Shown in pieces: positions 1 through 64,000 of a stretch of DNA of 64,000 bases. Under the pieces are notes generated by a model. That model did no database searches. It saw nothing but the letters and a program-made list of their open reading frames with translations, and was not told the DNA's origin. Numbering within the stretch: position 1 is the stretch's first letter; each line of letters begins with the position of its first letter. Made by a program: the position numbers and the translations under genes. The DNA comes from an uncultured Gammaproteobacteria bacterium (GTDB taxonomy: Bacteria; Pseudomonadota; Gammaproteobacteria; GCA-001735895): assembly GCA_947260025.1 (NCBI GenBank), contig CAMYON010000001.1, positions 75,410 through 139,409 on the forward strand. Reading direction: 5' to 3'.

Positions 1-1
1 G

Positions 2-1066
2 CAGACCATGCTCAAGCAATGCCCTTACAGCGACGAACTGCTCGAGGTGGGTTATGAACTCGGTATGTTGCTGGAGTCCGGCAAGCACTGGGCCAGCGCG
101 TTGAATCTGTATCACTGGCTGTCGAAATACGATCCGGGCCTGAGCGATTTCGTTACTCGGATCGAGGAAATACGCAGGAACCGGGAATTACTGCTCAAAC
201 TCGGCAAGACGCAGCCGGTTGCGCAGGCCGAGGAGCCGACCATTGGCCACTATCGTCTGCTGCGTAAGATAGCCAAGGGGTCCACCGCGGTGATGTACGA
301 AGCCACCGACATGCGCAGCCATAATCGCGTCGCGCTCAAGGTAATGAAATTGCGCAAGGGCGAAGCCTACGATCGCGAACGCATCGAGCACTGGCTGCAC
401 GAGGCCGAGATCGTATCGCAGCTCGACCATGACAATATCGTCAAGATTCACGATGCGGAAATGCTGGAAGACAGCGCCTATATCGCCATGGATTACATTT
501 CCGGTTACTCGATGTCGTTACGCCTGCGCAAGCGCCAGTATCTGACCGTCGGGGAATGCATCCGTATTTCCAGGGATATGCTGCGCGCGCTGGCCGTGGC
601 CCACAACCACGGCATCGTGCATGGCGATATCAAGCCCGCCAACATCATGTATGACGCGGTTAACGACACCTATATCCTGACCGATTTTGGTGCCGCCTAT
701 ACCGAAAAACGCGAGCGCAAGGGCGACAATGTTATCGTCGGTACGCCGGCCTACATGTCACCCGAGCAACTCGAGGGCAAGAAACTCGACGGTCGCTCCG
801 ACCTGTTTTCGCTGGCCGTAACGCTTTACCAGTTACTAACCGGCTACCAGCCCTTTGCCGGCAACAGCCTGCCGGAGTTGAAGAAAAACATCGTCGGTGA
901 GGAACCCGATCTGAATCATCTGACGCTGCCGGCTGGAATTACCGAGGTGATCATCAAGGCATTGCAAAAGAAAACCTATATGCGATTCGCCGATGCGCAG
1001 CAAATGCTGACCTCGGTGGAATTTTGCGAGGCGCAGTTGCGAGAGCGCATGCGGCAGCACTCGTGA
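2..1066 (+). CDS. Serine/threonine protein kinase domain protein, probably truncated at the 5' end by the window edge
   Basis: ORF is open to the window start. Kinase motifs: VALKVM, HGDIKPANIMYD, DFGAAY, GTPAYMSPEQ, DLFSLAVTLYQLLTG. Confidence 0.85.
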   Translation, partial: QTMLKQCPYSDELLEVGYELGMLLESGKHWASALNLYHWLSKYDPGLSDFVTRIEEIRRNRELLLKLGKTQPVAQAEEPTIGHYRLLRKIAKGSTAVMYEATDMRSHNRVALKVMKLRKGEAYDRERIEHWLHEAEIVSQLDHDNIVKIHDAEMLEDSAYIAMDYISGYSMSLRLRKRQYLTVGECIRISRDMLRALAVAHNHGIVHGDIKPANIMYDAVNDTYILTDFGAAYTEKRERKGDNVIVGTPAYMSPEQLEGKKLDGRSDLFSLAVTLYQLLTGYQPFAGNSLPELKKNIVGEEPDLNHLTLPAGITEVIIKALQKKTYMRFADAQQMLTSVEFCEAQLRERMRQHS

Positions 1067-1074
1067 AGCAGTTG

Positions 1075-1989
1075 CTACTCGGTTAGCACGGGTACCGAGT
1101 CGATGCGTTTTTTGCGTTCGCGCCATGCGATCAGCATGCCGCCCGCAACGATCAGGAATACGCCTGGAATCAACTTCTCGAAGGGGGCTTCGTCGAAGAA
1201 GGCCCAGCCCAGCACGAAGGCGAAAGGAATTCCAAAATACTCGTAGGGAGACAGGCTGGCGGGTTTCGCTAGCCGATAAGCGCTGATCAGTCCCAGCACC
1301 GCAAAACCACCCACCATGCCCATGGCAAGCAGCAGCAGCCAGTCCTCCGCGCTGGCCACGGGCTGGTACCCGGTAGTAGCGAACAGGATCCCGAGGGCAC
1401 CGAGCAGGGCACCGATCGAGGCGTACATGTTGATCAGTGCGGTGGGTACGTGGTCATCCATCAGTCGCACGCAAACGGTGGACAACGAGTAGCCGAAGGC
1501 GGCGCCGATTGGCAGCAGGCTGTAGGGGGTAAACACCTCGGTGCCCGGTGCCATAATCATCAACACGCCGAGAAATCCGACCAGCACCGCGAGCCAGCGC
1601 CAGACGCCAACGTGATGCCTGAGGATCGGTACCGACAGCATCGTAATCAGTACCGGGCTGATATAGGTCAGCGTGGAAGCGGTCGCCAGCTCCATTTTGG
1701 TAATCGACAGGTAGAAGCAGAATTGCGCCATCGCGATGAAAAATCCGCGTACCAGGCCGAGGCGCCACTGGCGGATGGCGAGTTTTCTGCCGCGGGCGTG
1801 CCAGTCCCGCGCCAGCACCAGTACCAGCAGGCTTGGAATCAGTCCGAATATATTGCGAAAGGTTGCCAGTTGCTGCACCGGGTAGCGATCTCCGAGATAC
1901 TTGATGATGACGCCCTGCAGGTCGAACAGCAGTATTGCGAGCAGGATATAGATGACTGCGCGCGCAAAGTGGCTGGGGGCAGGTAGCAT
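1075..1989 (-). CDS. EamA/DMT-family transporter
   Basis: 304 aa, about 10 hydrophobic segments in two EamA-like halves; ends in basic ERKKR. Confidence 0.85.
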   Translation of the reverse strand: MLPAPSHFARAVIYILLAILLFDLQGVIIKYLGDRYPVQQLATFRNIFGLIPSLLVLVLARDWHARGRKLAIRQWRLGLVRGFFIAMAQFCFYLSITKMELATASTLTYISPVLITMLSVPILRHHVGVWRWLAVLVGFLGVLMIMAPGTEVFTPYSLLPIGAAFGYSLSTVCVRLMDDHVPTALINMYASIGALLGALGILFATTGYQPVASAEDWLLLLAMGMVGGFAVLGLISAYRLAKPASLSPYEYFGIPFAFVLGWAFFDEAPFEKLIPGVFLIVAGGMLIAWRERKKRIDSVPVLTE

Positions 1990-2131
1990 TCAGGAATCTC
2001 GACGGATGGGTGCGGTCGGCATAATTTAGCAAATTTTTTCAGCAAGCATAGACTCATTGCGGCAATAGTCATACAATGCGCCTTCAAGAAGATGCTGCCT
2101 CCGCGGTGTTATCGCTTAGTGAATTACTCGA

Positions 2132-2161
2132 TGGGAAGAACCGGCGGTTCCTCCCATTTTT
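2132..2161 (+). terminator. Terminator/attenuator-like hairpin in the carA leader
   Basis: TGGGAAGAACC-GGC-GGTTCCTCCCA (10 bp stem, one mismatch) followed by TTTTT, about 33 nt before the carA GTG. Confidence 0.55.
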
Positions 2162-2194
2162 GTGCGCGCGCATTTTTTTGAAACCGGAGTTTAT

Positions 2195-3340
2195 GTGCCC
2201 AAAACAGCAATACTAGTCCTGCAGGACGGAACCGTTTTTAACGGCAGTTCGATCGGCGCCGACGGGATATCCAGCGGCGAGGTGGTGTTCAATACCGCGA
2301 TGACGGGGTATCAGGAAATTCTTACCGACCCTTCCTATTGCCAGCAGTTGATAACCCTGACCTATCCTCATATCGGTAATACCGGTGTCAACCAGGAAGA
2401 CGAAGAGGCGACCCAAATCCACGCCAGCGGCCTGATCATTCGCGACCTGCCACTGCGTGCGAGTAACTGGCGCAGCGAGGGCAGTTTGCAGGACTACCTC
2501 GAGCGACGCAGCGTCGTCGCCATCGCCGATATCGATACCCGTAAGCTGACCCGCCTGTTGCGAGACGGGGGCGCGCAGTCGGGAGCAATTATGGCGGGAG
2601 ATGATGTTTCCGCAGAGACAGCGCTCGCGGCGGCCCGGGAATACGGCGGACTGGCCGGTCTCGACCTGGCGCAGGTAGTGTCGGTTCGGGAACCCTATCC
2701 CTGGACGCAGTCGACCTGGTCGATCGAATCCGGATATCGTGACAATAGCGATACGCCCCATCATGTAGTTGCCTATGACTACGGCATCAAGAAAAACATT
2801 CTCTGCATGCTGGCCGAGCGCGGCGCCCGGGTCACCGTGGTGCCGGCCACAACGCCGGCCGAGGAAGTGCTGGCGATGGATCCGGACGGCATCTTCCTGT
2901 CCAACGGGCCGGGTGATCCAGAGCCCTGCGATTACGCGATTGCGGCCATCGCCAGGATACTGGAAACCGAGATCCCGGTGTTCGGGATCTGCCTCGGGCA
3001 CCAGTTGCTGGCACTGGCGAGCGGTGCCAGCACCATCAAAATGAAATTTGGCCATCATGGCGCCAATCATCCGGTGCAGGACCTGGAGAGCGGGGTGGTT
3101 ATGATCACCAGCCAGAATCACGGTTTTGCGGTTGACGAGGCCAGCCTGCCGCAGTGCCTGCAGGCGACGCATCGGTCGCTGTTCGACGGCAGCCTGCAGG
3201 CGGTGCAGCGCACCGACAAGCCGGCATTCGGTTTCCAGGGTCATCCCGAGGCCAGTCCGGGACCGCATGATGTTGCCCCGATGTTCGACCGCTTCTTCGA
3301 ATTAATTGCGACTTACAAGGGTCGCCAGGGAGCAGCCTGA
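2195..3340 (+). CDS. carA: Carbamoyl-phosphate synthase small subunit
   Basis: Conserved CarA sequence with glutaminase motif [16 protein letters not shown] start at 2195 with upstream CCGGAGT. Confidence 0.96.
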
Positions 3341-6300
3341 TGCCGCGTAGACAGGATATAAAGTCGGTATTGATTATTGGCGCGGGACCGATAGTGATCG
3401 GTCAGGCCTGCGAGTTCGACTATTCCGGCGCCCAGGCCTGCAAGGCCCTCAAGGAAGAAGGCTTGCGCGTGGTGTTGATAAATTCCAATCCGGCGACCAT
3501 CATGACCGATCCGGATACCGCGGACGCGGTCTATATCGAACCCATTCACTGGACCGCGGTCGAGAAGATTATCGCCAAGGAACGCCCCGACGTGCTGCTG
3601 CCCACCATGGGCGGGCAGACCGCGCTCAACTGCGCCCTCGACCTGGTGCGCGAAGGCGTGCTGGAAAAATACGGTGTGGAAATGATCGGCGCCACGCGCG
3701 AAGCCATCGATATGGCCGAGGACCGAGAGCAGTTTCGCGTTGCCATGACCGAGATAGGATTGAAGACACCGAAGGCTTTCATCGCCCACAGCCTCGAGGA
3801 AGCCTGGCAGGGACAATCGCAAATCGGCTTCCCGGTCATCATCCGTCCATCCTTTACCATGGGCGGCAGCGGCGGCGGTATTGCCTACAACCGCGAAGAA
3901 TTCGACGATATCATCCGTCGCGGCCTCGACCTGTCGCCAACCACCGAGGTGCTGATCGAAACCTCGGTGCTCGGCTGGAAAGAATTCGAGATGGAGGTGG
4001 TGCGCGACAGGAACGACAACTGCATCATTATTTGTTCGATCGAAAATCTCGATCCAATGGGCGTGCACACCGGCGATTCCATTACCGTGGCGCCGGCACA
4101 GACCCTGACCGATAAAGAGTACCAGATCATGCGCAACGCCTCGCTCGCCGTGCTGCGCAAGATCGGCGTCGAGACCGGGGGATCTAACGTGCAGTTCGCG
4201 ATCAACCCGGAAGACGGTGAAATGATCATCATCGAGATGAATCCGCGGGTATCGCGTTCCTCGGCGCTGGCTTCCAAGGCCACCGGCTTTCCGATCGCCA
4301 AGGTCGCCGCCAAGCTGGCGGTCGGCTACACCCTGGACGAATTGCAGAATGACATAACCGGCGGCGCTACCCCGGCGTCCTTCGAACCCAGCATCGATTA
4401 CGTGGTCACCAAGATTCCCCGCTTTACTTTCGAGAAATTCCCGCAGGCGGACAATCGCCTGTCGACCCAGATGAAATCGGTTGGCGAAGTCATGGCGATC
4501 GGGCGTAACTTCCAGGAGTCTTTTCACAAGGCCTTACGCGGTCTCGAGATCGGCGTTCACGGTCTCGACCCGATTGTCGATCAGGCGACCGACCCCCAGG
4601 AACTCGAGGACTTGTATCGTACCGAGTTGCGTCTGCCGGGCGCAAAACGGATCTGGTACGTCGCCGACGCGTTTCGCTCGGGTTACAGTCTCGAGCAGAT
4701 ATTCGAACAAACCGCGATCGATCCATGGTTCCTGGTGCAGATAGAAGAACTGGTGCAAATCGAGCAGGATCTCGCCGGCCGCAGCCTCGAGGCGCTGGAT
4801 GCCGCGCAAATTCGAACACTGAAGCGCAAGGGATTCTCGGATTACCGTCTTGCCGGGCTGCTCGACAGCGACGAATCCAGTTTTGCGACGCGCCGCCGGG
4901 AACTGGGCGTGCGGCCGATTTACAAGCGAGTCGATACCTGTGCCGCGGAATTCGCGTCGAGCACTGCATACCTGTATTCGAGCTATGACGACGAGTGTGA
5001 AGCGCAACCGACCGACCGCGACAAGATCGTCGTGCTGGGCGGGGGCCCCAACCGTATCGGCCAGGGGATCGAGTTCGATTACTGCTGTGTGCACGCGGCC
5101 CTGGCAATGCGGGAAGACGGTTACGAAACGATCATGATCAACTGTAATCCCGAAACCGTGTCCACCGATTACGATACATCGGATCGGCTGTATTTCGAAC
5201 CACTGACCTACGAGGACGTGCTCGAAATCATTCATCTGGAAAAACCCAAGGGCGTGATAGTGCAGTTTGGAGGCCAGACGCCGCTGAACCTGGCGCGCGC
5301 CCTCGAAGCCGCCGGCGTACCGATCATTGGTACCACGCCCGATTCGATCGACCTGGCCGAGGACCGCGAGCGTTTTCAGCAAATGATCCAGGGTCTGAAC
5401 CTGCTGCAGCCGCCCAATCAGATCGCCTTCGACGTCGAGTCAGCTGCGCAGCTTGCCGAGCAGGTTGGCTTCCCACTGGTGGTGCGCCCATCTTACGTGC
5501 TGGGCGGCCGCGCGATGGAAATTGTCTACGATCAGGATGACCTGGCGCGTTACATGGCCGAGGCGGTCAAGATAACCCGGGATTCTCCGGTGTTGCTGGA
5601 TCGTTTTCTCGACGAAGCGGTCGAGGTCGACGTCGATGCAATCTGTGACGGGGAACAGGTGCTGATCGGTGGTTTGATGGAGCATATCGAGCAGGCCGGG
5701 GTGCATTCCGGCGACTCGGCCTGTTCGCTGCCGCCGTATACGCTGTCGGCCGAAATACAGCAGCGCCTGTGTGACCAGGTAGGCGATATGGCGCGCGCAC
5801 TCAAGGTTGTCGGATTAATGAATACCCAGTTTGCGATCAAGGGTGACGAGGTTTATATCCTCGAGGTCAATCCACGCGCATCGCGCACCGTACCCTTCGT
5901 TTCCAAGGCCACTGGCGTTCCGCTGGCCAAGGTTGCCGCGCGCTGTATGGTCGGGCAAAGCCTCGAGCAGCAGGGCCGCATCGAGCAGGTGGTGCCGGAA
6001 TTCGTATCCGTCAAGGAATCGGTATTTCCATTTGCCAAGTTTCAGGGTGTCGACCCGATTCTCGGTCCCGAGATGAAGTCCACGGGCGAGGTAATGGGTA
6101 TCGGGCAAACCTTCGCGGAAGCTTACGCCAAGGGCATGCTGGCCTCTGGCGCGAAAATTCCGAAACCCGGGATCGCTTTCCTCAGCGTGCGCGAAACCGA
6201 CAAGAAGGCGGTAGTCGAACTGGCCCGCGAGTTACACGACAAGGGCTTCAAGCTGGTCGCTACCGGCGGTACCGCCAAGATTATTCGCGCCGGCGGGATC

Positions 6301-6552
6301 GAGTGCCAACATGTCAACAAGGTCAAGGAAGGACGTCCGCACGTGGTCGATATGATCAAGAATGGCGAAATCGCGTTGATCGTCAATACCACCGAGGGGC
6401 GCTCGGCCATCGCCGATTCGTATACCATTCGGCGTGAGGCAATCATGCACTCGGTGTGCTATACCACGACCATGGCTGGCGGCAAGGCGACCTGCCAGGC
6501 CATGTCACACCGTGAAATCAAAGAAGTATATTGCTTACAATCGTTACATTAG
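3340..6552 (+). CDS. carB: Carbamoyl-phosphate synthase large subunit
   Basis: 1070 aa, duplicated ATP-grasp halves, starts [30 protein letters not shown]; overlaps the carA stop. Confidence 0.98.
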
Positions 6553-6564
6553 GCGACAGATACC

Positions 6565-7041
6565 ATGAATCAGATACCGCTGACGGCCGCCGGCGCAGAA
6601 AGGCTAAAACTCGAACTCAAGCAATTGAAATCGGTCAAGCGTCCGGCCGTGATCGAGGCGATTGCGACCGCCAGGGATCACGGCGACCTGAAGGAAAACG
6701 CCGAGTACCATGCTGCGCGCGAAGAGCAGGGCTTTATCGAGGGTCGCATCGCGGAACTGGAAGCGGCGCTGTCTAATGCGCAGATTATCGACGTCACCCA
6801 GCTCAACGTCAGCGATCGCGTGGTTTTTGGCTGTACGGTGGAACTGCTCGATGTCGCAACCGATAAGGAAGTCAGCTACCAGATAGTCGGCGACATCGAG
6901 GCCGATATCAACTACAAGCGGATCGCCATCAGTTCGCCCATCGCGCGCGCATTGATCGGCAAGGAAACTGGCGACGAGGCAATCGTCGACGCCCCGGGCG
7001 GCACCATGGAATACGTCATCGCCGGCGTCGAGTACAAATAA
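6565..7041 (+). CDS. greA: Transcription elongation factor GreA
   Basis: 158 aa, [23 protein letters not shown] motif. Confidence 0.97.
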
Positions 7042-7078
7042 CGTCCGTCCTGATTACCTTACTTTTCGTGAAATTACG

Positions 7079-7201
7079 GTCCCTTCGACGGCGCGGCCGT
7101 TGTAAATGTTTTTCGGGAACGCCGTGAATACATCCATGTAGGCTGGCGTGCGACATCCCTGTCGCACAGCCTCCCGAAAAACATTTACAACGCCCACGCC
7201 T
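7079..7201 (+). repeat. Structured repeat unit A (123 bp) of an inverted pair
   Basis: GTCCCTTCGACGGCGCGGCC - 20 bp arm - core - perfectly complementary arm - GCCCACGCCT. Arms 7099-7118 and 7172-7191; inner hairpin GTGCGAC-ATCCCT-GTCGCAC at 7148-7167. Confidence 0.9.
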
Positions 7202-7280
7202 TAGCAATACTCGAGCCTGCAATATGTTCGATGTAACTGGTTTAGTCGAGGCAACTAACCTTAACGTCTGGCTATATGAG

Positions 7281-7403
7281 AGGCGTGGGCATCGGTGCTC
7301 TTTTGCGGGACGCTGCGCAACAGGGATGTTGCGCGCGAGGCTACAGGGACGTATTTACGCCGTTCCCGCAAAAGAGCACCGATGACCGCGCCGTCGAAGG
7401 GAC
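7281..7403 (-). repeat. Structured repeat unit B (123 bp), inverted relative to unit A
   Basis: The reverse complement aligns gap-free with unit A over 123 positions. Flanks and core are conserved; arms 7290-7310 and 7364-7384 are perfectly complementary to each other but differ in sequence from unit A. Confidence 0.9.
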
Positions 7404-7447
7404 TTGCGAACCAAGGACGGTGCCGGGAGGAAGAAATTTTTGCCGGG

Positions 7448-7756
7448 TCAGGCGGCGATTATTGGGGCGAAGCGGTTGGTTTCGCTGTTGGGGCGGTAAA
7501 TGACGATAACACTGCCAATGGTTTCGACCAGGGCCGCGTGGTGATGGTCGCAGATCAGGTTCGCGAGTTCTCGCTTGCCGGGCTTGTCGAGGGCTGGAAT
7601 GCGCAGTTTAAGCAGTTCGTGATGGTCGAGCGCCGTATCGATTTCATGGTGCAGGTTTTCGGACAATCCTTTTTGGCCTATGATGACTACCGGCTTAAGT
7701 TTGAGCCGATGGCCCTCGGCGCGTAGCCGTTTGATTTGTCCACTGGATAATTCCAT
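7448..7756 (-). CDS. yhbY: YhbY/CRM-domain RNA-binding protein
   Basis: MELSSGQIKRLRAEGHRLKLKPVVIIGQKGLSENLHHEIDTALDHHELLKLRI; start chosen at internal Met. Confidence 0.93.
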   Translation of the reverse strand: MELSSGQIKRLRAEGHRLKLKPVVIIGQKGLSENLHHEIDTALDHHELLKLRIPALDKPGKRELANLICDHHHAALVETIGSVIVIYRPNSETNRFAPIIAA

Positions 7757-7785
7757 AGAGATGCGCAGGATAATAGAAAGCGCGC

Positions 7786-8430
7786 ATGTTACCACAGCGA
7801 AGCAATCGAAAAGTGTCACGATCGAAATCCAGTAAGCGCTGGCTGCAGGAGCATCACCAGGATGCCTACGTGCTGAAAGCCCGGGAACAGGGTTACCGTT
7901 CGCGTGCGGTGTTCAAGCTCGATGAAATCCAGCAAAAGGATCACGTCCTCAAGCCCGGGCAGTTCGTGCTCGATCTCGGTGCAGCGCCGGGCGGCTGGAG
8001 TGAATACGCGATTCACGCGGTGGGCACCAGCGGCCGGGTAATCGCGGTTGATCTGTTGCCGATGGAGCCAGTCGCCGGGGTCGAGTTTTTGCAGGGAGAT
8101 TTCACCGAGCAGCAAGTGCTTGATCAAATTCTTGCCCTGGCCGACGGGCGGAAATTCGACCTTGTATTATCGGATATGGCCCCCAATTTGAGCGGTATGC
8201 AAAGCGTGGATCAGCCGAGGGCGATATATCTCGCCGAACTAGCATTCGATCTTGCCAGGGAATTCCTGGCTCCCGGAGGCGTATTTATCGTGAAACTTTT
8301 CCAGGGCGAGGGGTTCGAAGATCTGATAGCAGGCTTTCGACGTACCTTTGTTACAGTCAAATTCCGCAAGCCGGACGCATCGAGGTCACGTTCCAGCGAA
8401 ATTTATGCGGTTTGCAGCGGTCTTAGATAG
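7786..8430 (+). CDS. rlmE: 23S rRNA (uridine-2'-O-) methyltransferase RlmE/FtsJ; true start may be GTG at 7816
   Basis: RSKSSKRWLQEHHQDAYVLKAREQGYRSRAVFKL, SAM motif VLDLGAAPGGWSEYA. Confidence 0.95.
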   Translation: MLPQRSNRKVSRSKSSKRWLQEHHQDAYVLKAREQGYRSRAVFKLDEIQQKDHVLKPGQFVLDLGAAPGGWSEYAIHAVGTSGRVIAVDLLPMEPVAGVEFLQGDFTEQQVLDQILALADGRKFDLVLSDMAPNLSGMQSVDQPRAIYLAELAFDLAREFLAPGGVFIVKLFQGEGFEDLIAGFRRTFVTVKFRKPDASRSRSSEIYAVCSGLR

Positions 8431-8523
8431 GCTCAGGCGCGGAAAATACGCTAGTATCTGGGTTTAAAGACAGTAAAATGATTCTCGGAACAGGCATTAG
8501 TTGAAGCCAAGACAGGTGTAATA

Positions 8524-10443
8524 GTGAACGACGTAGTAAAGAATTTGGTATTGTGGATCGTTATCGCAGTGGTCTTACTGTCGGTATTCCACAGTTTCGG
8601 TGATCGCAGCTCCGGCGCGCAGACCCTGATATATTCGGATTTTCTGACTCAGGTGGAACAGGGTCAGGTCAGGGAAGTGACTATCGAAGGGCAGAATATC
8701 ACCGGTAAGATGATTTCCGGCACGCCGTTCTCTACCTACAGCCCGGAAACCAACAACAGCGCCCTGATCGGCGACCTCGAACGCGCCGATGTCTCTATCC
8801 TCGGCAAACCCCCTGAGCCGCCGTCGCTGCTGGGTCATATGTTTATCAGCTGGTTCCCGTTCATCGTGCTGATCGGTCTGTGGATATTCTTCATGCGCCA
8901 GATGCAGGGAGGCGGCAGTGGCCGTGGCGCCATGTCGTTCGGTAAGAGCAAGGCGCGCCTGCTCGGCGAAGACCAGATCAATATCAGTTTCAACGACGTC
9001 GCGGGCGTCGATGAAGCCAAGGAAGAAGTGGCCGAACTGGTCGAGTTTCTGCGCGATCCATCCAAGTTCCAGAAGCTGGGTGGCAAGATCCCGCGAGGCG
9101 TTTTGATGGTGGGTTCTCCCGGTACCGGTAAAACCCTGCTGGCCAAGGCTATCGCCGGCGAGGCCAAGGTGCCGTTCTTCACCATTTCGGGCTCCGATTT
9201 TGTGGAAATGTTTGTCGGTGTCGGTGCCTCGAGGGTGCGCGACATGTTCGACCAGGCTAAGAAACATTCGCCCTGCATCATCTTTATCGACGAGATCGAT
9301 GCCGTGGGCCGCCATCGCGGTGCCGGCCTCGGCGGCGGGCACGACGAGCGCGAGCAGACCCTGAACCAGTTGCTGGTCGAAATGGATGGTTTCGAAGGCA
9401 ACGAGGGCGTGATCGTCATCGCCGCGACTAACCGTCCCGACGTTCTCGATCCGGCCTTGCTGCGACCGGGCCGCTTCGACCGCCAGGTGGTGGTACCGCT
9501 GCCTGACGTGCGCGGACGATCGCATATACTCAAGGTGCACATGCGCAAGGTGCCGGCGGCCGAAAACGTCGATCCGATGGTGATCGCGCGCGGTACCCCG
9601 GGATTTTCCGGCGCGGACCTCGCCAACCTCGTCAACGAGGCGGCGCTGTTTGCCGCCCGCGCCAACAAGAAGCTGGTGACCATGTCGGAGTTCGAGCGTG
9701 CCAAAGACAAGATCATGATGGGCGCCGAGCGCAAGTCGATGATCATGAAGGAAGAGGAAAAGAAGCTCACCGCCTATCACGAAGCGGGGCACGCGATCGT
9801 CGGGCGGCTCGTACCCGAGCACGATCCGGTCTACAAGGTCAGCATAATCCCACGCGGCAGGGCACTGGGCGTAACCATGTTCCTGCCCGAGGACGATCGC
9901 TATAGTTACAGTAAGCAGCATCTCGAAAGCCAGTTGTCGAGCCTGTTCGGTGGCCGCATCGCCGAGCAGCAGATTTTTGGCGACGAAGCGGTAACCACCG
10001 GTGCTTCCAACGATATCGAGCGAGCCACCGGCATTGCGCGCAGCATGGTAACCCAGTGGGGTTTGTCGGATCGGATGGGCCCGTTGTCGTACAGCGAAGA
10101 AGAGGGCGAAGTTTTCCTCGGCAAGTCCTATGGCAAACAGAAAACCGTGTCCGACGATACCGCCCAGGCGATCGATTCCGAAATTCGCGCAATCATCGAC
10201 CGCAATTACCAGCGGGCAGTCGAAATCCTGAAGCAGAATGAAGACAAGTTGCATCTGATGGCCGATGCCTTGATGAAGTACGAAACCATCGACGCTTCCC
10301 AGATCGATTCGATCATGGAAGGCAAGGAGCCGGGACCGCCCGAAGACTGGTCCGACGATGAAACCGGACCGACGCCGACCGCGACTTCCGGCGACACCAG
10401 CGAAGGCGGTGATCCCGACCTGGATCCCGCCAAGCTGCACTAG
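8524..10443 (+). CDS. ftsH: ATP-dependent zinc metalloprotease FtsH
   Basis: [18 protein letters not shown] Walker A, HEAGH zinc motif, N-terminal TM segments. Confidence 0.98.
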
Positions 10444-10474
10444 CGGGTTGGTTCTGGCCTGGTCGCCATGATCG

Positions 10475-11290
10475 ATGTCACAACCGACAATATCCGCTAA
10501 CCTGAAAATCATGGGGGTCATTAACACGACCCCCGATTCTTTTTCGGATGGTGGTCAGTTCGATACCACCGATAAGGCGTTCGAACACGCCCGCTGCCTG
10601 ATATGCGATGGTGCGGACCTGCTCGATATCGGCGGCGAGTCAACGCGGCCCGGTTCGCAACCGGTGGCACTCGAAGAGGAACTGGATCGGACCATTCCGT
10701 TGATCCATGCAATCCGTGAAATATCCGATATCCCGATCTCGATAGACACCAATAAATCTGAAGTCATGCGCGCCGCGGTCGACGCCGGTGCCAGCATTAT
10801 CAATAGCGTCTGGGCGCTGCGTCTGGACGACTCGTTGGCGGTGGCCGCCGAACTGGACGTGCCGGTCTGCCTGATGCACATGCAGGGGACGCCGGCCACC
10901 ATGCAGCAGAATCCTGTCTACGAAGACGTGGTGGCCGAGGTCAAGGGCTTCCTGGCGGCTCGAATCGCGGCCGCGGTCGATGCCGGGATCGATATCGACA
11001 AGATTATCATCGATCCCGGGTTTGGGTTCGGCAAGACAATCGAGCATAATCTGTTACTGTTGAAATCGTTGGCCGAGTTTCGCGAACTGGGTGTTCGGGT
11101 ACTGGCCGGGCTATCACGCAAAAAAATGATTGGTACCATTCTGGACAAACCTGCAGATCAGCGGCTTTACGGCAGTCTTTCCCTGGCGGTCATGGCCGCA
11201 CTGCTGGGCGCGGATATCCTGCGCGTGCATGACGTTGGGCCAACTGCAGACGCCATCGCGATGGTGCGAGCGCTCGGCAAGGTGGCCTGA
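10475..11290 (+). CDS. folP: Dihydropteroate synthase
   Basis: [29 protein letters not shown] motifs. Confidence 0.96.
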
Positions 11291-12630
11291 TGAGTCGCAA
11301 ATACTTCGGCACCGATGGCATTCGCGGCCGCGTTGGCCAGGCTCCGATGACGGTCGATTTCGTCATGAAGCTCGGCTGGGCCGCGGGCAAGGTGCTTTCG
11401 CAGGGTGGACGTGGCCAGATCGTTATCGGCAAGGATACGCGGGTCTCGGGTTATATGTTCGAATCCGCGCTCGAGGCCGGGCTTGCGGCGGCGGGGCTCG
11501 ACGTGTTGCTGCTCGGACCCATGCCGACGCCCGCCATTGCCTATATTACCCAGGCGCAGCGCGCCAGCGCCGGTATCGTCATCAGCGCCTCGCACAATCC
11601 GTATCACGACGATGGCGTCAAATTTTTCAGCGGCGACGGTTTCAAGCTGCCGGATGCAACCGAGGAAGCGATCGAGGCGATGCTCGAGCAGCCACTGAAA
11701 ATGGTCGAACCGGAATTGATCGGGAAGGCCAGCCGCATGGAGGACGCCAAGGGGCGCTATATCGAGTTTTGTAAAAGCTCGATTGCGTTTCAAACATCGT
11801 TGCGCGGCATGAAGCTGGTGGTCGATTGCGCCAACGGCGCCACTTACCATATCGCGCCAGCCGTATTCCGCGAGTTGGGTGCGGAAGTCATCGAGGTTGG
11901 TACCAGTCCTAACGGCATGAATATTAATGACGGGGTAGGGGCTTTGCACCCGCAGAGCATGCGCGCTCAGGTCCTGGAGAACCAGGCCGACCTCGGTATT
12001 GCCTTCGACGGCGACGGCGATCGCGTGATGATGATGGATGCGCGCGGAAACGTTAAGGATGGCGATCAGCTGCTTTACATCATCGCCAGGAGCAAGCTCA
12101 TGAACGGCGAATTGAAAGGCGGCGTGGTCGGTACGCTGATGACCAATCTGGGCTTCGAACATGCCCTGCAGGCACAGCAGATTCCTTTTCAACGCGCCGC
12201 GGTCGGGGACCGCTACGTGATGGAAAAACTGGTCGATAACGGCTGGTTCCTGGGTGGTGAATCGTCGGGCCATATCATCTGTCTCGACAAGACCACGACC
12301 GGCGACGGCATTATCGCGTCGTTACAGGTGCTGGACTGGCTGGTTAACCAGCAGCAGACGCTGACCGAGGCCTGCAGCGATGTAGAAATCTATCCCCAGA
12401 CCATGATTAACGTGCCGCTAAACCGGACGCTGGAACTGGACACCGACCCTCGCATTCAGGACGCGCTCAAATCGGCCGAGGCTGAACTCGCGGAATCGGG
12501 ACGGGTACTGTTGCGCGCCTCCGGGACCGAGCCCCTGATCCGGATCATGGTAGAAGGACAGGATGCGAACCAGGTCGAAAAAATCGCGTCTAAACTGGCG
12601 CAATCCGTCGAGCAGGCCGCCGCCGGCTAG
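11290..12630 (+). CDS. glmM: Phosphoglucosamine mutase
   Basis: [35 protein letters not shown]. Confidence 0.97.
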
Positions 12631-12727
12631 CCGTGCGGCTAAAATGTGGCCAAATCGGCAATTCCGCATTGATTTCTTGAGCCGAGGTGAGTAACCTTTG
12701 GCGCCTTTTTAGCGAGCGGTAACTAAT

Positions 12728-13471
12728 ATGCGTGCTGGCCTGATAGCGGGCAACTGGAAGATGAATGGTAGCCTGCAATCCGTCACGGAACTGGTTGAGG
12801 GTATCAAGGCCGGAGATGCCGGCAAGGCAGAACTTGCGGTTTGTCCTCCGGCGGTGTTCCTGATGAAGGTTGGCGGCATGCTGGCGGATACCGACATCGC
12901 GCTCGGAGCGCAAAACGTCTGTAACCGCGATGCGGGAGCTTTTACCGGGGAAATTTCGGCGGCCATGCTGAAGGAAAGCGGTTGTCGCTATGCGATAGTC
13001 GGCCACTCGGAACGACGGTCACTTTACCTGGAATCCGATCAACTGGTAGCGGCCAGATTCGAGATGGCGGTCAAGAACGGTCTGGCGCCGATTTTATGTG
13101 TCGGTGAAACCCTGTACGAACATGAACAGGGCGTTACCGAGGCGGTGGTTGCAAAGCAAATCGATGCGGTGCTTGATGCCACCGGTATCGCTGGATTTGC
13201 GCAAGCGGTTATCGCCTATGAACCTGTATGGGCGATCGGCACGGGCCTGGTAGCCTCTCCTGAAAAGGCCCAGGCGGTACATGCATTTATTCGCGGCAAG
13301 CTCGCCGCGAGCGATAGCGGGATCGCGCAGCAGGTTCGGATTTTATACGGCGGTAGCATGAATGCTTCGAACGCGGCCGATTTGTTGTCGCAGGCAGATA
13401 TCGACGGCGGCCTGATCGGTGGGGCCTCGTTGAAGGCCGACGATTTTCTGGCTATTGCACAATCGGTATAG
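12728..13471 (+). CDS. tpiA: Triosephosphate isomerase
   Basis: AGNWKMNG, VGHSERR, AYEPVWAIGTG. Confidence 0.97.
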   Translation: MRAGLIAGNWKMNGSLQSVTELVEGIKAGDAGKAELAVCPPAVFLMKVGGMLADTDIALGAQNVCNRDAGAFTGEISAAMLKESGCRYAIVGHSERRSLYLESDQLVAARFEMAVKNGLAPILCVGETLYEHEQGVTEAVVAKQIDAVLDATGIAGFAQAVIAYEPVWAIGTGLVASPEKAQAVHAFIRGKLAASDSGIAQQVRILYGGSMNASNAADLLSQADIDGGLIGGASLKADDFLAIAQSV

Positions 13472-13479
13472 GAATATAT

Positions 13480-13872
13480 ATGGAAAACATAAACAGTATT
13501 TTATTGGTAGTGCAGGTCCTGTTGTCGATCTCGTTGATCGTGCTGATCCTGATGCAACACGGCAAGGGCGCCGACGCCGGTGCGGCCTTCGGCAGCGGTG
13601 CCTCGGCGACCGTTTTCGGTGCGCGCGGATCGGGAAATTTTCTCAGTCGAGCGACCACGATGATCGCAATATTGTTTTTTATAGTTTGTCTGTCGCTGGC
13701 CTATATATCGAGTAATCGCGTGGCCCCGGACGGCGTAACCGGCAGCGTTACCGCGCAGGAACTCGAACCGGCGCCGGCCCTGCAGGAAGGTGCCATGCAG
13801 GAAGGCGATATGCCGCCTGCCGATAACGCGGGGGAGACCGCGGCAGACTCAGATTTACCCCCGGCCGAGTAA
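13480..13872 (+). CDS. secG: Preprotein translocase subunit SecG
   Basis: LIVLILMQHGKGADAGAAFGSGASATVFGARGSGNFLSRAT. Confidence 0.95.
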   Translation: MENINSILLVVQVLLSISLIVLILMQHGKGADAGAAFGSGASATVFGARGSGNFLSRATTMIAILFFIVCLSLAYISSNRVAPDGVTGSVTAQELEPAPALQEGAMQEGDMPPADNAGETAADSDLPPAE

Positions 13873-13882
13873 CCGGGGATTT

Positions 13883-13967
13883 GCCGATGTGGTGGAATTG
13901 GTAGACACGCTATCTTGAGGGGGTAGTGGCGAAAGCTGTGCCGGTTCGAGTCCGGCCATCGGCACCA
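13883..13967 (+). tRNA. leuU: tRNA-Leu (anticodon GAG)
   Basis: 85-nt class II tRNA; acceptor GCCGATG/CATCGGC, anticodon loop TTGAGGG, T-loop GGTTCGAGTCC, encoded CCA; same position after secG as E. coli leuU. Confidence 0.95.
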
Positions 13968-13971
13968 TATT

Positions 13972-13999
13972 AAAGGACCCGGGTAATCCCGGGTCTTTG
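13972..13999 (+). terminator. Rho-independent terminator after tRNA-Leu
   Basis: AAAGGACCCGGG-TAAT-CCCGGGTCTTT hairpin. Confidence 0.75.
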
Positions 14000-14088
14000 C
14001 TGTCGGCCCCGGTACAATCCGGGCGCTGCAGGCTGACACCAGGATTATGCGATGCCTGCTATTGAATGCGCTCCGGGTTGGGGATTTC

Positions 14089-14117
14089 TTGACACTAAAT
14101 AGGTGCCACAATAGACT
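14089..14117 (+). promoter_or_regulatory. Candidate sigma70 promoter for the nuo operon
   Basis: TTGACA (14089-14094), 17-nt spacer, TAGACT (14112-14117), upstream of nuoA. Confidence 0.55.
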
Positions 14118-14165
14118 GGCGCCTCGCATCAATAGCGCAGGTTTTCCGGGGAAAGTACTCGATCC

Positions 14166-14522
14166 ATGTTAGGTAATTATCTACCGATTCTGATTTTTAT
14201 GTGCATCACCCTCGTTATGGGTTCGGTCTTCATAATACTGGGTAAACTTCTCGGTCCGTCACGACCCGATGCAGAGAAAAACTCTCCCTACGAATGCGGT
14301 TTCGAGGCATTCGAAGACAGCCGCATGAAATTCGATGTGCGCTACTACCTGGTCGCCATTCTGTTCATCATCTTCGACCTTGAAATAGCCTTCCTGTTTC
14401 CCTGGGCTATCGTGCTAGACGAGATAGGTACCTTTGGCCTGGTGGCGATGGCGGTTTTTCTCGCCGTGCTGGTCATCGGTTTCATCTTCGAATGGAAAAA
14501 AGGGGCGCTCGAATGGGAATAG
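14166..14522 (+). CDS. nuoA: NADH-quinone oxidoreductase subunit A
   Basis: [36 protein letters not shown]. Confidence 0.97.
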
Positions 14523-14989
14523 AAGGGGTATTCGAGCAGGGTATTGTCACTACCACGGCCGACAAGCTAATCAACTGGGCGCGTACCGGGTCCATGTGGC
14601 CGATGACTTTCGGACTCGCCTGTTGCGCAGTCGAGATGATGCAGGCAGGTGCGGCGCGCTATGACCTCGATCGCTTCGGTATTATATTTCGCCCGAGCCC
14701 GCGCCAGTCAGACGTAATGATCGTGGCCGGCACGCTGGTTAACAAGATGGCGCCCGCCCTGCGCAAGGTTTACGATCAGATGGCCGAGCCGCGCTGGGTG
14801 ATTTCGATGGGATCCTGCGCCAACGGCGGCGGATACTATCATTACTCTTATTCGGTGGTGCGCGGCTGCGATCGCGTAGTGCCGGTCGACGTCTACGTGC
14901 CGGGCTGTCCGCCCACGGCGGAGGCGCTGCTCTACGGTATTTTGCAATTGCAAAATAAGATTAAACGCACCAACACCATTGCCCGCTAA
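14513..14989 (+). CDS. nuoB: NADH-quinone oxidoreductase subunit B
   Basis: [38 protein letters not shown]; start at ATG 14513. Confidence 0.97.
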
Positions 14990-14990
14990 G

Positions 14991-15728
14991 ATGTCGAACT
15001 CCAAACAGCAACTGGCAGAGGCATTGCGCGCGGCGCTGGGCGAAAATATCGAATCAGTCGAAGTCGCGTACAACGAAGTGACTCTGGAAGTGAGCGCCGA
15101 GCAGCTGCTCGAAGTCGCCGCCCGCTTGCGCGATGACGCGCAGTTCCAGTTCCAGCAGCTGGTCGACCTCTGCGGTGTCGATTACTCGCAGTTCGGCCGC
15201 GATGAATGGCTAACCGAAGAGGCTAGCCGTGGCGGTTTCAGTCGTGGCGTCGAGGACAACGTCAGTAGCGGGCGACTGCAGTTTGGCGACGAGCTGGATT
15301 CGCTCGCGGTTCCGGGAAAACGCTTCGCCGCGGTGTATCACTTACTGTCATACGCAAACAATCAGCGCCTGCGGGTACGCGTGTTTGCCGCCGATGACGA
15401 CTTTCCGGTAATACCGACCGTGACCGGCATCTGGAGATCGGCCGACTGGTATGAACGCGAGGCTTTCGACCTGTTCGGCATACTGTTCAGCGATCATCCC
15501 GATCTGCGACGCATCCTGACCGACTATGGTTTTGTGGGGCATCCTTTCCGCAAGGACTTTCCGCTGGTCGGTCACGTCGAGATGCGCTACGACCCGGAAC
15601 GCGAGCGCGTAGTTTACGAACCGGTCTCGATAGAGCCCCGGGTGCTGGTGCCGCGTGTGAAGCGCACCGATAACCGCTACCTTATCGATGAGCCGGATAC
15701 GCCGGACGAGGCAGCGAGCGATGCCTGA
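14991..15728 (+). CDS. nuoC: NADH-quinone oxidoreductase subunit C
   Basis: [43 protein letters not shown]. Confidence 0.96.
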
Positions 15729-16974
15729 GATTAAAAACTACACGCTTAACTTCGGACCGCAGCACCCGGCGGCGCACGGCGTACTGCGTCTGGTGCTTGA
15801 AATGGACGGCGAAGTAATCGAACGCGCCGATCCGCATATCGGGTTACTGCATCGCGGTACCGAAAAACTCGCCGAGACCAAGCCCTATAACCAGACCATC
15901 GGCTACATGGATCGCCTCGATTACGTTTCGATGATGTGTAACGAGCATGGTTACGTGATGGCCATCGAAAAGCTGCTCGGTATCGAGATCCCGCTGCGAG
16001 CGCAGTATATCCGCGTCATGTTCGACGAAATTACCCGCATCATGAACCACTTGATGTGGATCGGTACTCACGCGCTCGACGTCGGCGCAATGACGATGTT
16101 TTTATACGCGTTTCGAGAACGCGAAGACTTGATGGATATGTACGAGGCGGTCTCGGGCGCGCGCATGCATGCGACCTATTACCGACCCGGCGGTGTGGCG
16201 CGTGACCTCCCCGACAGGATGCCGCAGTATCTCGAAAGCCGCTGGCGCAGCAAGAAAGACGCCGATCGCCTGAACGAAAATCGTCAGGGCAGTCTGCTCG
16301 ATTTCGTGGAAGACTTTACGCGCCGCTTTCCCGGTTACGTCGACGAGTACGAAACCCTGTTGACCGACAACCGTATCTGGAAACAGCGCACGGTCGGTAT
16401 CGGCGTGGTATCCGAGGAACGCGCCTATCAACTCGGATTCACCGGTCCGATGTTGCGTGGTTCCGGCGTGGAGTGGGATATTCGCAAGAAACAGCCCTAC
16501 GAGGTTTATGACCGGATGGATTTCGATATCCCGGTCGGCACCAATGGCGATTGTTACGACCGATACCTGGTGCGGATGGAAGAGATGCGTCAGTCGAACG
16601 GCATTATCAGGCAATGTATCGACTGGCTGCGCGCCAATCCCGGGCTGGTGCTAACCGACAATCACAAGGTCGCGCCGCCGCGGCGGGAAGAACTCAAGGC
16701 CGACATGGAAGGCCTGATCCATCATTTCAAACTGTTTACCGAAGGCTATACGCTGCCCGAGGGCGAGGTTTATACCAGCATCGAACACCCCAAGGGGGAG
16801 TTCGGCGTCTACCTGATTTCGGACGGCGCCAATAAGCCTTATCGCGTCAAGGTGCGCGCACCCGGGTTCGCTCACCTGTCGAGCATGAACGAAATGGCCC
16901 AGGGCCACATGCTGGCCGACGTGGTTGCGATCATCGGCACCCAGGACATCGTGTTTGGAGAGATCGACAGGTAA
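15721..16974 (+). CDS. nuoD: NADH-quinone oxidoreductase subunit D
   Basis: [23 protein letters not shown]; start at ATG 15721. Confidence 0.97.
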
Positions 16975-17480
16975 TGGCTATCGAAACCGTATCAAAAATC
17001 GATCTGCTGAGCGATCATACCCGCGCGGAAATAGACCACTGGGTGGCGCGCTTTCCGCCGGAGCACAAGCGCTCGGCCGTGCTGCAGTCGCTTTACGCGG
17101 CACAGCATCAAAACCAGGGTTTCCTGACTCCTGACCTGATGGATGCGGTCGCCGAGTACCTGGAGCTACCCGCGATCCACGTGTACGAGGTAGCGTCATT
17201 TTATTCGATATTCGAAACCAAACCGGTGGCGCGACACAATGTCGCCATTTGCACCAACATATCCTGCATGCTGATGGGGTCCCAGGGCATTGTCGATCAT
17301 GTCGAAAACAAGCTTGGCATCAAGATTGGCGAGAGCACCGAAGATGGACGGATTTACCTCAAGTGCGAGGAAGAGTGCCTGGCCGCCTGTACTGGCGGGC
17401 CGATGATGCAGGTTAATCACGTTTACCATGTAAACCTGACCCCGGAAAAGGTCGATGAAATTCTGGATGCGCTGGAGTAG
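16974..17480 (+). CDS. nuoE: NADH-quinone oxidoreductase subunit E
   Basis: 2Fe-2S motif region [10 protein letters not shown]...[17 protein letters not shown]. Confidence 0.96.
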
Positions 17481-17482
17481 AG

Positions 17483-18763
17483 ATGGCTAACGAAGTTTGT
17501 TACGCAACCCTGCAGTACGACCAACCATGGTCGATGGAAACCTATCTCAAGGTCGGCGGCTACGAGGCGCTTAAAAAGATACTGCAGGACGGTATGACAG
17601 CAGAGGCCGTGATCGAGGAAGTCAAGGCTTCGGGCCTGCGCGGGCGCGGAGGCGCGGGGTTTCCGACTGGTCTCAAGTGGAGCTTCATGCCGCGCAACGC
17701 GCCCGGGCAAAAATACGTGGTCTGCAATTCGGACGAATCCGAACCCGGCACCTGCAAGGACCGCGACATACTGCGTTTCAACCCTCACGCGCTGGTCGAG
17801 GGTATGGCTATCTGCGGCTACGCCATTGGCGCTACCGTCGGCTACAACTACATGCGTGGCGAATTCATGGACGAGCCGGCACAGCGTTTCGAAACCGCGG
17901 TCAAGGAAGCCTACGCGGCAGGCTACCTCGGCAAGAATATCCTGGGCAGCGGCGTCGATTTCGATCTGTACCCGGCGCTGGGCGCCGGCGCCTATATTTG
18001 CGGTGAGGAAACCGCGCTGCTCGAATCGCTCGAAGGCAAGAAGGGGCAGCCCCGCTACAAGCCGCCGTTCCCGGCAAACTTCGGGCTTTATGGCAAGCCA
18101 ACCACGATTAACAACACCGAGTCCCTGGCCTCGACGCCGTCGATTATTCGCAACGGCGCGCTATGGTTTGCCGAGCTCGGTATTCCCAACAATGGGGGCG
18201 TAAAATGCTTTTCGGTGTCAGGGCATTTGAACAAGCCGGGCAATTTCGAAATTTCAATGGGTACGCCGTTTAAGGACCTGCTGGAGATGGCTGGCGGCGT
18301 GCGCGACGGGCATCGCCTTAAAGCGGTGATTCCCGGCGGATCCTCGGTGCCGGTGCTGCCGGGCGAGATCATGATGGAATGCACGATGGATTACGATTCG
18401 ATCTCCAAGGCGGGATCGATGCTGGGCTCGGGCGCGGTCATCGTTATGGATGAAACTACCGACATGGTGCTCGCGCTGCAGCGTATCTCGCGTTTCTACT
18501 ATTCCGAGTCCTGCGGCCAGTGCACGCCCTGCCGCGAGGGTACCGGCTGGCTTTACCGCATGCTGACGCGTATCGTCGACGGCAAGGGCCGGCCCGAAGA
18601 CATACAGCTGCTGGAAGAGGTATCGCACAAGATCGAAGGCCGGACTATTTGCGCCCTCGGCGATGCCGCGGCGATGCCAGTGTGGAGTTTCATCAAGCAC
18701 TTCCGGCATGAATTCGAATACTACGTCGAGCACAAGCGCTCGATTGTCGATAACGCGGCCTGA
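17483..18763 (+). CDS. nuoF: NADH-quinone oxidoreductase subunit F
   Basis: [35 protein letters not shown]. Confidence 0.98.
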
Positions 18764-18781
18764 TCGGATCAACCAACTGCA

Positions 18782-21148
18782 ATGAGCGATAACATAACAA
18801 TAACCATAAACGGCCAGACGATCGAGACCCAGCCCGGGCGCCTGTTGATCGACGTGGCCGATGAAAACGATATCGTGATTCCACGGTTTTGTTACCACAA
18901 GCGACTGTCGGTCGCGGCCAACTGCCGTATGTGCCTGGTCGAAATCGAGCGCGCGCCCAAACCGATGCCGGCCTGCGCTACCCAGTGCATGGACGGCATG
19001 GTGGTGCAGACCCGCTCGCCGGGCGCGCTGGCCGCACAGAAATCGACCATGGAGTTCCTGCTGATCAACCACCCGCTCGATTGTCCGATCTGCGACCAGG
19101 GTGGCGAGTGCGAACTGCAGGACGTGGCGATGGGTTTCGGCGAAGGCATCTCGAAGTACACCGAGTCGAAACGCGTGGTGATGGACAAGAATATCGGGCC
19201 GTTGATTGCTACCGATTTCACGCGCTGTATTCACTGCACCCGCTGTGTGCGCTTCGGCGATGAAATCGCCGGCATGCCGGAACTCGGCGCCACCGGGCGC
19301 GGCGAGCACATGGAAATCGGCACCTACATCGAGAAATCGATCGTCTCCGAGTTGTCAGGCAACGTCATCGACGTCTGCCCGGTAGGCGCACTAACCGCCA
19401 AGCCTTCGCGTTACACCGCGCGGCCCTGGGAACTGACCCAGCATGCGTCGGTATCGGCGCACGACTGTGTCGGCTCCAACACCTTCGTGCACACCCGCGG
19501 CAACGAAGTTATTCGGGTGGTGCCGCGGGAGAATGAATCGATCAATGAATCCTGGATCTCGGACCGCGATCGCTTCAGCTATACCGCGGTCAAGGCCGAG
19601 CAGCGTATCACCGCACCGATGCTGCGCGACAATGGAGAACTCAGGGCGGTCGACTGGCAAACGGCGCTCGACACCGCGGCCAACCGGCTGTCCGATGCCG
19701 GCGGCAGCATTGCCGCGCTAGTCAGCCCGCAGGCAACGCTGGAAGAGCATTACCTGGCGCAGAAGCTGCTGCGTGGCCTCGGCTCTAACAGTATCGATCA
19801 TCGACTCACCCAGGTGGACTTTTCAACCCAGCAAACCAGCCCGATCATGCCCTGGCTGGGGCGTTCGCTGGAATCGCTGGAAACCCTCGACGCGGCCCTG
19901 GTCGTGGCCGGCAACCTGCGTTACGAGCAGCCGCTGTTGTCGCACCGACTGCGTAAGGCGGTGCAGAACAATGCCGCGCGGGTTTCATCGATAGGGCACC
20001 TTGGCGAACAGTACAACTTCCCGTTACAGCACGAGTTACTCGGATCGGCGGCACAGCTGGTGAGCCATCTCGCCGGGGTTGCGGTGGCGCTCGGCAACGT
20101 TAGCGGCAGGCCGCTGGGTGCGCATCTTGCCGGCCTGGTCGGCGAACTCGAAACGACCTCGCAACAGCGGGCGATCGCTCAATCCCTGTTCGATGCCGAG
20201 AACGCGGCGGTCATTGTCGGTGTGCAGGCGCTCTCTAATCCGCAGCTGTCGCTGATTCAGGAGATTTGCGAAGCGATTACCGCCAGCGCCGATGCGACGC
20301 TGGGTTACCTGTCGCTGTCGGCGAACAGCGCCGGGGCCTGCCTGGCCGGCGCCACGCCACACCGCGGGCCTGCCGGCGTGGCGCTCGACGACAGTGGCGA
20401 ACACGCCGCCGAGATCCTGTCCGCGCAACACAAGCTGCTGCTGACCTTTGCGCTCAATCCGCTGCTCGATACCAACTCGGTCAGTTCGCTCTCGGATAAC
20501 AATGAATTCGTGATCGCGGTCAGCAGCTATGACAACGACTTTATTCAGCAGCAGGCCGACCTGGTGCTGCCGCTGGCCTCGCTGGTCGAAACCTCCGGCA
20601 GCTTCGTCAACGTCGAGGGCTTGTGGCAAAGCTTCAACGGCTGCGTGCAGGCGCGTGGCGAAAGCCGCCAGGGCTGGAAGATACTGTCGGCGCTGGGACA
20701 GGTGCTGATGCCGGGCGAATTCGACTACGCAGACTCGGTCGCGGTCAGGAACGAGCTAAAGGCGCTGTGCAGCGACGTCAGCCTGAGTAACCTCTGCGGC
20801 ATTGAATCCAGCGCGAAAGCCCTGCCGCAAGACGCCGGCAAGATACAGAAGATTGGTGCGACACCGATCTATGCCAGCGACGATATGGCGCGATTGTCGA
20901 GCGCGTTGCAGGCCACGCCGCTGATGAAGCAGCAGTGCGCGGTGGTGATGAACCGGCAACAGGCGCGGGATGCGAAGCTGGAAAGCTGCGAACAGGTGCA
21001 GGTCAAGCAGGGCAAGGGTACCGCGGTGTTGCCACTGCGTATCGATGAAGGCGTCCCCGCGGGCTGCGTTTACGTGCCCAGCGGCATCGAGGCGGTCAGG
21101 CACCTGTCTACTGCCTTTGGCAAGGTGACGCTGGAGAAGGTGTCTTAA
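18782..21148 (+). CDS. nuoG: NADH-quinone oxidoreductase subunit G
   Basis: N-terminal Fe-S cluster motifs [24 protein letters not shown]; molybdopterin oxidoreductase-like C-terminus. Confidence 0.97.
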
Positions 21149-22179
21149 TGGACCTGGCAAACGATCTCTGGAACTGGCTGCACGAGTACGTGCAGTTCAC
21201 CATTTACAGCGGCGTCAAGGCGCTCTCCATCCTGCTGCCGCTGTTTATCGTGGTCGCCTATTACACCTATGCCGAGCGCAAGGTGATCGGCTACATGCAA
21301 ATTCGCAAGGGCCCGAACCGGGTTGGCCCCAAGGGCCTGTTCCAGCCGTTTGCGGACATGTTCAAGCTGATGTTCAAGGAAATAATCATCCCGACCAATT
21401 CCAACCGCTACCTGTTTATTATCGCTCCGGTGATTACCTTTGCACCGGCGATGGCGGCCTGGGCGGTGATTCCGTTCGATGACGGCCTGGTGTTCAGCAA
21501 TATCAACGCCGGTTTGTTGTACATCCTGGCAATGACCTCGGTTGGGGTTTACGGCGTCATCATCGCCGGCTGGGCCTCGAATTCCAAGTATGCCCTGCTG
21601 GGTGCGATGCGCTCGGCGGCGCAGATCGTGGCCTATGAAATCGCAATGGGCTTCGCGCTGGTTGGCGTCTTGATGGTCGGCGGCAGCCTCAACCTGGGTG
21701 ATATCGTCAACAAGCAGGCGGGCGGTATCGGTCACTGGTTCTTTATTCCGCTGCTGCCGCTGTTTTTTGTCTACCTGATATCGGGCGTTGCCGAAACCAA
21801 TCGCGCGCCCTTCGATGTCGCCGAGGGTGAATCCGAAATCGTCGCCGGCTTCCACGTCGAATACTCGGGCATGACCTTCGCGGTATTTTTCCTCGCCGAA
21901 TACGCCAACATGATCCTGATCGCGATGCTGTGCTCGCTGATGTTTTTCGGCGGCTGGCTGAGTCCTGTTCCCGACCTGGTGGGCGACGGTATCGGCTGGC
22001 TGTTTGGCAAGACCGCGGTCTTCATGCTGCTGTTTCTGTGGTTTCGCGCCACCTTCCCGCGCTATCGCTATGACCAGATCATGCGCCTGGGCTGGAAGGT
22101 ATTGTTGCCGGTAACAATCCTTTGGCTCGTGGTCGAGGGGATTGCGGTTTATTTCAAGATCGGCCCGTGGTTCGTATAA
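21148..22179 (+). CDS. nuoH: NADH-quinone oxidoreductase subunit H
   Basis: [61 protein letters not shown]. Confidence 0.98.
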
Positions 22180-22183
22180 GGCT

Positions 22184-22675
22184 ATGTTTGCGAAAATACA
22201 CTACTACCTGAAAAGTTTCCTGTTTCTCGAGTTGCTCAAGGGCATGAGCGTGACCGGGCGTTATTTCTTCCGCAGAAAAGTCACCGTGCAGTACCCGGAA
22301 GAGAAAACCCCGATCAGCCCGCGCTTTCGCGGCCTGCACGCCCTGCGCCGCTACGCCAATGGCGAAGAACGCTGCATCGCCTGCAAGTTGTGCGAAGCGG
22401 TATGCCCGGCGCTGGCAATTACCATCGAGTCGGAACAGCGCGAAGACGGCACGCGCCGCACCACGCGCTACGATATCGATTTGTTCAAGTGTATTTACTG
22501 CGGGTTTTGCGAGGAAGCCTGCCCGGTCGATTCGATCGTCGAAACCAATATCTTCGAGTACCACTTCGAAAATCGTGGTGAAAACATCATGACCAAGGAA
22601 AAACTGCTCGAGATCGGGGATCGTTACGAGGCGCAGCTGGCCGCGGATCGCTCGGCGGACGCGCCTTACCGGTAA
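22184..22675 (+). CDS. nuoI: NADH-quinone oxidoreductase subunit I
   Basis: Two 4Fe-4S motifs [24 protein letters not shown]; start at ATG 22184. Confidence 0.97.
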
Positions 22676-22682
22676 AGCAACG

Positions 22683-23282
22683 ATGATAGAAACCGTCATA
22701 TTTTACGTTTTTGCAGTCTCCACGGTGATTACCGCGACCGCGGTCGTGACCGTCAGAAACCCGGTACACGCGGCGCTTTTCCTGGTGCTGACGTTCTTTA
22801 CCAGCGCCATTATCTGGCTGTCGCTGGAAGCCGAGTTTCTCGCCATCAGCCTGGTGCTGGTCTACGTCGGCGCGGTAATGGTGTTATTCATATTTGTCGT
22901 AATGATGCTGGATATCAACGTGGCGCGCCTGCGTGAGGGCTTCGTGCGCTACCTGCCACTCGGCCTGCTGGTCGCTGCGATCATGCTGGGCCTGATGTTG
23001 AGTGTCGTTACCAGCGACGTATTCGTGCTCGACCTGGCCAGCGAACCGGTGCCCAAGCCTGCCGATTACAGCAATACCAAGGCGCTGGGCGGCGTGTTGT
23101 ACACCGAGTACGTGTTCGCCTTCGAAATTGCCGCGGTCATACTGCTGGTCGCGATAATCGCCGCCATTTCGCTAACCATGCGCAAGCGCTCGCAAACCAA
23201 GTACCAGAATCCGACCGAACAAATCCGGGTGCGCAAGGCGGATCGGCTACGCGTGGTAAAGATGCCGTCGGAGGATAAGTGA
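22683..23282 (+). CDS. nuoJ: NADH-quinone oxidoreductase subunit J
   Basis: Membrane protein in nuo order; [22 protein letters not shown]. Confidence 0.95.
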
Positions 23283-23593
23283 TGATGACCCTGACGCTCA
23301 GTCATTACCTGATTCTCGCGGCGGTCCTGTTCAGCATTTCGATCGCCGGTATCGTCATCAACCGCAAGAATATCATCATCCTGTTGATGTCGATCGAGTT
23401 GATGTTGCTCTCGGTTAACCTGAATTTCATTGCCTTTTCGCATTACCTCGACGATCTCGCCGGCCAGGTTTTCGTGTTCTTTATTCTCACGGTCGCCGCC
23501 GCGGAGGCCGCTATCGGGCTGGCAATCCTGGTAGTGCTGTTCCGCAACAAGCGCTCGATCAACGTCGAGGATATCAAGGAGCTGAAATGGTAG
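23282..23593 (+). CDS. nuoK: NADH-quinone oxidoreductase subunit K
   Basis: [26 protein letters not shown]. Confidence 0.95.
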
Positions 23594-25548
23594 ACATGGA
23601 ATCCATTTACCTTGCTATCCCGTTAGCGTCGCTGGCAGGCGCCGTAATTGCCGGCTTTTTCGGCAAGCAGATCGGTCGTGCGGGCGCGCATTCGGTGACG
23701 ATACTGGGTGTCGGCATATCGTTTCTGCTATCCCTGGTGGTGCTCAAGGACGTCGTCTTCGACGGCGCCGCGGTATATAACCAGTCGTTATATACCTGGA
23801 TGGTCAGTGACGGTATCCGCTTCGAGGTCGGATTCCTGATCGATGGCCTGACCGCTTTGATGATGTCGGTCGTTACCGGGGTATCGCTCGCGGTTCACGT
23901 TTACACCATCGGTTACATGCATGACGACGATGGCTACCAGCGCTTCTTCAGCTATATCTCGCTGTTCACCTTCTCGATGCTGATGCTGGTCATGTCGAAC
24001 AATTTCCTGCAACTGTTCTTTGGCTGGGAAGCGGTGGGCCTGGTTTCGTACCTGCTGATCGGCTTCTGGTTCAAACGCGAGACCGCGATCTACGCCAACA
24101 TGAAGGCCTTCCTGGTCAATCGCGTCGGGGATTTCGGCTTTCTGCTCGGTATTGCGGTGGTGCTGATGTTCACCGGTTCGCTCGATTACTACGAAGTCTT
24201 CGACCGCGCCGATGCGCTGCTGTACGCGACCATGCAGGTGATTCCGGGCGTCGACTGGTCGGTGATTACGCTGGCCTGCATCCTGTTGTTCGTCGGCGCC
24301 ATGGGTAAATCGGCGCAGGTGCCGCTGCACGTCTGGCTGCCGGATTCGATGGAAGGCCCAACGCCGATATCGGCCCTGATCCACGCGGCCACCATGGTTA
24401 CCGCCGGTATCTTCATGGTGGCGCGGATGTCGCCGCTGTTCGAGCTGTCGACGACGGCGTTGTCGGTGGTGATCGTGATCGGCGCCACCACCGCTTTTTT
24501 CATGGGGCTGGTTGGTATCGTGCAAAACGACATCAAGCGCGTGGTGGCTTACTCGACGCTATCGCAGCTGGGCTACATGACCGTCGCGCTCGGCGCCTCG
24601 GCCTACTCGGCGGCGATATTTCACCTGATGACGCACGCTTTTTTCAAGGCCCTGCTGTTCCTGGCCGCGGGCTCGGTCATTATCGCGATGCACCACGAGC
24701 AGGATATCCGCAAGATGGGTGGCCTTAAAAAATACATGCCGATAACCTACTGGGTATCGTTGATCGGCTCGCTGGCGTTGATCGGTTTCCCCGGTTTCTC
24801 GGGATACTTTTCCAAGGACGCGATTTTAATTGCCACCCAGAACGCGAACGTCCCGGGTGCAGGCTATGCCTATGTCTGCGTCCTGCTCGGCGTGTTCGTA
24901 ACCGCGTTTTATTCCTTCCGCATGTTTTTCCTGGTGTTCCACGGCGAGGAGCGCATGGATAAACATACGCGTGAGCATTTGCATGAAACGCCGTGGGTGG
25001 TGACAGCACCACTGATCGCGCTGGCGATTCCGTCGGTGATCATTGGCTGGATTACGATCGACGAAGTCCTGTTCGGCGACCTGTTCAAGGAAGCGATCCT
25101 GGTGTTCGAAGACCACGGCGCGATGGCCGCGGTCGGCGCGGCATTTCATGGCTCGTTCAACTTCGTAATACACGGGTTTGCCGGCCCCGCGGTTTACCTG
25201 GCTGGTGCCGGGGTGTTTGCGGCCTGGTACCTGTATCTCAAGAAGCCGGAATTGGCGGCGCAGTTCAGGCAAAAACTCGAACTGCCTTACCGCATTCTGG
25301 ACAACAAGTACTACTTCGATCGTTTCAACGAGATCGTTTTTGCCGCCACCGCCAGGGGGGTGGGGCAGGTACTGTGGCGCCTGGGTGATGCGTTGATGAT
25401 CGACGGTCTCGTCGTGAACGGCAGCGCGCGCCTGGTCGGCTGGGTTTCCGGCGTGGTGCGCCACGTGCAAACGGGTTATTTGAATCATTACGCATTTGCG
25501 ATGATTTCGGGGCTGATCCTGCTGTTGGGATGGGTTGTACTGGGCTAA
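23587..25548 (+). CDS. nuoL: NADH-quinone oxidoreductase subunit L
   Basis: 653 aa antiporter-like; [33 protein letters not shown]. Confidence 0.97.
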
Positions 25549-25580
25549 AGCAAAACAAGAACAAGGGTAAACATTAAAAT

Positions 25581-27023
25581 ATGTACGCTGACTGGCCACT
25601 ATTGAGCCTTGCGATCTGGACGCCGATTCTCGGTGGTATCCTGGTGCTGTTCGCCGGCGACCGGGAGCCCTCGGGAGCGCGCAAGATTGCGCTGGTGGTG
25701 TCGATCGTCACCTTCCTGCTGACGCTGCCGCTGTATACGCAATTCAATACCGAAACGCACCTGATGCAGTTCGTCGAGCGCCAGCCGTGGATAGCCGCGT
25801 TCAACATCGAGTATTACCTCGGGATCGACGGCATCTCGATGCCGCTGATCCTGCTTACCTCGTTTACCACGGTTATTGTCATTATCTCGGCCTGGGAAGT
25901 TATTCAGTATCGGGCATCGCAGTACATGGCGGCCTTCCCCATGCTGATACCGATGTTCCTGGTCATCGGCGTCTGGGGCGGAGCCAACCGTATCTACGCG
26001 ACCTTGAAGTTCTTCCTCTATACCTTTATCGGCTCGGTGCTGATGCTGGTGGCGCTGATTTACATGTATACCCAATCCGGCAGTTTCGCGATTTTCGATT
26101 TTCACCATCTGCAACTGTCGCTTAGCGAGCAGGTGCTGATTTTCCTCGCTTTCCTGGTGGCCTTCGCGGTTAAAGTACCGATGTGGCCGGTGCATACCTG
26201 GTTGCCCGATGCGCACGTCGAGGCGCCGACGGGTGGCTCTGTTATCCTGGCGGCGATAATGCTGAAGATTGGCGGTTACGGGTTCCTGCGTTTTAGCCTG
26301 CCGATTACACCGGACGCCAGCGCCGAACTCGACTGGCTGATTATCACGATGTCGCTGACCGCGGTGGTGTATATCGGTTTCGTTGCCCTGGTGCAGCGCG
26401 ATATGAAGAAACTGATTGCCTATTCGTCGATTGCACACATGGGTTTCGTGACCCTCGGTTTCTTCATCGTGTTCCGCATCGTCAATTCGGGTTATGGCGA
26501 GCAGGGCGCCGCGCTGGCGCTGGAAGGCGGTATGGTGCAAATGGTGTCGCACGGATTCATTTCAGGAGCGCTGTTCCTTTGTGTTGGCGTTATGTACGAC
26601 CGCATGCATAGCCGCCAGATCGGCGATTACGGCGGAGTCGCCAACACCATGCCGGTGTTCGCCGCCTTCATGGTTTTCTTCGCGATGGCGAATGCCGGGC
26701 TGCCGGGCACCTCGGGTTTCGTCGGCGAGTTCATGGTGATCCTGGCGAGCTTCAAGGCCAGCTTCTGGATAGCCTTCCTCGCGGCGCTGACGCTGATCCT
26801 CGGCGCCGCCTATACCCTGTGGATGGTCAAGCGCGTGATCTACGGTGAGGTCGCCAACGACAACGTCGCCGCGCTCACCGATATCAACAAGCGCGAGTTC
26901 CTGTTCCTGGCGATACTGGCGCTGGCGGTACTGGCTCTCGGCCTGTGGCCCGACCCGCTGGTCGAAGTCATGCACCCGACGATCGATAACCTGCTCAACC
27001 ACATTGCGAATCCCAAGATATGA
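25581..27023 (+). CDS. nuoM: NADH-quinone oxidoreductase subunit M
   Basis: 480 aa antiporter-like; FAVKVPMWPVHTWLPDAHVEAPTGGSVILA. Confidence 0.97.
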   Translation: MYADWPLLSLAIWTPILGGILVLFAGDREPSGARKIALVVSIVTFLLTLPLYTQFNTETHLMQFVERQPWIAAFNIEYYLGIDGISMPLILLTSFTTVIVIISAWEVIQYRASQYMAAFPMLIPMFLVIGVWGGANRIYATLKFFLYTFIGSVLMLVALIYMYTQSGSFAIFDFHHLQLSLSEQVLIFLAFLVAFAVKVPMWPVHTWLPDAHVEAPTGGSVILAAIMLKIGGYGFLRFSLPITPDASAELDWLIITMSLTAVVYIGFVALVQRDMKKLIAYSSIAHMGFVTLGFFIVFRIVNSGYGEQGAALALEGGMVQMVSHGFISGALFLCVGVMYDRMHSRQIGDYGGVANTMPVFAAFMVFFAMANAGLPGTSGFVGEFMVILASFKASFWIAFLAALTLILGAAYTLWMVKRVIYGEVANDNVAALTDINKREFLFLAILALAVLALGLWPDPLVEVMHPTIDNLLNHIANPKI

Positions 27024-28471
27024 CCGCCGAATTCGTACAGCCTGATTTAATGCCGGCATTGCCCGAGATGGTAATGCTGGCGATGACTTGCCTGGTACTG
27101 CTGGTCGATCTGTTTCTGCCACAGGAAAAACGCGGCTTCACGCTGCTGTTGTCGGTAGCGACTCTGGCGCTCGTGATCGCGGCCGTGATCGCGGTTGCGC
27201 CGGTCGGCGCGGTCAGCAGTTTCGGCGGTTCCTTCGTGTTGGACCAGTTGGCGGTCGTGCTCAAGATTGCTACCTGCGCCGTCACCATCCTGGTATTCGT
27301 CTATTCACGCGATTACCTGGCAGACAACGATATCTACAAGGGTGAGTACTATGTGCTCGGGCTATTCGCCACGCTCGGTATGATGGTCATGATATCGGCG
27401 CACTCCTTCCTGCTGGTCTATCTCGGACTCGAGCTGTTATCGCTGTCGCTTTACGCGATGATTGCGTTCAACCGCAACTCGTTGTCCGCTTCGGAATCGG
27501 CGATGAAATACTTTGTGCTCGGTGCGATGGCCTCCGGTTTATTGCTTTACGGTATTTCGATCTTCTACGGCATTACCGGCACGCTCGATCTCAACCAGGT
27601 AGGGATTTCGATTAGCGCGCAATTTGCGCAGCATCCGGTTGCGCTCGGTTTTGCGCTGACCTTTATCGTGGTCGGCCTGTCGTTCAAGCTGGGCGCTGTG
27701 CCGTTTCATATGTGGTTGCCCGATATCTACCAGGGTTCGCCAACTTCGGTGACGCTGTTCATCGGCACGGCCCCCAAGATTGCCGGTTTTGCGATGGCGA
27801 TCAGGCTGCTGGTCGACGGGCTCGGCGATTTACAGGTCGACTGGTCGCAGATGCTGCTCGCGCTGGCAATCGCTTCGATGGCGATCGGAAACATCATCGC
27901 CATCGCCCAGACCAACTTCAAACGCATGCTGGCCTATTCGACCATTTCCCATGTCGGTTTCATACTGCTCGGCATTTTGTCGGCTACCGCCAACGGTTAC
28001 GCCTCGGCGATGTTTTACACCATCACCTACGCAATCACCGCCTCGGTCGCGTTCGGCGTGCTGCTGGTACTGAATCGCAAGGGCTTCGAGGCCGAAAACA
28101 TCAGTGACCTGTCGGGACTGAACGACAGCAATCCGTGGTACGCCGCATTGCTGGCGATTGCGATGTTCTCGATGGCCGGGGTGCCGCCCACGGTCGGGTT
28201 TTATGCCAAGCTCAGCGTGCTGCAGGCGGTGGTGCAGATCGAAATGATCTGGCTCGCCGTGGCCGCGGTTCTGTTCTCGGTCATCGGTCTGTTTTACTAT
28301 CTGCGCGTGATCAAGGTCATGTATTTCGACCAGCCGCTGCCCGAACAGACTACTACCATCAAGGAAGCCCTCGACGTCAAGCTGCTACTTAGCGCCAACA
28401 GCCTCAGCCTGATACTGCTGGGCATGTTCCCGTCAACTTTGATGGCCTACTGCATTCTTTCATTTAGCTAG
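27020..28471 (+). CDS. nuoN: NADH-quinone oxidoreductase subunit N
   Basis: 483 aa antiporter-like; GAVPFHMWLPDIYQGSPTSVTLFIGTAPKI. Confidence 0.97.
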   Translation: MTAEFVQPDLMPALPEMVMLAMTCLVLLVDLFLPQEKRGFTLLLSVATLALVIAAVIAVAPVGAVSSFGGSFVLDQLAVVLKIATCAVTILVFVYSRDYLADNDIYKGEYYVLGLFATLGMMVMISAHSFLLVYLGLELLSLSLYAMIAFNRNSLSASESAMKYFVLGAMASGLLLYGISIFYGITGTLDLNQVGISISAQFAQHPVALGFALTFIVVGLSFKLGAVPFHMWLPDIYQGSPTSVTLFIGTAPKIAGFAMAIRLLVDGLGDLQVDWSQMLLALAIASMAIGNIIAIAQTNFKRMLAYSTISHVGFILLGILSATANGYASAMFYTITYAITASVAFGVLLVLNRKGFEAENISDLSGLNDSNPWYAALLAIAMFSMAGVPPTVGFYAKLSVLQAVVQIEMIWLAVAAVLFSVIGLFYYLRVIKVMYFDQPLPEQTTTIKEALDVKLLLSANSLSLILLGMFPSTLMAYCILSFS

Positions 28472-28481
28472 CATAAGCCCC

Positions 28482-28510
28482 TTGTAAAATCCGCCCAACC
28501 TAGCTATTAT
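28482..28510 (+). promoter_or_regulatory. Candidate sigma70 promoter for the initiator tRNA
   Basis: TTGTAA (28482-28487), 17-nt spacer, TATTAT (28505-28510), GC-rich segment just downstream. Confidence 0.6.
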
Positions 28511-28523
28511 TCTGCGCCTCTGA

Positions 28524-28600
<77 letters not shown>

Positions 28601-28641
28601 ACTCTCGTTGGTATCGGAAGCAGGTCCCTGAGGGCAGCTTC

Positions 28642-28776
28642 GCAGGTCGTAGACCTACGCGGCCCGGGTAAATCCTGCCCCCGCTACCAACTTTTGTTGG
28701 TACCGTAGCAGGGATCGGGAAAGGGTTTCGAAGGTCGTAGGCCTACGCGGCCCGGTCAATCCTGCCCCCGCTACCA
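28642..28776 (+). repeat. Two degenerate tandem copies of the tRNA-fMet 3' segment
   Basis: AGGTCGTAG...AATCCTGCCCCCGCTACCAAC recurs with CCA ends at 28600 (tRNA), 28689 and 28776 (spacing 89 and 87 bp). Confidence 0.85.
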
Positions 28777-28860
28777 ACTCCTTTTGGAGTGATGTAATTC
28801 AGAGATCAAATTTAACTGGCTATAGATGGACCTAATCCGGAAGCAGTCAGTAGTCAGTTA

Positions 28861-28883
28861 AAAGGCCCGTTTGGGCCTTTTTT
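28861..28883 (+). terminator. Rho-independent terminator between the metY repeats and rimP
   Basis: AAAGGCCC-GTTT-GGGCCTTTTTT. Confidence 0.8.
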
Positions 28884-28907
28884 ATTGGTTTTCTGGAGGC
28901 GATACAG

Positions 28908-29354
28908 TTGCAGGATTTAGCGCCGCTTTTCGAACCGGTGATCGAGTCGATGGGTTACGAACTGGTAGGTGTCGAGTTCGTGGGTGGTGGTGGCCACGGC
29001 ACCTTGCGCGTATACATCGATCGCGACGAAGGCGTCAGCATCGACGATTGTGCGTCGATAAGCCACCAGATTAGCGGCATTCTCGACGTCGAGGAACCGA
29101 TCAAGCAAGCCTACGACCTCGAGATTTCGTCTCCGGGCATCGACCGGCCCCTGTTTAAACTGGCGGACTTCGAACGATACGCCGGCAAAACCGTGAAGGT
29201 CAAAATGGCGGTCGGCGTCGACGGACGCAAGAATTTCAAGGGTCGGTTACAAGGTGTTGCCGATGCGAAAATGGTAGAAATCGAGGTAGACGGCGAAGTT
29301 TTCAGTCTGCCCTATGCCGATATTGCCAGGGCTAACCTGGTCGGCGAGTTATAA
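28908..29354 (+). CDS. rimP: Ribosome maturation factor RimP (TTG start)
   Basis: ESMGYELVGVEFVGGGGHGTLRVYID, DLEISSPGIDRPLF; SD-like CTGGAGGC upstream. Confidence 0.94.
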   Translation: MQDLAPLFEPVIESMGYELVGVEFVGGGGHGTLRVYIDRDEGVSIDDCASISHQISGILDVEEPIKQAYDLEISSPGIDRPLFKLADFERYAGKTVKVKMAVGVDGRKNFKGRLQGVADAKMVEIEVDGEVFSLPYADIARANLVGEL

Positions 29355-29412
29355 ATCGAGAGCCTTGCCAGGGACAGCAGGGCTCGACTAGAACCTATTG
29401 CGAGTAACGACG

Positions 29413-30921
29413 ATGGAAAACAAAGAAATTCTGTTAGTAGCGGATACCGTCTCCAACGAAAAGGGGGTGGATCGCGAAATAATTTTTGAGGCGATCGAGG
29501 CCGCACTGGCATCGGCGACCCGCAAGAAACATCAGCAGGATATCGAAGTGCGGGTCGATATCGACCGTAAAACCGGTGATTACGATACTTACCGTCGCTG
29601 GGAAGTAGTCGAGCCGGGCGAAGAGGGCGGGCTGGAAGAGCCGCTGCGTCAGATCACGCTGGAAGCGGCGCAAATCGATCAGCCGGAAATCGAACTCGGT
29701 GATTTTATCGAGGAACAGATCGAATCCGTGGAGTTCGGTCGTATCGCCGCGCAGACCGCCAAGCAGGTTATCGTGCAGAAGGTGCGCGAGGCCGAGCGGC
29801 GCAAGGTCATCGACGCCTATACCGATCGTGAAGGCTCGCTGGTCATGGGTCAGGTCAAACGGGTGGAGCGCGGCAACGTTTATGTCGATCTGGGCGACAA
29901 TGCCGAGGGCTTTATCCCGCGTGAAGAAATGATTCCGCGCGAATCGGTTCGCCCCGGGGACCGCGTGCGTGGTTATCTTTACAAGATTGCCTCCGAAGTA
30001 CGCGGTCCACAGCTGTTTATCAGCCGCACCGCGCCCGACTTTCTGGTGGAATTGTTCAAACTCGAGGTGCCCGAAGTCGGACAGGACCTGATCGAAATTA
30101 TCTCGGCGGCACGCGATCCCGGGATGCGCGCCAAGATTGCGGTCAAGAGTAACGATCCGCGCATGGATCCGGTCGGCGCCTGCGTTGGAATGCGGGGCTC
30201 GCGGGTGCAGTCGGTTTCCAACGAGCTCGCGGGAGAACGCGTGGACATCATCCTGTGGGACGATAATCCGGCCCAGTTCGCGGTAAACGCGATGTCACCG
30301 GCAGAAGTGACTTCTATCGTTATCGACGAGGAAGCCCATTCGATGGATATCGCGGTGCCGGAAGAGAAGCTGTCTCAGGCTATCGGCCGTGGCGGACAGA
30401 ATATCAAGCTCGCCAGCCAGTTAACCGGCTGGACGCTCAACGTCATGGACGAGGTTGCCGCTGAAGAGAAAGCGGAAGGTGAGTCGCGCCAGCTGGTAGA
30501 AAACTTCATGAGCCAGCTCGATGTCGACGAAGAGGTCGCGATTATCCTGGTGCAGGAAGGTTTAACCACGATCGATGAAGTTGCTTATATCCCGGAGTCT
30601 GAACTCAACGAAATCGATGAGTTCGATGAAGAAATCGTGCAGGAACTTCGCGGCCGCGCGCGCGATGCCCTGTTGACCATGGCGATCGCGCGCGAAGAAA
30701 CCGCCGAAGCGGGAGAGCCTCAGGACGATCTGCTAAATATGGAATACATGACCAGCGAACTGGCGCACAAGTTATCGCGCCTTGGTATTTGTACGATGGA
30801 AGATCTCGCCGAACAATCGACCGATGAACTCGAGGAAATCGAAGGCATCGATGCCGAGTTCGCGGGCAAGCTTATCATGAAAGCGCGCGAACCCTGGTTC
30901 GCGGAAGCAGAGGCCGAGTAG
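29413..30921 (+). CDS. nusA: Transcription termination/antitermination factor NusA
   Basis: [15 protein letters not shown]1 region, KH domains ([15 protein letters not shown]), acidic C-terminal repeats. Confidence 0.97.
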
Positions 30922-30968
30922 GTTTTTGGTAAGGGCTTTCGGCAAACTATGCATGTGGACAGATAATC

Positions 30969-33551
30969 ATGGCAAATGTAACAGCTAAACAACTTTCAGA
31001 AGTCATCGGCGTCAACGTCGAGAAACTGCTGGATCAATTGAAAACCGCCGGCGTTGAGATCAGCGGTGCCGATGATCCCATTTCCGATGAGGATAAAATG
31101 AAGTTGCTGGAATCGTTGCGCTCTAGCCATGGCAAGGAAGAGTCCACCGGACCCAAGAAAGTCACCCTGCAGCGCAAGAGTAAAAGCGAACTCAGGGTAG
31201 CCGGTACTTCGGGTCGAAACACGACCACCAAGACGATTAATGTCGAGGTGCGCAAGAAACGCACCTACGTGCGTCGCGCCGATATCGAAGCCGAGGAAGT
31301 CAAACAGCAAGAGGAAGCGGAAGCCGCGGCAGAGCAAGAAAATATGCTGGCGCAGCAACAGGTCGAAGAAGCGGCCAGGCAAGCCGAAGAAGCGGCCCAG
31401 GCGGAAGTCGAAGCGCAGCAGGCAGCGGTCGCAGAAGCCGCTCGCGCCGAAGCCGAAAAGAAAGCTTACGAAAAGAGTCTGCAGGAAGTAGAGGCGGCGC
31501 AAAAGGCGATCGAACAGCAGCGTGCCGAGGCGGAGGCCGCCGAAGCCGCAGAGGCCGCCGCGCGTGCCGCACTGGAGCAGGCCGCCGCGGCCAGCGCCGC
31601 GGCAACCGTGGCAGAAAAACCCGGCAAACATGGCAAGCACGAGGACAAGCATACCCGTTACGGGCGCAAGGAATTGCACGTCAAGGAATCGGCGCATCAG
31701 CCTAATCGCAAGCAGAAGTTCAAGAAAGGCCAACGACAGGTGCATGAAATCACCAAGCAGCACCAGTTTGAAAGGCCAACGGCGCCAGTTATCCGCAACG
31801 TAGAGATACCGGAAGCGATAACGGTGGCCGAGCTGGGGCAGCGCATGGCGGTCAAGGCCGGTGACGTGATCAAGGTGCTGATGCAAATGGGCACCATGGC
31901 GACGATTAACGAGATCCTGGACCGTGACACCGCCACGCTGGTCGTCGAGGAAATGGGTCATAACGTGGTTGCGGCGGCCAGCGAAGACGACTTCGAGAAA
32001 GAGCTGCTGGCAAGCGCCGAGCAGTCCGGTGAAGAAAAAGTCAACCGTCCGCCGGTGGTTACCATCATGGGCCATGTCGATCACGGCAAGACCTCGCTGC
32101 TCGATTATATTCGTAAATCGCGCGTGACTTCCGGCGAGGCCGGTGGCATTACGCAGCACATCGGTGCCTACCACGTCGAAACCGACAAGGGGATTGTTAC
32201 CTTCCTCGATACTCCGGGTCACGCCGCGTTTTCGGCGATGCGAGCTCGCGGTGCGCAGGCCACGGATATCGTCGTACTGGTGGTTGCCGCCGACGATGGC
32301 GTCATGCCGCAGACCAAGGAAGCCATTCAGCATGCCAAGGCTGCCGGCGTGCCGTTGGTGGTTGCGGTCAACAAGATCGACAAGGAAGACGCGGACCCCG
32401 AACGGGTCAAGAATGAGCTCGCCGCGCTGGAAGTTATCCCCGAAGAATGGGGCGGTGAAAATATCTTTGTGCCCGTTTCGGCGATAACCGGCGAAGGCGT
32501 CGATAACCTGCTCGACTCCATCCTGCTGCAGTCGGAAATCCTCGAGCTCGAAGCCGTCGCCCAGGGCAATGCCAAGGGTATCGTGGTCGAAGCCACGCTC
32601 GACAAGGGCCGCGGCCCGGTGGCGACCGTGCTGGTGCAGTCGGGCCTGTTACAGCAAGGACAGATGCTGCTTGCCGGTACGCAGTTTGGCCGCGTGCGCG
32701 CCATGTATGACGAATCGGCCAGCACCATCAAATCAGCCGGACCTTCGATGCCGGCGGTAGTGTTGGGTCTGTCTGGCGTCCCCAATGCGGGCGACGAAGT
32801 GTTCGTCGTCGAAAACGAGCGCAAGGCGCGCGAGTTTGCCGAAACCCGTGAGTCTAAAATTCGTGAAAGCAAGCTGGCCGATCAGCAGAAGACCAAACTG
32901 CAGGGCATGTTTGACGCCATGGCCGAAGGTGAAGTTGCCGAGATCAACCTGCTGATCAAGGCGGACGTTCAGGGTAGCTCCGAGGCGATACGTGAATCGT
33001 TGCATAAGCTTTCAACCGATGAAGTGCGCGCCAAGCTGGTTGCGACTGGCGTCGGTGGCATTAATGAATCGGACATCAATCTCGCCGCCGCTTCGGACGC
33101 TATCGTAGTCGGATTCAACGTGCGCGCGGATGCAGCTGCCAAGCGAGTAGCGGGAGATTACGGTATCGATATTCGCTACTACAGCGTCATCTACGACATC
33201 ATCGATGACGTCAAGGCGCTGATGTCAGGCATGTTGTCGCCGGAATCACAGGAAAATATCATTGGCCTGGCCGAGGTCAAGGACGTGTTCCGTTCACCCA
33301 AGTTTGGCGACGTGGCCGGTTGTATCGTGGTCGAGGGCGTGGTGCGCAAGGGTCAGCCGATCCGCGTGCTGCGCGATAACGTCGTTATCTACGAGGGCGA
33401 GCTCGAATCGCTGCGCCGCTTCAAGGACCCGGTAGAGGAAGTGCGCGTGGGTACCGAATGCGGTATCGCGGTCAAAAACTACAACGATGTCAAAGCTGGC
33501 GACCAGATCGAAGTCTTCGAGCGCGTCGAAGTGGCCCGCTCGCTCGACTAG
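30969..33551 (+). CDS. infB: Translation initiation factor IF-2
   Basis: [19 protein letters not shown]1 motif; Ala/Glu-rich N-terminal linker. Confidence 0.98.
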
Positions 33552-33563
33552 GCGCAACGCCCG

Positions 33564-33932
33564 ATGCCCAAGGAATATGCACGCAGCGAACGACTAGCCT
33601 CGCAGATTCAGCGGGAGCTGGCCGGCCTGATTCAAAGTGGCCTCAAGGATCCGCGCCTGGGCATGCCGAGCATACTCGAGGTACAGGTTAGCAAGGACCT
33701 TGCCTACGCGCGGGTATACTTCAGCTTGTTGAATCCGGAGGGTGCCGACGACTGCCTCGAGGCTCTGAACCGGGCGAGCGGTTTCCTGCAGCGAGAAATC
33801 GGCAAGCAGCTAAAATCCCGGGTCACCCCCAAACTCAGTTTTATTTACGACGACACCGATATCCGTGGGCGCCAGATGTCCGATTTGATCGATTCTGCGG
33901 TTGCCAGCGATAAAGTAAAAGCCAGCCGCTAA
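33564..33932 (+). CDS. rbfA: Ribosome-binding factor A
   Basis: ERLASQIQRELAGLIQSGLKDPRLG. Confidence 0.95.
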   Translation: MPKEYARSERLASQIQRELAGLIQSGLKDPRLGMPSILEVQVSKDLAYARVYFSLLNPEGADDCLEALNRASGFLQREIGKQLKSRVTPKLSFIYDDTDIRGRQMSDLIDSAVASDKVKASR

Positions 33933-34852
33933 TGGCGCGTTCTAATCGCCGGGATTATCGGGATATCGACGGTGTTCTGATTCTCGACAAACCGATCGGG
34001 TTGAGCTCGAATCAGGCACTGCAGCAGGTGCGGCATCTCTATCGTGCCCGCAAGGCCGGACATTGCGGCAGCCTGGACCCGCTGGCAACCGGGGTGTTGC
34101 CGATATGCCTGGGCCAGGCCACCAAGTTTTCCAGCTACCTGCTGGGAGCCAGTAAAACCTACCGCGCCAGCTGCAGGCTGGGCCAGACCACGACAACCGG
34201 AGATGCCGAAGGCGAGGTGGTCGAAACCCGGCCGGTAAGCATCGAACAGCAACGAGTGCAGCAGGTGCTAGAGCAGTTCGTCGGGGAAATCGAGCAGGTT
34301 CCGCCGATGTACTCGGCGCTCAAGCACGAGGGTAAGCGGCTTTACCAGCTGGCGCGCGAGGGCATACAGGTCGAGCGCAAGCCGCGGCGGGTAAAGATTT
34401 TTGAGCTCGAATTGCTGTCCTGCGAGGACGACAGCCTGGAAATCGAAGTCTGTTGCTCCAAGGGAACCTATATTAGAACCCTCGCCGAGGATATCGGTAA
34501 CGCGCTGGGCTGTGGCGCTCATCTCTCCGCCCTGCGTCGTTGCGCGGTCGAAACGCTGCATCAACGGGACGCCGTTACGCTAGACCGGCTACAGCAACTC
34601 GCGGAGCAGGGAATGGCGCAACTGGATGAGTTGCTGTTGCCGGTAACGGCGGCCCTGCCTCAGTTTACCGAGCTGCAACTGGATCTTCGGCAGAGCCTCG
34701 ATATCAGTCAGGGGAAGCGGGTAAAACTGGCGCAGGACGTCACTCCCGGACTGTACCGCCTGATTTCCGGCGACGGCCTTTTTATCGGTCTCGGGGAAGT
34801 CGATCCTGATGCCGAACTGGCGGCAAAAAGACTAATGAATACAGCAAGATAG
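33932..34852 (+). CDS. truB: tRNA pseudouridine-55 synthase
   Basis: GVLILDKPIGLSSNQALQQVR, GHCGSLDPLATGVLPICLG. Confidence 0.97.
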   Translation: MARSNRRDYRDIDGVLILDKPIGLSSNQALQQVRHLYRARKAGHCGSLDPLATGVLPICLGQATKFSSYLLGASKTYRASCRLGQTTTTGDAEGEVVETRPVSIEQQRVQQVLEQFVGEIEQVPPMYSALKHEGKRLYQLAREGIQVERKPRRVKIFELELLSCEDDSLEIEVCCSKGTYIRTLAEDIGNALGCGAHLSALRRCAVETLHQRDAVTLDRLQQLAEQGMAQLDELLLPVTAALPQFTELQLDLRQSLDISQGKRVKLAQDVTPGLYRLISGDGLFIGLGEVDPDAELAAKRLMNTAR

Positions 34853-34967
34853 GTCGATTTGCGGGGGCTGAAATCAATAACCCGGAATATTCCGGTGAAA
34901 GTCCTTGTTACCACCTGCGCAGATAGGTAGAATACCAGCCTTTTTCGGGCCCCACGAGGTTTTGTCC

Positions 34968-35237
34968 ATGGCAATGTCAGCTGAACAGAAAGCTGCAATT
35001 ATTGCTGATTATCAGCAAGGTAACGGTGACACCGGATCACCCGAGGTGCAGGTTGCGCTGTTGTCGCACCAGATCAGTCATTTGACCGAGCACTTCAAAC
35101 AGCATATTCATGATCATCACTCGCGTCGCGGGTTGTTGAAGATGGTCAACCAGCGTCGCAATTTACTGGATTATCTGAAATCCAAGAATCAGCAGCGTTA
35201 TAAAGATTTGATAGCAAAACTCGGATTGCGTCGTTAA
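34968..35237 (+). CDS. rpsO: 30S ribosomal protein S15
   Basis: [52 protein letters not shown]. Confidence 0.97.
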
Positions 35238-35251
35238 CAGGTGAGAGAATA

Positions 35252-37404
35252 GTGAATCCAATTAAAAAGACATTTCAGTACGGCGCGCATCAGGTAACGC
35301 TGGAAACGGGAGAAATAGCGCGCCAGGCCAGCGGTGCCGTTATTGTAAGTATGGCGGACACGGTGGTGTTCGTTACCGTTGTTGGCTCGAAAACCGCTGA
35401 CCCAGGTCGCGGTTTTTTTCCATTAACCGTCGACTACCAGGAAAAAACCTATGCCGCCGGTAGAATCCCGGGTGGCTTCTTCAAGCGCGAAGGTCGTCCT
35501 AGTGAAAAAGAAACCCTTACCTGCCGTTTGATCGATCGTCCAATTCGTCCGCTGTTTCCCAAGGGATTCATGAACGAAGTGCAGGTTGTTGCGAATGTGA
35601 TTTCGAGCAATCCCGAAGTCGATGCCGACATCCTGGCGCTGCTGGGTACTTCGGCGGCCCTGGCCATTTCCGGAATCCCGTCCTGGCGCTGCTGGGTACT
35701 TCGGCGGCCCTGGCCATTTCCGGAATCCCGTTCGCGGGCCCTATCGGCGCGGCGCGGGTCGGATATATCGACGGTGAATACGTGCTCAACCCGACCTTGA
35801 GCCAGGTTGTCGACTCGGAACTGAATCTGGTTGTTGCGGGTACTAAAAACGCAGTGTTGATGGTTGAATCAGAAGCCGATTGTCTTTCCGAAGAAGTGAT
35901 GCTGGGTTCGGTGGTTTTTGGTCACGAACAGATGCAGGCCGCGATCCAGGCAATCGAGGAACTGGCAGCCGAAGTCGGCACGGAAACCTGGGAATGGCAG
36001 GCGCCTGAAGCCGACGAAAGCCTGGCGCAAAAAGTTGCCGACCAGGGTGCCTCGGCTATCACCGGAGGATATGCCATTGCCGACAAGATGGATCGTCAAA
36101 ACAACCTCGCTGAAGTACGCGACGGTATTGTTGCCGCACTGGTAACCGATGCCGAGGATTCCCCGACCGAAGGCGACGTTCGTGGCGCCATTAGCAAGCT
36201 CGAAAAATCTATCGTGCGCGGTCGCATCATTGCCGGCGAGAAGCGTATCGACGGTCGTGACACCTCGACCGTGCGCCCGATTACCGTGCGCACCGGCGTA
36301 TTGCCGCGTACCCATGGTTCAGCCCTGTTCACCCGTGGTGAAACCCAGGCGCTGGTGGTGACCACGCTCGGCACCGGGCGTGATGCCCAGCTGATCGATG
36401 CGATCGAAGGCACCTTTAAAGAAAATTTCATGATGCATTACAACTTCCCGCCCTCGAGCGTCGGTGAAACCGGTCGCGTGGGCAGCCCCAAGCGTCGTGA
36501 AATCGGCCACGGCCGCCTCGCCAAGCGTGGCGTGCTGGCGGTGATGCCGCAGCTTGATGACTTCCCTTATGTTATCCGCGTGGTCTCCGAAATTACCGAA
36601 TCAAACGGTTCCTCATCGATGGCCAGCGTCTGTGGCGCCAGCCTGGCGATGATGGATGCCGGTGTACCACTGAAGGCGCCGGTTGCGGGTATCGCCATGG
36701 GACTGATCAAGGAAGGCGATGACTTCGCGGTGCTGTCCGATATCCTTGGCGACGAGGATCACCTTGGCGATATGGATTTCAAGGTTGCTGGAACCACCGA
36801 TGGGGTCAGCGCGCTGCAAATGGATATCAAGATCGACGGCATAACCACCGAAATCATGCAACAGGCACTGGACCAGGCTAAAGAGGGCCGTTTGTTCATA
36901 CTTGGTGAAATGGCCAAGGTTCTCAGCGAGAGCCGTGAGGAAATGTCTGAGTACGCGCCACGTCTGATTACCTTTAAAATCAATCCCGAGAAAATCCGTG
37001 ACGTTATCGGTAAAGGTGGCGCCACCATTCGCGCCATTACCGAGGAAACCGGTGCTACCATCGAAGTTGACGACGATGGCATGGTGAAAATCGCGTCGGT
37101 GGAAAAAGCCGCCGGAGAGGAGGCAAGACGTCGGGTCGAGCAGGTTACCGCGGAGGTCGAAGTCGGCATCATTTATGAAGGCAGAGTTGCCAAGATCATG
37201 GATTTTGGTGCATTCGTTAATATTCTGCCCGGCAAGGATGGCCTGGTGCACATCTCGCAGATTTCAGACGAGCGTGTCGAAAATGTCAGCGACAAGCTGT
37301 CAGAAGGCGACGTCGTGAAGGTTAAGGTTCTCGAGGTAGATCGCCAGGGCCGAATTCGTCTGAGTATGAAAGCAATTACCGAGGAAGAGGCCGCCGCCGT
37401 CTAA
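35252..37404 (+). pseudogene. pnp: Polynucleotide phosphorylase, frameshifted by an exact 50-bp tandem duplication (real lesion or assembly/sequencing artefact)
   Basis: ORFs 35252-35800 and 35782-37404 are consecutive pieces of PNPase in different frames. 35631-35680 and 35681-35730 are identical, and removing one copy restores a single frame of about 700 codons. Confidence 0.93.
35631..35730 (+). repeat. Exact 2 x 50 bp tandem duplication inside pnp
   Basis: TCCTGGCGCTGCTGGGTACTTCGGCGGCCCTGGCCATTTCCGGAATCCCG present twice back to back. Confidence 0.98.
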
Positions 37405-37436
37405 ACACTAGTTCGGTAGCATTGTTCGACAAGAAA

Positions 37437-37461
37437 GGGGAAATTGAATTTCCCCTTTTTT
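37437..37461 (+). terminator. Rho-independent terminator after pnp
   Basis: GGGGAAATTGAATTTCCCC followed by TTTTTT. Confidence 0.85.
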
Positions 37462-37497
37462 CTGTCTGTCGTTAATCGTGTCCGTGGGGGGTGGCAA

Positions 37498-38337
37498 ATG
37501 CGCAGGCTTGCTGGAACGCTAATCGCTTTACTGCTCGCGTTCTATTCGCTGGAGCTGTTCGCGGCCGGCGATATCCGCGTCGATGCATTGAATTACCCGG
37601 CCTGGTTGGTGCGCGACTACCAGACGCTGCCGCTGACTGCGGGTAGCAAGTTACAAAGCGATGACCTGGTACGCACCGGCAAAGGCGGGCGTGTGCGGCT
37701 GCAACTGGCTGATGGCAGCACGCTGAAGATCGGTGAATCCTCACGCCTGCTCATAGCGAAACCGGCCTCGTTCCAGGTCTTGCGCGGCGTGTTTCGAATC
37801 ACTTCCGATCTCACCGCCAGCGGCGTTCGCGACCCCGGGTTAGAAATTAAAATCGGCAGCATCGACACCACCACGGAGAGGGCCGATTTCTGGGGGCGTG
37901 CAAGCCTGGCACAGGATGCAGTCTGCCTGGTCAATGGCGCGCTGCGTGCCGATAGAGTCGAAATGAAGCAGGCCTTGAGCTGTTACGTCAAACCCGCGGA
38001 CCAGCCAGCGCTACCGGTCGACTTGATCGACATGCGTCAACACCAGCTCTGGATGGCCGAGACCGAACTAAAACCTGGCGCCGGAATTGCCGCGGTGGGT
38101 GGAGCGTGGCAACTGGTTTTGATCGCGCTAACCGATTCGAGCCGCGCCGAACAGGTGCTGGCAGGCTATCGACAAAAGGGATTTCCGGCACTGCGCAAGT
38201 CGGTGGTACGCAACGGCAGGACGCTGCACCGCCTGCTGCTGCCCGGTTTCGAATCGAAAGATGCGGCCTTGAACGCGCGTAAGCGGATCGAGGCGGCGCT
38301 CGGTGTCAGTGAGACCTGGGTATGGATAGCTGATTAA
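37498..38337 (+). CDS. Secreted protein with FecR-like domain and C-terminal SPOR-like domain
   Basis: Signal peptide-like N-terminus; LTAGSKLQSDDLVRTGKGGRVRLQLADGSTLKIGESS (FecR-like); WQLVLIALTDSSRAEQVLAGYRQKGFPALRKSV...SKDAALNARKRIEAALG (SPOR-like). Confidence 0.75.
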   Translation: MRRLAGTLIALLLAFYSLELFAAGDIRVDALNYPAWLVRDYQTLPLTAGSKLQSDDLVRTGKGGRVRLQLADGSTLKIGESSRLLIAKPASFQVLRGVFRITSDLTASGVRDPGLEIKIGSIDTTTERADFWGRASLAQDAVCLVNGALRADRVEMKQALSCYVKPADQPALPVDLIDMRQHQLWMAETELKPGAGIAAVGGAWQLVLIALTDSSRAEQVLAGYRQKGFPALRKSVVRNGRTLHRLLLPGFESKDAALNARKRIEAALGVSETWVWIAD

Positions 38338-38454
38338 TGCCGGCGGTTGCCAATGCCATATCGTGCAATGACAGTATCGAATAGCGGGACGTCAGGGTTT
38401 CAGCCCGGGTGACGGGATCGAAGCTCGAGCGGTTGAACTGGTTCGGAATAACGC

Positions 38455-38667
38455 TTAAAGCAGTTTGAACATGGTGCCGCAATAGGGGCACTTGGCTTCG
38501 CCACCGTTTTCCTCGACCGGAATGTAGACCCGGGGGTGTGAATTCCACAAGCTGCTGCCTTCCGTCGGGCAATGGATGGGCAGATCCTCGGGTTTGACTT
38601 CGACCGCGGTTTTGTTGTTTGGCGTTGAATACGCTTGCTGGTCTGCAGCAGTGTTGGGATTAACCAT
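38455..38667 (-). CDS. Zinc-finger domain-containing small protein
   Basis: 70 aa; IHCPTEGSSLWNSHPRVYIPVEENGGEAKCPYCGTMF. Confidence 0.85.
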   Translation of the reverse strand: MVNPNTAADQQAYSTPNNKTAVEVKPEDLPIHCPTEGSSLWNSHPRVYIPVEENGGEAKCPYCGTMFKLL

Positions 38668-38674
38668 GAGTTCT

Positions 38675-39598
38675 CTACTTTACGTAAGTTAGCAAGTCGC
38701 TGTATTTGTCGTTGCGGCCATGGACCAGGTCGAAATAATCGGACTGCAATTGCTTCGTGATCGGTCCGCGTGAACCGCCACCGACGGGGCGATTATCAAG
38801 CTCGGCTATAGGCGTAACCTCGGCCGCTGTGCCGGTAAAAAAGGCTTCGTCGGCAATGTAGATTTCATCACGCGTAAAGCGTCTTTCGATAATGTCCAGG
38901 CCGCGGTCTGCAGCCAGCTTGAAAACTGTTTTGCGCGTAATACCGTTGAGTGCCGTGGTTGTCTCGGGCGTATAGATGACTCCATCCTTGATGACAAAAA
39001 TATTCTCGCCGCTACCTTCGGCAACATAGCCCTCGGGGTCCAGCAACAGGGCCTCGTCGTAGCCGTCCCGCAGGGCTTCACCGAGTGCCGCCATCGAGTT
39101 GATGTACTGGCCATTGGCCTTGGCCTTGGTGAGCGCGATATTGGGATGATGGCGCGTGTAGGAGGAGGTCTTGATGCGAATGCCTTTTTCCAGGCCTTCC
39201 TGCCCGAGATAGGAGCCCCATTCCCAGGCCGCGACGATGCAGTGCACGCTGAGATTGTCGGCGCGTAAACCCATACCCTCGGAGCCGTAGAAAACCATCG
39301 GGCGAATGTAAGCGCTGTCGAGATTATTGTCGCGTACGGCGGCAACCTGCGCGTCCATGATTTGCTGCCGATCGAAGGTAATTGCCATGCCGAGCACCTT
39401 GCAGGAATCGAACAACCGTGCAGTATGCGCCTCGAGGGCAAAGATCGCGGTTCCCTGCTCGGCGTGATAGGCCCGCACGCCTTCGAAACAACCCATGCCG
39501 TAATGCAGGGTATGCGTCAGCACATGCGTGGTCGCCTCGCGCCAGGGGACCATTTCGCCGTCATACCAGATGACGCCATCGCGGTCGGACATCGACAT
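38675..39598 (-). CDS. ilvE: Branched-chain amino acid aminotransferase
   Basis: VIWYDGEMVPWREATTHVLTHTLHYGMGCFEGVRAY; ALTKAKANGQYINSM; start at internal Met. Confidence 0.95.
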   Translation of the reverse strand: MSMSDRDGVIWYDGEMVPWREATTHVLTHTLHYGMGCFEGVRAYHAEQGTAIFALEAHTARLFDSCKVLGMAITFDRQQIMDAQVAAVRDNNLDSAYIRPMVFYGSEGMGLRADNLSVHCIVAAWEWGSYLGQEGLEKGIRIKTSSYTRHHPNIALTKAKANGQYINSMAALGEALRDGYDEALLLDPEGYVAEGSGENIFVIKDGVIYTPETTTALNGITRKTVFKLAADRGLDIIERRFTRDEIYIADEAFFTGTAAEVTPIAELDNRPVGGGSRGPITKQLQSDYFDLVHGRNDKYSDLLTYVK

Positions 39599-39599
39599 A

Positions 39600-42434
39600 C
39601 TAATTCTCCAGGCCGAAACTCTCGTTCCAGCAATCAATTACCTGTTTTACCTGGTCCTCAATCATTTCGGCGTCCACTTCACTGGATTGATTCTGCAACA
39701 CGGATTCGTGCAACAAACGGTGATAGTCAGTATAAATGCCAGCCAGTTGCGATTGCGAACTGGTAATCAGGTTTAACCGAAACAACTCATTGAGCAGGCT
39801 AATGTTATCAGAATATAAACAATCTGAGCCAATATTATTTGCCCGCGCCAGCACCCAGTACTGCACCAGGAATTCGATATCGACCATGGTGCCGCGCGAT
39901 TGTTTCAAATCCCTGCGCTCGCCCTCGGGCGGTTGCTTGCTGCGGTAGATTCGTTCACGCATTTCGATGATGTCCTGGCGCAGCTGCTCAGGATCACGCT
40001 GCAGGCGCAATACCTGGTCACGAATGCCCTGGAATTCGTCCAGCAAGGCAGGGCTGCCGGCTACCAGTCGCGCCCGCACCAGCGCCTGGTGCTCCCAGGT
40101 CCAGGCCTTTTCCAGTTGGTACCGCAGGTAAGCCTGGGTCGAAGACACCAGCAATCCCGAGGAACCTTCCGGGCGCAACCGCGAATCGATCTCGTAGAGT
40201 TTGCCCGAAGCGGTAAGGACGCTGGTCAGGGAGATTATTTTCTGCGCCAGGCGGGCGAAGTAGACCGAATTCTCGATACATTTATCGCCACTGGTGTGCT
40301 GCTGTTCACCACTGGAGTCATGCAGAAAAATCACGTCGAGATCGGACTGGTAATGCATCTCGTAACCCCCCAGCTTGCCGTAACCGATGATCGCCAGGTT
40401 GGCTTCGCGCCGTTGACCATCCTCGGTGCACTGCGGGATCCCGTATTGTTGCTGCAGGGCCTTGCTGGCGAGCTGGTAGACCGCTTCCAGCACCACCTCG
40501 GCGAGATCGCTGAGATAGTGACAAACCTGGATGGCATCGATCTCCTGCGCCAGCTCGGCGCTGGCGATAACCAGTGTCTGTTCTCGCTTGAACAACCGCA
40601 GGCTGTCCAGCTCGAGTTCCGTATCACCCTCGATATTGCCGAGCTGTGCCTGCAGACGTTGCTGTAGAAGGGTTTTGTCGAAGCGTTGCTGGTCACCGGG
40701 ATTGATCAGGTTTTCCAGCAGCATCGGGTACTGCGATACCTCGTCGGCAATCCATGCGCTTCTGGCAAACAATGAACAGAGTTTTTCCAGCAGGGCCTGG
40801 TTCTGAAACAGTAACTCGAAGTAGACGCTGCGCCCCGCAATCGACGAAAACAGGCGCATCAGGCGTTCGAACAGCAGCGCCGGGTCGGCGTCGTCGCGAA
40901 TCGCATCCAGCAGTCGCGGCAGCAGGTTGTTGAAACGCTGCTTGGCCCTGGCCGACATGTAATTCCAGGCCTTCGATCGCAAAAACTGGTTCAGCTGTTG
41001 ATTGATCCGGGCGGCGTCGATGATTCCGCTGTCGCTGATGAATTCCCACTGGCGATCGTCGTCGATGGTTTCGGCGAAACTATCGTCGATGACCAGTTCG
41101 GGTTCGATCTCGTCCGCTTCACGCTTGAACAGCTCGTTGAAAAAATGATTCACCCTTTCTCGATGTTGCTGTAATTCAGCGACCAGCCCTTGCCAGTCGG
41201 CATAGTCCAGGGTGAAGGCGATGCGCGTTTGCTGGTCGACGCTGGAGGGCAGGTCGTGGGTCTGCTGGTCGTCGAACATCTGGATTCGGTTTTCCAGCAT
41301 CCGCAGGAAACAATAGGCGGCGCGCAGCTGGTTCACGGTATCGACATCGACGATGTCATGTTGCAACAGCGCATCGAAGCATTCGAATATTTCGGTGGTT
41401 TGCAATTGATGATTGCGTCCACCCTTCAGAATCTGGAAGGCCTGCACGAAAAACTCGATTTCACGAATGCCTCCCGGACCCACCTTCAGGTTGACTCGCA
41501 TGCCCCTGGATTTTGCCTGGGAATCGATTTTCCCCTTGAGCGTGGCCAGGCCTTCGAACACTCGGTAGTCGTGATACTTGCGGAACACGAATGGCTTCAG
41601 CAGCGAGGCCAGGTACGCGCGGCTGCTTTCGCTGCCGCTGATGATGCGCGCCTTGACCATGGCATACTGTTCCCATTCACGCCCGTGAAGCTGGTAATAG
41701 TGTTCCAGCGCACTGTGGCTGAGCACCACCGGTCCCGAATCTCCCCAGGGGCGCAGGCGCAGATCGACCCGATAGACGAAACCATCGGCGGTGCTTTCGC
41801 TTAGCACCTGGTTTAGCAAGCGTACCAGGCGAGAAAAATATTCCTGGTAACTCAACTGTCCGAAGCCCGTGAGTTCGCCGTCGCCCTCGTAGCAGCAAAT
41901 CAGGTCGATATCGGAGGAAAAGTTCAGCTCGCGCCCGCCAAGCTTTCCCATCGCGATAATATTGAGCTGCATCGGTTCGCCGTTGGCATCCAGCGGCTGG
42001 CCGTGTTTGGCGGACAACTGTCGGCTGCAAGCCGAGAGCGCGGTCTGGATTAGCAGATCGGCGAGGTCGCTGAGATGACGCAGCGTATTCTCGAGCGAAT
42101 TAGCCGCAACCACGTCGAGAAAAATGATTTCGACAAGTTTGCGATGGCGATAAAGACGCAGCTGTCGTTTGACTTGATCGATGTCAATTTTTTCGTGCGT
42201 CGACAGGTCAACAATATCGGCATCGAGGGTAAGGGCCTTCAACTTAAGCAGACCGGCTACCTGTTCAGGATCCCGTTGCAATTGTTGCAGCGCATAAGGA
42301 CTCGCAATCGCCAGCCGCTCGATTCGGTCGATATCCTCAGCAGCGAACTGTTGCGTTTGCATATAGTCGTAGACCGGTTGCCACTGGAACCTGTTTTCGA
42401 CGAGCAAAGATTGGTTATCAGGGTCTGTGGTCAT
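39600..42434 (-). CDS. glnE: Bifunctional glutamine synthetase adenylyltransferase/deadenylase
   Basis: 944 aa with two nucleotidyltransferase cores, MGKLGGRELNFSSDIDL and YGKLGGYEMHYQSDLDVIFLHD. Confidence 0.97.
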   Translation of the reverse strand: MTTDPDNQSLLVENRFQWQPVYDYMQTQQFAAEDIDRIERLAIASPYALQQLQRDPEQVAGLLKLKALTLDADIVDLSTHEKIDIDQVKRQLRLYRHRKLVEIIFLDVVAANSLENTLRHLSDLADLLIQTALSACSRQLSAKHGQPLDANGEPMQLNIIAMGKLGGRELNFSSDIDLICCYEGDGELTGFGQLSYQEYFSRLVRLLNQVLSESTADGFVYRVDLRLRPWGDSGPVVLSHSALEHYYQLHGREWEQYAMVKARIISGSESSRAYLASLLKPFVFRKYHDYRVFEGLATLKGKIDSQAKSRGMRVNLKVGPGGIREIEFFVQAFQILKGGRNHQLQTTEIFECFDALLQHDIVDVDTVNQLRAAYCFLRMLENRIQMFDDQQTHDLPSSVDQQTRIAFTLDYADWQGLVAELQQHRERVNHFFNELFKREADEIEPELVIDDSFAETIDDDRQWEFISDSGIIDAARINQQLNQFLRSKAWNYMSARAKQRFNNLLPRLLDAIRDDADPALLFERLMRLFSSIAGRSVYFELLFQNQALLEKLCSLFARSAWIADEVSQYPMLLENLINPGDQQRFDKTLLQQRLQAQLGNIEGDTELELDSLRLFKREQTLVIASAELAQEIDAIQVCHYLSDLAEVVLEAVYQLASKALQQQYGIPQCTEDGQRREANLAIIGYGKLGGYEMHYQSDLDVIFLHDSSGEQQHTSGDKCIENSVYFARLAQKIISLTSVLTASGKLYEIDSRLRPEGSSGLLVSSTQAYLRYQLEKAWTWEHQALVRARLVAGSPALLDEFQGIRDQVLRLQRDPEQLRQDIIEMRERIYRSKQPPEGERRDLKQSRGTMVDIEFLVQYWVLARANNIGSDCLYSDNISLLNELFRLNLITSSQSQLAGIYTDYHRLLHESVLQNQSSEVDAEMIEDQVKQVIDCWNESFGLEN

Positions 42435-42449
42435 GTTTTATACGTAATT

Positions 42450-42472
42450 GCGAATGAGAACTGTTATTATTT
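42450..42472. promoter_or_regulatory. Candidate Fur box between glnE and the ABC permease
   Basis: GCGAATGAGAACTGTTATTATTT, resembling Fur-box sequences (AATGAGAA/TTATTATT). Confidence 0.4.
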
Positions 42473-42650
42473 ACGTCTGGGTCTATATTCATTAAAATCC
42501 GGGCAGTAACGACAGGGCAGGACCTCGCCCGTTAGCCAAGTTTAGCGCCGAAGCGGTGCTGCAAACCAACTAATTTATCGGGATCGGCGAAAATATCCGC
42601 TCCCGGTTGACGCCACTCAAACGATAACAAGATTCCTTGAGCAGTAACAT

Positions 42651-44306
42651 TTGAAAACCGCCCTCGCCAGCCAACCCTTTCTGCAACGCTTGTGGAAGCC
42701 CGGCGTATTGCTGGTTGCCTGCCTGTTCAGCCTGCCGATTTTTACTGTCCTGAGTTTTGTGCTGCGTCCTTCTAATGAAGTTTGGCAGCATTTGCTCGAC
42801 ACGGTGCTGGGCGAGTACCTGCTCAACTCCGCATTATTGATGCTGGGCGTGGCGCTCGGTACCCTGGTGATCGGCGTTGGATGCGCCTGGCTCACCAGTG
42901 TTTGCCTGTTTCCGGGCAAGAAGCTGTTTTCCTGGGCGCTGCTGCTGCCGCTCGCTTTTCCCGCGTATATTATCGCCTACACCTATACCGGCATGCTCGA
43001 TTTCGCGGGCCCGGTGCAAAGCTGGCTCAGGGCGAGCACGGGCTGGGGTGTCCGCGATTATTATTTTCCCGAAATCCGATCCCTCGGTGGTGCGGTGACG
43101 ATTTTCTCGCTGGTGCTGTACCCCTACGTCTATCTGCTTGCGCGCGCCGCGTTCCTGGAGCAATCGGTTTGCGTGCTCGAGGTCAGTCGGACCCTGCGCT
43201 GCTCGGTCTGGTCGAGTTTCTACCGGGTTGCGCTGCCGCTGGCCCGACCGGCAATCGTCGCCGGCCTGTCACTGGCGCTAATGGAAACCCTGGCCGATTA
43301 CGGCACGGTTGCCTATTTCGGGCTGGGGGTATTCACCACCGGCATTTTCCGCACCTGGTTCGGTCTCGGTGACGCTGCCGCGGCCGCCAAGCTCGCCTCG
43401 ATCCTGTTACTGTTTGTCTTTACCCTGATCGTTATCGAACGCTGGTCGCGCCGGCGCGCGCAGTATCACCATGCCACCAACCGTTATCGCAGGCTGCCGC
43501 AATACCGGCTGCGCGGTTACCGGGCGCTGCTTGCCTTCTGCGCCTGTTTCGTGCCGCTGATGCTGGGATTCCTGCTACCGGCATACCAGCTTGCCGTGTG
43601 GGCGCTGGAAACCTATGCCTACATGGTGGATGACTCGTTTCTGCAGTTGACACTGAACTCGCTCGAACTGGCACTCAGCGCCGCGCTGCTGGCGGTAGTA
43701 CTGGCATTGTTTCTGGGTTATGGCAAGCGCATTCTCGCCAGCAAGACCGTCAGCGCGTCGATTCGTATCGTCGCCACCGGTTACGCGGTACCCGGCACGG
43801 TGATCGCGGTGGGTATCATCATCCCGTTCGCCTGGCTCGATAACAGCGTCGACAGCCTGCTGCGCGAGCACTACGGATTTTCCAGCGGGCTGGTGCTGAG
43901 CGGCAGCCTGTTCGCGGTTATGTTTGCCTACATGGTGCGATTCATGGCGGTTTCGATTCAGACCGTCGAATCAGGGCTCGGTAACATCAAGCATTCGATG
44001 GACGAGGCCGCGCGTTCGTTGTCTTATGCGCCCTCTGAAATCCTGATGCGGGTGCATTTGCCGCTAATGAAGGGGACCGTGTTGACCGCGTTGCTGATCG
44101 TGTTCGTCGACGTTATGAAGGAATTACCGGCAACCCTGATCCTGCGCCCGTTCAATTTCAATACGCTGGCGGTACGCGCTTTCGAACTCGCTTCAGACGA
44201 GCGCCTGGCGGATTCGTCGACCGCGGCCCTGATGATAGTGGCGGTCGGACTGGGGCCGGTTATACTGCTGAGTTACAGCATTTCTGCGTCCAGAGCAGGT
44301 TCATGA
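42651..44306 (+). CDS. Iron(III)-type ABC transporter permease (FbpB/SfuB-like)
   Basis: 551 aa with two permease halves; EAA-like motifs LEVSRTLRCSVWSSFYRVALPLARPAI and DEAARSLSYAPSEILMRVHLPLMKG; TTG start. Confidence 0.85.
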   Translation: MKTALASQPFLQRLWKPGVLLVACLFSLPIFTVLSFVLRPSNEVWQHLLDTVLGEYLLNSALLMLGVALGTLVIGVGCAWLTSVCLFPGKKLFSWALLLPLAFPAYIIAYTYTGMLDFAGPVQSWLRASTGWGVRDYYFPEIRSLGGAVTIFSLVLYPYVYLLARAAFLEQSVCVLEVSRTLRCSVWSSFYRVALPLARPAIVAGLSLALMETLADYGTVAYFGLGVFTTGIFRTWFGLGDAAAAAKLASILLLFVFTLIVIERWSRRRAQYHHATNRYRRLPQYRLRGYRALLAFCACFVPLMLGFLLPAYQLAVWALETYAYMVDDSFLQLTLNSLELALSAALLAVVLALFLGYGKRILASKTVSASIRIVATGYAVPGTVIAVGIIIPFAWLDNSVDSLLREHYGFSSGLVLSGSLFAVMFAYMVRFMAVSIQTVESGLGNIKHSMDEAARSLSYAPSEILMRVHLPLMKGTVLTALLIVFVDVMKELPATLILRPFNFNTLAVRAFELASDERLADSSTAALMIVAVGLGPVILLSYSISASRAGS

Positions 44307-45349
44307 CATCACAGGTAGACGTCGAAAATCTCGATACCGGCTATGAGGGCCTGCAGGTAGTAAACCGGGCGAGTTTTTCGCTGGCTCCGGGAGAAATCGG
44401 TTGCATACTGGGGCCCTCCGGTTGCGGCAAGACAACGGTGTTACGCGCTATCGCGGGCTTCGAACCCGTCTGGCAGGGGCGTATTCTGATCGACCAGGTC
44501 GAAGTCAGCTCGAAAAAAATCCACCTGGTTCCCGAAAAACGCAATATCGGCATGGTGTTTCAGGATTTCGCGCTGTTTCCGCATCTCAAGGTCGAAGACA
44601 ATGTGCGCTTTGGATTGAAGGCCTGGGGTCGCAAGGAGCGGCAGGAGAGGGTCCAGGAAATGCTTGCCATCGTAGGCATGCTGGCCTATGCGCAGGCCTA
44701 TCCACACCAGCTTTCGGGCGGCCAGCAGCAGCGCATTGCGCTGGCGCGAGCACTGGCGCCACGCCCCGGCGTGCTGTTGCTGGACGAGCCTTTTTCCAAT
44801 ATGGACGCGGAAATGCGGGAGCAGTTGGCGCGTGAAGTCAGAAGCATTCTCAAACAGGAGAATAATACCGCGATCCTGGTCACCCATGACCAGAACGAGG
44901 CCTTCGCCATGGCCGATCGAATTTGCGTGATGAACGAGGGCACGATTCAGCAACAGGGCAGCGGCTACGATCTATACCACGAGCCAGTCAATCGTTTCGT
45001 CGCCGATTTCATCGGTCAGGGCGTCATACTGCCAGCCACGGTCGAGAGCGCGACCAGTGTCAGGACCGATCTGGGCGTCATCGAAGGCGGCAAGCGCCTC
45101 GCTGACGAACCCGGCGCAATGGTGGACGTGTTGATTCGGCCGGATGACGTGGTGCACGATGACGCGGCCACCGAATCGGCTATTGTCGTCGAGAAAGCTT
45201 TCCGCGGCGCCGATTTTCTGTACCACCTGCGCATGGATAGTGGAATCGAGGTAATGTGCCTTGCACCGAGCCACCATAACCATAAAATAAACGAACGTAT
45301 CGGGATCCGGCTCGACGTTGACCACCTGGTCACTTTTTCCCGCAATTAG
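44303..45349 (+). CDS. Iron(III)-type ABC transporter ATP-binding protein (FbpC-like)
   Basis: LGPSGCGKTTVLRAIAGFE Walker A, LSGGQQQRIALARALAPRPGVLLLDEP, TOBE-like C-terminus. Confidence 0.9.
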   Translation: MTSQVDVENLDTGYEGLQVVNRASFSLAPGEIGCILGPSGCGKTTVLRAIAGFEPVWQGRILIDQVEVSSKKIHLVPEKRNIGMVFQDFALFPHLKVEDNVRFGLKAWGRKERQERVQEMLAIVGMLAYAQAYPHQLSGGQQQRIALARALAPRPGVLLLDEPFSNMDAEMREQLAREVRSILKQENNTAILVTHDQNEAFAMADRICVMNEGTIQQQGSGYDLYHEPVNRFVADFIGQGVILPATVESATSVRTDLGVIEGGKRLADEPGAMVDVLIRPDDVVHDDAATESAIVVEKAFRGADFLYHLRMDSGIEVMCLAPSHHNHKINERIGIRLDVDHLVTFSRN

Positions 45350-45490
45350 CCTGCATGTCGTACCAGGGCGGTACTTGTAGATTAATATTTTTGCCTGCTT
45401 AAGAGGAGTGGTTGCTATTTTTCTGAAAAAACACGAATTTTTCCAGGATTTGGTTGCCGTCGCGCGACATGCAGCCCGAGTCGAGGTTAA

Positions 45491-45862
45491 ATGATCGGTA
45501 AAATTCTCATTACCCTCGCGGTGATCCTGGCCTGTATGTTTATGATTTCGTCGCGGGCCAGGCCCGAGCTGCGGGAGATCAAAAACCCGGAGACCGAGCG
45601 CAACAAGAAGTATCTGCGAAATGGCGCGATCGCGTTCATGGCCGTAATGGTTATTGCCGCCGGCGCCATGATTTATCTCGAGTTGGACGCGCGCAGCGCG
45701 GTAGTCACGGTGCATGTCATTAACACGCAGTCAGGGGCCAGGAAATCTTACCGCGCCATGAAGAACGAAATTCATAGCGATGGTTTTACCACGCTGGACG
45801 GAGTCGAGGTTTTCGTGGCGGGTATCGAAAGAATCGAAATCGATTCCCGCGAGTCGCGGTAA
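45491..45862 (+). CDS. Hypothetical small membrane protein
   Basis: 123 aa; N-terminal TM, basic linker, second TM, soluble C-terminus. Confidence 0.65.
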   Translation: MIGKILITLAVILACMFMISSRARPELREIKNPETERNKKYLRNGAIAFMAVMVIAAGAMIYLELDARSAVVTVHVINTQSGARKSYRAMKNEIHSDGFTTLDGVEVFVAGIERIEIDSRESR

Positions 45863-45869
45863 TTCCCTA

Positions 45870-46505
45870 CTAAAGGCGACTTTTTATCGCCTGCATCACC
45901 GCTTCCAGTTCCGAGGTGGGTACGCTCACCAGCAAATCCTGGTCACGATAAAAATCGATCAACGGTGCCGTTTGCTCGTTATAAACCTCCAGGCGGTGCT
46001 CGATTGCCTCTTCGGTTTCATCGTCGCGCTGTACGATTTCACTGCCACAGACGTCGCAAACGCCCTCGACCCGGGGTGGTTTCGACTTCACGTTGTAAAT
46101 TTCACCGCAATTGGTGCAGGTCCGACGTGTGGTCAGGCGGTCGATAATGATGTCGCGCGGAATATCGAGCTCGAGCGCGCAGTCGAGTTTCTCGCCGAGT
46201 TTCTGCAGTAGCGCCTTCAGCGCTTGCGCCTGGGGCAGGGTACGCGGGAATCCATCGAGCAGGTATCCCTGCTGGCAGTCTTCTTCCTGCAGGCGTTGTT
46301 CCATGATGCCCATGATCAGTTCGTCGGTCACCAGGTCACCGGCCGTCATTCTGGCTTCGACCTGCTTGCCCAGTTCGGTTCCGGCGGCCACGGCGGCCCG
46401 CAGGATGTCGCCGGTGGATATTTGCACCGAACCGTCGTACGCCATCAGGGCCTTGGCGACGGTGCCTTTGCCGGCACCGGGGGGGCCTAACAGGATGATC
46501 TTCAT
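45870..46505 (-). CDS. adk: Adenylate kinase with Cys4 LID
   Basis: MKIILLGPPGAGKGTVAKALM; LID CTNCGEIYNVKSKPPRVEGVCDVCG. Confidence 0.96.
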   Translation of the reverse strand: MKIILLGPPGAGKGTVAKALMAYDGSVQISTGDILRAAVAAGTELGKQVEARMTAGDLVTDELIMGIMEQRLQEEDCQQGYLLDGFPRTLPQAQALKALLQKLGEKLDCALELDIPRDIIIDRLTTRRTCTNCGEIYNVKSKPPRVEGVCDVCGSEIVQRDDETEEAIEHRLEVYNEQTAPLIDFYRDQDLLVSVPTSELEAVMQAIKSRL

Positions 46506-46620
46506 GAGTAGCCTCGATTTGATTTGAGTTTTCCGACCCATTCTCCGGTTTTAGCCCGCGATGACAATAGCAAGATGCGGATATTTATTAAAGAATCCCC
46601 GGGTAAGGACCGGGCCGTTC

Positions 46621-47037
46621 TCAGGCGCCGCTCACGGTGATCGTGATTTTACGCCGATGCGGGCTATAGCGGTGTTCCCACAGGAACAACCCCTGCCAGG
46701 TACCGAGCGCCAGTCTGCCGGCCCGAATCGGAAGCGTGATTTCGGACTGGGTCAGCACCGAGCGTATATGCGCCGCCATGTCATCCGGTCCTTCCTGGTC
46801 GTGCCGATAGTTCGGATCGCCATCGACCACTAGCCTGGCGATGTAGCTTTCCAGGTCGCGCCGTACGTCGGTATCGGCATTCTCGGTGATGATCAGCGAC
46901 GCGCTGGTATGATGCACGAACACGTGGCACAGGCCCTGCGAGATATCCGCCCCTTGCACGATCTGTTCGACCTCGCGCGTAATATTGATCGTCGCACGCC
47001 CCTGGGTCTGAATCGAAATCGTTTGCTGCTCCATCAT
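46621..47037 (-). CDS. yjbQ: YjbQ family protein (secondary thiamine-phosphate synthase family)
   Basis: GLCHVFVHHTSASLIITENADTDVRRDLESYI; GTWQGLFLWEHR. Confidence 0.93.
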   Translation of the reverse strand: MMEQQTISIQTQGRATINITREVEQIVQGADISQGLCHVFVHHTSASLIITENADTDVRRDLESYIARLVVDGDPNYRHDQEGPDDMAAHIRSVLTQSEITLPIRAGRLALGTWQGLFLWEHRYSPHRRKITITVSGA

Positions 47038-47044
47038 CCGATCA

Positions 47045-48661
47045 CTAGATCGAAGCCAGCCTGGCCGGACTTTTTTTGCTCTGTCCGGGATCGAGGATAG
47101 TTGGCGCCAGGAAGTCGTCGCTGGATTGGGGATAGTCGAGCGTAAAATGTAGACCCCGGCTTTCCTTGCGCGCCAGCGCCGAGCGGATGATCAGGTCCGC
47201 TACCACGACCAGGTTGCGCAGCTCGAGCAGGTCGGCCGAAACCTTGTAATTGCCGTAGTACTCGAAGATTTCGCGTTCGAGCAGCTCGGTGCGGCGCAGC
47301 GCGCGCGCAAGACGCTTGTTGGTACGCACGATGCCGACGTAGTCCCACATGAAGCGTCGCAACTCGTCCCAGTTATGCGATACCACGATGTCCTCGTCGG
47401 AATTGGTAACCTGCGATTCGTCCCAGCGTGCCAACGCCGGCATTGCTTTACCGGGTTCGATTTCGTCGGCGATGGCGGCTGCCGCGCTACGCGCATAAAC
47501 CAGACATTCGAGCAGCGAATTGCTGGCCATGCGATTTGCCCCATGCAGACCGGAATACGTTACCTCGCCGATGGCATAGAGGTTTTTCAGGTCGGTGCGG
47601 CCGTCGGTGTCCACCATTACACCGCCGCAGGTATAATGTGCGGCCGGCACCACCGGAATCGGCTGCCGCGTGATATCGATATCGAAGTCCAGGCAACGCT
47701 GGTATATCGCGGGGAAGTGCGATTTGATGAAAGCGCGACTCTTGTGGCTGATATCGAGATAAACACAGTCGATACCTAGGCGCTTCATTTCATGATCGAT
47801 GGCGCGCGCAACGATATCCCGTGGAGCCAGTTCCGCACGTTCATCGAAGCGCGGCATGAAACGACTGCCATCGGGTAACAACAACTTGCCACCCTCGCCG
47901 CGTACTGCCTCGGTGATTAGAAAGGTGCGCGCTTCAGGGTGATAAAGACAGGTCGGGTGAAACTGGTTGAATTCCATGTTGGCAACGCGGCAACCGGCGC
48001 GCCAGGCCATGGCGATGCCGTCCCCGGTAGAGCCGTCGGGATTACTGGTGTACAGGTAAGCCCTGCTGGCACCGCCGGTAGCGAGGATTACTTTTTGCGC
48101 CCTGAACACGTCGACATGCTGGTTGCCGCGGTTGTAAGCGTAAAGCCCGGCGCATTCTTGCTCCTTCTGGATCAAGTCGATAGCGATATGGTTGTAAAGA
48201 ATCTTGATGTTACGACGCTCGGCGACGTGTGCTTGCAGCGTCTGCTGCATTGCACTGCCGGTGGTATCGGCGACATGCACGACACGGCGCATGCTGTGAC
48301 CGCCTTCGCGTGTCAAATGGAGGGCACTGTCGACGAGTTCGGGATTGTCCAGGGTGAACGGCATGCCCAGATCGGCCAGCCAGTTAATGCAGTCCGTGCT
48401 GTTTGCAACGGTAAACTCGACCACCTGTTCATCGCATATGCCCGCACCGGCCTCGATCGTGTCCTGTACGTGCAGGTCGACACTGTCATGCGGGTCGAGC
48501 ACGGCCGAAATTCCGCCCTGGGCCCAGTAGCTCGAAGTCCGCTCGAGATCGGCCTTTGCGAGGATCGCGATATCGAGCGATGGCGGCAAGTGCAGCGCGG
48601 TCGCCAGACCCGCTGCGCCCGATCCGATGATAACGACGTCAAACTTGAATTGATGGCTCAT
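47045..48661 (-). CDS. nadB: L-aspartate oxidase
   Basis: DVVIIGSGAAGLATAL FAD motif, SSYWAQGGISAVL, HYTCGGVMVDTDGRT. Confidence 0.96.
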   Translation of the reverse strand: MSHQFKFDVVIIGSGAAGLATALHLPPSLDIAILAKADLERTSSYWAQGGISAVLDPHDSVDLHVQDTIEAGAGICDEQVVEFTVANSTDCINWLADLGMPFTLDNPELVDSALHLTREGGHSMRRVVHVADTTGSAMQQTLQAHVAERRNIKILYNHIAIDLIQKEQECAGLYAYNRGNQHVDVFRAQKVILATGGASRAYLYTSNPDGSTGDGIAMAWRAGCRVANMEFNQFHPTCLYHPEARTFLITEAVRGEGGKLLLPDGSRFMPRFDERAELAPRDIVARAIDHEMKRLGIDCVYLDISHKSRAFIKSHFPAIYQRCLDFDIDITRQPIPVVPAAHYTCGGVMVDTDGRTDLKNLYAIGEVTYSGLHGANRMASNSLLECLVYARSAAAAIADEIEPGKAMPALARWDESQVTNSDEDIVVSHNWDELRRFMWDYVGIVRTNKRLARALRRTELLEREIFEYYGNYKVSADLLELRNLVVVADLIIRSALARKESRGLHFTLDYPQSSDDFLAPTILDPGQSKKSPARLASI

Positions 48662-48820
48662 AAGGCTGTGGTCAGGAAATAGCGCTTCAGTATAGTGAAA
48701 TCCTTCGCATCCCAAAACCCATTCGGGGGCAGAACTTTTTAGAATATAATCAGTCTCTATCTCGAACTTGCCAAAATAAAAATTCGTTATCTTCGGCAAG
48801 CTAAACATAAAGGGTTATTA

Positions 48821-49396
48821 ATGGGGACTAATCTGCTCGATGCAGACCTGGTGAAAAGGGTGCAGGCGGGTGACACTGGCGCCTTCGATATTCTGGTGCA
48901 GAAGTATCAACACAAGGTTATCAACCTCGTCGGACGTTTCGTATCCGACCAGGCGGAATGCCAGGATATCGCCCAGGATGCATTTATCAAGGCCTTCCGG
49001 GCAATCGACAGTTTCAGGGGCGATAGCCAGTTTTACACCTGGCTTTACCGGATCGCGGCGAACACCGCGAAAAACTATCTCGCCTCGCGCGCACGAAAAT
49101 CGGCCAACTACACGGTGGACGTGGACGATGCTCAGCACTTCGAGGGGGAGTCGGGGCTCAAGGAATATGCCAATCCGGAAAACCTGTTGCTGACCGATGA
49201 GATCAGGGCGACAATTTTCAGGGCCATCGAGAAGTTGCCGGACGATCTGAAGTCGGCGATTACGCTGCGCGAAATCGATGGTTTGAGCTATGAAGAGATA
49301 GCGGATGTCATGGATTGTCCGATTGGTACGGTTCGATCTAGAATATTTCGGGCCCGGGATGTAATCGATAAGGAACTAAGACCCCTGTTAGAGTGA
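48821..49396 (+). CDS. rpoE: RNA polymerase sigma factor RpoE/AlgU
   Basis: QDIAQDAFIKAFRAIDSFRGDSQFYTWLYRIAANTAKNYL; MDCPIGTVRSRIFRARD. Confidence 0.96.
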   Translation: MGTNLLDADLVKRVQAGDTGAFDILVQKYQHKVINLVGRFVSDQAECQDIAQDAFIKAFRAIDSFRGDSQFYTWLYRIAANTAKNYLASRARKSANYTVDVDDAQHFEGESGLKEYANPENLLLTDEIRATIFRAIEKLPDDLKSAITLREIDGLSYEEIADVMDCPIGTVRSRIFRARDVIDKELRPLLE

Positions 49397-49452
49397 CTAA
49401 GTAACAGATTTTAATAACCGTACCATTAGTCGGTTTATTACGAGAGTTGAAA

Positions 49453-50064
49453 ATGACAGAGCACAACGAGAAATTATCTTACCTGCTGGACGATTACCCC
49501 GGTGAAAATCCCGAGGCTACGCTTGATGAAGTGATCGGCGATGTCAACTTGCAGTATCGTATGCGGCGTTATCAGATTATCGGTGATGCGATGCGGCACG
49601 ATCTGCCGCAAGCAATCGATACCGGCTTTCACCAGTCGGTTATGGCCCGCATCCGTGAGCAGGCTGTCGACTCCCCGGAGATGTCGACAGAAAGCTCCAG
49701 GGCGTCGAGGCTGAACTGGTTGACGCTCAGGCCCTTTGCGGGTCTGGCCGTGGCCGCGAGCGTGGCGCTGGTTACGGTGGCTTTGTGGCAGCCGCTCAAG
49801 CAGGAGTCGGGTCAAGCTGACGATAGCCTCGCCAGTGCCGAGCAGCAAAAAATACAGCAGCTCGCGCGACAGAAGGTCGAGGGCGGTGCGGTACCGGTTT
49901 CAACCCGGGTGCAGGCGCTGGGTACTCGCTGGAAGCTCGAGCATGAAATGCCTGGTTTGCAGCAAAAACTCAATGCCTACCTGGTAAATCACACCGAGTA
50001 TTCGAACTCGGTGCAGGGTTTGATTCCGCAGGCAAGGGTTGCTGGTTTCGATGCGCAGCAGTAG
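49453..50064 (+). CDS. rseA: Anti-sigma-E factor RseA/MucA-like
   Basis: Directly follows rpoE; EKLSYLLDDYPGE N-terminus, central TM segment. Confidence 0.88.
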   Translation: MTEHNEKLSYLLDDYPGENPEATLDEVIGDVNLQYRMRRYQIIGDAMRHDLPQAIDTGFHQSVMARIREQAVDSPEMSTESSRASRLNWLTLRPFAGLAVAASVALVTVALWQPLKQESGQADDSLASAEQQKIQQLARQKVEGGAVPVSTRVQALGTRWKLEHEMPGLQQKLNAYLVNHTEYSNSVQGLIPQARVAGFDAQQ

Positions 50065-51046
50065 CGTGGGCGGTATCTTGAATTTCGTACCCAAAACCCT
50101 TATCCCGGTACTCCTGACGACGTTTATCAGCGCGCCCGTGTTCGCTGAGCCCGCGATGGAATGGGTACAGAAAATGTCGGACGCGATGCGTAATCTGAGC
50201 TATCGCGGTAATTTTGTCTACATGCACGGCAACCAGCTCGAGAGTATGCAGATTTCGCACTATCGCGATGAGAACGGTGAAAAGGAGCGGCTGATTTCGC
50301 TAAACGGAGAAGCGCGGGAAGTTATCCGCGATAACCAGAACCTGACCTGTATCTGGCCTTCGAGCCGCAAGGTAGTGGTTGACTTGTCGCGCCAGAACAG
50401 TTTCTCGCCGATTTTTATCCCTGAAGATATCTCCCGGCTGGAAAAGTTTTACAACATGAAGCTTTTGGGCATGGATCGCATCGCAAACCAGGAAACGATG
50501 GTGGTGCATATCGACCCAAAGGACAGGTATCGCTACGGAATGAAATTCTGGATTAACCAGGATAACGGTCTGATGATGAAATCGAGCCTGATCGACGAAA
50601 CCAATCGTGAAATCGAGCAGGTCATGTTTACCAGTCTGGAATTGTTCGAAGATGGCGAAGAACTCGTCGTCGACACCTTGCCGAAGCTGGGTAACAACTT
50701 TACCCTGGTGCGCTATCATCGCGGGGGAAGTAGCGATTCTGCCGTTGTCGATAGTGCCTGGCAGTTAAGCGGCGCACCGGGTGGTTTCTGGCGTGAATCG
50801 GTGCACAGGCGCAAAATTCCGGGTACGCAACAGGTCGTACAGCAAATGGTTTATACCGACGGACTGGCCTCGCTGTCGGTATTCATCGAACGGCATAATA
50901 ATGATACGCAAAGCGGCAGCTCGTCGATGGGCGCGGTGAACGCCTTCATTCGAATTCTAAAAGACCATTCGGTCACTGCGATAGGGGAAGTGCCCGCGGT
51001 AACCGTAAGACAGGTTGCGGAAGGCGTCACCTACCACAAGCAGTAA
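50054..51046 (+). CDS. rseB: Sigma-E regulatory protein RseB/MucB
   Basis: MEWVQKMSDAMRNLSYRGNFVYMHGNQLESMQISH; synteny. Start uncertain (50039 or 50054). Confidence 0.9.
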   Translation, partial: RSSSVGGILNFVPKTLIPVLLTTFISAPVFAEPAMEWVQKMSDAMRNLSYRGNFVYMHGNQLESMQISHYRDENGEKERLISLNGEAREVIRDNQNLTCIWPSSRKVVVDLSRQNSFSPIFIPEDISRLEKFYNMKLLGMDRIANQETMVVHIDPKDRYRYGMKFWINQDNGLMMKSSLIDETNREIEQVMFTSLELFEDGEELVVDTLPKLGNNFTLVRYHRGGSSDSAVVDSAWQLSGAPGGFWRESVHRRKIPGTQQVVQQMVYTDGLASLSVFIERHNNDTQSGSSSMGAVNAFIRILKDHSVTAIGEVPAVTVRQVAEGVTYHKQ

Positions 51047-51150
51047 GCGGGAACGGCCGGGTATCGATCAGTGCCGCCGTGCAACGCCTTGCGATTGCCG
51101 GGATTTGGTATCAAACTTCGACTTCAGATAAAACTTTCAGGACGCGACGG

Positions 51151-51603
51151 ATGATAACCGAACGGGCAGTGGTCACTCGATGCGAAGAGGGGCGTGCAGA
51201 AGTAAGGCTACAGCGGGACTCGGCCTGCGGCAACTGTGAACTGAGCCAGGGCTGTGGTACCGGCGCTATCGGTAGATTGCTGGGTAATCGATCGCGGCCG
51301 CTGGTGATTGCAACCGGCGAAGATCTGAAGCCCGGTGACGAATTGTTACTGGGTTTATCCGAAGCTGCCCTGGTTAAGGCCAGCCTGACCATTTACGGTT
51401 TGCCTCTGCTCGCTATGGTTGTCGCCGGATTAGCGGCAGCGTTGCTCGGAATTGCCGACGCGTGGGTGGCGATATCCTCGATCGTCGGCCTCTTTGCCGG
51501 GTTTAAAATTGCTTCAGGCATCACTCATTCCCTTGAAGTGGATCGCCTGGCCCCATATATCGTCGAGATCAGGGTGAACCCCGGCCCCTTATCGGAGTCT
51601 TAA
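51151..51603 (+). CDS. rseC: RseC/MucC family sigma-E regulator
   Basis: Cys-rich N-terminus CGNCELSQGCG and two TM segments; synteny. Confidence 0.88.
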   Translation: MITERAVVTRCEEGRAEVRLQRDSACGNCELSQGCGTGAIGRLLGNRSRPLVIATGEDLKPGDELLLGLSEAALVKASLTIYGLPLLAMVVAGLAAALLGIADAWVAISSIVGLFAGFKIASGITHSLEVDRLAPYIVEIRVNPGPLSES

Positions 51604-51633
51604 AACTGTATTTGAATCAATTGGAATCCATTC

Positions 51634-53049
51634 ATGAAATTTTTTAGCAAGCACCTGTACAGCGCCATATTAATCGTTAGCTGTAGCCTGCCGCTGGCGG
51701 TTCAGGCTGCACTGCCCGATTTCACGGAAATTGTCGATAAATCGAAAAACTCCGTGGTCAATATCAGCACCAAGACCAAGGTCGATCGCAGTGAATCTAA
51801 ACGCTATAACATACCCGAATTACCCGAGGGCTCGCCTTTCGGGGAGCTGTTCGACAAGTTCTTCGAGCAGGACGAATTCGAGCGTCGGCGCCGTGATTCC
51901 CAGTCCCTGGGTTCGGGTTTCATTATTTCGCAGGATGGCTATATCCTGACCAACCACCACGTGATTGCCGGTGCCGACGAAGTCATCGTGCGGATGGCCA
52001 ATCGCAAGGAGTATATCGCGAAAGTTATTGGCTCGGACGAAGCCTCTGACGTTGCGGTACTGAAGGTCGATGACGAGAATCTACCGACGTTGAAGATCGG
52101 TGATTCAGACGATTTGAAGGTGGGTGCATGGGTGCTCGCGATCGGGTCTCCCTTCGGCTTCGATGCCACGGTAACGGCCGGCATCGTCAGCGCCAAGGGT
52201 CGCAGTTTGCCGAGCGACAACTACGTGCCGTTCATCCAGACCGATGTCGCAATAAATCCGGGTAATTCGGGTGGTCCGTTGTTCAATCTCGACGGCGAAG
52301 TAGTGGGTATCAACTCGCAGATTTACAGCCGCTCGGGCGGATTCATGGGCCTGTCGTTTGCAATCCCGATCGAAATGGCGGTCGATGTTGCGAACCAGAT
52401 CAAGGAAACCGGTTCGGTAGCGCGCGGTTGGCTCGGTGTTTTGATCCAGGAAGTCACGCGCGAGCTGGCGGAATCCTTCGGGATGGAAAATCCGCACGGT
52501 GCGCTGGTTGCCAAAGTGCTCGACGACAGCCCCGCCGCCGAGGCGGGCCTGGAAGTCGGTGACGTCATCGTCGAATTTAACGGCAAAAAAGTGATGCGCT
52601 CGAGCGGGCTGCCGCCTCTGGTGGGGCGAGCCAAGGTAGGCAAGGAAGCCGAGGTAACGGTGATTCGTGACAAGAAGCGCCGCGATATCGGGGTTTTGAT
52701 AGCGCAACTGCCCAACGCGATAACACAGGCCGCGTTTACGCCTGAAACGAGTCCGCTGGAAGAAAACTCGGCGCTCGGCATGAAGGTGGAGACGCTCAGC
52801 AGCGAGGCCAGGAATAAACTCAAAATCGAAGCCGGGGTACAGGTGGTCGAAGTGGATGAAGCCGGACCTGCCAGCGATGCCGGTATCCAGAAGGGCGACG
52901 TGATTACGATGATCGACAACCGCGAGGTTGAATCAATCGACGATTTCGAGGAAATTACCGATAAGTTGCAATCCGGCAAGTCGGTCGCTTTGCTGGTGCA
53001 GCGCCGTGCCGGGCCCGTGTTTCTCGCAATTCGCCCCGAGGATTCCTGA
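51634..53049 (+). CDS. mucD: Periplasmic serine protease DegP/DegQ/MucD
   Basis: HHVIAGADEV, NPGNSGGPLFNLDGEVVGINSQIYS, two PDZ domains. Confidence 0.95.
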   Translation: MKFFSKHLYSAILIVSCSLPLAVQAALPDFTEIVDKSKNSVVNISTKTKVDRSESKRYNIPELPEGSPFGELFDKFFEQDEFERRRRDSQSLGSGFIISQDGYILTNHHVIAGADEVIVRMANRKEYIAKVIGSDEASDVAVLKVDDENLPTLKIGDSDDLKVGAWVLAIGSPFGFDATVTAGIVSAKGRSLPSDNYVPFIQTDVAINPGNSGGPLFNLDGEVVGINSQIYSRSGGFMGLSFAIPIEMAVDVANQIKETGSVARGWLGVLIQEVTRELAESFGMENPHGALVAKVLDDSPAAEAGLEVGDVIVEFNGKKVMRSSGLPPLVGRAKVGKEAEVTVIRDKKRRDIGVLIAQLPNAITQAAFTPETSPLEENSALGMKVETLSSEARNKLKIEAGVQVVEVDEAGPASDAGIQKGDVITMIDNREVESIDDFEEITDKLQSGKSVALLVQRRAGPVFLAIRPEDS

Positions 53050-53064
53050 GCGGATAGCAGCTGC

Positions 53065-53304
53065 TTGGAATTAGTTTTTTATTACCGCGAACAATGCCAC
53101 CTGTGCGATGCTATGCGCAAGGCGCTGGTGGCATTCTCGGAAAAAAGGCAGGCACTGAGCTGGCGTGAAGTCGATATCGACCGCGATATCGAGCTGGTGC
53201 GACGCTACGATGCCCTGGTGCCGGTGTTGTGCAACGGCGACACCGAGATCTGTCACTATTTTTTCGATGAATCGGCATTGCTAGCCGCGCTGGCTTTAGC
53301 GTAA
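53065..53304 (+). CDS. Glutaredoxin-like (DUF836 family) protein
   Basis: 79 aa; LVFYYREQCHLCDAMRKAL, CxxC; between mucD and lepA. Confidence 0.85.
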   Translation: MELVFYYREQCHLCDAMRKALVAFSEKRQALSWREVDIDRDIELVRRYDALVPVLCNGDTEICHYFFDESALLAALALA

Positions 53305-53398
53305 ACTTCGCAGGTTTTATACATCTAGCGCCGGCTTGCACTAAGTCGGCATTCCACGTTTCCAGAAATTCACGAGTTCGGCAGGGCTAGTATCCTTT

Positions 53399-55195
53399 AT
53401 GCGCATGGAGTTAATACGCAATTTCTCGATTATTGCCCATATCGACCACGGCAAGTCCACGCTCGCGGACCGCTTTATCCAGCTATGTGGTGGATTAAGC
53501 GAACGTGAAATGGAAGCCCAGGTGCTCGATTCGATGGACCTGGAGCGGGAACGCGGCATTACCATCAAAGCCCAGAGCGTTTCGCTGCGCTATAAGGCGC
53601 GCGACGACCAGGAATACACGCTGAACATAATCGACACGCCGGGACACGTGGATTTCTCCTACGAGGTTTCGCGCTCGCTGGCCGCCTGCGAGGGTGCATT
53701 GCTGGTGGTTGACGCATCGCAGGGTGTCGAAGCCCAGAGCGTGGCGAATTGTTATACCGCGATCGACCTCGACCTTGAGGTGCTGCCGGTACTGAACAAG
53801 ATAGACTTGCCAGCCGCCGATCCCGACCGGGTCAAGCTTGAAATCGAAGAAATCATTGGACTGGATGCTGCGGAAGCGATCGAAGTCAGCGCCAAGACCG
53901 GGGTCGGAATCGAAGATCTGCTGGAGCAGATAATCGAAAAAATTCCGCCCCCGGACGGTTCCGAAGATAATCGTACCCAGGCCCTGATCATCGATTCATG
54001 GTTCGATAGCTACGTTGGCGTGATCACGCTGGTGCGCGTGATGCAGGGCTCCATTCGTCCGAAGCAAAAGATCCGCATGATGTCCAGCGGGCAGGATTTT
54101 CTGGTCGAGAAAGTTGGCGTGTTTACACCCAAGCGCACGGATACGGATTGCCTGCTGGCCGGTGGTGTCGGTTACATCATTGCCGGGATAAAAGATATCG
54201 AGTCGGCTCGCGTGGGCGATACGATAACGCTGGCGCAGCACCCGGCCGAGCGCCCGCTGGCGGATTTCAAACAGGTCCAGCCACGGGTGTTTGCCGGGCT
54301 GTTTCCGATCAGCTCCGACGACTACGAAGACTGCCGTGAAGCGCTCAAGAAGTTGAAACTGAACGATGCGGCATTGCACTTCGAGCCCGAGACTTCGCAG
54401 GCGCTGGGATTTGGCTTTCGTTGTGGTTTCCTCGGCATGTTGCACATGGAAATCGTGCAGGAGCGGCTGGAACGCGAGTATGATCTCGACTTGATTACTA
54501 CCGCCCCGACCGTGGTTTACCAGGTCGAAACCACCGCCGGTGAACTGGTCGAGATCCATAACCCGGCCGATCTGCCAGCGATTAACAAGGTAGATGAAAT
54601 TCGTGAACCCATTATCCAGGCCAATATATTGCTGCCCGAGGATTACATCGGCGCGGTGATATCGCTTTGTATCGAAAAGCGCGGTGTGCAAAAGGATATG
54701 CAATTCCTGGGCAAACAGGTGTCGCTGGTATTCGAATTGCCTCTGAGCGAGGTTGTACTAGACTTTTTTGATCGGCTCAAATCGGTTAGCCGCGGTTATG
54801 CGTCTTTCGACTACGAGTTTCTGCGATTCGAGGCCTCCAACCTGGTCAAGCTCGACGTTTTGATCAACGGGGAAAAGGTCGACGCATTGTCGCTAATCGT
54901 ACACCGCAGCAATGCCGACTATCGCGGCCGCGAGCTGGCGTCGAAAATGAAAGAGCTGATTCCGCGGCAAATGTTCGATGTTGCGATACAGGCCGCGATC
55001 GGTTCGAACGTTGTTGCTCGCACCAACGTCAAGGCGCTGCGCAAGAACGTAACCGCCAAATGTTACGGCGGCGATGTCACGCGTAAACGAAAATTGCTAG
55101 AAAAACAAAAAGCCGGTAAAAAGCGTATGAAGCAGGTCGGCAGCGTTGAAATTCCGCAGGATGCGTTTCTCGCGGTGTTGAAGGTTGATACGTGA
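53399..55195 (+). CDS. lepA: Elongation factor 4
   Basis: [23 protein letters not shown]; 598 aa. Confidence 0.98.
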
Positions 55196-55227
55196 TAAGG
55201 GTGTTGCACGCAGTAGAGGCGTACTGA

Positions 55228-56058
55228 ATGGTCCATTTTGATTTTGAGGTTTTGTTGTTGGTACTGACGCTCGTGACGGGCGCGATATGGCTGGCCGATG
55301 TGCTTCTGTTCGCGCGCATGCGACGTGCATCCGCAGCCAGGAAACCGCCGAATGAACCGATTCTTATCGAGTATTCCAGGGCTTTCTTCCCGGTGCTCGC
55401 GATCGTGCTGGTACTGCGCGCCTTCGCCTATGAACCGTTTCGTATTCCGTCGGGTTCGATGATGCCGTCGCTGCTGGTAGGCGATTTTATACTGGTCAAT
55501 AAGTATAGCTATGGCTTTCGCCTGCCGGTCTGGCATACCCGTATCAACAGTGGTGACCGTCCGCAGCGCGGTGACGTGGTAGTGTTCCGTTACCCCAAGG
55601 ATCAGTCACAGGATTACATCAAACGCGTCGTAGGATTGCCCGGGGATCATATAAGTTACTATAATCGTCGTTTAGCGATTAATGCCCAGGCCCTGACGTT
55701 CGAAAAAGATCGTGATTACGAGGGGCTCGGGGATCTCAATAAAATGGCGGGCGGTAGTGGCTGTGATCGCCGAGCAGCTAGCTGTGAGGTTTATATCGAA
55801 CAACTGGGCGAGAGCCGGCATACGGTAATGATCAATCCCAGTATGACCATAGGCATCAGCGGAGAGGTTTTCGTGCCGGATGGCCATTATTTCGTGATGG
55901 GCGATAATCGCGATCACAGTAATGACAGCAGGATTTGGGGTTTCGTGCCCGAGGATAACCTGGTGGGAAAGGCGGTTATGATATGGATGCACTGGGACTG
56001 GCGTAAAGGTGGAACCGGTCTGGATGTCTCGAGGATAGGCCAGAGAATTTCGAACTGA
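55228..56058 (+). CDS. lepB: Signal peptidase I
   Basis: IPSGSMMPSLLVGDFILVNKYSYG; RGDVVVFRYPKDQSQDYIKRVVGLPGD. Confidence 0.96.
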   Translation: MVHFDFEVLLLVLTLVTGAIWLADVLLFARMRRASAARKPPNEPILIEYSRAFFPVLAIVLVLRAFAYEPFRIPSGSMMPSLLVGDFILVNKYSYGFRLPVWHTRINSGDRPQRGDVVVFRYPKDQSQDYIKRVVGLPGDHISYYNRRLAINAQALTFEKDRDYEGLGDLNKMAGGSGCDRRAASCEVYIEQLGESRHTVMINPSMTIGISGEVFVPDGHYFVMGDNRDHSNDSRIWGFVPEDNLVGKAVMIWMHWDWRKGGTGLDVSRIGQRISN

Positions 56059-56062
56059 GGTA

Positions 56063-56452
56063 ATGCTTATGAAAAGAATTACAAAGCCGCGAAATCGGCA
56101 ACGAGGTTTATCATCTGCAGGATGGATCTTGGTTTTCGCCATCTTCGCCCTGCTGGTGGTCACGTTTTTCAAGTTATTTCCCTGGTATTACGATAACTTC
56201 AAGGTTAAGGCTGCCCTGGAAGCGCTGCAAACGGATACCTCCGTCGATGCGAAGTCCAAACGCGAAATCTGGACTTCCCTGTCAAAGAGACTGTATGTCG
56301 ATTCCGTCAGATCGATTACGCGCGAAAACGTGACAATGGTGCGCAAGGACGGAAAAACCACGGTGACCGTCAGCTATGAAGTCCGTGAGCCCTATCTTGC
56401 CAACCTGTTTATCGGCGCACGCTTCGAAGAATCAGCAGTTATCGATCGGTGA
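56063..56452 (+). CDS. DUF4845 family membrane protein
   Basis: QRGLSSAGWILVFAIFALLVVTFFKLFPWYYDNFKV; lepB-rnc intergene position. Confidence 0.85.
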   Translation: MLMKRITKPRNRQRGLSSAGWILVFAIFALLVVTFFKLFPWYYDNFKVKAALEALQTDTSVDAKSKREIWTSLSKRLYVDSVRSITRENVTMVRKDGKTTVTVSYEVREPYLANLFIGARFEESAVIDR

Positions 56453-57120
56453 ATGCCGATAAGTTTCTCGCGTTAACAGGTTATCAATTCAGGCAGCAGG
56501 TTTTACTGCAGCAAGCCCTGACGCATCGCAGTTTCTCGCGCAACAGCAACAACGAACGGCTCGAGTTCCTGGGCGACAGCGTGCTTAACCTCATCATTTC
56601 GAACCATATTTATCGACGTTTTACGGATGCCGACGAGGGTGACCTGAGCCGGATCCGTGCCTCGTTGGTCAAGCAATCGACGCTGGCGCAGGTCGCCCGG
56701 GAAATAAACCTGGGCGACCATATCAATCTTGGCGGAGGCGAGTTGAAATCCGGGGGATTTAGACGAGCGTCGATTCTTTCCGACGCGCTCGAGGCGGTTA
56801 TCGGTGCGATATACCTGGATAGCGATTACGGCCAGGTCGAACAGGTGGTAATGCAGTTGTTCGAGAACCAGCTCGATAGCGTAAAAACCGGGGCCGGGTT
56901 AAAGGATCCCAAAACGCGTCTGCAGGAATACCTGCAGGCGCGCCAGCAGGAACTGCCGCTCTACGAGATCGAAAGCACCACGGGTAAATCGCACTCGCAG
57001 TTGTTCACCGTTAGCTGCAGAATCGAGAATCCCGCACTGCAGGCGCTCGGCAGTGGCACCAGCCGCAAGCAGGCCGAACAGCAAGCGGCGCAAAAATTGC
57101 TGGATGAACTCAAGCTATGA
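56449..57120 (+). CDS. rnc: Ribonuclease III (GTG start)
   Basis: NNERLEFLGDSVLNLIIS; C-terminal dsRBD. Confidence 0.97.
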   Translation: MNADKFLALTGYQFRQQVLLQQALTHRSFSRNSNNERLEFLGDSVLNLIISNHIYRRFTDADEGDLSRIRASLVKQSTLAQVAREINLGDHINLGGGELKSGGFRRASILSDALEAVIGAIYLDSDYGQVEQVVMQLFENQLDSVKTGAGLKDPKTRLQEYLQARQQELPLYEIESTTGKSHSQLFTVSCRIENPALQALGSGTSRKQAEQQAAQKLLDELKL

Positions 57121-58019
57121 ATGACGGCTTTCGCTGCGGATATGTGGCCTTGATCGGCAAACCCAACACCGGCAAGTCGACCCTGATGAACGCGCTGGTC
57201 GGAGAAAAGCTTAGTATCACGGCCCACCGGCCACAAACCACCAGGCATCAGATACTCGGTATCAAGACTGGCGAAGACTTTCAATGTATCTTCGTTGACA
57301 CCCCCGGGATTCACGACAACAACAGTAAGGCTATACACCGTTACATGAACCGGGCGGCTACCAGTATGCTGGATGACGCCGATCTGATATGCGTGTTGCT
57401 GGATATTAATCATTTCAACCAGGATGACGAGAAAATTCTGCGGCGGATTGCGGGTTACGGCAACGTGCTCGTGGTGGTTAACAAGGTCGATCAATTGAGT
57501 CGCGAGGCATGCCTGCCGTTGATGCAGAAGATTTCTCAGCTTGTCCCGGAATTCGAATGCGTGCCAGTCTCAGCGCTTACTGGTGATAACCTGGATCGCC
57601 TGCAGCAGTTGATCGTCGTGCGGTTACCCGCCGGGGTACCGCATTTCCCGGACGATCAGCTGACCGACAAGTCGATGCGTTTTATCAGCGCCGAGATCGT
57701 GCGCGAAAAATTGTTCCGTGCGCTTAAACAGGAGCTGCCTTACTCGATTACGGTCAGTATCGACCACTACATCGAGGAGGCGGATATCACGCGCATATCG
57801 GCCACTATCTGGGTCGAGCGCAAGTCGCAAAAGGCTATCGTTATCGGTAAAGGCGGCAGCCAGTTGAAGAAAATAGGTTCACTCGCACGCGCGGATATCG
57901 AGCGGCTGGTTGGAAACAAGGTGTATTTACAGCTTTGGGTAAAGATCCGCGCCGACTGGGCCGATGACGAACAGTCGCTTGCGGCCTTTGGCTATTCCGA
58001 TGGAAGCCAGGGTCTCTGA
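57117..58019 (+). CDS. era: GTPase Era
   Basis: ALIGKPNTGKSTLMNALVGEKLSITAHRPQTTRH; KH domain. Confidence 0.97.
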   Translation: MNDGFRCGYVALIGKPNTGKSTLMNALVGEKLSITAHRPQTTRHQILGIKTGEDFQCIFVDTPGIHDNNSKAIHRYMNRAATSMLDDADLICVLLDINHFNQDDEKILRRIAGYGNVLVVVNKVDQLSREACLPLMQKISQLVPEFECVPVSALTGDNLDRLQQLIVVRLPAGVPHFPDDQLTDKSMRFISAEIVREKLFRALKQELPYSITVSIDHYIEEADITRISATIWVERKSQKAIVIGKGGSQLKKIGSLARADIERLVGNKVYLQLWVKIRADWADDEQSLAAFGYSDGSQGL

Positions 58020-58698
58020 TCAGCCGGGCTTTATCTTGCGCCGGCGAGAATGGCGCAACAGCAGCCTGCTGCTCGACCTGTTCACCCGGGATTACGGCTG
58101 TATCCGGGTGATGGCGCGAGGCGCGCGTCGTAACCCGGCAAAAACGCCTTATCAGCCGTTTGAATTGTTAAGCTTGAGCTGGAGCGGTCGGCAGGACTTG
58201 AAGACCCTTACTGCTATCGACTCGGTAGCTTTGCCGATCGACGAGCACAATTACCTGGCCCTGCTTTATGTCAACGAGTTAATCGGCGCCGTGCTGCCGC
58301 AGCAGGAGGCCAATGCCGAGGTTTTTGCGGACTACCTGGGGTTATTGCAGGAAGCACGGTTCAGGATAGGCGAGGCCGAGCTGCGAGGCTTTGAACTGGG
58401 CTTGATGCAAACGCTGGGATATTTTCCGGATATCGCGGTGGATGCGGACAGTGGGTTGCCGATTCGCCAGGATGGCTACTACCAGTTTGTCATTAGTAAC
58501 GGTTTCGTAGCCTGCCTGGAATCCGCGCGGGATGCGGTCAGCGGAAAAACCGTACTCGACTGGCAGCGAGGAGAATATCAGGACGCTGCGGTGTTACGCC
58601 TGGCGAAATCGGTGTTACGCGCCACGATCGACTTTAACTTGCATGGAAAAGCGTTAAAATCACGCGACGTTACGCTGGAAATGATGAGAAGAAAATGA
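58000..58698 (+). CDS. recO: DNA repair protein RecO
   Basis: [33 protein letters not shown]; synteny; start at ATG 58000. Confidence 0.93.
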
Positions 58699-59435
58699 CT
58701 AATCCGATCACCCTGGGGGTGAATATTGACCACGTTGCAACCCTCCGCCAGGCACGCGGCACACGTTTTCCTGACCCGGTTTATGCAGCCCAGGTTGCTG
58801 AGTACTCCGGTGCAGATTCGATCACTTTTCATTTGCGCGAGGATCGTCGCCACATCCAGGAGCGGGATGCGCTACTGCTGAAACAGGTAGTTAACACCAA
58901 GCTCAACCTTGAAATGGCCATCACCGACGAGATGCTGGCATTTGCCAGCGAGTTTATGGCCGAAGACGTTTGCCTGGTGCCGGAAAAGCGCGAGGAGCTG
59001 ACCACCGAGGGCGGCCTGGACGTGGTCGGTCAACTTCCTCAGGTACGTAGCGCCTGCGCCAGGCTGGCGGAGGTCGGCTCGCGAGTTTCTCCGTTTATCG
59101 ATGCCAGCCGTGAGCAGATCGACGCCGTTGTCGAATGCGGGGCACCGTGTATCGAGGTACACACCGGGCATTATGCCGACGCATCGGGTGACGCGCAGGT
59201 GCGCATGCTGGAAACCATAAACGATGCCATTGCCTATGCTCATGGCAAAGGATTGCAGGTCAATGCGGGCCACGGTCTCAACCGGCATAACGTCCGGCCG
59301 ATTGCCGCCAATCCGCTGGTTACCGAGCTCAATATCGGACATGCCATCGTTGCCGACGCGGTGTTCCTCGGGCTGGCGCAGGCGATCAAGGATATCAAGC
59401 AGTTAATGCTGGAAGCGCGGGCCGCGGGCGCATGA
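58695..59435 (+). CDS. pdxJ: Pyridoxine 5'-phosphate synthase
   Basis: [45 protein letters not shown]. Confidence 0.97.
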
Positions 59436-59809
59436 TCGTCGGGATCGGTGTGGATATTGCCGAAACCGCGCGCGTGGAAAAACTGGCAGCCAGGTTCGGC
59501 GTGCGTTTCGCCCGACGCATATTAACCAGCGACGAACTCGCCGAGTTCGATCGCCGTGGGCAGTCCAGCAGCTACCTGGCAACCCGTTTTGCCGGCAAGG
59601 AAGCCACGGCCAAGGCGCTGGGCACCGGTATCGGGGAGCAGTTTGGTTTCCATTCGGTTCAGATCGAGCATGACAAGCAGGGCAAACCGGTGCTGAAGTT
59701 CCTCGATAGTGCGCTCGAGCTGATCACCAGGCTCGAGATCAAAAATGCGATGATTTCGCTATCGGATGAAAAAAACTACGCGGTAGCAATGGTCGTGCTG
59801 GAGTCCTGA
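59432..59809 (+). CDS. acpS: Holo-[acyl-carrier-protein] synthase
   Basis: [33 protein letters not shown]. Confidence 0.96.
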
Positions 59810-59901
59810 TCGGCATCTCCCGTCGATTATCCTGACGCAAGCTTCAAAGCCGCGGCGTTTTCGCGGAACGACGCCTCGTGACTTACTGCAAGACAGACAG
59901 G

Positions 59902-62628
59902 CTAGGCCGAGATACCCTCACGTTCCATAGCCTCGAGGTGCTGCTCGACTTCCTTTTTTACCGCCTCGAGTTCGGCAATTAGTTCTGCAACCGGGTCATC
60001 GAGCGCAACGCGATCTTCATGGCCCAGGCGTTGCTGAAACGTCAGTACCCGACGCCTCAACCGCGGCAGGCTGGCGTAGCAGGTAACGCCGTGCAGCTTG
60101 TGGGCAAGTGCCGCGAGCTTATCCCTGTCCTGCTGCCGCAGTGCGTTGTCGAGTTGTTTTTGCTGGTCGGGTATATCACGCTGTATGATCTCGAAAATCT
60201 GTCGCAGCAGTGATTCATTGTCAGCCGAGAGGGCCAGCGATCTGGCATAGTCCAGCGTGCATTCCGCATTTGCCTTGTCATCTGCACTTCGCTGCGAATT
60301 GGAATCGCTGCGCCGTGGTTCCGTGTCCAGTAGTGAACGAAATTTGTCTTCGTCGATGGGCTTGCCGAGATAGTAATCGAAACCCAGTCCCAGCAGGCGC
60401 TCGGCTTCATCGTTCAGCACGTTAGCCGTCAACGCTACCACGGGGGTCTGGTCTTGCGGGTTGTGCTCCCGCATCATTTGCAGCAGGCTGACGCCGTCGA
60501 TATCCGGCATCTGTATGTCCAGGACTATCAGGTCGAAACGCTGTTTCCGGTAGATTTCCAACGCCCTGCTGCCATGCTCGGCTTCGGTCACATCGTGACC
60601 CCAGAGGCGAATCAGTTCGCTCGCCAGTTTCAGGTTCACCTGGTTGTCGTCAACCAGTAACACCCGCTTGCGGTCCGCGGGTGCGGTCGCATCGACGGAA
60701 TCTTTTTGCCTTGCGGATTTCGGTTCACAACTAAACCTGTCCGCGATTGACTGGCTGGTGTTGATAACGGATACGAATTCGACGCCGGGCATATCGAACA
60801 TCGGTTCGACGCCTCGATCGTAGTCCATCAGGATGATTCGGGTCGCCCGGCCCATATCCGCGTCCAGCAACTGCTCCAGGTCGATTTCGAGATGACGCAA
60901 GTCGATCACCAGCAGGTCGATGTAGGCCAGGTTTCGCTGAATGCATTCCATCACGGGATCGATACCCAGGTCGTTATCGATCAGGCTGCATTCGGTGCTG
61001 ATGCCGGCGCGATCGAACAGCGTGCGGGTTTCCATCAAGCAATAATTTTCCGCGCCAAGAATCAATGCCTTGATATCACCGACGCTGGCGTCATGCGCAG
61101 GGTCGCTTCGATCAGAGCGTTTGAAAGGCAGCCGCAGTGAAAAGCTCGAGCCTTGCCCGGGCTCGGAATGCATGCTGATATCGCCACCCATCAGGGTTGC
61201 CAGGTTCTTACTGATTACGAGACCGAGGCCGGTACCCGGGAAGCGGCGTGCATCCGAACTCTCGACCTGGCTAAACGCCTGGAACAGGTATTGCTGATCT
61301 TCTGCCGAAATGCCGATACCGCTGTCTTCGACCGTGATTTCGATATCGACTTCGCCGTGGCTTTCTTCGATCAGGCTGACTTTTATCAGGACATAACCCT
61401 GATCGGTAAACTTGATCGCGTTACCGATTAGATTGAGGAGAACCTGTTTCAATCGTAGTTTATCGCCCACCAGCCAGCGCGGTGTGTCGCTGTAAATGAC
61501 CAGGTTCAGGTCGATGTTTTTGGTCAACACGTTGATGAACAGGATATCGCGGGTTTGCTCGATAACTTCGTAAAGGTCGAACTCCTCGTCGATAATATGC
61601 AGCTTGCCCGACTCCATCTTGGAGAAATCGAGAATCTCGTTGACGATATTGGTCAGATCTGCGGTCGATTTAAGAATGATATCGACATAGCGCTGCTGTA
61701 GATGATCCAGTTGCGACTGGTTGAGTAAGCTGATGAAACCCTTTATCCCGTTGATCGGAGTGCGGATTTCGTGACTCATATTGGCCAGGAACTCGGATTT
61801 ACTGCGATTCGCATTCAGCGCCCGGTCGCGGGCAAAGCCGAGTTCCCGGTTTTTCGATTCCAGCTCGGTAATCGCCTCGTTCAGTTGCCGGGTTGCCTGC
61901 TGGATGCGCTGGTTGAGGTGTCGACGATTGGTCAGCAGGGCCTGGGTCATGCGGTTGAATCCCTTTTGCACTGCCCCGATTTCATTGGCTTCGATGGGCT
62001 CGATGATCCTGCCGAGCTGGCCGGTCTCGACGTTTTTCAGGTGCTCCATCAGCCCGAATATCGGTTGTGTAATACGGCGGCTTATCACTATGGTCACCAT
62101 GATTGCCATGACCAGGATCGATATGAAAAACAGCGACGAACTGAAAATGATATCGCGGGTGGACTGTTCGAGTTGCCGGTGCGATAAGTACAAATGCACC
62201 CAGCCAAGGGTGCTGGTTTCCTGCCTGTCGCCAGAATCGGGTGTGAAAACATCCGATTGCTCGATACTCTGGGACAGGATCGCCTGGCGGTAATAAGAGT
62301 AGTCGGTTGCCGACATTTCAACGAACGCGTCGCCAACAGACTCCGCGATCAACTGTCCCTGGCGATCGTAAATCGATGCCCGCACGATTTCGTTGCTGCC
62401 GACGGACTGATCCAGCAGGTACTGGATCTGGCTGTCGTTCCCGGTAAACAGGTTGAACTCGGAAGCGCCGGCTATCTGCCGGGCGATGATTTGACCCTTG
62501 CTCTGCAGTAGCTTGCCGGCCTGTTCGATACTGTTATCGATATGCGCGTAGGTAAAGATTAAATCGATCAGGAACACCGGGATCAGCGTGATCAGCAATA
62601 GCTGGTACTTTATGCCCAGGCGTTTCAT
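59902..62628 (-). CDS. Hybrid sensor histidine kinase, BarA/GacS-like (HAMP-HK-HATPase-degenerate REC-REC-Hpt)
   Basis: FLANMSHEIRTPINGIKGF; REC VLLVDDNQVN...VLDIQMPDIDG; Hpt AHKLHGVTCYASLPRLR; pdxJ-acpS-gacS-cysM neighbourhood. Confidence 0.92.
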   Translation of the reverse strand: MKRLGIKYQLLLITLIPVFLIDLIFTYAHIDNSIEQAGKLLQSKGQIIARQIAGASEFNLFTGNDSQIQYLLDQSVGSNEIVRASIYDRQGQLIAESVGDAFVEMSATDYSYYRQAILSQSIEQSDVFTPDSGDRQETSTLGWVHLYLSHRQLEQSTRDIIFSSSLFFISILVMAIMVTIVISRRITQPIFGLMEHLKNVETGQLGRIIEPIEANEIGAVQKGFNRMTQALLTNRRHLNQRIQQATRQLNEAITELESKNRELGFARDRALNANRSKSEFLANMSHEIRTPINGIKGFISLLNQSQLDHLQQRYVDIILKSTADLTNIVNEILDFSKMESGKLHIIDEEFDLYEVIEQTRDILFINVLTKNIDLNLVIYSDTPRWLVGDKLRLKQVLLNLIGNAIKFTDQGYVLIKVSLIEESHGEVDIEITVEDSGIGISAEDQQYLFQAFSQVESSDARRFPGTGLGLVISKNLATLMGGDISMHSEPGQGSSFSLRLPFKRSDRSDPAHDASVGDIKALILGAENYCLMETRTLFDRAGISTECSLIDNDLGIDPVMECIQRNLAYIDLLVIDLRHLEIDLEQLLDADMGRATRIILMDYDRGVEPMFDMPGVEFVSVINTSQSIADRFSCEPKSARQKDSVDATAPADRKRVLLVDDNQVNLKLASELIRLWGHDVTEAEHGSRALEIYRKQRFDLIVLDIQMPDIDGVSLLQMMREHNPQDQTPVVALTANVLNDEAERLLGLGFDYYLGKPIDEDKFRSLLDTEPRRSDSNSQRSADDKANAECTLDYARSLALSADNESLLRQIFEIIQRDIPDQQKQLDNALRQQDRDKLAALAHKLHGVTCYASLPRLRRRVLTFQQRLGHEDRVALDDPVAELIAELEAVKKEVEQHLEAMEREGISA

Positions 62629-63536
62629 CGTTGCAACCTGTCCAGTGCAGAACGCAGCTCACCCTCGGCCGGAAGCACGATGCCGAGGGCGGAGGCGATA
62701 CGTGGATTGGTACGAATCGAGTAAAATCGGGCAAACTCGAAACCGCTGGTCTCCTGCGCGGGATTTTTCAGCTGCCGGTTTACCAGCGTCGCAAGATGCC
62801 GACCGATGTCGATTGGCGAAGAGTAAATCGATGCCAGTGCGCCGGATTTGACGTGCGCCGGCGAGTAGCTGATTACCGGCTTACGATTGCGGTAGCCGGT
62901 CAGCAATACGCCCTTGAGCGTATCCCGGTTATAAACCGACTGTCTTGGCAGCATCAGCAACGCGTCGTTTAGCGTCAACAGGCGGCGCAACACGGGCAGC
63001 AGTTTGTTGAGTGGATCGATCTGGTACTGGTTCAGGCTGAAATCCAGAACCTGCAGTAAATCCGATTGTACCGGATCCAGAACGATTGCCTGCTCGGTGA
63101 TTATGCCGACCGAATCGACCGCTAGTATAAACCTGCAAAACGCGAGATAGCGTTGCAGGGGTTGATCGAGCAGCACAGCGACCTGGTTTTCGAGATTCAG
63201 GTTGCGAGACTGTTCCTCGGTGAGGTAGGCGTTGAATGCGCTGATTTCGCCATCGAGCCGGCTGACTGCCTCGGCAGCCGATTGCCCGAGTGCGACGAAA
63301 ATCTGCTGCTCGCCCCCGGCATCGACAACGGCGTCCAGATCCTGTGGCATGACGACATTGAATTTAATCGTCCGGTCTACCTGATTGATCAGGGTTTCTA
63401 TGCTCTGGTTAAAGTAGGTATTGTCGCTGCTCTTGACAATGATGATCTGGCTGATGGCATGCTGCGCGGGTGCCTGGCTCGACGCCAGTAAAATCAGGCC
63501 GCACACTATTCCTTTATACCAGCTGTTACTAATCAC
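62625..63536 (-). CDS. ABC substrate-binding protein-like (TrpX-like) periplasmic protein
   Basis: Signal peptide; IFVALGQSAAEAV, KPVISYSPAHVKSGALASIYSSPIDIGRHLA; overlaps the kinase start by 4 nt. Confidence 0.78.
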   Translation of the reverse strand: MISNSWYKGIVCGLILLASSQAPAQHAISQIIIVKSSDNTYFNQSIETLINQVDRTIKFNVVMPQDLDAVVDAGGEQQIFVALGQSAAEAVSRLDGEISAFNAYLTEEQSRNLNLENQVAVLLDQPLQRYLAFCRFILAVDSVGIITEQAIVLDPVQSDLLQVLDFSLNQYQIDPLNKLLPVLRRLLTLNDALLMLPRQSVYNRDTLKGVLLTGYRNRKPVISYSPAHVKSGALASIYSSPIDIGRHLATLVNRQLKNPAQETSGFEFARFYSIRTNPRIASALGIVLPAEGELRSALDRLQR

Positions 63537-63808
63537 GATTCCATTCCTCGCATTTGGCTAGAACCTGCCGGATAATCTCAGGCAGGTCGCCTGATCATAA
63601 ACGTTCTCCTGCTTGCGGTCCTGGAGCTTATCGTCACCGGATTTCGCCCCGGCGAAAAACTGCGGCACTGGCGGCGATAGCGGACTAACTCTGGTGATTA
63701 ATCGCAAAGAACCTTCTCCTTGGTTCAGAAATCGCTTATCTGCAATTCCCTGTTAAAGTAAAATGACAGGTTTGGGAACTCCCATCCTCGATTGGGTTGT
63801 AATGGTTT

Positions 63809-64000
63809 ATGTTGTTACAGGATTATATCGGAAATACTCCACTGGTAACATTGCAGCGCCTGGGTGCGGGCGTCGACAACCGCATATCGGTGAAACTGGA
63901 GGGTAATAATCCGGCCGGTTCGGTCAAGGACCGCGCGGCTTACAGCATGATCAAACATGCCGAGGCCAGGGGAGAGATCGAGCCTGGCGACGCGCTGGTG
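63809..64000 (+). CDS. cysM: Cysteine synthase B (truncated at window end)
   Basis: MLLQDYIGNTPLVTLQRLGAGVDNRISVKLEGNNPAGSVKDRAAYSMIKHAEARGEIEPGDALV. Confidence 0.93.
   Translation, partial: MLLQDYIGNTPLVTLQRLGAGVDNRISVKLEGNNPAGSVKDRAAYSMIKHAEARGEIEPGDALV

What the first reader, a model, noticed from the sequence alone, without database searches (positions are those of the whole stretch)
7079..7403. Inverted pair of 123-bp structured repeats with covarying stem arms between convergent greA and yhbY
Unit A (7079-7201) and the reverse complement of unit B (7281-7403) align gap-free over 123 positions. Outer flanks are nearly identical (GTCCCTTCGACGGCGCGGYC and GCCCACGCCT) and the core is conserved (GGGAACGSCGTRAATACRTCCMTGTAGSCT...ACATCCCTGT...). 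The roughly 20-bp arms around the core differ in sequence: GTTGTAAATGTTTTTCGGGA in A and CATCGGTGCTCTTTTGCGGGA in B. Each arm is perfectly complementary to its own partner. The small inner hairpin also covaries (GTGCGAC/GTCGCAC versus GCGCAAC/GTTGCGC). This suggests selection for, or a mechanism that maintains, a multi-helix fold rather than the primary sequence. Because the units are inverted, their flanks can also pair with each other and close the whole 325-bp region into a cruciform-like structure. The arrangement resembles REP/BIME elements (paired inverted palindromes at convergent gene ends), but with longer units and swappable arms. It may be an undescribed non-autonomous element, a bidirectional 3'-end RNA module, or the target of a RAYT-like transposase elsewhere in the genome.
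Basis: partly seen in the sequence, partly recalled or inferred. Interest (0 to 1): 0.82.

Follow-up and report, generated by a model that had tools for sequence, protein, structure and literature searches.

The report
Mobile CsrA-site hairpin repeat, inverted pair
Between two genes sits an inverted pair of a mobile, high-copy repeat found across Gammaproteobacteria (related to the Yersinia repeat YPAL) whose one strand folds into RNA-like hairpins that look like docking sites for the global regulator CsrA, which gives repeats of unknown purpose a testable job.

Summary
Units A (7079-7201) and B (7281-7403) are inverted copies (77% complementary) with different but perfectly paired 21-bp arms. 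This is no local oddity. Copies occur in 21 of 95 relatives, up to 45 per genome by covariance model. The core reaches 516 copies in Methylotuvimicrobium buryatense 5G. The greA-yhbY site is empty (6-46 nt) in 15 congeners, so the pair was gained within the genus. The core is identical to that of the published mobile Yersinia repeat YPAL/RU-2. Unit A just passes Rfam TwoAYGGAY. New evidence: arm mismatches are G-U, not A-C, on one strand only (31 vs 1; 101 vs 8 over all loci; again in unrelated arm families and in M. buryatense). Selection therefore acts on that single strand's fold, not on a cruciform. On that strand both hairpin loops follow A-N-GGA-X, with A and GGA nearly fixed and N and X free, the pattern CsrA/RsmE contacts. 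Best reading: a mobile repeat selected as a two-site CsrA-binding RNA. CsrA binding itself is inferred. RAYT, promoter and replichore-bias ideas were tested and not supported.

The parts
6565..7041 (+). greA (transcription elongation factor), left convergent neighbour
7079..7201 (-). Unit A; the GGA (functional-fold) strand is the minus strand
7098..7118 (.). Unit A variable arm (3' arm on GGA strand)
   Evidence: 21/21 Watson-Crick pairs with 7172-7192
7172..7192 (.). Unit A variable arm (5' arm on GGA strand)
7154..7161 (-). Unit A loop 1, CAGGGATG (hexaloop AGGGAU, C-G closed)
   Evidence: sequence; loop conservation
7131..7138 (-). Unit A loop 2, CATGGATG (hexaloop AUGGAU) inside GCCTACATGGATGTATTCACGGC
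   Evidence: sequence; loop conservation; same core in YPAL
7202..7280 (.). 79-nt spacer between the units; inverted together with the units relative to G028
7281..7403 (+). Unit B; the GGA strand is the plus strand
7290..7310 (.). Unit B variable arm (5' arm on GGA strand)
   Evidence: 21/21 Watson-Crick pairs with 7364-7384
7364..7384 (.). Unit B variable arm (3' arm on GGA strand)
7321..7328 (+). Unit B loop 1, CAGGGATG
7344..7351 (+). Unit B loop 2, CAGGGACG, with compensated closing stem GGC/GCC instead of GCC/GGC
7448..7819 (-). yhbY (RNA-binding CRM-domain protein by name), right convergent neighbour
   Evidence: ORF; orthologues adjacent to greA in most congeners

Best explanation
The feature is an inverted dimer of a non-autonomous mobile repeat of the YPAL/RU-2 - TwoAYGGAY superfamily, inserted between greA and yhbY within the history of this genus. 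SHOWN: dispersed copies, empty sites, compensated arm evolution, and strand-specific selection on the fold of the strand that carries GGA. INFERRED: the selected single strand is RNA, made when transcription runs through the unit. It folds into a long variable-sequence stem (clamp) topped by two hairpins. These present two A-N-GGA-X loops 23 nt apart, which one CsrA/RsmA dimer can bridge. The element's effect, and the reason its fold and loops are kept, is capture of CsrA (a local hold on the transcript that contains it and, with many copies, a dispersed CsrA sink). Arm sequence is free to drift as long as it pairs.
For: Copies: 21/95 relatives by BLAST, up to 45 per genome by model R1, pattern in 37/276 class genomes with 0 in the reversed control, 516 copies in one. 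Mobility: greA-yhbY gap 6-46 nt in 15 congeners against 413 nt in G000; two further filled/empty pairs, about 410 vs 61 nt and 344 vs 34 nt. Structure: 44 pairs, 31 with both-sided changes; between orthologous sites 63 both-sided Watson-Crick changes, 11 one-sided G-U, 2 broken (some 'changes' reflect inversions or copy replacement). Strand: G-U 31 vs A-C 1 in arms of 48 distinct units; 101 vs 8 (62 vs 5 units) over all type I, 44 vs 10 (25 vs 4) in families with other arms; 34 vs 10 in M. buryatense; 55 vs 15 in a named Gammaproteobacteria set. Loops: in both hairpins A and GGA about 98-100% kept while N and X vary, also in M. buryatense, where variant loops keep A and GGA; AGGGAT is the commonest of all C-G-closed hexaloops in 750 kb. 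Literature: CsrA SELEX RUACARGGAUGU with a six-nt loop, bridging 10-63 nt with optimum >18 (PMC7652899); N and X of ANGGAX are looped out, and AGGGA/AAGGA pentaloops also bind tightly (PMC4005645); CsrA binding already predicted for TwoAYGGAY (PMC4333381). Host: canonical csrA in G000; csrA in 36 of 37 element-positive class genomes.
Against: No binding or expression data. No sigma-70-like promoter in the spacers (0 of 68), so the GGA strand must come from read-through, and in this genus the nearest gene reads the opposite (TCC) strand in 58 of 62 cases. In Yersinia the annotated sRNA Ysr224 is the TCC strand. Hairpin 1 stems of 9-10 bp are longer than most SELEX winners. One element-positive genome (G219, 98% complete) shows no csrA. 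Orientation to neighbouring genes is not fixed outside this genus. A strand-specific ssDNA intermediate would give the same G-U/A-C asymmetry. Related copies are not independent, so the P values overstate.
Confidence: 0.58

Rival explanations
1. A purely DNA-level miniature transposon: the GGA strand folds as single-stranded DNA and an unidentified transposase reads the two loops and the clamp (as RAYT enzymes read REP hairpins). Loops and fold are kept because only such copies spread; any RNA effect is incidental.
For: Empty/filled sites, very high copy number, inverted dimers, little orientation bias to genes outside this genus. The published relative YPAL is mobile with target duplications of 3-26 bp next to dyads (PMC2229807). 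Single-strand recognition would also give strand-specific mismatches.
Against: No association with RAYT/Y1 genes (0 hairpins in 118 kb, about 4 expected) and no replichore orientation bias in M. buryatense, which IS200/IS605-type lagging-strand insertion would predict. Freedom of exactly N and X in ANGGAX is what CsrA, not a known transposase, predicts.
Confidence: 0.27
2. A BIME/ERIC-like 3'-end module: the stem blocks 3' exonucleases or polymerase from both convergent genes, and the GGA loops have no protein partner.
For: 40 of 61 classified units lie between convergent genes and 2 in divergent ones, close to stop codons; very stable stems; YPAL reported to influence upstream transcripts (PMC2229807).
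Against: The strand read by the nearer gene is the one with A-C mismatches, i.e. not the selected fold. In M. buryatense copies favour divergent intergenic regions (20 of 49). Loop bases A and GGA would not need to be fixed.
Confidence: 0.11
3. A local inverted duplication or chance palindrome without wider family.
For: Within its own genome this sub-type occurs only here.
Against: Dozens to hundreds of copies elsewhere with a conserved core; compensated changes.
Confidence: 0.01

Closest known systems
YPAL / RU-2 (Yersinia palindromic sequence), PMC2759123 and PMC2229807
   Same: Same 24-nt core GCCTACATGGATGTATTTACGGCG, preceded by a second GGA hairpin and enclosed by long complementary arms; intergenic, multi-copy, mobile by empty/filled comparison.
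   Different: YPAL is ~168 bp with its own flanks and near-constant arms; the units here are 123 bp with other flanks (GTCCCTTCGACGG.../...CCCACGCCT), variable arms and inverted dimers. Target duplications not tested here.
Rfam RF01731 TwoAYGGAY
   Same: Unit A scores 44.0 bits (cut-off 43); two GGA-loop hairpins in one stem; relatives reach 66.7 bits.
   Different: Unit B is below cut-off. Loops here are AKGGAY, not AYGGAY. Rfam treats it as an RNA family; the papers read here do not describe it as a mobile high-copy repeat.
Rfam RF02770 Ysr224 (Yersinia sRNA)
   Same: Reverse complement of the same core; a Yersinia similis copy scores 126.5 bits.
   Different: Annotated on the TCC strand; unit A reaches only 25.7 bits against a cut-off of 70.
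CsrB/CsrC/RsmX/Y/Z CsrA-titrating sRNAs
   Same: ANGGAN loops on short stems spaced for dimer bridging.
   Different: Dedicated sRNA genes with own promoters and many sites; here two sites per unit, no promoter seen, dispersed and mobile.
REP/BIME with RAYT, and ERIC
   Same: Palindromic, intergenic, often inverted pairs at gene 3' ends.
   Different: REPs are 20-40 bp with a GTAG or CGTC end tag (PMC3733652); units here are 123 nt without those end tags and without RAYT linkage.

Membership tests
TwoAYGGAY (RF01731) | covariance-model score at or above the gathering score | tested here: met
   Unit A 44.0 vs 43 when scanned alone; missed in the whole-window scan with fast filters; unit B not over the cut-off
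TwoAYGGAY (RF01731) | two hairpins with AYGGAY loops | tested here: inconclusive
   Two GGA hexaloops in each unit, but AGGGAU/AUGGAU and AGGGAU/AGGGAC: position 2 is G or U
YPAL/RU-2 | core sequence of the published 168-nt element | tested here: met
   Published sequence contains the 24-nt core found by pattern and an upstream CAAGGATG hairpin
YPAL/RU-2 | ~168-bp length with YPAL flanks and arms | tested here: not met
   Units are 123 bp with different flanks and arms
YPAL/RU-2 | mobility shown by empty/filled sites | tested here: met
YPAL/RU-2 | target-site duplication of 3-26 bp | not tested
   Flanks of filled and empty sites are too diverged to read exact ends
CsrA-binding RNA | ANGGAX loop on a stem, two sites at bridging distance | tested here: met
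   A/GGA kept, N/X free in both loops; loop starts 23 nt apart
CsrA-binding RNA | physical binding of CsrA | not testable with these tools
   needs an experiment
CsrB/RsmZ-type sRNA gene | own promoter | tested here: not met
   0 of 68 upstream regions with >=9/12 sigma-70 match; shuffles average 2.6
REP/BIME (RAYT-mobilised) | 20-40 bp unit with GTAG (or CGTC) end tag | tested here: not met
   123-nt unit, ends GTCCCTTCGACG and CCCACGCCT
REP/BIME (RAYT-mobilised) | copies beside RAYT genes | tested here: not met
   0 GGA hairpins in 118 kb around RAYT/Y1 loci
REP/BIME (RAYT-mobilised) | inverted pairing | tested here: met
   52 of 62 units

The most novel reading that the evidence does not exclude
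A class-wide superfamily of transposable CsrA-binding RNA elements: YPAL, Ysr224, TwoAYGGAY and the sub-types seen here are one mobile module that carries two CsrA sites on a clamp of freely drifting sequence. In high-copy genomes (516 copies) it sets the CsrA balance of the cell by copy number, or exploits CsrA for its own spread.
Probability: 0.33. Interest if true: 0.86.

Novelty: new variant of a known kind. Interest (0 to 1): 0.62.

Why it matters
Palindromic intergenic repeats have been catalogued for decades with little agreement on what they do. Here one superfamily gets a concrete, strand-specific and loop-specific prediction: its GGA strand should bind CsrA. It joins a mobile-DNA literature (YPAL) to an RNA-motif literature (TwoAYGGAY, Ysr224). 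If right, repeats would be a reservoir of regulator-binding sites whose number differs from species to species, so CsrA network strength could evolve by transposition. The G-U versus A-C asymmetry is also a simple general test for which strand of a palindromic repeat is folded and selected.

Tried and rejected
RAYT linkage: Y1-transposase genes occur in 45 of 57 relatives, but none of 30 loci holds a GGA hairpin. Dedicated promoter in the spacer: none. Replichore (lagging-strand) orientation, suggested by the first listed places in G263: rejected with 69 copies in 20 sampled stretches, both strands mixed on both skew signs. Plasmid spread: only chance 28-nt matches in PLSDB. Viral spread: one IMG/VR contig, carrying a YPAL-like copy with Yersinia-type flanks. 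Divergent extra CsrA paralogues in genomes rich in the element: suggestive only, mostly close relatives. csrA presence/absence as a test: consistent (36/37 vs 206/239) but confounded by genome reduction. A fixed sense orientation to host genes: true only in this genus.

Full report
WHAT IS THERE. The window holds two 123-nt units, A (7079-7201) and B (7281-7403), in inverted orientation, 79 nt apart, between convergent greA and yhbY. The units are 77% complementary to each other. Each unit's variable arms (21 bp) are perfectly paired although A and B arms differ in sequence. Each unit folds far better than 200 shuffles (z -9.5 to -10.6).

IT IS A FAMILY. In the window's genome (G000) this sub-type is found only as this pair, but 21 of 95 relatives hold copies. 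A covariance model built from 22 units finds up to 45 copies per genome. The alignment supports 44 pairs, 31 of them with changes on both sides that keep the pair. Rfam TwoAYGGAY (RF01731) matches unit A at 44.0 bits (cut-off 43) and is over cut-off in 13 of 57 relatives, with three further copies of another sub-type in G000 (C16, C29); none of 14 control genomes has it.

THE FAMILY IS WIDE. The 24-nt core GCCTACAKGGAYGTATTYACGGCG occurs in at least 120 stretches of named genomes (scan stopped at its limit), among them Yersinia, Stenotrophomonas, Methylotuvimicrobium, Rheinheimera, Halopseudomonas and Marinobacter, each with its own complementary arms. In an even draw of 276 class genomes, 37 have it within two mismatches, the reversed control pattern has none, and one genome holds 516 copies. 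That genome's contig length, 4,984,547, equals that of Methylotuvimicrobium buryatense 5G. The published Y. pestis mobile repeat YPAL/RU-2 contains exactly this core (PMC2759123). The Yersinia sRNA family Ysr224 is its other strand.

IT MOVES. greA and yhbY lie 6-46 nt apart in 15 congeners and 413 nt apart in G000; element copies sit there only in G000, G028, G023 and G029. Two more sites are filled in G030 and empty in G017 (about 410 vs 61 nt, 344 vs 34 nt). In this genus units are nearly always in inverted pairs with a unit of the same or another sub-type (52 of 62). The whole unit-spacer-unit segment is inverted between G000 and G028 (333 bp, 91%), and again between G007 and G009/G002. 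So the pairs also act as sites of local inversion.

WHICH STRAND IS SELECTED. A double-stranded structure has no strand: a G-T on one strand is an A-C on the other. In the arms of 48 distinct units the strand carrying GGA has 31 G-U and 1 A-C. Over all loci in hand type I has 101 vs 8 (62 vs 5 units), and families with different arms, flanks and cores have 44 vs 10 (25 vs 4 units). The named Gammaproteobacteria set has 55 vs 15 and M. buryatense 34 vs 10. Registers were chosen on Watson-Crick pairs only, so G-U was not favoured. Related copies are not independent, but the direction repeats in unrelated sub-types and lineages. The selected structure is therefore the fold of the GGA strand alone: RNA most simply, ssDNA of that strand possibly.

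WHAT THE LOOPS SAY. In both hairpins A and GGA are 98-100% kept, while the base between A and GGA (N) and the base after GGA (X) vary; the same holds in M. buryatense, where variant loops keep A and GGA. Among all hexaloops closed by at least five Watson-Crick pairs with a C-G pair in 750 kb, AGGGAT is the commonest. CsrA/RsmE recognises ANGGAX hexaloops in which N and X are looped out (PMC4005645). CsrA SELEX gave RUACARGGAUGU, and one dimer bridges two sites 10-63 nt apart, best above 18 (PMC7652899). Hairpin 2 reads UACANGGAXGUA, and the two loops start 23 nt apart. Gardner and Eldai had already proposed CsrA binding for TwoAYGGAY from motif matches (PMC4333381). The genome has a canonical csrA, and 36 of 37 element-positive class genomes have one.

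WHAT DOES NOT FIT YET. In this genus the gene next to a unit reads its TCC strand (58 of 62), and no promoter-like sites precede the GGA strand (0 of 68), so GGA RNA must come from transcription that has passed the partner unit. Outside the genus orientation to genes is mixed. That makes a simple cis-effect on the adjacent gene unlikely. It leaves read-through RNA, a dispersed sink, or selection at the moment of spreading.

ARMS. Orthologous sites show arms changing in pairs: 63 both-sided Watson-Crick changes, 11 one-sided G-U and 2 broken (part of these reflect segment inversion or copy replacement). At one site with 98% identical flanks, five of 21 pairs differ, none broken and in colinear position. 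Selection through G-U intermediates explains transitions. Conversion between copies or hairpin-templated repair may help with the rest; this remains open.

VERDICT. Identity (inverted dimer of a mobile YPAL/TwoAYGGAY-type repeat) is close to certain. Selection on the GGA-strand fold is well supported. CsrA as the partner is the best-supported inference but untested. A ssDNA transposition intermediate is the main rival; tests for its usual signs (RAYT neighbours, replichore bias) were negative. Novelty lies in the variant, the unification and the strand test, not in a new kind of object.

Noticed in passing
window 7079-7403 vs L014/L039 (G028): The unit-spacer-unit segment is inverted as a block relative to G028 (333 bp, 91%); a second such inversion is seen between G007 (L318) and G009/G002 (364 bp, 89%).
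   Followed up: partly
L027, L029, L041, L310-L313, L335-L337: A 15-17-nt mini-hairpin (CGGTCCGACGCTTCGG type) is inserted repeatedly at the same places inside units (bulge after GTAT, or beside hairpin 1), also in the other sub-types; units of 135 and 150 nt alternate between orthologues.
   Followed up: partly
G000:C16:37263-37790, G000:C29:14731-15262; L020, L043-L054, L098: Two further sub-types with other arms and cores (TGTAGCGAGGCATGGATGCC... and TCAGGCCGCAGGGACGCGGCCTG...) share the plan of two GGA hairpins on a variable stem; one has two separate variable arm segments.
   Followed up: partly
L305 (G002) vs L080 (G030): Flanks 98% identical and colinear, yet 5 of 21 arm pairs differ, four changed on both sides: arms change faster than their surroundings.
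   Followed up: no
L378-L389 (G030, G002, G007, G009, G020, G023, G025, G019): Extra, divergent CsrA-like proteins, including two-domain forms (L384, L386), in genomes rich in the element.
   Followed up: partly
G263 = M. buryatense 5G, L394-L413: 516 copies of the core, many with other repeats nested in hairpin 1 (CATTCACGCCATCCATGGCG type).
   Followed up: partly
G219: Carries seven pattern matches but no csrA match in a 98% complete genome; worth checking, as it bears on the CsrA reading.
   Followed up: no
L222 (IMG/VR contig): A YPAL-like copy with Yersinia-type flanks lies in a contig classed as viral.
   Followed up: no
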